40,674 nt of DNA from Candidatus Tenebribacter burtonii. GTDB lineage: Bacteria; Cloacimonadota; Cloacimonadia; Cloacimonadales; TCS61. The stretch's first letter is position 1. Each line of letters opens with the position of its first letter. The stretch lies in contig JAVCCF010000026.1 in assembly GCA_030765625.1 (NCBI GenBank), positions 1 through 40,674 of the forward strand. The letters are read 5' to 3'. The notes beneath the pieces were generated by a model. That model did not search any database. It worked only from the letters and a program-made list of their open reading frames with translations, and had not been told where the DNA came from. Below, piece after piece: positions 1 to 40,674 of this stretch. The position numbers and the translations under genes were made by a program.

Positions 1-2
1 AT

Positions 3-656
3 CATCTAGGGGAAGGAGAATTCGTTATCTACCCATACGGTGATATCAGCGAAAGAATCCCGGGAGAACCCGTAAATATTACATTCACATATCCTCTGGA
101 ATTCGCTAATGTTATCATGCATTGGAGAACAAACAGAGAAATTAATCTTAACCTTTTAGAAATGACTCCTACAGAAGCTAATGAAGATATTTATGAAACT
201 GACGTTCCAGCTCAAGGTGAAGGAACGATGGTGGAATTTGAAATAACTGCAACCGATACTAGTGGCACTGAATTCACTTTTCCCGAAGAAGATACGGGAC
301 TTCTATATTATCCTTATTATTATGATGCAGTTTCCCATATTGCAGTTTTGAACATTCCAGCCAAAGCATTCAATCCATATTCTGGTGAAAAATTCCATAT
401 TGAATTTGGTGCAGAACAGAATGATAAAGCGATCTTAAGAATATACAATGCCGAAGGGAAACTTGAAAGAACACTTTTCAATGATATTATAACCAATTTA
501 ACAGGGATCAACCAATATGATTGGGATGGCAGAGACAAGGAAAACAACCTGTTACCACTTGGACTTTATATTTGTTTCTTAGAAGTTATAGATACCGAAG
601 CAGGCAATAAAAAAACTGCCAAGGCTCCGATTGTAATCGGTGCACCACTTAAGTAA
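3..656 (+). CDS. C-terminal part of a secreted protein with FlgD-Ig-like/T9SS-type C-terminal domain (5' truncated by window)
   Basis: Frame is open from base 3 through the listed 117..656 ORF; ends LRIYNAEGKLERTLF...YDWDGRDKENNLLPLGLYICFLEV, the FlgD-Ig-like pattern seen at C-termini of T9SS cargo. Confidence 0.7.
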   Translation, partial: HLGEGEFVIYPYGDISERIPGEPVNITFTYPLEFANVIMHWRTNREINLNLLEMTPTEANEDIYETDVPAQGEGTMVEFEITATDTSGTEFTFPEEDTGLLYYPYYYDAVSHIAVLNIPAKAFNPYSGEKFHIEFGAEQNDKAILRIYNAEGKLERTLFNDIITNLTGINQYDWDGRDKENNLLPLGLYICFLEVIDTEAGNKKTAKAPIVIGAPLK

Positions 657-665
657 GGGGGGGGG
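657..665 (+). repeat. Poly-G tract (G9) between stop of upstream gene and start of PorV-like gene
   Basis: ...taaGGGGGGGGGaatgatgaga... Confidence 0.95.
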
Positions 666-666
666 A

Positions 667-1509
667 ATGATGAGAAAGATAATAATTGCATTATGTTTAG
701 TGTTGTTAACTATAAATCTATCAGCAATGTTCGATGATTATGAACCTTCCCCGCGAGCCAGAGCAATGGGTGGTGCTTTCTATTCAATTAGTAATGATGC
801 TAATGCGGTCTTCTACAATCCGGCAGGATTGGAAAGTGCGGAAAATAATATTATAATCGGATATTCGAGTTTATTCGGTAATGATTTTCAGATACTTAAT
901 ACAGTTTCCCTTTCCATACAACTTCCCCACAAATTTGGTACAGTTGGAATTGGCTTGCAGTCTATGGATGTTGATTTCCAGGAAGTGAATCTAATGAGTG
1001 AGAAAATTTATGCTTTATCACACTCATTTAATATCCTCAACGATATACATTCGAATCTGGATATCGGCTATACACTTAATATGTACCATCTTTCGATTGA
1101 TGGCTTCGGTGAACAACCAGCTTTTGGTATAAACCTTGGAGCTCTTGCTAATGTGCATCAGCGTACTCAGATCGGATTTACAATCACAAATTTGAATAAT
1201 CCTTCTGTTGGTGAAGATAATGCCCACGATTTACCGCAGAAGATGGCAATGGGAATCTCTTACCATCCCTATACAGATGTGATCACCTCTTTAGAACTTA
1301 AGAAAACCATGAATGCCAAAACAGAAATTCATGCCGGTACTGAAGTAAAAATTATTGAAATGCTAACTATCCGTTGTGGAGTCCGCAGTGAACCGACCAG
1401 TTACTCGATGGGTGCCAGTTTTAACATGTACAACATTATAATTGATTATGGATTCAACACACACACAATTGATGCAACTCATCATTTCAGTATTGGATAT
1501 AAATTTTAA
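667..1509 (+). CDS. PorV/PorQ-type (UPF0164) outer membrane beta-barrel protein
   Basis: Signal peptide MMRKIIIALCLVLLTINLSA, then PSPRARAMGGAFYSISNDANAVFYNPAGLES typical of the family; start taken at 667/670 rather than 640, which overlaps the upstream gene. Confidence 0.75.
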   Translation: MMRKIIIALCLVLLTINLSAMFDDYEPSPRARAMGGAFYSISNDANAVFYNPAGLESAENNIIIGYSSLFGNDFQILNTVSLSIQLPHKFGTVGIGLQSMDVDFQEVNLMSEKIYALSHSFNILNDIHSNLDIGYTLNMYHLSIDGFGEQPAFGINLGALANVHQRTQIGFTITNLNNPSVGEDNAHDLPQKMAMGISYHPYTDVITSLELKKTMNAKTEIHAGTEVKIIEMLTIRCGVRSEPTSYSMGASFNMYNIIIDYGFNTHTIDATHHFSIGYKF

Positions 1510-1531
1510 GAAGAAGTCATTATAATAAAAG

Positions 1532-1563
1532 AGCCATCTGACATTTTGCCAGATGGCTTTTTT
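1532..1563 (+). terminator. Rho-independent terminator
   Basis: Perfect 9-bp stem agccatctg/cagatggct followed by TTTTTT. Confidence 0.9.
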
Positions 1564-1714
1564 GATTCTAATTATAGTTACCAAGTTCAAGTTTAGTAAC
1601 TAATTCATTTTTGTTAATAAGTTATTCATCAACACAATTGCTTAAGCAATTTAGCAATTACCGGATGCTAAAAAGTACTGAAGCATCAGTCCCGAGTGAC
1701 AATAAAATTTTTGA

Positions 1715-2089
1715 CTATTCTTCTTCTTTTTCCTTCTCTTCTTTTTCCGGATAGACCAGCACATGAATTTTGGTTGCACGAACTACAACTTTCGAGTGAC
1801 CCTTGCCTTCCTTATCTTTCCACTGATTTCCTTTTAGGACTCCTTCAACAATTACAGGAATACCCTTTTTATAATAGGCATCTCTTTCAGCAAGAGCACC
1901 CCATACTTCCACATCAATGAAAGAGACTTTCTCCTGCCATTTTCCATTTTTAGCTTTGTAACGTTGATTGTGTGCTACCGTAATGGTTGTTACGGGCGTA
2001 TCAGCATCACCTACATGATTGATCTCGGCATCACGCACAATATTGCCTGATATGGAAACTGAATTAATACTCGGTGTTCTAAAGCTCAT
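1715..2089 (-). CDS. ssb: Single-stranded DNA-binding protein
   Basis: SVSISGNIVRDAEINHV...VTTITVAHNQRYKAKNGKWQEKVSFIDVEVWGALAE...GVLKGNQW; acidic tail. Confidence 0.92.
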   Translation of the reverse strand: MSFRTPSINSVSISGNIVRDAEINHVGDADTPVTTITVAHNQRYKAKNGKWQEKVSFIDVEVWGALAERDAYYKKGIPVIVEGVLKGNQWKDKEGKGHSKVVVRATKIHVLVYPEKEEKEKEEE

Positions 2090-2300
2090 AATTCCTCCTT
2101 TTTAATTTTTAATAGTAAAATGCCTAGTCGTTATTCTGACTTGATATTTTTTAACATTTCTATTCAATATAGAACAATATATTAATCATATTTATTCAAA
2201 AGATTTTCTTCAGAAGAAATAATTGGAATTTGCATTAACTTAATAACTAAAATAATTGTATGATAATAACCTGTCAATTTTTTTATCATAATGAAGAAAT

Positions 2301-2331
2301 AAAAAAGCCGGTGAATTAATTTTCTCCGGCT
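2301..2331 (-). terminator. Probable rho-independent terminator for the minus-strand epimerase gene
   Basis: agccgg/ccggct stem with A6 on + strand (T6 on - strand), downstream of the gene ending at 2491. Confidence 0.55.
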
Positions 2332-2490
2332 GATAATATATTCTGCTCTAATTTTTTAATCTATTCTTCCTTAAAAGAACTATGTACATGATACGTTAAA
2401 AGGACTATAGATTGAGAGTAAAATGCAAGATTTAACCAACTTCCTCCAAATACCACCTGCTACGCAATTGCAGGTTAGATAACTATATTT

Positions 2491-3441
2491 TTAATTTTTC
2501 ATTAGCCAAACTATAAATTTATCAACACCTGTTTTGAATTTGGTTTTTGGATTATATCCAAGCAATCTATTAGCTTTGGAAATATCGGCAAACGTTTGAT
2601 CTACATCACCAGATTGTAATTTTAGAATTTCTTTCTGTGCAGTTTTTCCTAAAGCATTCTCGATTATCTTTATCATCCGGGAAAGTGAAATTGTTTTCGC
2701 TTCTCCTAGATTAAATATCTCATAACAGTAGTTTTCGTTCACAAAATCTACCGATCTTAAGATGCCGTCAATAATATCATCAATATAAGTATAATCTCTT
2801 TTGGTAGAGCCATTGCCGAAAACCGGGATCACTTCATCAGCTATAATTTTCCGGGCAAATTTATGAATAGCCAGATCCGGCCTTTGTCTTGGTCCGTAAA
2901 CTGTAAAGAACCTCAAAATCACCATTGAAATATTTTCCAGATGATGATAGGTATGACAGATGAGTTCTCCAGCTTTTTTTGTAGCAGCATATGGAGAAAT
3001 AGGAAAATCCACAGAATCAGTTTCAGTAAATGGAACCTTCTTATTATTCCCATAAACAGAAGAAGAAGAAGCAAAGATGAATTTATTAATACCGTGTTTC
3101 TTACACTGCTCCAGCATATTGACAGTTCCATTGATATTAACCTCGGTGTAAAGAACTGGATCAATAATAGAGGGACGTACTCCAGCCATAGCAGCCAGAT
3201 GGATGACAAGATCAAATTTGTGATGACTGAAAATGTCTTCCAGTTCATCCTTACTGCGAATATCTGCTTTTATAATTTGAAAGTTATCGAAATGTGCCAG
3301 TTCTTTTAAGTTGTTCCTTTTAATTTTTATGTCATAATAATCACAAAAATTATCGAGTCCAACGACATCATGTTTTTTTACTAACGCTTCACACAAATGT
3401 GACCCAATGAACCCTGCAGCACCTGTTATTAGTATTTTCAT
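2491..3441 (-). CDS. NAD-dependent epimerase, UDP-glucuronate 4-epimerase-like
   Basis: MKILITGAAGFIGSHLCEAL Rossmann motif, YxxxK (YAATKKAGE), LRFFTVYGPRQRPDLAIHKF. Confidence 0.88.
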   Translation of the reverse strand: MKILITGAAGFIGSHLCEALVKKHDVVGLDNFCDYYDIKIKRNNLKELAHFDNFQIIKADIRSKDELEDIFSHHKFDLVIHLAAMAGVRPSIIDPVLYTEVNINGTVNMLEQCKKHGINKFIFASSSSVYGNNKKVPFTETDSVDFPISPYAATKKAGELICHTYHHLENISMVILRFFTVYGPRQRPDLAIHKFARKIIADEVIPVFGNGSTKRDYTYIDDIIDGILRSVDFVNENYCYEIFNLGEAKTISLSRMIKIIENALGKTAQKEILKLQSGDVDQTFADISKANRLLGYNPKTKFKTGVDKFIVWLMKN

Positions 3442-3548
3442 TATAGTATATCCTTTTTTATATTTTATTAGTTAAGTATTGTTTTTCTTGTACAGTGGAA
3501 TAAGAATTTTCATAATTTGTTTTCCTTTATAATTATTACTTAATCTAC

Positions 3549-3700
3549 CGTCACTCTGAGGAGTATCCTTGCTGTTTCTCTTAACGAAGAGTTGAAGGAA
3601 AGACTGTGTGATTGTTTTATTAAAGCATATCCTTCCTTAAGAGAACAACGCAAAAGATTCGTCCAGCCTTCGCCAGCTTCGGCTTGGCAAGCAGGATGAA
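3549..3700. repeat. Dispersed palindromic intergenic repeat, family A
   Basis: cgtcactctgaggagtatccttgctgtttctcttaacgaagagt ... atccttccttaagagaacaacg ... gcaggatga; same modules at 8.5-8.9, 30.15, 31.1 kb. Confidence 0.75.
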
Positions 3701-3862
3701 GATAGATTATTTTCCCCATCTCACTATAAGATATGCCTAAAAAAGAATATTGACATATTTTATAGCCTTCTTATTAACTGAGTAGAGTTAATTAATAAGA
3801 TGAAAATGTGTTCCAAATATTTTTTTTATTTACCCAGTAATTTCATTTTAAAGGAGGCTAAG

Positions 3863-4609
3863 ATGAAAAGAACTTTAATACTCATCCTACTCATTATTGT
3901 TACTTTTTCGGTAAATTCCTTTGCCCAGCAGATTAAGGTCAAAAAGGAAAAGGAATCCGTTACGGAAGAAGAGAAAATTAAAGAGGAAGATAAAAAGATC
4001 GAACAGCAGGAAAAGCGGGAAATCCAGAAAAAAGAAGAGAAAAAAAATACCCAGAAAAAAATGACACAAGCAAAAACTAAAAAAAGACCACGCAATATTT
4101 CTACTTTCAGTAAAAACAAACAAACTCAGCCTAAAACTACCAAAATCAACAAAATCAAATTACAGAAAATAAAGAAAACCAAACATAAACCATATGCTAA
4201 AAAAAAATTCACTCAAAATGTTTTCTACAACAAACCTATTATGTATCATTATTCCATTCCTCCACGATTCATTTACCGCGGTATCTGGATCCGTTATTAT
4301 TTCGTTTACGATAACGGCTTTTACTTCTTCAATGGTTATCCCTACTTTGTTTATCATAACTACATACACCGTTACAGCTATACCGATCCCGGTTCTTATG
4401 ATCTGGTGGACAGTGTTACTGACAAAGTGTATGCAACCTTTTACGGATTCAGCCTGAAGCAGAGTTATGACCGTTCTGCTGATTTGCGTGATCGCTTAAA
4501 TAGTGAAGAAGGATTTTACAGATATTTTTGTGCAGAAAGATTTGAGTATGATACGAACTACAAATATGACTGGGATCCTGATGACTATTCCGACTGGTAC
4601 TGGGATTAA
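3863..4609 (+). CDS. Uncharacterised exported protein with Lys/Glu-rich linker and Tyr-rich C-terminal domain
   Basis: Strong SD aaaggagg before ATG at 3863; signal peptide MKRTLILILLIIVTFSVNSFAQQ. Confidence 0.75.
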   Translation: MKRTLILILLIIVTFSVNSFAQQIKVKKEKESVTEEEKIKEEDKKIEQQEKREIQKKEEKKNTQKKMTQAKTKKRPRNISTFSKNKQTQPKTTKINKIKLQKIKKTKHKPYAKKKFTQNVFYNKPIMYHYSIPPRFIYRGIWIRYYFVYDNGFYFFNGYPYFVYHNYIHRYSYTDPGSYDLVDSVTDKVYATFYGFSLKQSYDRSADLRDRLNSEEGFYRYFCAERFEYDTNYKYDWDPDDYSDWYWD

Positions 4610-4752
4610 TTAAATAATAAGTAGTATAGAGTAAGGAGTATGTAGTAGGTAGAAAATAAATTTAGCTATTGTAGCAAAATTTCTCGGGATTATTAATCCG
4701 ACTTAGTGACTCGGTGAAGTGGAGACTTGGCGATAATGTGATGTTGTAATCA

Positions 4753-5124
4753 TTATAATGTCCATTTTCCAGGTTGATTTATCATATTTACAATCATCGC
4801 AATAATATGGTCATATTTATTAAAAAGCATATCATGAATTTCTTTATCAATATATTTACACGAAAGTGAAAAATCAAGCCAGACCTGAGTCTCAGCGGCT
4901 TCACCTTCAGAATCAGAGAGTTTTGAGATAAAAGCTTTTTCATATCTTCTTTTTCTAAAAGCTTCAGATATATTAGCAGCAACAGAACGGGAGCTTCTAC
5001 GCATTTGATCAACTAAGGAATATCGTTCTTCTCTTGGAAATGATTTTGTAATTTCAAGTATTTCCATCGCTGCTTCAAATGCTAATTGATAAACTTTCAA
5101 GTCTTTATGTGTTTTTATCTTCAT
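4753..5124 (-). CDS. Four-helix bundle protein (23S rRNA intervening-sequence protein family)
   Basis: FPREERYSLVDQMRRSSRSVAANISEAFRKRRYEKAFISKLSDSEGEAAETQVWLDF. Confidence 0.9.
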   Translation of the reverse strand: MKIKTHKDLKVYQLAFEAAMEILEITKSFPREERYSLVDQMRRSSRSVAANISEAFRKRRYEKAFISKLSDSEGEAAETQVWLDFSLSCKYIDKEIHDMLFNKYDHIIAMIVNMINQPGKWTL

Positions 5125-5218
5125 ATTCTCTTTTTCGCCTTATCTCACAGTCTATTATTCTTCCTGCATCCCTTTCAACATAATCACCCTATTGCCCTTT
5201 CGCAAACCGCTCAGTCGT

Positions 5219-6541
5219 TCATTTCCGTCCTATTCCGTAGTAAATAAAGCCTTTTTCTCTCAATTCTTTGGGATTATATTGATTACGCCCATCAAAGATA
5301 ACTGGGTTTTTCAGGAGATTTTTCATCTTATCAAAATCTGGATCACGAAACAGATTCCATTCTGTTATAAGCAATAAAGCATCTGCATTTCTAAGAGCAT
5401 CATAATTTCCATCTGTATATTTTATTTTGGGATTTTTACCAAAAATACGATTTGCTTCATCTATTGCAACTGGATCATAAGCTTGTACAACAGCTCCAGC
5501 TTCTATAAGACCATTAATGATTGTAATAGCTGGAGCTTCCCGCATATCATCAGTTTTTGGTTTGAAAGCAAGACCCCAGATAGCAAAAGTGAATTTTGAA
5601 AGATCTTCACCAAAATGCTTTTTTACTTTATGCACAAGCACGCTCTTCTGATCCTCATTCACATCTTCTACAGCCTGCAAAACTCTCGTCTTAATTCCAA
5701 TTCCCTCTGCCATCTTGATGAGTGCTTTCACATCTTTCGGGAAGCAACTGCCACCGTAACCTACACCAGGATAAATAAATTTATATCCAATCCGTGAATC
5801 TGATCCGATCCCGCTACGTACTTCGTTAATATCGGCTCCTATAAGTTCACAAAGATTTGCAATATCATTCATAAAAGAAATCTTGGTCGCCAGCATAGCA
5901 TTAGCTGTATATTTGGTCATTTCAGCCGAGCGAACAGACATGATGATAAGCTTTTCATGACTACGGGCAAATGGTGTATATAATTCACGCATAAGTTCTG
6001 CACACTCTTCCGAATCTGTTCCTACAACAATCCTGTCAGGCTTCATTGAATCATTGATGGCATCTCCCTCTTTTAAGAACTCAGGATTGGATACAACATC
6101 AAATTTATGATCTACTCCACGTTCGCCCAGAACTTTCTGAACTACAGCTGCTACTTTTTCGGCTGTTCCGACCGGAACTGTTGATTTATCAATGATCACC
6201 TTATAGCCATTCATATATTGAGCAATATCTTTAGCAACCGCCAGAACATACTGAAGATCTGCCGAACCGTCTTCACCCGGTGGAGTTCCAACCGCTATGA
6301 AACAGATATCACTCTTTTCTACAGCATCTTTAATATCGGTAGTAAATGATAATCTCCCACCTTGTTTATTGCGGTGAACCATCTCTTCGAGTCCGGGTTC
6401 CCAGATTGGGATATTCCCATTATTTAACCCATTGATCTTGTTTTTGTCGTTATCCACACAGATAACAGCGTTACCCATTTCGGCGAAACAGGTACCGCTG
6501 ACTAGACCGACGTAACCTGTTCCTATTATTGCTAATTTCAT
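5219..6541 (-). CDS. ugd: UDP-glucose 6-dehydrogenase
   Basis: [40 protein letters not shown] catalytic Cys motif. Confidence 0.93.
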
Positions 6542-6699
6542 TTTATACCTCTAATGATTATTGGTTTAATTTAATTTCTAGAATGTTCTTAACTCCAATC
6601 TCACGTTGTTCTTGTGAAGTCAAGTCCAGGACATCTTTTCTCCTTTTCGCATCATCTCCCAGTCGTATTGTCGCAAACCACCTAATACCCGCTTTCTTC

Positions 6700-8238
6700 C
6701 TACAAATTATCAATATGACCCTTACCTACACCTTTCACCTTGCAGCCAAGTTCTTTATATTGTTTTATTCTTTCATCGCTCAAGAAATTCGAGCAGTCGA
6801 TTATAAGTGGTTTAGTCCCACATTTCGCTACAAGATCTGTAGGTTTTATATTTTTATAATCAGAATGTCCGACTGCCATTATAACAACTTCTGCACCATT
6901 CAAAACTAACCCAAGATCATTATGTACTTCTTCAGTTTCCAATTCTGCCCAAAATTCCACATATGTATCATGACAAATTACTTCAGCCCAATTTTCTCTG
7001 AGTAACCGCACAAGAGTGAAAGAAGGCGAGTGTCTTGTGTCACCGACATCTTCCAAATAGGAAACACCCAATACCGTTACTTTTACATCACGTAATTCAG
7101 GGATTTCTTCTTTGATAATATCTACTGTATGGGTGGGCATTGTATCATTAACATTCACAGAATTCACGGCGATCGAGAGTGTGTCATCAATTTCAAATAC
7201 ATCTTTCATAGACCAATTTGCCAACACTGGATCTTTGGTTAAACAATACCCTCCCACTCCCAGGCTGGGTCGAAGCAGATTATCATGAGTTCCTTTACGT
7301 TTGCGAATGGCATCACGAACTTTAAAAATATCAACTCCAGCTTTTTCTGCAAATCTTGCCCACTCTAAAGTTAAGGCAATATTAGTAGCACGGTAGGAAT
7401 TTTCCATCACCTTTGCCATCTCGGAAGCATTTGTATTATCCAATTCAGTTAGAGGAAAATTTTCTACATTTAATACACTACTCAAAAATTCACGAGCCAG
7501 TTTTTTACTCTCTTCATTAACTCCAGAGAATACTCGCCAAAAATCACGAATTGAACTCACATATTTTGCACCGGGCATAACTCGTTCATAAGAATGAGCA
7601 ACAAGTGCAGGATTATTATTAATATCAATTCCACGTTTTACAAATTCTTCTTCAATTATCGGTTTAACTATTTTTTCGCATGTTCCAGGAGGAACAGTTG
7701 TCTCTACCAAAACAAGGCATTCTGGTTTGATATGCTGCCCTAAAGTGCGCATTCCATCTCTAAAATGTGTTATGTCACAATAACCTTTTTCAGCTTCACC
7801 AAAAGCCGGTTTTGTAGCATCCAATTGGATATCAACCACAACCACATCTGCAACTTCATAAGCAATGTCGTGCCAAGTCGCTCTAAAATTCTTCTTCTGA
7901 TTTACACATCTTTCAAATAGTTCAGGCACTTCTTTATCTGATGAACTCACTGGTGGAATCCCAGTATTGATAACTGGTACTTTCCAGAAGGAACGTTTAG
8001 AAGATCTTTGATGACCATGAACATAATAGATAGGTTCACCATTTTCATCCACTGCATCAGCAATAACAACTGCCATTACGCAGCCCACAAAACCCAAGCC
8101 CTGTACGGTTACTATTTTGCGTCCAAGTTTTCTTTGCTCTTCAGTTATTCTGAGAATTTCTTCTCGTTCAATTCTACTCTGTTCTTCACTTGGAAGATTA
8201 TATTCTGTTCCATCTGGTGATAGTGACAAATTATGCAT
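6700..8238 (-). CDS. Nucleotide-sugar dehydrogenase (UDP-ManNAcA/UDP-GlcNAcA dehydrogenase superfamily) with N-terminal extension
   Basis: VTVQGLGFVGCVMAVVIADA, LVETTVPPGT, SLGVGGYCLTKDP. Confidence 0.88.
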   Translation of the reverse strand: MHNLSLSPDGTEYNLPSEEQSRIEREEILRITEEQRKLGRKIVTVQGLGFVGCVMAVVIADAVDENGEPIYYVHGHQRSSKRSFWKVPVINTGIPPVSSSDKEVPELFERCVNQKKNFRATWHDIAYEVADVVVVDIQLDATKPAFGEAEKGYCDITHFRDGMRTLGQHIKPECLVLVETTVPPGTCEKIVKPIIEEEFVKRGIDINNNPALVAHSYERVMPGAKYVSSIRDFWRVFSGVNEESKKLAREFLSSVLNVENFPLTELDNTNASEMAKVMENSYRATNIALTLEWARFAEKAGVDIFKVRDAIRKRKGTHDNLLRPSLGVGGYCLTKDPVLANWSMKDVFEIDDTLSIAVNSVNVNDTMPTHTVDIIKEEIPELRDVKVTVLGVSYLEDVGDTRHSPSFTLVRLLRENWAEVICHDTYVEFWAELETEEVHNDLGLVLNGAEVVIMAVGHSDYKNIKPTDLVAKCGTKPLIIDCSNFLSDERIKQYKELGCKVKGVGKGHIDNL

Positions 8239-8472
8239 GTGTTTGCTCCTATTTTATTATTATTTGAATTATTTATTTAGAATTATTAGAAATATTGATT
8301 ATAAAGCATTAAATCATTCTTCTTTCGCAAAAGTATGCAGTAAGCAAAAAAAAGTATGTAGAAAAAGAGAATAATATTTTTTATTTATTCTCTATCCTTC
8401 GATACTTTCCTGCAGTTGCCGGAAAACTCTGGATGACAATAACTGATTATTTCTGAACGAAGGTAAGGCAGG

Positions 8473-8583
8473 CAGGATGACGATATATTAATCCTCAAAT
8501 AAACACTTTACCAGGATGACGTATGTTTTCCGTCACTCTGAGGGATCTTCTTGCTGTTACTCTTAACGAAGAGTCAGGAACTT
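8473..8583. repeat. Long direct repeat, copy 1
   Basis: 111 bp read as identical to 8787-8897 (offset 314). Confidence 0.93.
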
Positions 8584-8674
8584 TATAATATACTTTGTCT
8601 ATCCTTCCTATGGAGAACAACGTGCAAGACTCGTCAGGATGACGAATGTGGATGGAGAGCAACGTGCAAGGTTT

Positions 8675-8754
8675 GTCCAGTCTACAATAAATCGGCTTTG
8701 CGAAGCAAAACGATTCTTCTTTTACTAAGCTTCGACGAGGCAGGCAGGATGACG
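8675..8754. repeat. Dispersed repeat family D, copy 1
   Basis: gtccagtctacaataaatcggctttgcgaagcaaaacgatt...caggatgacg; second copy at 31867-31946, same length, about 90% identical by eye. Confidence 0.88.
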
Positions 8755-8786
8755 TGTGTGGATGGAGAACAACGTGCAAGACTCGT

Positions 8787-8897
8787 CAGGATGACGATAT
8801 ATTAATCCTCAAATAAACACTTTACCAGGATGACGTATGTTTTCCGTCACTCTGAGGGATCTTCTTGCTGTTACTCTTAACGAAGAGTCAGGAACTT
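8787..8897. repeat. Long direct repeat, copy 2
   Basis: 111 bp read as identical to 8473-8583. Confidence 0.93.
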
Positions 8898-8928
8898 CTT
8901 GATTTCTTTCACTTCTCCGAAAACTCTC

Positions 8929-10485
8929 TCACTTACTTCTCGCTCCTCTTACAATAATATTCCACCAGGCTTTAAAGAAGTATTCAAATTGAGTGCTGAC
9001 GGGTCTTTTCTTTCTTTTGAGTAGATATTTTCTTTCTGATTCTATGATCTCATCAAAACTGGAAGGCATATCTGCATAATAAGGTGGCACTAACCCGGGT
9101 TTGAACTGAACACGTAATTTCTGCATATCTTCCGGATACAAGCTGAAGTAATGAAAACTGAGTGCTCGAACACCAACGAGAGAAACATCTCCCCGTATCC
9201 AATTAAGAAGCTGAGGTAATTCATCTATCCATAACTTACGGAAAACTTTTCCCCAACCAGTGATCCTGAAATCATCCATAAATTTACCACCTGCTTCCAA
9301 CTCATTTTCATCATGAATATATTGCTGTAAATACTCAGAATAAGGATGCATTGTACGGAATTTATAGATAAAAATAGTTTCAGCATCCTGCCCGATTCTT
9401 TTCATTTTAATAAATGGACCATAAGAAGGATCTGTATCATGGCTGGGAACACCTACTTTACGTGTGATAAAATATAGTTTATCTTCAATTTGTTTTACTG
9501 CTTTAACCTTAAAACCACAATATTGCAATCTGCCCAAAGTTTCAGCTTTAGACAGCGTTCTGTTCCTACCTTTAGTAAATGCAAAATAGAAGACCTTAAA
9601 AACAGGAAGCTTGGGAAGAACCCTGTGAAAAAACGATTCTGATATATGAAGAAGGACTGCGAGAGGATAGGGGTATTTATGAAAGAGATAGTTGTACCGC
9701 ACATGAATTGAACGTACACAATCTACAAAATATGCTCCAAATTTCAAATTCTTATTCACTTGAATAAAATACTGGTTCAACCTGCGGAAATCATTGATAC
9801 GATGCAGATTCATGAAAAATTCCTGAGATTCTGATTCAATGTTTTCCAGATTATACAACGTGTGAGTATTAAGAACAAGAGAATCCTTTTTATAAATAGA
9901 AGCAAGGGGAATTTGACTATTTAAAAATTCAAAAACATCATGCTGAGTTACCAGGTATTTGATGCCAAGTTTATGTTCAATACTGTCTTTAACTTTTTTT
10001 AACTTTACAGGTATTGCAAAATCTGCTTCATCATAAGAAATATGCGGAAAAACATAACGGGGCTTAATTGAAAATGTGATCGGAATATCTAGTCCGTACT
10101 TATTTTTCTTCCTTAGGAAATAAAAGGCAGCAAAAATAATTTCCAACATACTAGAAAGAAGAATTGTCCCAAATACAATTAATCTGGAATATCCAAAACG
10201 TCCAAAAAAATACATAGCAATTAGAACCATGCTAACTACAATAAAATCTACTCGTATGATAGAATAAAATAAGTTAATGAGTTTATTAAATTTGTTAATA
10301 TTATATTTATCGCCAATAATGGATGCAACTAACCAGACAAAAGCAAAACCTAGGAATGGTTGTATGTATTGAGGAAGATATGTTTTTAGACTGGAAGGTT
10401 TAAGATAGATCATGAAAAAAAATGCAATTGTTATAAAGAGAAGATCGAAGAATAAAAAAGTTAGAAAAGTTTTTTTGCTAGTCAT
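8929..10485 (-). CDS. Polyprenyl-phosphate sugar-1-phosphate transferase (bacterial sugar transferase, WbaP/WcaJ-like)
   Basis: N-terminal TM segments; C-terminal FIYKFRTMHPYSEYLQQ...GKVFRKLWIDELPQLLNWIRGDVSLVGVRAL. Confidence 0.88.
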   Translation of the reverse strand: MTSKKTFLTFLFFDLLFITIAFFFMIYLKPSSLKTYLPQYIQPFLGFAFVWLVASIIGDKYNINKFNKLINLFYSIIRVDFIVVSMVLIAMYFFGRFGYSRLIVFGTILLSSMLEIIFAAFYFLRKKNKYGLDIPITFSIKPRYVFPHISYDEADFAIPVKLKKVKDSIEHKLGIKYLVTQHDVFEFLNSQIPLASIYKKDSLVLNTHTLYNLENIESESQEFFMNLHRINDFRRLNQYFIQVNKNLKFGAYFVDCVRSIHVRYNYLFHKYPYPLAVLLHISESFFHRVLPKLPVFKVFYFAFTKGRNRTLSKAETLGRLQYCGFKVKAVKQIEDKLYFITRKVGVPSHDTDPSYGPFIKMKRIGQDAETIFIYKFRTMHPYSEYLQQYIHDENELEAGGKFMDDFRITGWGKVFRKLWIDELPQLLNWIRGDVSLVGVRALSFHYFSLYPEDMQKLRVQFKPGLVPPYYADMPSSFDEIIESERKYLLKRKKRPVSTQFEYFFKAWWNIIVRGARSK

Positions 10486-10489
10486 TATT

Positions 10490-11293
10490 TCAGATTTTGT
10501 TTCGAATTATTAATTTTTTGACTGTGTTTTTTGCTTTTCGAATTACCCATATCTTATACCATTCAGTCTGAGAATCAGCCCAATGTTCAGGGTGAATATT
10601 AATCATTATTTTATTAGGAAGCTTATCTTGATTAAGTGCTTGAATTATATTTTCGGTGTGATTGAAAGTAAAATTAAATTTAGATTCTACCTTATCACGT
10701 AGATTAACCCTCTCATTATTCCAGGAACGTCCGGCATCGGTAATGTAGAAAACTTTATTAAAATCAATATCAAAATAAGGTTCAGATAAGATCCCATATT
10801 TTTTATAATTATACTTATTCCATAGTAGACGACTATCCCACTTCGAGGTTGGTCTGCCATGCATGGCAATATTTTTTATCGGAACAATCTGACGAAGTAT
10901 AGCTAAATTCTCAATAAAATCTTCTAGTGCAAGTTTGTAAATTTCCTTTTCACTTTTCCCCTTTACCTTATCACCTATCTCACATAAGTTCTCATAGTGA
11001 TACCCAATTTCATGCCCGAGTTCAGCAATTTCTTTAATTATTTCTGGTTTGAACGTTTTAGGTATGGTTCGAAAATAGTAAGTAGCTTTTACACCTAATT
11101 CATTTTCCAGTTTTGCCATGCGTAAAGAATTATTCGGTTTACGATCAACATCATGACGCATTAATATGAATGGGCGATTGGGCGACTTAGAGACATAAAG
11201 CTTGAAGTATTCTTCGACTGTAAAAAAAATATAGTTTTTTGAAATAAGTATTTGAAGTAATTGCTTATAAATATTTAGCGTGAAATCTTTCAT
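10490..11293 (-). CDS. Polysaccharide deacetylase (NodB-like) family protein, no obvious signal peptide
   Basis: FILMRHDVDRKPNNSLRMAKLENELGVKATYYFRTIPKTFKPEIIKEIAELGHEIGYHYENL; INIHPEHW. Confidence 0.78.
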   Translation of the reverse strand: MKDFTLNIYKQLLQILISKNYIFFTVEEYFKLYVSKSPNRPFILMRHDVDRKPNNSLRMAKLENELGVKATYYFRTIPKTFKPEIIKEIAELGHEIGYHYENLCEIGDKVKGKSEKEIYKLALEDFIENLAILRQIVPIKNIAMHGRPTSKWDSRLLWNKYNYKKYGILSEPYFDIDFNKVFYITDAGRSWNNERVNLRDKVESKFNFTFNHTENIIQALNQDKLPNKIMINIHPEHWADSQTEWYKIWVIRKAKNTVKKLIIRNKI

Positions 11294-12340
11294 TCAACTA
11301 TTCTCTATTTCAGAAAATATTATCTGATTGTATTTCTCATTAATGTCAGTAACCGATGTTTTCAATCTATCAGAATTGAACTTATTTATTTTTTTTACTA
11401 CTAATACAAAATCACTCGGTTTTGAATAGAAAACATTACCGTAATCATTTCCTAAAAAAAAATTTGTACTCTCAAATTTTGTTGTAAGTACAGGAATACC
11501 GCAAGCACGAGCTTCTAAAATTGAAAGAGGTAAACCAATAGAACTGCAATTATTTATAACAGGAAAAATATACAAATCTGAAAGTTGATATATTTCACTG
11601 ATTTTTTCTAGATACTTATCTATTATTATAATTCCTGTGTTCATCAATTTTTGTTTCAATTGATCAGAACCCAATGAATCTTTTGGAGTAGAACTACTAC
11701 CTACAATTACGATTTGATAACCAGCTTTCTGTAGAGGAATTAATGATTCTAAGTTTCGTCCTTCATTCAAATGTCCCATATGGGAAATCACATATTTATC
11801 AAGTGGGATATTATATTTTTTTCGTAATAAAATTTTAGTTGAGTTGTCACCAATCGGTTTAAAATCATTAAGTTCTGTATATAAAGGTAAAAGTTTATTA
11901 TTGAATTTTAATCTATCCCAAAAATCCTTTAAAAGAAGTGATGGAGTAAGAGCAACTGTCGGCTTAATAAATTTTATAATTGATTCCTGCCATTTAGATA
12001 AAGATTTAGGTTGAAGTGCAAAAATAATTGATTTAATTTTACTTGTATATTTTTTCAAAACAAAAAGCCTTAAATAACTAGCAAAAGTCATTGAGGCAAA
12101 AGGTAAATACAATAATATCTCTGGCTCAAAATCTCTGATGATTTTTTTTATCGCACTATCAAAAAATAAAGGATTAGTATTAACAATATGTATATTTACT
12201 TTTTTAAAGCCATACCGGCAAATCACACAAAGGTCATACTTTTTATCCAACTCTTTGAACAAGTTAAAAACTGTTTTCTTAATCCCTTCATCATAAGGTG
12301 GGTTTAGATATTCAGTTATTAAAAGTATCTTTTTTTTCAT
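11294..12340 (-). CDS. Glycosyltransferase (GT4-like)
   Basis: VISHMGHLNEGRNLESLIPLQKAG...SDLYIFPVINNCSSIGLPLSILEARACGIPVLTTKF. Confidence 0.82.
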   Translation of the reverse strand: MKKKILLITEYLNPPYDEGIKKTVFNLFKELDKKYDLCVICRYGFKKVNIHIVNTNPLFFDSAIKKIIRDFEPEILLYLPFASMTFASYLRLFVLKKYTSKIKSIIFALQPKSLSKWQESIIKFIKPTVALTPSLLLKDFWDRLKFNNKLLPLYTELNDFKPIGDNSTKILLRKKYNIPLDKYVISHMGHLNEGRNLESLIPLQKAGYQIVIVGSSSTPKDSLGSDQLKQKLMNTGIIIIDKYLEKISEIYQLSDLYIFPVINNCSSIGLPLSILEARACGIPVLTTKFESTNFFLGNDYGNVFYSKPSDFVLVVKKINKFNSDRLKTSVTDINEKYNQIIFSEIENS

Positions 12341-12527
12341 TATTTATACCTGGAAAAACGATTTAGATATAGATTTACACTAATTAGTATTTATCGGTTC
12401 TCTGAAAGTCTGTATTGTTAACAGAAAAGCTTTTAAAAGCAAAATAAAGGGATTGCCCCAACCTTAGGGGAGTACCGACATTTGATGATAATTTTAGTAC
12501 AGTCAGAACTTTAAAATTAGTAGGAAT

Positions 12528-14828
12528 CTACTTCAATAAAATCATCCTTTTAGTTTTCTCATGATTCTCTGTCTTAAGTTTATAGAAATAGATCCCTGAT
12601 GAAACTTGTTTACCTGAAGTATCATTCCCATCCCATACAGTTATGATATTATGGTCAGCATAAACATGATCTTTGAATATTGTTTTGATCTTTTCACCTT
12701 TTATATTGTAGATAACAACTTCTACATCATTCTCTTCTTCCAATTTAAAACTAATTGAAGTATGGGGATTAAATGGATTAGGATAATTTTGATACAATCC
12801 ATACATATCAGGTATTGTAGGATTATCAGTTAAAGGAATAGTAAGCGTTATTGGATCATGAACTTCCGTAGAACCATTTAATGAGACATCTTCAATCCAA
12901 TACCAGTAAGTTTGATTTTGAGTAACAGGTACATCATCAACATAAACATAATCAGATGGATAGTTGGTAGCTCCATTACCTAGGACTGGATTATCTACAT
13001 TAAGTAATATAGCTGTCTCAAAACTATTGCTTAAACCACGATATACATTCCAATATGCATTATTAATTTCTGTTTGTGTCGTCCAATAAATGGTTGGTGT
13101 ACTATCTAAGTATAGGGCATAGAAAGATGAAAGATTAACAGGAAGCGGCTCATCATATTTCTTCATTTGCATTCCCGTAACTTTTACATCTTCATCAGAA
13201 GAATCATAACCATAAATATAAATGTGGATAAAGGATGTATTTTCATAAATTTCAACAGCTTCGGTTTTTATTATCCAACTGGTTGAGTTAGCATCAAAAT
13301 AAAACCAATTTTCACCTAGATAAACATGACCCGTACCAAAACTATTATTATATTGTCTTATACGAACTCCAACACCATCACCAGTTCCACCTTTAACCCA
13401 TAATCCAAATGTATTCCAACCTTTTTCTATTCCCATTAAATAATCTATGTAAGCAAGTATAAAATTACCATTGTTAGGCGTAGCAAAACATAGGCTATCA
13501 GTTTCAATTATACCATCGGTAGAATCTAAATATGTCGCACTATAGTATCCATCTGGAATTCCATTTTCATCTAAATCTACCCTAATATCTGGTATTATAT
13601 TTATATTTGGATTAGTTGGAGTTACATATAGAGAATCAGTCCATTGTCCAAATGTTCTTACAGGAATATTATTTTCATTACAGAAATATAAGACAGAATC
13701 TAAACTTGCAAAATATTCCATATATGAACTGTGATGTCCGCTAGGTACAATACTATGTGGATGAAGTCCATCAATCAATAATTGATGTTTAGCTATCCCA
13801 TCAGCAATTTTCGCAATATTCCATTTAGCACTGTGATCTTCTGTATTTAGTGGAGATTTCCAACCGTATCTCCATTGTCTTAAATACTCTGGTGGCTCAT
13901 TATATCCAAATGGATTGAGACCACAATCTGTTGTATTTGTATATCCAAGTTCTGTTCCTGCAATCATCGCTTCAAAAGGATGAACTTCAACATTACCACC
14001 ATTATTTGTAAATGTAGTTGGTGGTTCAAGTCCCATAGCTTGTGCATTTAAAAGATGTCTTCTAAATATATTTCTAGTTCCATCAACAGTAACCTTTAAT
14101 AGACATGGTGGAATAACATACCTACTATGTGCATATAAAGGTATAACAAAGTTAGATTGGTCATCATTTAGAAACTCAAAGCCATTATAGCAATATCTGA
14201 AATTCAGAGTTGCTATATCCCCATTCCATTCAGAAACTTTATACCAGCCATAATCAGCAGTTCCATCACCATTTAAATCAGGAACCCCATCGCCATAAAG
14301 ATATACTAAAATATTTTGTTCTGAGTATCCCGTAATTCTGACTGTATTTGTCCCTGCAATAAGTTCAGCTGTTGCACCTTCAATTCTACAACCTGATGAA
14401 TCAGAAAACTCAATCATTCCTCTTGGTAGATCAAAATTGATATCATCAACAAATTGAAATCCATCCAGCCATTCACCATTACCATTTTGCCAATTTAGTG
14501 TATCATACATTGGAACATAGGTTTGTGAAGATCCCCCCATATATTGATAAACATTGTGTCCGTTTTGTTGCATTTCACGTATCAATATCTCATATGAACC
14601 ATTTTCATCCCAAATCTCTCTTGATTTGCTAAAAGCCCAGTTAACTTTGAATCCATATGTATCAAACAATTGCTTCCAAATTTCTAGATTAACAGGATCT
14701 GTCCATCCAGCATCTACTCTGAATGCTACACCACCAATTTTTGATGTTAGTGATAATAATAGTGTAGAGCCAAGAAATAATAATATTAATAATGAAATTA
14801 TTATTTTTTTCTTTAAGTATAGTTTCAT
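12528..14828 (-). CDS. Large exported protein with N-terminal NodB/deacetylase-like region and C-terminal T9SS sorting domain
   Basis: N-terminal membrane/signal segment; VAFRVDAGWTDPVNLEIWKQLFDTYGFKVNWAF; C-terminal YQNYPNPFNPHTSISFKLEEENDVEVVIYNIKGEKI...SGIYFYKLKTENHEKTKRMILLK. Confidence 0.8.
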   Translation of the reverse strand: MKLYLKKKIIISLLILLFLGSTLLLSLTSKIGGVAFRVDAGWTDPVNLEIWKQLFDTYGFKVNWAFSKSREIWDENGSYEILIREMQQNGHNVYQYMGGSSQTYVPMYDTLNWQNGNGEWLDGFQFVDDINFDLPRGMIEFSDSSGCRIEGATAELIAGTNTVRITGYSEQNILVYLYGDGVPDLNGDGTADYGWYKVSEWNGDIATLNFRYCYNGFEFLNDDQSNFVIPLYAHSRYVIPPCLLKVTVDGTRNIFRRHLLNAQAMGLEPPTTFTNNGGNVEVHPFEAMIAGTELGYTNTTDCGLNPFGYNEPPEYLRQWRYGWKSPLNTEDHSAKWNIAKIADGIAKHQLLIDGLHPHSIVPSGHHSSYMEYFASLDSVLYFCNENNIPVRTFGQWTDSLYVTPTNPNINIIPDIRVDLDENGIPDGYYSATYLDSTDGIIETDSLCFATPNNGNFILAYIDYLMGIEKGWNTFGLWVKGGTGDGVGVRIRQYNNSFGTGHVYLGENWFYFDANSTSWIIKTEAVEIYENTSFIHIYIYGYDSSDEDVKVTGMQMKKYDEPLPVNLSSFYALYLDSTPTIYWTTQTEINNAYWNVYRGLSNSFETAILLNVDNPVLGNGATNYPSDYVYVDDVPVTQNQTYWYWIEDVSLNGSTEVHDPITLTIPLTDNPTIPDMYGLYQNYPNPFNPHTSISFKLEEENDVEVVIYNIKGEKIKTIFKDHVYADHNIITVWDGNDTSGKQVSSGIYFYKLKTENHEKTKRMILLK

Positions 14829-14868
14829 AAATCATACCCCTCTATCTTTTCTATTCAGCTTTAATAAA

Positions 14869-16608
14869 TTATTTATATCTGAAAGAAACAACTTTATAAC
14901 ATTTATATTTTTCAGGATGTTTATCAAACAACTTCTTTAGAGAAATTGTAGTTAGATTCGAATTCACGGAATTGAAATCATTATTGTTATTAATTTCAAT
15001 TACATCTTTGGTTGATAAGAATTTTTTATAATGTTTCTCCTTTGCAGCTAATTCATCTCGGGATTCATCTACTCCTCTTGATATAATATTATCGAGATTA
15101 ACGTTTAGATTAAAAATAACATCCGGTTTAGGTGTTAATAATTCTAATAATTTATAGATAGGTCTATTGTATTTCGCTGAATTGCTCAAAATTTCCATAT
15201 CTATAATCGAATCATATATATATCTGTCAGCAATAATAGATTTACCAAATATCAAAGGAATTCTAATTTTAATAAAATACCATAATATCATTTCCCAAGA
15301 ATTAAGTAAACGCCATAAATAAATAGTTACCGGATTCTTTGGTAAGCTTTTTTTCTTACGAGAATCTTGCTTTTTAATTTCTTTTTTTTCAGAATTACTT
15401 TTAAAAAACCGAGCCATTTTTAATAATTTGTTAATAACTGGTAAAGATCCAGCTCTACTCCAAATAACATTAGTCTTAATATCACATGTCCTATGATTTT
15501 CTAATAATGTATTAATGTGTGAAGATTTCCCACAACCATCTATTCCACTAAATACTACAAATAATGGAGGATGAGGTTTTATTTGCAATTTATTGTGGAT
15601 AAAACCATCAAATAGATGTGTAATAACGATATAAAACCTATCAAATTTTGAACCAAAAGTTTCATCTTTCAAAATTCTTTTCGAAGAATGAAATCTTGTC
15701 CAAAGATGTGGAATTGAAAAGGGCATTTTAACTTCTTTTATTAAAATATTTTTTAACTTTTTAGAAATCCAACCAATTTTATTTATAAAGTTCCATGAAT
15801 TTTCTATCACTTTTTTTGGAAACATCTCTTCTTGAAAAAGTTTAAAATATAGATGATTAAATATTATAAAACCAGTATGAAGACTTTGCCGCCAATTTAG
15901 TTTTTCTGCTGTTTTATAGATATATTCCCAATTAACATCAATATTGTTCATGCAACTTTTAATTGTTAATAAATCATAAATTTTAATTAAGTGATCTTCA
16001 AGAAAACAGTGTGCAGTATTTATAAGAAGAGCATCATCATAACAAGGATAATGCACCAGTTCATCATCAGAAGAGACAAGATAATTTTTCCAAAGATGTT
16101 TGTTATCTTCATAGGGAACACTCCAACAAACCCTTTCATGTAGATGAATCGGACATACCACTCTATTTCCATCAAATTTCCTGTAAAATTCTTTATGTGC
16201 TTCTTGTATATTCCTGAGATCAACATAACCTATTTCTACTAAAATTTCACCGGCTCTTTTAAAATCTTTTTGTTTTACTAAAATATCCAAATTATCACTT
16301 AAATATGGGAATTTACCTACCGATTTATGAAAAATATAATCAATCCCTTCAACTTCCCATTTCTTTTTTATTATGAAAAATTCAGATCTCCAATTATTGT
16401 AGTGAACAATTTCAGCATTATTAGCTTTTGTAAATTCTTCACATTCAAAAAAGGAACGGTTTACTTGATTTGTATCTAATAACTCAATAAAACTGATCTT
16501 ATTCTTTTTAAGTTTTTTTATTACTTTTGGATACTCTTCCTTAAGTAATTCAATTTTGTTCTCTTTATCAAATATCAAATCGATAGTATATTTATCTATT
16601 CTATTCAC
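14869..16608 (-). CDS. Fusion of an uncharacterised nucleotidyltransferase-like domain and a thymidylate-kinase-like P-loop domain
   Basis: N-terminal LDILVKQKDFKRAGEILVEIGYVDLR; C-terminal LFVVFSGIDGCGKSSHINTLLEN ... ADRYIYDSIIDMEIL ... PKPDVIFNLNVNLDNIISRG. Confidence 0.75.
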   Translation of the reverse strand: MNRIDKYTIDLIFDKENKIELLKEEYPKVIKKLKKNKISFIELLDTNQVNRSFFECEEFTKANNAEIVHYNNWRSEFFIIKKKWEVEGIDYIFHKSVGKFPYLSDNLDILVKQKDFKRAGEILVEIGYVDLRNIQEAHKEFYRKFDGNRVVCPIHLHERVCWSVPYEDNKHLWKNYLVSSDDELVHYPCYDDALLINTAHCFLEDHLIKIYDLLTIKSCMNNIDVNWEYIYKTAEKLNWRQSLHTGFIIFNHLYFKLFQEEMFPKKVIENSWNFINKIGWISKKLKNILIKEVKMPFSIPHLWTRFHSSKRILKDETFGSKFDRFYIVITHLFDGFIHNKLQIKPHPPLFVVFSGIDGCGKSSHINTLLENHRTCDIKTNVIWSRAGSLPVINKLLKMARFFKSNSEKKEIKKQDSRKKKSLPKNPVTIYLWRLLNSWEMILWYFIKIRIPLIFGKSIIADRYIYDSIIDMEILSNSAKYNRPIYKLLELLTPKPDVIFNLNVNLDNIISRGVDESRDELAAKEKHYKKFLSTKDVIEINNNNDFNSVNSNLTTISLKKLFDKHPEKYKCYKVVSFRYK

Positions 16609-17726
16609 TAATTTTGTCCCTGCAGTTTTTTGTATAAGTTCAACGTCATCTGCCCGATGCTATCACTATTAAATTCTAATGCTCTTTTTCTACCTGCAAA
16701 CTTACCTCTATTATTCAGAATATTAATAAGTTTTGAACTAAAATCTGTTATATCTCTTTCAGCAAGAAAACACCCGTCTAGATCATTTATCATGGATTTC
16801 ACATCTCCTACATTAACGGAGACTATTGGAATATTACAAGCTAAAGCTTCTTTAATAACAGTCGGGCTCCCTTCGTATAATGATGAAAAAGCAAAAACAT
16901 CAGCACAATTTAATAATTCCGGAATGATCTCATTTGCAACTTCACCCTTAAAAAAAACATCTTTTATTCCTTTTTGGGAAACATATGCTTTATATTCCTC
17001 TTCTTGCCTGCCAGAGCCAACCAATAACAACTTAACATTTCCGATTTTTTTTTGAACATGAACAAAAGAATCTATAATGAATTTTACATTTTTTTCTTTT
17101 TCTATACGTCCGACAAATATTATTATTTTATCTTTTTTTGAAAAATGATATTTTTTTCTTATCATTTCACTATCCATAGGGAAAAATTTATCTGTATCTA
17201 CAGCAATAGGAATTAATTTGATTTTATTTTTTATTGAAGGATATTTTCTAACATAATAATCTTTTGTATTCTTATCAACCGCAATTAACAGATCAGCGAA
17301 TCTGAAAGCAATTGATTGTAAAAGTTGATAAATAATCCCTTGAATGAACCCTTTCTTATCATAAACAGCGAGATCGTGTGCACCGTGCAAAGAACAAACT
17401 AATTTTGTCTTTCTAAAAAAAAATATTGCTGGAATTAACATATCCGGACGCTGTGCATGAATTATAGTTTCGTCCGTTACGCTTAATTCTTTGAGCTTAG
17501 AGAACAGGGCAAAAATATATTTATAATTTGAAGGATCAGATTCCGGTAATATTTGCTTGAATTCAGTAAATACTTGATTTGATCCGTTATTCTCTTTACC
17601 GACTCCACATAAAACAGTTTCAACATTTTTGGTTCTGAGAAACTTCGATAAATTCATTAAATACGACATTATCCCACCGGATGAAGTCCTGTATGGATTC
17701 TCATTTTCAATAAAATAAACTTTCAT
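16608..17726 (-). CDS. Glycosyltransferase family 4
   Basis: IIFVGRIEKEKNVKFIIDSF...LLLVGSGRQEEEYK...DVFAFSSLYEGSPTVIKEALACNIPIVSVNVGDV. Confidence 0.9.
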   Translation of the reverse strand: MKVYFIENENPYRTSSGGIMSYLMNLSKFLRTKNVETVLCGVGKENNGSNQVFTEFKQILPESDPSNYKYIFALFSKLKELSVTDETIIHAQRPDMLIPAIFFFRKTKLVCSLHGAHDLAVYDKKGFIQGIIYQLLQSIAFRFADLLIAVDKNTKDYYVRKYPSIKNKIKLIPIAVDTDKFFPMDSEMIRKKYHFSKKDKIIIFVGRIEKEKNVKFIIDSFVHVQKKIGNVKLLLVGSGRQEEEYKAYVSQKGIKDVFFKGEVANEIIPELLNCADVFAFSSLYEGSPTVIKEALACNIPIVSVNVGDVKSMINDLDGCFLAERDITDFSSKLINILNNRGKFAGRKRALEFNSDSIGQMTLNLYKKLQGQN

Positions 17727-18745
17727 TATTTAATGAACTCGTTAATATGTTCTAATATTACTTCCGTAGTATCTGCCCATTCATTTTCAATCTTTACATT
17801 AATTTTGTTAGATAATTCCTGACTAACAGAATTATTGATAAGTAAGTCAATTCTTTCAAATATCGATTCAACACTATCTTCTTTATACATAATTTCAATT
17901 TCAATTAATTCATTATTCATAACCATCTCTCTGCCACCGGTATATATGCATGGTGTTCCAAGCAGGCATGCTTCCCGTGCCATTGTGTCACCTGAGGATA
18001 AAGCAAATTGTGCATATTTCAAGATTGAATATAAGTCTTCAACCGGTTCTTTTAAAACTATACATTTATCTTCTAAAACTTTTTTCAGATCATCATCTTC
18101 TAAAGAGATAACTACCTTTTTCCCTTTATTCACAATATAGGATACAATATCTATTATGCTTTTGTTTTCTTCTTTATAGTTAAGGCTCACATTAGATATT
18201 TCACGAATAAAAACATAATCACTTTCAATTAAATTGAGTTTCTTTAATGAATTTTTATTTGCCCTAAATGTACCTGGATAAAGATATGCCAATTCTTTAA
18301 AACCTTTATACTTCCAAGTTCTCTTATTACTGAAATTAATATAATCCGGCATAATATGACGAGTAGCAAAAATATTTGCATGATAAAACGGTATTTTATA
18401 TTCAACATCATCTTCAAAAGCTAAATATGGTATTCTGTTAAACCAGGAAGATATTGCATTTGTAGGACCGAAACATACAGAAAGTTCTATTTTATTTTTA
18501 CGCTGAAACCTAAACATTAAAAGGTCTCTAATTAGTTGCCCAAAAAATTTTGAAAGGAATCTTTTATAATGTTTTCCTATTGGTGTTGAATTAAGATCAC
18601 TCAATTCATAATCTACAATTTTTTGTAATTTGCCTCTGGAACGATAAGTTATAATTATTCTATGCCCTTGTTCTTTAAGTATTAATATCGTGCTTTTAAA
18701 AAAATTTACATCCACCGGATGATTTAAATCAAATAATATATTCAT
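17726..18745 (-). CDS. DUF354-family protein (glycosyltransferase-fold)
   Basis: MNILFDLNHPVDVNFFKSTILILKEQGHRIIITYRSRGKL; GDTMAREACLLGTPCIYTGGREM. Confidence 0.82.
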   Translation of the reverse strand: MNILFDLNHPVDVNFFKSTILILKEQGHRIIITYRSRGKLQKIVDYELSDLNSTPIGKHYKRFLSKFFGQLIRDLLMFRFQRKNKIELSVCFGPTNAISSWFNRIPYLAFEDDVEYKIPFYHANIFATRHIMPDYINFSNKRTWKYKGFKELAYLYPGTFRANKNSLKKLNLIESDYVFIREISNVSLNYKEENKSIIDIVSYIVNKGKKVVISLEDDDLKKVLEDKCIVLKEPVEDLYSILKYAQFALSSGDTMAREACLLGTPCIYTGGREMVMNNELIEIEIMYKEDSVESIFERIDLLINNSVSQELSNKINVKIENEWADTTEVILEHINEFIK

Positions 18746-18756
18746 AAATACTCTTA

Positions 18757-19773
18757 TTAAAATTTTTGCTTAATTTTAAGCCCAATCTTACCAATTTTCA
18801 TGAACAAAGGTTTATTCACTTTCTCAAACCTGCCGTAATTAACTAAATTACCACCAAATTTTTTCTTATAATCACGTACCCCATAAGGAACATCAGGTTT
18901 TCCCGCTCCTCCAAAATCAAAAGTTTCAAAATTATTTCCCCCCCCCCATTTAAAAACTTCCCAAGGGATTAAATCATTAGGATATTTATTATAGAAATCA
19001 AATATAGCTCCAGCATAAAAATCATAAATTGTTTTTTTATATAATAACGCAATCATACATCCAATTATTCTATTTTCGTATTTAGCACAAAACAATTGTA
19101 GTCCCATTCTACTATCAGAAAATCCAAGAATATTTTCAAATAAACTGAAATCTGGTAAAGGAAGTTTTGCTCTATCATAAACAGATTGAAGAATTGAATA
19201 ACATTCTCGCAGTTCGTTTATACTTTTTTCAGTATAAAAAGAAGTTCCTTCCTTTATTGCTCTTCTAATCTCATTACGTCTTTTTGAATGGACATCTTTC
19301 CACAATTCATCTTCACTTTTATTTAAGTTCACTAGTATATTCAAATGCTCTTCATATTCAAATCCATTATTTATAAAAATATCTTTTAAGTTTGTCCAAT
19401 TCCACATATTCCGAAATTGAGAATAAATGGCTTTTCGTTTGATTGTTTTATTATATTCTTGTAAAATAATATTCAATACATCAGCATTTTCATTCCGGAT
19501 TAACGGACCACCATAAATGATTGATCGAGCAGTAAAGTTTCCTAAAAATCCAGAATACTCTCTTTGGATAACTGCTAATAATAATCCCAATATATCATCA
19601 TCATTATCAATAACTGCTAAAAATACCGGTTCATATTTTTTTGTATCTTTATAAACCTTATACATTTCATGTGTTTGAAATATGTTTCCATTCCCATGAT
19701 TTGAAACAAATTCAGACCATCTCTTATTATCTAATTCGCGTACTATTCTATAATTAACCATTAATAAATCCAA
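18757..19773 (-). CDS. FemAB/GNAT-fold aminoacyl/acyltransferase-like protein
   Basis: WSEFVSNHGNGNIFQTHEMYKVYKDTK; HSKRRNEIRRAIKEGTSFY; IGCMIALLYKKTIYDFYAGA; coding poly-G tract inside. Confidence 0.8.
   Translation of the reverse strand: MDLLMVNYRIVRELDNKRWSEFVSNHGNGNIFQTHEMYKVYKDTKKYEPVFLAVIDNDDDILGLLLAVIQREYSGFLGNFTARSIIYGGPLIRNENADVLNIILQEYNKTIKRKAIYSQFRNMWNWTNLKDIFINNGFEYEEHLNILVNLNKSEDELWKDVHSKRRNEIRRAIKEGTSFYTEKSINELRECYSILQSVYDRAKLPLPDFSLFENILGFSDSRMGLQLFCAKYENRIIGCMIALLYKKTIYDFYAGAIFDFYNKYPNDLIPWEVFKWGGGNNFETFDFGGAGKPDVPYGVRDYKKKFGGNLVNYGRFEKVNKPLFMKIGKIGLKIKQKF
18938..18947 (-). repeat. Coding-strand poly-G tract (G10) inside FemAB-like gene
   Basis: + strand atttCCCCCCCCCCattt; encodes KWGGGN. 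Confidence 0.95.
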
Positions 19774-19779
19774 TTGATT

Positions 19780-21210
19780 TTAAGGTTGAACACCGGCATT
19801 TCCAACTACTTGTGAAAACCAATTTGAATAATTTACAGTTCCGGCATCATCACCACCGGGTTCATCTGTTTCATCCAAGATTAAGTCTTGAATTTCTGTT
19901 TCTACTGTAGTTCCCCACCAGTTGTTTTGAGCCAAAACATTGTTCCCACCATTATAGTATTCAAGATGAAATATATAACCTTCATTGATCAAAAAATTAT
20001 TATATTCAGCAACAATATCTGCACTTCTATAACATCTAATGAATGCAAATGTATTATCATCAATGAATTCACAATAATTAATTGTAATCTGTCCATCATA
20101 ATTATATTCTTTCTCAGAATAAATGGCATATAGTTCACTGTTTTCAAAAGTGCAATGCTCAAACAAAGGGTAAGAATTATATTGAGCTTTAACATGAGTA
20201 CTATTACCATAATAATAGCAATTAGTAATAGCAGGGGAAGATTCATACAATTGCAAACCATGATAATCGTTATTCATAAAAATACTATTATTAATAATGA
20301 TTTCTTCAGAATCTTCTTTTGTCCAGGTACCATAAATCCCATCACGACAATCATAAATAGTACAATTATTAATAATACCTGAATTATTATCAAAAATTAC
20401 TCCGTACACCAAACTGTTTAACAGTGCTGTATTTTCCACTTCTAAATTACCTTCATTATCAATTCCTGTACCTGCCCATTGAATTATGCAATATGTTAAA
20501 TCACAGTTTCCTAAAGAACTTGTTACTCCCTCCCAATCACCTTTTGCTGGTTGGGTTTCGCTTGAAGTTAATATTACAGGTAATTCTGCAGAACCATTAA
20601 TTTCCAATTCACCTATCACAGAGAAATCTGAACTACTTATTTCAATTACGGTATTCTCTAAAATAATTAAAGAACCATCAGTAAGTATAGCAAAATTATC
20701 ATCAATAATAATATGCTGATCCGGTCCCCAGGTTAAGCTATTGCTTACAGGTTGTTCAGCAATTATTGTCTCACGCATATTCAATTCAACGTATTCATCA
20801 TCATGAATATCAATGATTCTTTTATGCCAGCCAAATCCATCCGCAGAATAGACAAGGATATATTTATTCTCTGCTATATCTTTAATCTCAAATTCACCAT
20901 TACTACCTGTTATTGCTGATTTAACCGGCTCACCAAGTAAACGGTGATCACTGAATAAACCTGAATCCATATTTGTACCAAGAGAACTATGATCACTTTT
21001 TAGCTCTTTTATCTTCTCAAACTCTGTACCAACAGCATAGAGATCAATTTGTGCGGAACTATTATTTTCAATTATTTGCCCGGATGAATCCATGAAGATT
21101 ATTTTCCCAGATAATTTATGGGTAGAAGGAGGGGAAGTTGGATCACTATTGCAACCAAAGAATAAAAAAAAGACACAACAAATCAGGAGAATTTCAATTT
21201 TTCTTTTCAT
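19780..21210 (-). CDS. Lipoprotein with right-handed parallel beta-helix repeats
   Basis: Lipobox MKRKIEILLICCVFFLFFGC; SGKIIFMDSSGQ..ENKYILVYSADGF carboxypeptidase-regulatory-like segment; repetitive NNCTIYDCRDGIYG/NNSIFMNNDYHGLQLYESSPAITNCYYYGN coils. Confidence 0.8.
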   Translation of the reverse strand: MKRKIEILLICCVFFLFFGCNSDPTSPPSTHKLSGKIIFMDSSGQIIENNSSAQIDLYAVGTEFEKIKELKSDHSSLGTNMDSGLFSDHRLLGEPVKSAITGSNGEFEIKDIAENKYILVYSADGFGWHKRIIDIHDDEYVELNMRETIIAEQPVSNSLTWGPDQHIIIDDNFAILTDGSLIILENTVIEISSSDFSVIGELEINGSAELPVILTSSETQPAKGDWEGVTSSLGNCDLTYCIIQWAGTGIDNEGNLEVENTALLNSLVYGVIFDNNSGIINNCTIYDCRDGIYGTWTKEDSEEIIINNSIFMNNDYHGLQLYESSPAITNCYYYGNSTHVKAQYNSYPLFEHCTFENSELYAIYSEKEYNYDGQITINYCEFIDDNTFAFIRCYRSADIVAEYNNFLINEGYIFHLEYYNGGNNVLAQNNWWGTTVETEIQDLILDETDEPGGDDAGTVNYSNWFSQVVGNAGVQP

Positions 21211-21217
21211 ATTACCC

Positions 21218-22189
21218 TCACTTAACTAAATTGTAACGAATGTTTTCACTTTTAACCTTCTTTATAGGTAAGAAAAAAAAGGCACAAATTAATGATATAT
21301 CCCGCAACACATAATACAGAAATAATTCAAAATTTTTATTAAAAACATTTCTTCTGTTTTTATATACTTTTATAATTAGAAAAAAAACATAACCGGATAA
21401 CCACATATAATCATTTGTAAACAAACTTATAACTAGAAAGAGCATAAGAGATATAGTTGTATAATTAAATTTTATAAGCCCTTTATAAATATAAATATTC
21501 GATAAGTGTTTTCGTAGAAGGAATACATTTGGATAAAAAATATTACCAGAGAAAATTGTATTCCACATCCTTTTTTCATTTAGATAATCTATGGTATGAT
21601 GATTTGCTATTATCTCAGATTTTCTAAGAAGCGGATAACCCAGTTTGGTTAATCTTAAGGCAAAATCATGGTCTTCTCCTTGCCTGAAATTAATATCCAT
21701 TCCTTTAGTCCGGGTCCACAGTTCTTTTTTTACTATGAAAATACCACCTGTTGTAGAGTGATATTCATCTTTTGATAATATTTTAAATTGGTATGAATTC
21801 CCAAGAAATTCATTATTGATATTGTAGTTATAATTCTTAACTTGTCCAGATACAAAATTGTATTTTAATCCATTATCCTGATCATAAACAAGCTGGAGAT
21901 ATTCCGGTATGATTTCCATATCACCATCAATAAAAAAAAGCGAATCTCCTGTGGATTCTTTTGCTCCGATATTTCTTGCTATTGCAGCATTGCACTCTCC
22001 GGTTATTTTAAATATTTTGATGCTATTAAATTCTTTTGCTCTTTCAATGCTGTCATCAGTAGAGTTTGAATCGACATAGATAATCTCACACTTTTTAAGC
22101 AAATTGAATTCGATAGTATCAAAAACACTTTGGAAGCATTTTGTAAGTTTCCAGCCTTCGTTATGACCAATTATTATGAATGAAATCAT
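21218..22189 (-). CDS. Glycosyltransferase family 2
   Basis: MISFIIIGHNEGWKLTKCFQSVFD...IIYVDSNSTDDSIERAKEF...AAIARNIGAKESTGDSLFFIDGDMEI. Confidence 0.92.
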   Translation of the reverse strand: MISFIIIGHNEGWKLTKCFQSVFDTIEFNLLKKCEIIYVDSNSTDDSIERAKEFNSIKIFKITGECNAAIARNIGAKESTGDSLFFIDGDMEIIPEYLQLVYDQDNGLKYNFVSGQVKNYNYNINNEFLGNSYQFKILSKDEYHSTTGGIFIVKKELWTRTKGMDINFRQGEDHDFALRLTKLGYPLLRKSEIIANHHTIDYLNEKRMWNTIFSGNIFYPNVFLLRKHLSNIYIYKGLIKFNYTTISLMLFLVISLFTNDYMWLSGYVFFLIIKVYKNRRNVFNKNFELFLYYVLRDISLICAFFFLPIKKVKSENIRYNLVK

Positions 22190-22368
22190 TCATGATCCCC
22201 CACCACTTATTACTCAATTTCGTTGTACCAATAATTGTTTTGAGAACTCTCAACGAAGTATTTTTTAATTTGGTAATCCGGGCAAATTTATATAATCATT
22301 TGTCTTTTTTAAATTCATCAATAATTAATTTAACTTAATCCAATACAATTCAAGCTTAAAACCAGTAA

Positions 22369-23319
22369 TTATAACCTATAATAATCTTTCATCCAATCAA
22401 TTGTTTTCTTTACACCCTCTTCCAAACTAATAGTCGTTTTATGATTCAATTCTTTTATAGATAGCTCTATGTTTACTCTTTTATCCTTTGTTGTAAGAAC
22501 TTCACTTTCCTTAAATGTTATTAATTCATGTGATGCACTTGTGTAATCCCATATAATTTTTGCAAGGGTTTCAATATCATGGTAATCATTGCTTCCAATA
22601 TTATAGATCCTTCCGGGAATAAAATTTTCAGAGATATTAGCAACTGTACGAACACAGTCATCGACATATGTACTTGAACGATAATGTCCTTTAAAAACTT
22701 CAATCGGGAGCTTATGTAGTGCATGATAGCAAAACTTGCAATTTACTGATCTGTATGGGTGATAATATTCACCTGGTCCATAAGTATTAAAAAGACGAAC
22801 TATTACGGTCTCTGTATTATACATTATTTGTGAATTTTTAATTTGCATTTCATTCGCTCTTTTTGAGATAGCATAGTCATTCATCTGATAGATTACATGT
22901 TTCTCTAATACACTCTCTTTCATAATATCTAAATAATCTCCATAAACTTCTGAACTGGAGAAATGAATTAATTTAAACTTGTGTTTTTCTTGAAGTCTAA
23001 TAATGTTTTTTAAACCTATTAAATTACTTTTCCACATTTGTTCATAATAATCTTCTCCATTCCATCTACCAAATTCTGCAGCACAATTATAAACTAAATC
23101 AAATGGTCCAGCTTCTAAAACAACCCTCTCAATTTGACGATATTCTCCAATATCACATCTTGAATATGTCCACTTTTCATGGCTCATCTTTTGGATATAT
23201 CCAATTTCTCCTGAATGGTGAAGTAAATCAACTCCAAATACTTGATGTCCCCTATTTTCTAATTCTATAATTAATTTTTGCCCGATAATTCCTTTTGAGC
23301 CCGTTACTAAAATTTTCAT
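22369..23319 (-). CDS. NAD-dependent sugar epimerase/dehydratase
   Basis: MKILVTGSKGIIGQKLIIELENRGHQVFGVDLL, FSSSEVYGD, YAISKRANE, VRLFNTYGPGEYYHPYRS. Confidence 0.9.
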   Translation of the reverse strand: MKILVTGSKGIIGQKLIIELENRGHQVFGVDLLHHSGEIGYIQKMSHEKWTYSRCDIGEYRQIERVVLEAGPFDLVYNCAAEFGRWNGEDYYEQMWKSNLIGLKNIIRLQEKHKFKLIHFSSSEVYGDYLDIMKESVLEKHVIYQMNDYAISKRANEMQIKNSQIMYNTETVIVRLFNTYGPGEYYHPYRSVNCKFCYHALHKLPIEVFKGHYRSSTYVDDCVRTVANISENFIPGRIYNIGSNDYHDIETLAKIIWDYTSASHELITFKESEVLTTKDKRVNIELSIKELNHKTTISLEEGVKKTIDWMKDYYRL

Positions 23320-23397
23320 GTTCTCTCCTTTACTGATTTCAATATAAATTTATTAATAATTTTTTCTATTGGTTATGTAATTAATTAACAGAAATAA

Positions 23398-24636
23398 TTA
23401 ATTATCATTTTTAAAAATAACATCTTCTACTTCGTTTAATATTTTCATGAATCTAAGTTTATTTATTTTTACGTCATGTCGTTCTTTTGCTAACTCGATG
23501 GCATTTCTTGAATATTCATGCTGTAAATCAATATCCTCAAATAGATTCATTACACTTTTCAAAATAATTTCCTTTTTATTAGTTGTTAAAGTATGACCCC
23601 ATTTAGATCTTTTTGCATATTGGGAAAGTGCTGTTCGTTCTGGAGCATAAACAATTATTGGAACTCCGCTAACCATATATTCCGCAGTTTTTGTTGGCAT
23701 TGATAAATACGTAAATTTAAACTTACTTTCAAAAGATAAAGGTAATAATAAGAAATTTGCCTTAGTTAATGTCTCTGGTAATTTTTCTTGTGACACATAG
23801 TTATTTATTTGTACAAAAGAATATGCTTCAATTCTATCTCTCACTTCCTGTGAACTAAACTTTGAATAAAGAGTAAATGTTATTTGATATTGAAATTCAT
23901 TTAGACTTTTGATAATTTCACAGAATTCAAATATTGGCACGGATGTTGAGCCTATCCAACCAGAGTAAAGTATGGTTTTCTTTCTATTTTTTAATGCCGA
24001 TATTGATTTTATATGAGGTTTCCACTTTTCAACATCAACAGGATTGTGAAACGTATGAAATTTTTTACTATATCTTTTATAAAATTCTTCTGCCATTAAG
24101 TCAGAAATGCTTAATCGTACACTTGATTTTTTCACTAAGTTATAAAACTCTCTATTGAATTTCCTTTTATAGAAAAAACCTAATATCCCCGTGTATTTTA
24201 CTTTTACTTTATCATCCATTACATGAATAATAATTTTAGCATTACAATAATTTACAATTTCTTGTGCAAATAAAATTATAGATAATCTGTCCGGATTAAA
24301 ATAGAGATAATCAGGTTTTATTCTATCTAGCCACTTTTTTATTGAACTATCTAAAGTTAATTTATTAAAATAACTTTTTTTACCTATGATATTTCTTAAG
24401 ATTATCTTTAAGCTATTTCTTTTACCATTTCTCTTTTTAATTGTAACTTCCAGAACTTTACAAATTTGGTATTTATCAGCAAAAATATCTATATTTGATT
24501 GTTCCGCTCTAGTACTTAATAAAAATAAATTCTCCTTTGGTAGATGATCAACCAGTTTTGATACGGTGATTCCTGAACTATTATCATAGCGAAAATCAAT
24601 ATTAATAAATAGGATTTTTTGTTTTACATTTTTCAT
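23398..24636 (-). CDS. Glycosyltransferase (GT4-like)
   Basis: ILYSGWIGSTSVPIFEFCEIIKSL...LTKANFLLLPLSFESKFKFTYLSMPTKTAEYMVSGVPIIVYAPE. Confidence 0.8.
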   Translation of the reverse strand: MKNVKQKILFINIDFRYDNSSGITVSKLVDHLPKENLFLLSTRAEQSNIDIFADKYQICKVLEVTIKKRNGKRNSLKIILRNIIGKKSYFNKLTLDSSIKKWLDRIKPDYLYFNPDRLSIILFAQEIVNYCNAKIIIHVMDDKVKVKYTGILGFFYKRKFNREFYNLVKKSSVRLSISDLMAEEFYKRYSKKFHTFHNPVDVEKWKPHIKSISALKNRKKTILYSGWIGSTSVPIFEFCEIIKSLNEFQYQITFTLYSKFSSQEVRDRIEAYSFVQINNYVSQEKLPETLTKANFLLLPLSFESKFKFTYLSMPTKTAEYMVSGVPIIVYAPERTALSQYAKRSKWGHTLTTNKKEIILKSVMNLFEDIDLQHEYSRNAIELAKERHDVKINKLRFMKILNEVEDVIFKNDN

Positions 24637-25883
24637 TATAAAGATGTCTCTTTTAATCTGTTATTATATCTATCTTGAAAATACTTATCAAACACAAAAG
24701 CAATAATCAAACCATAATGAAATATTGAAAAATGTACCAAAGTTGCATTTGCCCATAAAAAAGTTAGAAAAGCGAAAAATGAGCCCCAATAATTTGTTTT
24801 AGTTGCGGTATTATATAGTTTTTTTGCTAGAAGAAACCAAAAAACAAAAAGGAAAAAACTTCCAATCAAGCCCCAATAGACAAGATGTGCTAGATATCCT
24901 ATATGTATTTGGCTACTACCTACAGCATTTGAAGCAGCTTCTATAGCATCTGTCATGCCCACACCGGTTCCAAACCAAATATGTTCCGGAAAAAATATCA
25001 TAAAATTTCCCATTGCCTTATAACGTGTATTTTCTTGAATAGATCCTTCAGCAAAAAGACGCGTATAATACCAATCTCCTGTATTATATCCAAATGAATG
25101 TAATATAACATAACCAATAATTAGTAACAACAATGTAATAAAAAGATACTTAGATATTTTTTTTATCTTTATTTTCTTATCTATTGCTATTTGTAAACTA
25201 AGAATTGCAAAACTTATCATTATATATCTGGAATTTGTTAAAACTGCTGATATTCCACCAAGTAGAAAAAATATTGTAAGTGTACTTTTACGTAAAAATA
25301 TATATACCCCAAGAAAGACAGCAAATAGTGGTATAAATGTCAAACCCATCTCATTAGGCAAATATCCAAAAATAGAAGCTCTTCGAACACTATATATTGA
25401 ACTATGATCTAAATTATAACCGATATATTCCGTTGCTTTCATAAAATTAGGATTTACTGCCTGAATTAAAGATACTAAAGCAACTATAATAATAGTAACT
25501 TTAATTATTAATACTGTTTTCTTTATAAATCTTTCACTAAACTTTGTATTATAGATTATAATAATTGCAAATAATATAGTTAACTGCACATTATTAATAA
25601 TAATATTAATAATACCTCTTCGTTCAAGATTACCATTCCCAAAATCCCATATAATTAAAAAAAGAACGTAGGCAAGCAAGTAGTATATTGCTTTAGGTAT
25701 CTCAAGTTTCTGTTTATTTATATATGCGATAAATATAAAAATAAAACCATAAATAAAAAAAAATATTTGAAAGTAAAAGGTAATACTTCTAGAATAAAAA
25801 AAGCTTTTAAAAACATGTGCAATTACAGGAGAAATAAGGAATAATAGCAATAAGCTATAAGTAAATTTATTCAATTCTTTCAT
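24636..25883 (-). CDS. O-antigen polymerase/ligase-like polytopic membrane protein (Wzy)
   Basis: About 10-12 hydrophobic segments; locus context between Wzx and GTs; periplasmic-loop-like GDWYYTRLFAEGSIQENTRYKAMGNF. Confidence 0.78.
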   Translation of the reverse strand: MKELNKFTYSLLLLFLISPVIAHVFKSFFYSRSITFYFQIFFFIYGFIFIFIAYINKQKLEIPKAIYYLLAYVLFLIIWDFGNGNLERRGIINIIINNVQLTILFAIIIIYNTKFSERFIKKTVLIIKVTIIIVALVSLIQAVNPNFMKATEYIGYNLDHSSIYSVRRASIFGYLPNEMGLTFIPLFAVFLGVYIFLRKSTLTIFFLLGGISAVLTNSRYIMISFAILSLQIAIDKKIKIKKISKYLFITLLLLIIGYVILHSFGYNTGDWYYTRLFAEGSIQENTRYKAMGNFMIFFPEHIWFGTGVGMTDAIEAASNAVGSSQIHIGYLAHLVYWGLIGSFFLFVFWFLLAKKLYNTATKTNYWGSFFAFLTFLWANATLVHFSIFHYGLIIAFVFDKYFQDRYNNRLKETSL

Positions 25884-25903
25884 ATAAAATCATAATAAGA
25901 TAA

Positions 25904-27145
25904 TTATTTATTGTTTATTATTACTTGTTTATAGATACCTAATAATTGATTACGTATAGTATCAGTGTTATGACGTTTTAGTGCTTTTTGTCTTGCTAAT
26001 TTTCCCATTTTTATTGCATTATTATACTTATTCATCGTCTCAATAATACTTCCTGCCAAAGAATATGGATCTCCAGGTTGGATCATTAATCCTTCTTTGC
26101 CATCCTGCAAACGCGAACTCGTTCCTCCTGCTAATGTAGTGATGACTGGTATGCCTGTTATCATTGCTTCACTCAAAACGATTGAACCATTCTCAATATG
26201 TGATGGCATAATATATATATGCGATATTTTCAACAAATCAATGATTGCTTTCTCATCTATAATACCCTCAAATTTAATATTATCCGAAAGACCAATTTTC
26301 TTACTCAAAATTTGAACAATTCCGTTATATTTCTCCAATCCTGCGATATGCCATTTAAAATTCAAATTCATTTTATCTAATAATATTGCTGTCTTAACAA
26401 CAGTTTCAAATCCCTTATAAGTTACTCTACCGGTAACTGTAAATAAGTTTATCGTAGTTGAATTAGGTATTTTCCATTGTTCTGAATAAAATATTTTGCG
26501 TAAAGTTTCTTCGTTAGAATAATATTCTGAATTAGGTGCTAACACTCTTGTTATTCTTCTGTCCCAATCGGTTCTTCCAATAATATATTTAGATCTAAGC
26601 AATATTTTTTTTTCTATGAAACTATTATTTACAAAACGTCTGAATCCTAAATATATTTTTTTTTTAATTCTAAAATTTGAATATCTTATAATATCTATTG
26701 TGGAAATCCCTCTAAAGTAAAATGGTACATATGCTGTTAAATTACCCTGTATTGAAATAACTACAGGGATATTAACATAATCCTGAATAATTCCCCATGG
26801 CAATTCAGTACCAAAGACATGTATTATATCGGGTTTTAATTCTTTTATAATTTTCAAACATTTAGATTTAATAAAATTTATATCTAATCGTAAAGGGATA
26901 ATTCTATTTCTAAATTTCTGTAATAGATTCCGATTATGCATTTTAATTTGATAATACTTCGTGTTTTTGTATGCAAAGTTGATATTCGTTTTCCCTGGGA
27001 ATATTATATGTAAATCGACTAATTCAGCCATCTTTTCATTAATCAAATTCATCCATGAACCAGTTTTCAGGCTATCGTTTTTATTTAGATATTCATTAGC
27101 CAAGCCTGGTGTATTTGAAAACCAAAGAACTTTAAGCTTTTTCAT
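25904..27145 (-). CDS. Glycosyltransferase family 4
   Basis: NLFTVTGRVTYKGFETVVKTAILL...LKISHIYIMPSHIENGSIVLSEAMITGIPVITTLAGG. Confidence 0.88.
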   Translation of the reverse strand: MKKLKVLWFSNTPGLANEYLNKNDSLKTGSWMNLINEKMAELVDLHIIFPGKTNINFAYKNTKYYQIKMHNRNLLQKFRNRIIPLRLDINFIKSKCLKIIKELKPDIIHVFGTELPWGIIQDYVNIPVVISIQGNLTAYVPFYFRGISTIDIIRYSNFRIKKKIYLGFRRFVNNSFIEKKILLRSKYIIGRTDWDRRITRVLAPNSEYYSNEETLRKIFYSEQWKIPNSTTINLFTVTGRVTYKGFETVVKTAILLDKMNLNFKWHIAGLEKYNGIVQILSKKIGLSDNIKFEGIIDEKAIIDLLKISHIYIMPSHIENGSIVLSEAMITGIPVITTLAGGTSSRLQDGKEGLMIQPGDPYSLAGSIIETMNKYNNAIKMGKLARQKALKRHNTDTIRNQLLGIYKQVIINNK

Positions 27146-28497
27146 TTATTCCATATTCCTTTTGCGGTTTTATTTATTATTTTATAATACTGTACTGGTC
27201 CAATTACTATCCAAATAGCCAAGCAAGAGATTGTTCCCAATATAATCCCTGAAATACCCATATCTAAGTACTTTGCAAAAAAAATTGATAGTGGTATATT
27301 TAATAATGCAGTAATAATTGATAAATTTCTTTGTAATCTTACTTTCCCTACACCATTAATAAAATGAACGAAGATTGTATTCCAAGATAACATAATTACA
27401 TAAAAAGCCATAAACACTGATAATAACAATGGAACTTTTATCTTACCACCAAGCCAAAAAGCATAAAATGGATTTGCTATGATAAGCATTATTATTACTC
27501 CCAGAGCTAATACAATCCAACTACTAATCAATTTTTTAATTGATTTTTTTATCCAATTAAAATCTTCTTTTGTATATGCTTCAGTAAATGCAGACCAAAA
27601 AGGAGCTACAATTATTATAAATCCCATCATTGCCATTCCAAAATATTTATGCGCGATATTATAGGGTGTTACTTCTGCAGGACCAAATAATTGCGTGATA
27701 ATCATATTATCAGTTGAGAAAATAATTATCGCAGATATTTGAATAATAAAAAAATCAACTCCAAGCTTCATAAGATCTTTTGAATATTTGAAATCTATAT
27801 ATTTAATAGATGGAATATATGCCGAATAATACTTCGAAAAAAAGAACAATGAAGCTATTAATAAAACAAAAACAGGAGTTGCACTATAAACAAAAGCTAA
27901 TTTAAAAAGAGAGCCTTCTGTTGTTTTTAAAAGTAAAAAAATTAATCCCAAATTCATTATTTTAGCAATTAAATCTAAAGAATCTCGTATTGCTGATTTT
28001 TGATCTGCTAATAAAATATTTGTTATTAGCTTTGTTATGAAACGTATGCAAAAGAAAGCAAAAACCACTATCACCATATTGTTCAAATCAGTTTGCAAGT
28101 TGGGTAATGTATTTAAAATTTTTGTCCAATCTAAAAAATTATTAACGATAAAAAACAATATAAACAGAGAAATCATTATAGTTGCCACTAATGCATAAGT
28201 AGTAGAAACATAGATTTTTACTAATTTATTATCACCATTTGCTTTTGCTTCGGCAAATTTATTTCTAAGACCATTCCCAAGTCCAATATCAAAAAAGCCA
28301 AACCAAGCAAGTATGGAACTTAAAGTTAACCAAATACCATATCGTGTTGCATCCAAATACTCTAAAGCCAAAGGAACTAACAAAAAACCAGCAAAGATAC
28401 TTAGTCCTTTTATAACAATTGATATCGCAATATTTTTTTTAGCCTTAATAGAGCGTTCATGGCCTTTGGAGAAAAAATCAATTACTTTTGAAACCAA
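27142..28497 (-). CDS. Polysaccharide flippase (Wzx, MOP/MATE superfamily)
   Basis: Polytopic; LEYLDATRYGIWLTLSSILAWFGFFDIGLGNGLRNKFAEA. Confidence 0.88.
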   Translation of the reverse strand: MVSKVIDFFSKGHERSIKAKKNIAISIVIKGLSIFAGFLLVPLALEYLDATRYGIWLTLSSILAWFGFFDIGLGNGLRNKFAEAKANGDNKLVKIYVSTTYALVATIMISLFILFFIVNNFLDWTKILNTLPNLQTDLNNMVIVVFAFFCIRFITKLITNILLADQKSAIRDSLDLIAKIMNLGLIFLLLKTTEGSLFKLAFVYSATPVFVLLIASLFFFSKYYSAYIPSIKYIDFKYSKDLMKLGVDFFIIQISAIIIFSTDNMIITQLFGPAEVTPYNIAHKYFGMAMMGFIIIVAPFWSAFTEAYTKEDFNWIKKSIKKLISSWIVLALGVIIMLIIANPFYAFWLGGKIKVPLLLSVFMAFYVIMLSWNTIFVHFINGVGKVRLQRNLSIITALLNIPLSIFFAKYLDMGISGIILGTISCLAIWIVIGPVQYYKIINKTAKGIWNK

Positions 28498-28536
28498 AAG
28501 ATATTACCTTCATTTTTTTTACTTCTTATATATTTT

Positions 28537-29754
28537 TTATGCTTCATAGTATCTATTATTAATTACTGCTCCAAATTTTCCTTTTGTAGTTTTTTTTGAA
28601 TTTGTAATATTCTTCATACTTTTTTTTCTAAAATTATTAAGCTTATATGCAGTTTCTTCTAAAAAAGATCCTACTTTCCAAATTCTGTCTTTTTCTGCTC
28701 TTAATTCAAGATAAACATTTTCTACTTTATCCCAATATGGATAATAGTATATCTCATTTAAATTGTAATATCCTAACCTATTGCGATCATACCATTTATT
28801 AATTAACAAATTCACATTTTCGCTTGGATCAAAATCTAAATCGTAAAGTTCTTCTGTGTTATCTTTTTTATTGAAGATGTATTTATATTTATCATTAATT
28901 ATTGCGAGTTTTCTGTTTTCTTGTAAATAGTATTGAGTATCGGAATAAACATAATTTAATTTTTCAATCTTATTGTTTAATATTATATCTTTTAACTGGG
29001 TATTACTGGTTGGAAAATCTATCGTTTTATTATTACCAATTCTTGGGGATATAAGGAAAATACTAATCGTTCCTTGATATGCATGGAAACCATAAACAGG
29101 AATTCCTTTATCTCCGTTCATATGTCCATGATCGGCGCTTATGTAAATGGAGTTATCGTCAAAGCTTTTTCGTATTTCTCCAACGAAACTATCCAAAAGA
29201 TCAATATCACTTCCATAACTCGTTCTACCATTTATTACGTGAGGTAGATGAACCCAAAGAAAAAAATGTTCATTATTATTTATGATATAAGCAATTTTAT
29301 TTAGAATAAGATTTATAGTACTTAACGCTTTGTTGTCGTCTTTCACAATTTTTCTTTGTACATTTCGAATAATATTTTGCGAAATATTCTTAAGAAGAAT
29401 AACCGTTGTTTCTTTTGGAAAGACTTTGGAATATTTCCAAGCTAATTCCTTCCATTCAAAAGGCCAAATCACAAAAGTTTTGTATCCTTTCTTGTGAAAT
29501 TCATCAAATAGCGTTTCCCCTTCTTTATACTCATCAACTTCTTCATATTTTTTTCTTTTAACTTCGAAAGAATTCTTTCCAGCAAACATAGAGGTTATAG
29601 ACATAGCTGTTGATGTACCTGCAGTATAATGTTTATTGAAAATTGTACCTTTTACGGCTAGTTCATCTATATTCGGAGTATTCCAGTATTTATTTCCATA
29701 ACAAGGTAAATGATCTTTTCTCAATGCATCTTTAGTGATTAATATTTTTTTCAT
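28537..29754 (-). CDS. Alkaline-phosphatase-superfamily (sulfatase-fold) enzyme
   Basis: DALRKDHLPCYGNKYWNTPNIDELAVKGTIFNKHYTAGTSTAMSITSMFAGK; ISADHGHMNGDKG. Confidence 0.82.
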   Translation of the reverse strand: MKKILITKDALRKDHLPCYGNKYWNTPNIDELAVKGTIFNKHYTAGTSTAMSITSMFAGKNSFEVKRKKYEEVDEYKEGETLFDEFHKKGYKTFVIWPFEWKELAWKYSKVFPKETTVILLKNISQNIIRNVQRKIVKDDNKALSTINLILNKIAYIINNNEHFFLWVHLPHVINGRTSYGSDIDLLDSFVGEIRKSFDDNSIYISADHGHMNGDKGIPVYGFHAYQGTISIFLISPRIGNNKTIDFPTSNTQLKDIILNNKIEKLNYVYSDTQYYLQENRKLAIINDKYKYIFNKKDNTEELYDLDFDPSENVNLLINKWYDRNRLGYYNLNEIYYYPYWDKVENVYLELRAEKDRIWKVGSFLEETAYKLNNFRKKSMKNITNSKKTTKGKFGAVINNRYYEA

Positions 29755-29905
29755 TGGTCTTCCTTAAAATGTTCTTCATAATTTTACATTTTAAATTTTC
29801 AATTTTAAATTGTTCTTTCTATTCTTTCTCCGACATCCCTCTACTGGATAGGAGAGGGAACGTGGATGAGGTGGATTTTGCTTTTCACATTTCCCTTCTC
29901 ACATC

Positions 29906-31012
29906 TCACTTATTTTCTTGAAACTCTTTCACAAGCTCTTCCAAGAAAATTGGAGCCGTTCCAATTTTACCTACTTTTATGCCGGCTGCATGATTTGCCA
30001 GAATGGCTGCATTATTAAGAGTAGCTCCGCAACTTAAAGCCAGGGCAAGTACGGCAATAACTGTATCACCTGCACCGGAGACATCGTAAACTTCTTTGGC
30101 AATCGTAGGGATGTGAGAAACTGATAAGTGTTGAGTGGTGATTGTTGATCCTTCCTTAAGAGAACTACGTGAAAGATCCGTCAGGATGACATCATTTTTC
30201 TTTAACTCCCCCTCTTTGTTCAAGAGAGGGGCTGGCCTGTCGGGGCGTAGCCTTGGCGAAGACCGAGGGGTAAGTCGCTCAAACACATACATCCCATCAG
30301 CACCGGCTGTAATGATAATATCGGAATCAAATTTATCAACAAGTACTTTTCCTGCTTTAATAAGATCTTCTTCTGATTCAATAATAATTCCGCTCATCTC
30401 TTGAGCTTCTTTTTTATTAGGAGTTACCAGAGTTGATCCGGAATACCATTCTTTATGCTTCGGTTTGGGATCAACAATTAGTAAAATATCATTTTCTTTA
30501 GAGAACTGGATCAGTTGTAATATCAATTGTTTGGTTATTGCACCTTTAGCATAGTCAGATATAATAATAGCAGAAAGATCTTTAACTTCTTTTAGCTTAT
30601 AAATAAATTTGTCTTCCACATGTGTCTCGATGTAATCTGTATTTTCATAATCAATTCTAAGCAATTGTTGATTGAGTCCAATTACACGAGTTTTACGGAT
30701 CGTTGTTTTATTATTATCTGTAATAATACCCAAAGTTGGAATATTCATTTCCGCTGTCTTACTTAAAAGAATATCTTTGTACTGATCATTCCCCACAATA
30801 CCAAATAGGAAAGGATTCCCACCCAGAGTAGAAATATTTGCAGCAACATTAGCTGCACCACCCGGAACATATTTTTCTCTTAATACCCGAACAATAGGAA
30901 CAGGCGCTTCTGGTGATATACGGTCAACTTCTCCATAGACGTATTTATCCAGGATGAGATCACCGATCACAGCAATTTTCTGGTTTTTAAATTTCTTTAT
31001 TATTTCTTTCAT
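29906..31012 (-). CDS. rfaE1: D-glycero-beta-D-manno-heptose-7-phosphate kinase (PfkB family) carrying a repeat-derived in-frame insertion
   Basis: IAVIGDLILDKYVYGEVDRISPEAPVPIVRV; VPGGAANVAANISTLGG; YDVSGAGDTVIAVLALAL. Confidence 0.93.
   Translation of the reverse strand: MKEIIKKFKNQKIAVIGDLILDKYVYGEVDRISPEAPVPIVRVLREKYVPGGAANVAANISTLGGNPFLFGIVGNDQYKDILLSKTAEMNIPTLGIITDNNKTTIRKTRVIGLNQQLLRIDYENTDYIETHVEDKFIYKLKEVKDLSAIIISDYAKGAITKQLILQLIQFSKENDILLIVDPKPKHKEWYSGSTLVTPNKKEAQEMSGIIIESEEDLIKAGKVLVDKFDSDIIITAGADGMYVFERLTPRSSPRLRPDRPAPLLNKEGELKKNDVILTDLSRSSLKEGSTITTQHLSVSHIPTIAKEVYDVSGAGDTVIAVLALALSCGATLNNAAILANHAAGIKVGKIGTAPIFLEELVKEFQENK
30147..30190. repeat. Family A repeat fragment inside rfaE1 coding sequence
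   Basis: gatccttccttaagagaactacgtgaaagatccgtcaggatgac; compare 3631-3665 and 8603-8643. Confidence 0.85.
30200..30275. repeat. Family B palindromic repeat inside rfaE1 coding sequence
   Basis: ctttaactccccctct..ttcaagagaggggctggcctgtcggggcgtagccttggcgaagaccgaggggtaagt; intergenic copy at 32937-33015. Confidence 0.92.
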
Positions 31013-31048
31013 ATTTATTACCTGGATTTTTTTTATAGTTGCTCTATC

Positions 31049-31276
31049 CTTCGATACAATCCGGTACTTACCGTATCACTCAGGATGACGATAAATTTCC
31101 CCGTCTCTCTGAGGAATCTACTTGCCCTAGTGGAATTGTGCTTCACACACCTGTTTCACAGGATTCCACAGGGCTTGCTGTTACTTCTAACGAAGAGTCT
31201 GGAAAAAGATTAAATATTTCTTTTTTAGTCTCTCCTTCCTATGAAGAGCAGCGTGCGAGACTCGTCAGGATGACGA
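31049..31276. repeat. Family A palindromic repeat cluster
   Basis: atccttcgatacaatccgg...caggatgacg followed by cgtctctctgaggaatctacttgcc...acgaagagtctgga...tccttcctatgaagagcagcgtgcgagactcgtcaggatgacg. Confidence 0.75.
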
Positions 31277-31358
31277 CAACTTATAACTTAAAATTCACAA
31301 CTTAACACTTAAAACTTAACACTCACAACTAGATAAAGCTTCGCTCCGTAACTTACAC

Positions 31359-31391
31359 AACAAGTTTTTTATAATTTAGTTAAAACTTGTT
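31359..31391. other. Inverted repeat in AT-rich intergenic region
   Basis: Perfect 10-bp arms aacaagtttt / aaaacttgtt. Confidence 0.6.
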
Positions 31392-31866
31392 ATAATAACT
31401 ATTAGGTCAATATATTATTTATATAATAATTTTTTATGGTAATTTGTATTTGCAATATTTTGACTTATTAAAAATAATTAATTTAAATGTAAATAATTTA
31501 TAAAATACCTGATATTATTTTTACCGTTGCAATCTTCTGTATTAACTATTAAAATAAGATTCTTAAAATAAAGATATAATATCAAAGTATTTTTATCTTT
31601 TTTATTAACATTTTTCAGTTGAAAGTTCCAATGCGGAATATATTAAGTTTGTAAGATTTTACTTAATGTAATGTTATGGATAATTTATATAACCTATTCT
31701 TCTTTTTCTCCATCACTCTGCTTGCCAAGCCATAGTTCACAACAAAGTCTGGAGAAATCTTTTTACTGATCTTTGAACGAAGAATCTGGGAAAAGATTGA
31801 ATAATTGTTTTTAACTTATCCTTCCTTAAACACCTGCCCTTCTGAATAACTTGGGGTGAGAGACTC

Positions 31867-31946
31867 GTCCAGTCTTCAATAAATCGGCTTTGCGAAGCAA
31901 AACGATGCTTCTTTCGCTAAGCATCGACTTGGCAGACAGGATGACG
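31867..31946. repeat. Dispersed repeat family D, copy 2
   Basis: gtccagtcttcaataaatcggctttgcgaagcaaaacgatgcttc...caggatgacg; 80 bp, homologous to 8675-8754. Confidence 0.88.
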
Positions 31947-32031
31947 ATAATATCTGTTCTTCTATAAAATTATTGACATAAATTCTCAACATTTTGTAAA
32001 TGCAAATAGAATAAAATTTCAGGGAGTTTAG

Positions 32032-32319
32032 ATGAAAAACAAGAATGACATACAGAAAAGTGGTCCTATTCTGAGTGGATTGATAAATATTTTTTTTGAT
32101 ATGATAAAACACTTTATCAAAGATTTTGATTATATGCGTAAAGTAAAAAAAATTGATACAACAGCAGAAAAATTCTCTGCTCTGGAACACATGATAGTAC
32201 GATTAGAAAATAAGATAAATGACAACTGGAAAGATATAGAAGAGCTGAAGAGCAGATTATTCTGGGGTAACGCCATTAATATTGTTCTATTACTTGTTGT
32301 GATCTATCTTCTTATATGA
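32032..32319 (+). CDS. Small protein with coiled-coil and C-terminal TM helix, unknown function
   Basis: SD-like cagggag 7 nt before ATG; LFWGNAINIVLLLVVIYLLI TM; terminator immediately downstream. Confidence 0.6.
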   Translation: MKNKNDIQKSGPILSGLINIFFDMIKHFIKDFDYMRKVKKIDTTAEKFSALEHMIVRLENKINDNWKDIEELKSRLFWGNAINIVLLLVVIYLLI

Positions 32320-32346
32320 TAAGATTAAATTTTTAAAAATATCTAC

Positions 32347-32375
32347 AAGCCTTTTACAATTGTATAAGGCTTTTT
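32347..32375 (+). terminator. Rho-independent terminator
   Basis: aagcctt(t)tacaattgta(t)aaggctt stem followed by TTTTT. Confidence 0.85.
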
Positions 32376-32383
32376 CTATAAAC

Positions 32384-32510
32384 TACTTCATAATTAACCC
32401 TAAATAATGTCACTCCGTCTTTCTGAGAGATTCTTCATACTTTTCCCTCGAAGAATCTGGAGTGCTTAGACTCTTCGTCGAATGCCTTTGTAAGAGTTCC
32501 TCAGAGAGAC
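32384..32510. repeat. Left direct repeat flanking GIY-YIG ORF
   Basis: tacttcataattaaccctaaataatgtcactccgtctttctgagaga...tcagagagac, about 90% identical by eye to 32802-32929. Confidence 0.9.
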
Positions 32511-32809
32511 ATAGGTTTCTCATGTATCAAATCTAAATACAAATCCCGCCATTCTGGATTTACTTTTTCAATTAATGCGATCTTCTTCTTTCTCAATTTT
32601 TCCTTGATTTGTTTTTCTCGGAATATTGTACTATAAATATCTTCACCTTCTTCATAGTAAACAAGCTTTGTTACATTATACTTTTTAGTAAAACCTGCAA
32701 CAACATGGTTCTTATGCTCCCACACTCTTTTAAGAAGATCAGAAGTAACTCCTGTATACAAAATTTTATTATTTGCATCACTTAAAATATATACATAAGA
32801 ATACTTCAT
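32501..32809 (-). CDS. GIY-YIG nuclease family protein
   Basis: YVYILSDANNKILYTGVTSDLLKRVWEHKNHVVAGFTKKYNVTKLVYYEE..REKQIKEKLRKKKIALIEKVNPEWRDL. Confidence 0.92.
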   Translation of the reverse strand: MKYSYVYILSDANNKILYTGVTSDLLKRVWEHKNHVVAGFTKKYNVTKLVYYEEGEDIYSTIFREKQIKEKLRKKKIALIEKVNPEWRDLYLDLIHEKPMSL

Positions 32810-32929
32810 AATTAACCCTAAATAATGTCACACCGTTTTTCTGAGAAACTCATCTTGCTTTTCCCTCGAAGAATCTGGAGTGTTTTAGACTCTTCGTCGA
32901 ATGCCTTTGTGAGAGTTTCTCAGAGAGAC
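32802..32929. repeat. Right direct repeat flanking GIY-YIG ORF
   Basis: tacttcataattaaccctaaataatgtcacaccgtttttctgagaaa...tcagagagac. Confidence 0.9.
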
Positions 32930-32936
32930 GATTAGT

Positions 32937-33015
32937 CTTTAACTCCCCCTCTAATGGGTTTAAGAGAGGGGCTGGACTGTCGGGGCGTAGCTTTGGCGAA
33001 GACCGAGGGGTGAGT
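32937..33015. repeat. Family B palindromic repeat (intergenic copy)
   Basis: ctttaactccccctctaatgggtttaagagaggggctggactgtcggggcgtagctttggcgaagaccgaggggtgagtt. Confidence 0.92.
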
Positions 33016-33053
33016 TCAGTAAAACATTTTGTTTCTTTTCCACATTTCACATT

Positions 33054-33464
33054 TCACATTTTTATAGTTACTTTTCTATTCTGGTTAATGAACTCAAAAT
33101 AAATATGAATTGTATTTTCGGGTAGCATCCCATCAGCAATTTCCGGCCATTCAATAATAGTTATCGCATCATTATAAAGATCATACAAACCCAGTTCCAG
33201 AACTTCTTCAGCTGCATCTAATCTATAAAGATCCAGATGTCTGATAATGCAAATTCCCATATATTCATTCATCAGCACATAACTGGGACTGCTTACATTT
33301 TCTCTAACTCCTAGAAATTTACAAAGTTGTTGTGTGAAAAACGTCTTCCCCGTTCCCAATTCGCCATAAAGAGCTAACACATCACCTTCCTTCAGCTTTG
33401 GAGCAAGCTCTTTTGCAAATGTTATTGTATCATCTTCACTTTTTAGAATTCTTTCTTCCTGCAT
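33054..33464 (-). CDS. tsaE: tRNA threonylcarbamoyladenosine biosynthesis ATPase TsaE
   Basis: LYGELGTGKTFFTQQLCKFLGVRENVSSPSYVLMNEY; HLDLYRLDAAEEVLELGLYDL; ITIIEWPEIADGMLPE. Confidence 0.94.
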   Translation of the reverse strand: MQEERILKSEDDTITFAKELAPKLKEGDVLALYGELGTGKTFFTQQLCKFLGVRENVSSPSYVLMNEYMGICIIRHLDLYRLDAAEEVLELGLYDLYNDAITIIEWPEIADGMLPENTIHIYFEFINQNRKVTIKM

Positions 33465-33470
33465 ATTTAT

Positions 33471-35024
33471 CTATTTCTTCGGTTTGCAGACCGCCAACGG
33501 TAGAAGCATCTCTTCCATGGAAATTCCGCCATGCTGGAAAGTTCCATTAAAAAGATTCATATACTTGTGAAATGAGTTAGGATAAACAAAATAATAATCA
33601 TCTTTGGCAATTACATAATTATCGATAATACCACGTGTCGGTAAACCATATTCTTCAGGATCTTCTATATAAAGTGCATGCTTACTATTACAAGATAGAT
33701 TTTTACCCTGTTTGTATCTTACTGTTGTGGTTGTCTCTTTATCTGCTATAAGCTGGCTGGCTCTGTTAACTCTTATCGAGCCATGATCCGTTGTGAGAAT
33801 AACAGTTGCATTTTGTTTCGCTATATTTTTTAGAGTTTCATAAAAACTTGAGTGCAAAAACCAGTGTTTTGTGAACGCTCTAAGTGCCTGTTCATCCGGA
33901 ATTGCTTCCTTTAAAATCTCATCTTGAGAACGGTGATGTGCTAATAAATCCAGAAAATTATAAACCAGAGTTACCAGTTTTTCATTATGCCATGATGCGA
34001 TCTTCCTGACCACAAAATTACCTTCATCAATATTGAGGATCTTAATATATTTACTCTGGCCGATATTACTTCCCAAATCACTTATATGCTCATCCAGAAG
34101 CTGATGTTCATTCCTGTTCCTGCTGCTATCCATCTCGCTGGACCCTACCCAGTATTCCGGGAAATTCTTAGCAATATCATTTGGAAGTAGGCCGCTGAAA
34201 ATTGCGTTGCGTGAATAGGGAGTTGCAGTCGGCAATATTGAATAATACATATTCAAATCAACATCGAAAAGCTCTTTTATATATGGTTCAATGGCACGGT
34301 ATTGATCTAATCTCATGCAATCCAGAACAATTAAGTACACTGGTGCTTTATTATTTAATCTTGGAATAACGTAATTTGAAACTACATCGAAAGAGAGTCG
34401 CGGTCGGTCATCAGAACTCAACCAGTATTTGTAATTTTGTGCTACAAAATTAGAAAACTCCACATTGCAGTTCATCTTTTCCAGAAAATGAGTATGAATC
34501 AATGTCTGATCACTTATATCATCAAGAATAAAATCCCAATTATTCAAATCCTTATAAATGTCAATCCAATCCTCACTTTTAAGATCTGTAAATAACTTTT
34601 GATTTAATTTCGCTGAGAATTCTGCATATTGTGCGCCGATCTTATTCCTCTTAATTTTATCTGATTCAAATAGTTTTTTAATTGCCATGATAAGTTGATT
34701 TGGATTGATCGGTTTTATTAGATAGTCGGCTATCTGTCCAGCAATAGCACCTTCCATAATACCTTCTTCCTCGCTTTTTGTAACCATGATAACCGGCAAG
34801 GAACTGCTGATTCTTTTAATTTCGCGCAGGGTAGAAAGTCCATCCATACCGGGCATCATTTCATCGAGGAAAACCAGATCAAAATCTTCTTTAGAAACCA
34901 GATCAATAGCATCTGAACCATTAGATATGGTTTTTACATGGTAACCCCGTTCGGTTAGAAAAAGTATAAAGGGTTTTAAGTGTTCAATTTCATCATCGAC
35001 CCACAAAATTCTTAACTGTTGCAT
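33471..35024 (-). CDS. porX: PorX-type response regulator: REC receiver plus PglZ/alkaline-phosphatase-like domain
   Basis: LRILWVDDEIEHLKPFILFLTERGY...DLVFLDEMMPGMDGLSTL receiver; YLIVLDCMRLDQYRAIEPYIKELF...TPYSRNAIFSGLLPNDI...LTTDHGSIRV...FQHGGISMEEMLLPLAV. Confidence 0.88.
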   Translation of the reverse strand: MQQLRILWVDDEIEHLKPFILFLTERGYHVKTISNGSDAIDLVSKEDFDLVFLDEMMPGMDGLSTLREIKRISSSLPVIMVTKSEEEGIMEGAIAGQIADYLIKPINPNQLIMAIKKLFESDKIKRNKIGAQYAEFSAKLNQKLFTDLKSEDWIDIYKDLNNWDFILDDISDQTLIHTHFLEKMNCNVEFSNFVAQNYKYWLSSDDRPRLSFDVVSNYVIPRLNNKAPVYLIVLDCMRLDQYRAIEPYIKELFDVDLNMYYSILPTATPYSRNAIFSGLLPNDIAKNFPEYWVGSSEMDSSRNRNEHQLLDEHISDLGSNIGQSKYIKILNIDEGNFVVRKIASWHNEKLVTLVYNFLDLLAHHRSQDEILKEAIPDEQALRAFTKHWFLHSSFYETLKNIAKQNATVILTTDHGSIRVNRASQLIADKETTTTVRYKQGKNLSCNSKHALYIEDPEEYGLPTRGIIDNYVIAKDDYYFVYPNSFHKYMNLFNGTFQHGGISMEEMLLPLAVCKPKK

Positions 35025-35438
35025 TTTTGTCTCCTTTGATCTTTTTTTATAACTAAAAAATCAAATTATCAAGTTGCTATATTCCCTCCAGGTAATTATC
35101 TTCACTCGTTATTTAATATCTTTCGCTCATAGTACTCATAAAAATCTGAGTCAAATTTATAAAGCCCTATTAATCCTTCATTTATCAACATCTACAAAGC
35201 AATCAATTACAGTTATTGCTGTCAAATGAATTTATATTTTAGAATTATTTTGTGCCCAAATGCAACAAATATTGAGTTTATAATTTTTTAACCATTATCT
35301 AAAACTTGAGCGGTTATTTGAAAAATGTAATTCTTATTATTTAAAAGAAATATTCCTATTAGACTTATTTCAATATAATTCTTGCCATCACAAAGAAGAT
35401 AAATAAATTATTCACAAGTTTTTTTGGGATAGAATAGA

Positions 35439-37424
35439 ATGAATGAATTTAAATTAGTATCTAATTATCAACCAAGAGGTGACCAACCTCAGGCAATATC
35501 TGCTTTAGTTGAAGGCATTGAAAATAAAGAAAGATTCCAAACTTTACTCGGTGTAACCGGTTCAGGAAAAACTTTCACGGTAGCTAACGTGATTAAGGAA
35601 GTTAATAAACCAACACTGGTAATTTCCCATAACAAAACTCTTGCAGCTCAATTATATGGTGAATTCAAACAACTTTTCCCAGAAAATGCAGTTGAGTTCT
35701 TTATAAGTTATTACGATTATTATCAGCCGGAAGCTTACATTCCAGGTCAGGATGTATATATAGAAAAAGATTCAGATATAAATAGCCAGATCGAGAAACT
35801 GCGGTTGCGTGCGACCATGAGTTTAATGGAGCGCAGAGATGTGATCATTGTAGCAAGTGTGTCATGCATTTATGGTTTGGGAACTCCAGAGAATTACCGT
35901 GATGCTCTTGTCCGGTTAAAGGTGGGTGATATAATTGAGAGAGATGAACTTCTTAAAAAACTTATAGAAATTCATTATGGCAGGAATGATGTTGCTTTTG
36001 AACGTGGAGCCTTCAGGGTGCGGGGAGATATTGTAGATATCTATCCCGCTTATTTGGAAAATTCCATTCGAATAGAATTCTTTGGTGATGTGATAGAAAA
36101 TATTTCACGGATAAATCCTTTGAATAATAGAATTCTGGAAGAGGTTGAAGAATATCCAATTTATCCTGCAAATCACTTTATTATTTCTAAAGATACATTG
36201 AAAACAGCTATTGAGCAAATAAAAATTGAATTGAAAGATAGAATAAATTATTTTGAGAAACATGGGAAATTATTAGAAGCTCAGCGAATAAATCAACGGG
36301 TAAATTTTGATATTGAAATGCTTAATGAGCTTGGATATTGTTCTGGTATCGAGAATTACTCACGACATCTTACAGGTGGTAAAAAAGGTGATCCTCCATA
36401 TTGTTTATTGGATTATTTCCCTGATGATTTTCTTATGATCATAGATGAATCACACGCTTCAATTCCCCAAATTCACGGAATGTTTGGTGGTGATTATACA
36501 CGAAAGAAAAATCTAATTGATTACGGTTTCGGGCTTCCTTCTGCTTTTGATAATCGGCCCCTTAAATTTGAAGAATTTGAGAAAAAAATAAATCAGGTGA
36601 TTTTTCTTTCTGCTACTCCGGCAGATTATGAACTTGAGAAAACTGAAGGTGTAATCGTTGAACAAGTGATCCGCCCAACAGGATTAACAGATCCGATAAT
36701 TGAAATTAAACCAATAGAAACACAAGTTGATGATCTAATAAAACAGATCAATGAACGAACGGTTAAAAAAGAAAAAATATTAGTAACGACTCTCACCAAA
36801 CGGATGGCAGAAGACTTAAGTGAATATTTAAGCAAGGCAGGAATTAGAACAAAATATTTGCATAGTGAGATTGGTACAATGGAGCGATCACAGATAATTA
36901 GGGAATTACGTATGGATGAATTTGATGTTCTTGTTGGAATCAATTTACTTCGTGAAGGTCTTGACCTTCCTGAAGTATCGCTGGTAGCAATTTTAGATGC
37001 CGATAAAGCAGGTTTCTTACGCTCAGCAAGATCACTCATACAAACTGCTGGAAGAGCTTCCAGAAACGTAGAAGGAAAAGTAATTTTTTATGCTGATAAA
37101 ATCTCTTCAGCAATGCAGATCGCTATCACAGAAACAGAACGTAGAAGAGGTAAACAAATTCAGTTCAATTTAGATAATAATATTACCCCAAAAACTATTG
37201 AGAAAGACATTAATGACATAATGATCTCTACAAGTGTTGCCGACGGTTATAAAAAACCTACAAAGAAGACAGATAAAGACAAATTTAAAGAATATTTAGA
37301 ATTAGATTCCATTGAAAGTATCATTGAATTATTGGAAAAAGAAATGCATGAAGCATCGGAAAATCTAAATTTTGAGAAAGCTGCACAACTCAGAGATAGG
37401 ATCTTTGAGCTTAAAGAACTATAG
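35439..37424 (+). CDS. uvrB: Excinuclease ABC subunit B
   Basis: YQPRGDQPQAISALVEGI; LLGVTGSGKTFTVANVI; ISYYDYYQPEAYIPGQDVYIEKDSDIN; C-terminal UVR motif. Confidence 0.98.
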   Translation: MNEFKLVSNYQPRGDQPQAISALVEGIENKERFQTLLGVTGSGKTFTVANVIKEVNKPTLVISHNKTLAAQLYGEFKQLFPENAVEFFISYYDYYQPEAYIPGQDVYIEKDSDINSQIEKLRLRATMSLMERRDVIIVASVSCIYGLGTPENYRDALVRLKVGDIIERDELLKKLIEIHYGRNDVAFERGAFRVRGDIVDIYPAYLENSIRIEFFGDVIENISRINPLNNRILEEVEEYPIYPANHFIISKDTLKTAIEQIKIELKDRINYFEKHGKLLEAQRINQRVNFDIEMLNELGYCSGIENYSRHLTGGKKGDPPYCLLDYFPDDFLMIIDESHASIPQIHGMFGGDYTRKKNLIDYGFGLPSAFDNRPLKFEEFEKKINQVIFLSATPADYELEKTEGVIVEQVIRPTGLTDPIIEIKPIETQVDDLIKQINERTVKKEKILVTTLTKRMAEDLSEYLSKAGIRTKYLHSEIGTMERSQIIRELRMDEFDVLVGINLLREGLDLPEVSLVAILDADKAGFLRSARSLIQTAGRASRNVEGKVIFYADKISSAMQIAITETERRRGKQIQFNLDNNITPKTIEKDINDIMISTSVADGYKKPTKKTDKDKFKEYLELDSIESIIELLEKEMHEASENLNFEKAAQLRDRIFELKEL

Positions 37425-37578
37425 CTAAGGGTAATTGATACCAAAATGGACTCGCAAGATATCTATTTTAATCTAAACAAGCCACAGAATTCAAATAATA
37501 ACAAATTAATAAAAATAAATATCCAGAAAATGGATCATAATGATAGATAGCACTATTATATCTATACGGAGCTGTAAT

Positions 37579-37692
37579 GCCGATAGTAAAGGAACAGCAA
37601 AAGAGAAAATGGATGCTTTGTAAGCAGCAGGTGTGTATGTTGTTGTCTCGCCTGCCAATATTGGTAGGAAAGTGAAAGAGGTACTGGGATAA
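37579..37692 (+). pseudogene. Degenerate C-terminal remnant of succinyl-CoA synthetase alpha subunit (sucD-like)
   Basis: Frame reads ADSKGTAKEKMDAL*AAGVYVVVSPANIGRKVKEVLG*, resembling the SucD tail (GGKGTAxEKMxALexAGVxVxxSPAdIG), with an in-frame TAA and no upstream gene body. Confidence 0.65.
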
Positions 37693-37843
37693 ATTGTTGT
37701 CATCCCGAGTGTTCGGCAACTGCCGGATGTATCGAAGGATAATAAATGGATTCAATGTTGTTCCGCCACTTCGATACTTCGTAAGTTCCTACTCAATGTA
37801 GCATAAATAATGTAAAAATAAATTAAATAAACGAGGTGTTTTT

Positions 37844-38689
37844 ATGCGAGAAATAAATGTTAAAGATTTGATACCAATTGTTAAAAAACTCTGCATCGAG
37901 GCCAATTATTACATAGGTGAAGATATAATTTCTAAGATTAAAGAATTCAAAGAAAAAGAAGAATCTCCAACTGCAAAAAATGTTTTGGATATTTTATTGG
38001 AGAATTACGAATTGGCTGAGAAAGAGCAAATGCCTATTTGCCAGGATACAGGTGTTGCAGTTTATTTTGTGGAATTAGGACAAGATGTTCACATTGTGGG
38101 TGGTGATTTTACGGAAGCGATAAATGAAGGTGTTCGTCAGGGTTATAAAGATGGTTATTTACGTAAATCCATGGTCGATGATCCGATCATAGATCGAATT
38201 AATACAAAAGATAATACACCGGCGATTATTTATACAGATATCGTACCGGGTGATGAGATCAAAATCACGATTGCTCCTAAAGGTGGAGGCTCAGAAAACA
38301 TGAGTGAAGTAAAAATGATGAAAGCTGCTGATGGAATCGAAGGTGTTATCGATTTTGTAGTAGATCGCATTAACAGATCAGGGGGAAACCCATGTCCACC
38401 GATAGTTGTTGGTGTTGGTTTAGGCGGAAATTTTGAACAAAGTGCATTATTGGCAAAAAAATCTCTTCTACGTTCACTCACAGAAAAAAATCCTGATCCT
38501 AAATGGGCAAAGGTAGAAGACGAAATTTTAGAAAAGGTGAATAATCTGGGGATTGGTCCGCAGGGACTGGGAGGTAGGACCACTGCTCTTGGTGTGTTTA
38601 TTTTATCCAAACCATGCCACATTGCTTCCATGCCGGTTGCCGTGAATGTTCAGTGTCATGCTGCCCGTCATAAAAGTGTTGTGATTTAG
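37844..38689 (+). CDS. Class I fumarate hydratase (fumarase/tartrate dehydratase), alpha subunit
   Basis: EKEQMPICQDTGVAVYFVELGQDVHI; GGGSENMSEVKMM; GNPCPPIVVGVGLGGNFEQSALLAKKSLLR. Confidence 0.94.
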   Translation: MREINVKDLIPIVKKLCIEANYYIGEDIISKIKEFKEKEESPTAKNVLDILLENYELAEKEQMPICQDTGVAVYFVELGQDVHIVGGDFTEAINEGVRQGYKDGYLRKSMVDDPIIDRINTKDNTPAIIYTDIVPGDEIKITIAPKGGGSENMSEVKMMKAADGIEGVIDFVVDRINRSGGNPCPPIVVGVGLGGNFEQSALLAKKSLLRSLTEKNPDPKWAKVEDEILEKVNNLGIGPQGLGGRTTALGVFILSKPCHIASMPVAVNVQCHAARHKSVVI

Positions 38690-38703
38690 AAAAGAAGAGA
38701 TCA

Positions 38704-38841
38704 GACAGGATCAACAAGATTAACTGGATAAAAATTAATGAAAAATGACTTTTGTAAAGTTTGGATTTGGCAAGTTGAAAATTGTGACATGATGTTGTTT
38801 CTTATTTTCCAAAAAATCCTGTTGATCATGTTAATCTTGTC
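38704..38841. repeat. Imperfect 26-bp inverted repeat in fumarase alpha/beta spacer
   Basis: gacaggatcaacaagattaactggat (38704-38729) and atcctgttgatcatgttaatcttgtc (38816-38841); 21/26 complementary. Confidence 0.75.
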
Positions 38842-38867
38842 GAAAAAGATGTTATAGGAGAAAAAAA

Positions 38868-39416
38868 ATGGAAGTACATTTAACCACACCTTTAAAAACT
38901 GAAGATCTGGAAAAATTGAAGATAGGAGATCAGGTTTATATTACCGGAACAGTTTACACAGGAAGAGATGCTGCCCACAAAAGACTTGTGGAACTTCTAA
39001 AAAAAGGAGAAAAATTACCCTTTGATCCCAAGGGACAAATCATATATTATGTAGGACCTGCTCCCGCACCTCCCGGAAAACCAATTGGCTCTGCAGGACC
39101 AACCACGAGCTACAGAATGGATCCTTACGCTCCTGCACTTCTCGATGTAGGAATGAAAGCAATGATCGGAAAAGGACCAAGAGATCAATCAGTGATAGAT
39201 TCAATGATAAAAAACAAAGCAGTTTACTTAGCAGCGGTTGGCGGTGCAGCAGTTGTTGTAGCCAAATCTATCAAAGAATCAAAAGTGATTGCTTACGAAG
39301 ATCTGGGACCAGAAGCTATCCGTGAAATGAGAGTGGAAAATTTTCCATGTATTGTTGCAAATGATGTTTATGGAAACGATATTTACAAAGCAGGTGTTGA
39401 GAAGTATAAAAGATAG
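38868..39416 (+). CDS. Class I fumarate hydratase, beta subunit
   Basis: LKIGDQVYITGTVYTGRDAAHKRLVELLKKGEKLPFD...YVGPAPAPPGKPIGSAGPTTSYRMDPYAPALLDVGMKAMIGKG. Confidence 0.94.
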   Translation: MEVHLTTPLKTEDLEKLKIGDQVYITGTVYTGRDAAHKRLVELLKKGEKLPFDPKGQIIYYVGPAPAPPGKPIGSAGPTTSYRMDPYAPALLDVGMKAMIGKGPRDQSVIDSMIKNKAVYLAAVGGAAVVVAKSIKESKVIAYEDLGPEAIREMRVENFPCIVANDVYGNDIYKAGVEKYKR

Positions 39417-39456
39417 TGAACCTCCTTTTGATTTTCCCCTTATGAAGGAGCTTAAG

Positions 39457-39563
39457 GCAGGACTTGACTTGCAATGAGTAGAGCGAATATGAGTCGAAAA
39501 CTGCAACGATTATGGTTTAGTTCTCGCCCCAAGCTATACATCGGTGCAAGTCCGAAATCCTGC
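39457..39563 (+). ncRNA. Possible structured RNA/leader upstream of malic enzyme gene (hairpin; class unknown)
   Basis: GCAGGA(ctt)GACTTGCA ... TGCAAGTC(cgaaa)TCCTGC long-range pairing of 8 + 6 bp enclosing 71 nt. Confidence 0.35.
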
Positions 39564-39621
39564 ATAAGTTGGACAAAGGGATTAATAAAAATTGTAAAAT
39601 TGTAAAATAAAGGAGAAGTTT

Positions 39622-40344
39622 ATGGAAAAATTAAAAATGGATTTCACAAATTTAAACGAGGTTTTTCCTGATGATTTTTCACAGGAACAAATTGCCACAG
39701 GTAAAACATTATTCCTGAAAAAAATATCGGAAGACGCTCACAAATTTTACGGTGGAAAGATCCAGACCGTTCTCAAGGCAGGCGTGTTTGGATTTAACTG
39801 ATTTAACGTCTGGTACACACCAGGTGTATCCAAAATTTCCACTACGATCCGTGATGATAACGATACTAGTTTTGATCTTTCTAACAGAGGAAATCTGGTA
39901 GCTGTTGTCAGTGATTCCACACGTGTTCTGGGTGATGGAGATTGTACTCCTCCCTGTGGCTTAGGAGTTATGGAAGGAAAAGCATTCCTGATGAAATATC
40001 TTGGTGGTGTGGATGCCGTTGCTCTTTGTGTAGACAGTAAAAATGAGAATGGCAAGAACGATCCACAGAAGATCATTGACTTCGTAAAAATGTGCCAGCA
40101 TAGTTTCGGTGCAATTAACTTGGAAGATATTTCTCAACCTAATTGTTATAAAGTACTCGATATTCTGCGTGAAGAATGTGATATACCTGTTTGGCATGAT
40201 AATGCTCAAGGAACTGCTTGTGTAACTCTTGCCGGTCTTCTGAATGCTTTAAAATTAGCTGGGAAAAAAATCGGTGATGTGAGAATTGTTCATTTAGGTG
40301 CCGGAGCTTCTAATACAACAATTGCCCGATTAAGCAATTTTTAA
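39622..40344 (+). pseudogene. Malic enzyme (MaeB-like), interrupted by in-frame TGA and 3' truncated
   Basis: MEKLKMDFTNLNEVF...KAGVFGFN*FNVWYTPGVSKISTTI...RGNLVAVVSDSTRVLGDGD..MEGKAFLMKYLGGVDA...NLEDIS...VWHDNAQGTACVTLAGLLNALKL...HLGAGASNTTIARLSNF*; TGA at 39799-39801; ends just after the NAD(P)-binding motif. Confidence 0.8.
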
Positions 40345-40430
40345 CTTAATTGATTTGTAGGCAGTGTATTAAAAAGTGATTTAAAATTGATTAAATGTAA
40401 GCAGCTCAACATAGAATGCCTTATTGCTGA

Positions 40431-40674
40431 TTATTTTTTCGATCTACTGAACACTTTATCAAGATTAAATGTCTGATGTAGTAATACTGCGAGGATCGTA
40501 GTTGTTGGCAATGGATCTGTAAAAAATGTTTTAATGAATTCAGGAGCACGTGCATACAGCTCGGGTAACATAGCAGTACTCAACCCGAAAATGAGTGAAA
40601 TGCCCACTACAAATGTTTTTCTGGAATCCCAACTATGACTGAACATCTCTTTCAATCCGACACAGATCATAAAG
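40431..40674 (-). CDS. C-terminal part of NCS2-type xanthine/uracil permease (start lies outside window)
   Basis: VVGISLIFGLSTAMLPELYARAPEFIKTFFTDPLPTTTILAVLLHQTFNL. Confidence 0.75.
   Translation of the reverse strand, partial: FMICVGLKEMFSHSWDSRKTFVVGISLIFGLSTAMLPELYARAPEFIKTFFTDPLPTTTILAVLLHQTFNLDKVFSRSKK

Follow-up and report, generated by a model that had tools for sequence, protein, structure and literature searches.

Dispersed repeats in frame, and presumably translated, within a predicted surface loop of a heptose-7-phosphate kinase of Candidatus Tenebribacter burtonii, and at the same loop in related Cloacimonadota

The window (the whole stretch of 40,674 nt analysed here, to which coordinates without a contig label refer) belongs to a MAG-like assembly of 181 contigs, hereafter the source genome or G000. 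Its minus strand harbours, at positions 29906 to 31012, an open reading frame of 368 codons with an insert in frame, which encodes a stand-alone kinase of the HldA/RfaE1 type. In a profile search TIGR02198 matched the protein with 1.3e-102 in two stretches, the best of which covers residues 5-246, and PfkB matched with 5.4e-43; the GAGD motif is present, and the solved HldA structure 4e84 was recovered by phmmer and Foldseek. Because the insert splits the profile match, the whole-protein score of 343.2 bits falls 1.8 bits short of the curated TIGR02198 cut-off of 345. Fold, core length and the GAGD region are those of HldA/RfaE1 (PDB 4e84), from which the kinase differs by 48 additional residues in the hairpin that precedes GAGD; in 4e84, 5 residues lie between the blocks aligned to the flanks of the insert. 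A preliminary description of this DNA had labelled the gene as rfaE1/hldE, but the bifunctional HldE identity was ruled out, since the nucleotidyltransferase rfaE_dom_II (TIGR02199) is encoded apart from the kinase, in a 163-aa frame of a different contig (G000:C79:53506-53928). Seven of nine same-genus genomes (G001, G003-G006, G008, G009), some of them incomplete assemblies, gave no kinase match at E<=1e-30, and rfaE_dom_II was detected in every one of these seven (in G004 as a weak fragment only). Judged from these searches, the kinase step may have been lost or replaced in some genomes of the genus.

The insert-bearing loop comprises residues 246-299 (RLTPRSS...HLSVS; 30116..30277, minus strand) and stands in place of a 6-aa loop (KTSTHN in the same-genus species G002, whose orthologue is the closest one free of an insert), as seen in the orthologue alignment, the comparison of loops and the AlphaFold model. 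It is composed of two unrelated repeats and a third piece. Repeat 1 (LPRS-type, CCCCTCT...AGAGGGG; 30200..30275, plus strand) encodes LTPRSSPRLRPDRPAPLLNKEGELK on the minus strand. Nested in it is the segment TGTCGGGGCGTAGCCTTGGCGAAGACCGAG (30238..30267, plus strand), at the equivalent place of which the sister species G007 carries another segment. Repeat 2 (F1 family, TATCCTTCCTTAAGAGAACAACGTG..CGTCAGGATGAC; 30142..30190, plus strand) encodes VILTDLSRSSLKEGS on the minus strand. The third piece is an AT-rich filler at 30116..30141, encoding TITTQHLSVS on the minus strand, its counterpart in the loop DNA alignment being filler of G007, G031 and G029; its TTQHLSV part resembles the AT-rich filler common in these spacers, a likeness that is weak on its own. 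The main claim of the preliminary description, that two different repeats lie in frame within the kinase gene, thus holds, since the frame is open and both repeats are found elsewhere in the genome.

When the segment 30190-30282 was searched against the whole 2.81-Mb genome, one other match was found, at 32936..33015 on the plus strand (E=2.6e-23, 89% identity). It is an intergenic sister copy of repeat 1 in the same orientation and with the same nested segment, which had been proposed at 32937-33015, and it is the sole one, 2.7 kb from the loop copy. A pattern search of the 2.81 Mb allowing up to 3 mismatches returned the same two places, one genic and one intergenic, and the reversed control returned 0. 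Repeat 2 belongs to a larger family. Its membership, suggested previously for 30147-30190 from copies at 3.6, 8.6 and 31.2 kb, was supported by nhmmer for 30142-30190 (3.9e-5), and the three intergenic copies lie on the plus strand at 3622..3673, at 8594..8645 (the reference copy) and, directly upstream of the kinase, at 31225..31276. In the sampled 1.54 Mb (55% of the source genome) we found 31 non-overlapping copies, of which one, that in the kinase, is inside a gene, although 87% of this DNA is coding by our own hexamer-based gene calls on the same sample (binomial p=6e-26). Genes are therefore nearly free of the F1 family, the kinase copy being the exception. Within repeat 2 there is also one constant site, GACTCGTC^CAGGATGACG, at which differing hairpin segments are found per copy and per species (8664-8754, 31856-31946; L004:1383-1425), as if the repeats carried exchangeable tips.

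Both elements had been called palindromic, which is weakly true. Repeat 1, as the only one of the two, has a short stem formed by an inner 7-bp inverted repeat (CCCCTCT/AGAGGGG), but neither repeat 1 (z -0.35) nor repeat 2 (z -0.01) folds better than shuffled sequences, and a reading of the two as strong palindromes was rejected on these values. As to a possible MITE, the inverted repeat of repeat 1 is an inner one, and the loop DNA is too diverged for target duplications or insertion boundaries to be read from it, and a search of the kinase region against Rfam gave no family.

The kinases of related Candidatus Cloacimonadota MAGs were collected by whole-genome searches and from public contigs, with one genome per species. 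In orthologues without repeats the loop has 5-8 residues (KTSTHN in G002, KGKESQ in G015, KGKEPV in G036, and about the same size in the others examined), so that the segment of about 48 aa is absent there; the 54 aa in the source genome against 6 in G002 correspond to a net gain of 48 residues, the size which had been estimated. In a scan of 73 kinases of the phylum, 67 deviated from the short form by -1 to +2 residues and one (G094) had +12 residues and was counted apart from the large inserts, which are confined to five genomes in three genera of one family: G000 (54 aa), G007 (~73), G031 (~38), G029 (~33) and G021 (~26). According to the loop DNA alignment, these five loops are differing repeat mosaics with a layered build. 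Repeat 1 (CTCACCCC...CCTCTCTnnnnAGAGGGGGAG) is present in the loops of G000, G007 and G031, with the nested segment GGTCTTCGCCAAGGCTACGCCCCGACAGGCC in G000, GGTCCGCTCCGCCACGGCGGA in G007 and none in G031. Among the kinase loops, repeat 2 is limited to G000 and the LP2 repeat (CCCCCTTnnAAAGGGGGAAnnAAAGGGGGTT), which has 22 matching places in the genome of G029, to G007. A piece resembling GKRDKVKGVREKE is common to the loops of G007, G029 and G021, and a 39-nt piece is common to G007 and G029 at 95%. A single ancestral insert for all five was rejected because repeat 2, LP2 and the nested segments are lineage-specific. Full independence of the inserts was rejected as well, because the G031 loop was acquired by recombination (see below) and G007 and G029 share a piece.

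In G007, the loop copy of repeat 1 has a full-length partner at 97% about 1 kb upstream of the same gene (C56:1514-1576). G000 and G007 are thus alike: the full-length copy that matches the loop copy best, or is its only match, is a direct repeat less than 3 kb upstream with the same species-specific nested segment, which implies that sequence was copied or converted locally between loop and spacer. The kinase of G031 (L005, G031:C298) is G021-like up to residue 223 and G007-like thereafter, the breakpoint lying just upstream of the loop. At the best split, the discriminating sites agree with G021 and G007 in a ratio of 161:17 up to residue 223 and of 12:44 beyond it (Fisher p=1e-22), and identity windows along the gene were examined alongside these counts. 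The 5' tree strongly rejects a grouping of G031 with G007. For the short 3' part, grouping G031 with G021 is 8.2 log-likelihood units worse and is not rejected by the AU test (p=0.117). We read the G031 kinase as an inter-genus recombinant, with the loop and the 3' end coming from a G007-like donor of another genus.

The core of the kinase evolves under purifying selection, with a dN/dS of 0.13 between G000 and G007, both of which bear inserts, and of 0.11-0.17 in other pairs. There are no stops in the gene in any of the five insert-bearing genomes, and their catalytic GAGD region is intact. In the AlphaFold models the pLDDT of the core is mostly >90, and it is <50 in the insert, at residues 251-283 in G000 and 250-311 in G007, where the low-confidence residues sit between the two strands of a hairpin. 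The best PDB match of the G000 model in Foldseek is the HldA of B. cenocepacia (4e84; TM 0.75/0.88). From the pLDDT pattern and the position in the hairpin, the insert is predicted to be a disordered hairpin tip outside the core, with the HldA fold intact, in agreement with the surface loop that had been anticipated. Based on the open frame, the dN/dS values and the model, we infer that the kinase stays functional, and the repeat-derived peptide is presumably translated.

In-frame repeats are not limited to the kinase. Five genomes of four genera (g1, g13, g10, g7) have LP2 in frame within threonine synthase, always at one and the same loop, namely G007 (L265), G031 (L264), G018 (L270), G039 (L272) and G035 (L277). 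The corresponding peptides are of the type KGELKGV or KGEQKGV, IPLLKGELKGVK and IPIHKGESKGVF among them, and in other relatives the enzyme has unrelated sequence at this loop. In WecB (L244-L263), a loop contains AACTCACAACTCACAACT-type filler in G007, G001, G033, G015 and G009; the kind of filler varies by species (NSQLTTHNSQL or NLKFKIENLKL), and the length of the loop is roughly kept, so that replacement instead of insertion may occur in this protein. The WecB of the source genome (C18:4728-5783) has the filler AATTTAAAATTGAAAATTT, which among the intergenic DNA sampled is most similar to the spacer directly downstream of the kinase (29754-29905; E=5.8e-6, which is near the noise of the reversed control), a match with moderate support. 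The WecB loop is probably made of intergenic-type filler in the same pattern as the kinase loop. Further, a repeat encoding CHPELVEG (TGTCATCCTGAGCTTGTCGAAGGA) is present at the same turn of five T9SS C-terminal sorting domains of the source genome (L099, L121, L159, L163 and C83:38961-40256), and its other copies are intergenic; it is possible that the five arose by paralogous copying of one event. These recurrences in other genes were missed by the preliminary description, as were the other repeats at the kinase loop in other genera and the recombined loop of one relative.

Two single proteins are mentioned here as observations. The valine-tRNA ligase of the source genome (L078:10777-13503) contains, before the ITVATTRPE motif, the stretch PLKEPVILSGDEGDKTIEYI (PVILSGDEGD), which looks like a translated repeat and whose match is near noise. 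In G007, a protein of 630 aa without an NCBIfam match (L240:100-1989; G007:C2) begins like a lipoprotein and includes a long stretch of translated repeats (LTPNPSLKKEG, VILHAG..SLARSSLKEGS, LTPPVILSGVEGS), seemingly of several families. In a general comparison of gene interiors with intergenic DNA in the source genome, 49 of 1026 gave a match against 32 in the reversed control, with the kinase strongest by far. The weak matches are therefore mostly noise, and a match was counted on its own only if better than ~1e-6. Some of the strong ones (L139, C75) look like fragments of pseudogenes or paralogues.

The closest known counterparts are the Rickettsia palindromic elements (RPEs; Ogata et al. 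2000, 2002), dispersed repeats which are found in intergenic regions and in frame in conserved enzyme genes (reviewed in PMC2229807 and PMC10969869). One guanylate kinase that contains an RPE is translated and active, its affinity being changed (PMC2229807). The repeats described here likewise occur both between genes and in frame in protein-coding genes. They differ in that the pieces are ~45-80 bp long (the two repeats of the kinase ~50 and 76 bp) and fold no better than chance, with a short stem in repeat 1 only, whereas RPEs have 105-146 bp, long stem-loops and terminal inverted repeats (PMC2229807). Moreover, a single loop here combines several unrelated families, the pieces recur at corresponding loops of different genera, repeat 2 is genic in 1 of 31 copies as compared to nearly half of the RPEs (PMC10969869), and the host is a member of Candidatus Cloacimonadota, outside Rickettsia. 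The kinase repeats were not classed as RPEs because length, stem-loop and host do not fit, RPEs being compared by their published description. The parallel drawn earlier is consequently retained for the behaviour, for which comparative, codon and structural evidence speaks, and abandoned for membership, as the families taking part are several and unrelated and neither a long stem-loop nor terminal inverted repeats could be detected. The protein-coding palindromic repeats of Wolbachia and the QMITEs of Coxiella (PMC5896051) and the 107-bp Correia elements of Neisseria (PMC2229807) are likewise small, non-autonomous and joined to genes in frame; in the sources consulted they are described as a single element per gene, in contrast to the multi-family mosaic loop found here. 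In a non-exhaustive search of the literature we found neither such a mosaic loop described nor inserts that recur at one codon position in several genera, and a limited search returned no prior report of translated repeats in Cloacimonadota. The kinase insert is best described as a multi-family, apparently accreting and recurrent loop insertion outside Rickettsiales, which is RPE-like in its working.

We consider it likely that the dispersed repeats are near-neutral, that most coding DNA is purged of them, and that they build up in frame at a small number of permissive loops, the kinase remaining functional and the peptide being a passenger. Several unrelated families of short repeats populate the intergenic DNA of this Cloacimonadota lineage and would also enter genes, from which selection would remove nearly all copies. 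The beta-hairpin turn before the GAGD active-site segment may be one of the few sites where added residues are harmless, provided that the net gain is divisible by three and the frame stays free of stops. An initial insertion would have created a disordered loop, which could later have gained further repeats, some of them nested, in part by local copying to or from the neighbouring intergenic copy, and the loop may have moved between genera by recombination. The translated peptide would then be near-neutral, and kinase function would be retained.

An adaptive peptide, selected for a new binding or regulatory property of the kinase, would explain why an insert was kept in five species across large synonymous distances and why the loop was exchanged between genera; since sequence, length and composition vary among the five inserts, which are predicted by AlphaFold to be disordered and are lacking in the close relatives G002 and G015, we regard such a role as unlikely. 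That the gene is a decaying pseudogene, still open by chance, is very improbable. The missing kinase match in most genomes of the genus (7 of 9 at E<=1e-30) speaks for it and implies that the kinase is dispensable there, or replaced, but the core dN/dS of 0.11-0.13 between the insert-bearing and the other same-genus species, the 0 stops in five genomes and the intact GAGD region are against decay. Misjoins do arise at repeats, and with 181 MAG-like contigs one has to think of an assembly artefact. It is hardly credible here, because the in-frame insert shares its codon position with differing inserts in four further genomes, the public records of which stem from several isolate series (CSMAG, E21), and because frame and flanks are kept repeatedly across genomes. 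Finally, the G+C-rich inverted repeat in repeat 1 could point to an RNA element in the mRNA or to post-transcriptional removal of the insert by splicing or translational bypass. Removal would make the maintained, stop-free frame unnecessary, and with 0 Rfam families in the region and folding no better than in shuffles, we give this explanation next to no weight. The preferred reading thus remains that of a near-neutral passenger accumulating in a permissive loop.

It is tempting to speculate further that certain enzyme loops of this bacterial family (the HldA hairpin, those of threonine synthase and WecB, and others) could be standing landing pads for intergenic repeats, kept as disordered peptide, and at the same time recombination junctions between genera; we put this forward tentatively, as a possibility that is rather less probable than its opposite.

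Genomic repeats that are translated have been described chiefly in Rickettsia and in a few host-associated bacteria, and tend to be considered a curiosity. In the present case the lineage belongs to the Cloacimonadota, known from metagenome-derived genomes, and the same loops are affected in several genera. The kinase also illustrates that such inserts can drop a genuine enzyme beneath an annotation cut-off. The loops form a natural series (empty, simple and nested) in which the conversion of noncoding DNA to protein and the tolerance of enzymes could be studied, and which is also suited to asking whether repeats seed intragenic recombination. It appears that in these bacteria 'junk' repeats are continually made into protein where a surface loop tolerates them and, if such loops are indeed landing pads, the evolution of 'intergenic' sequence would go on within proteins.
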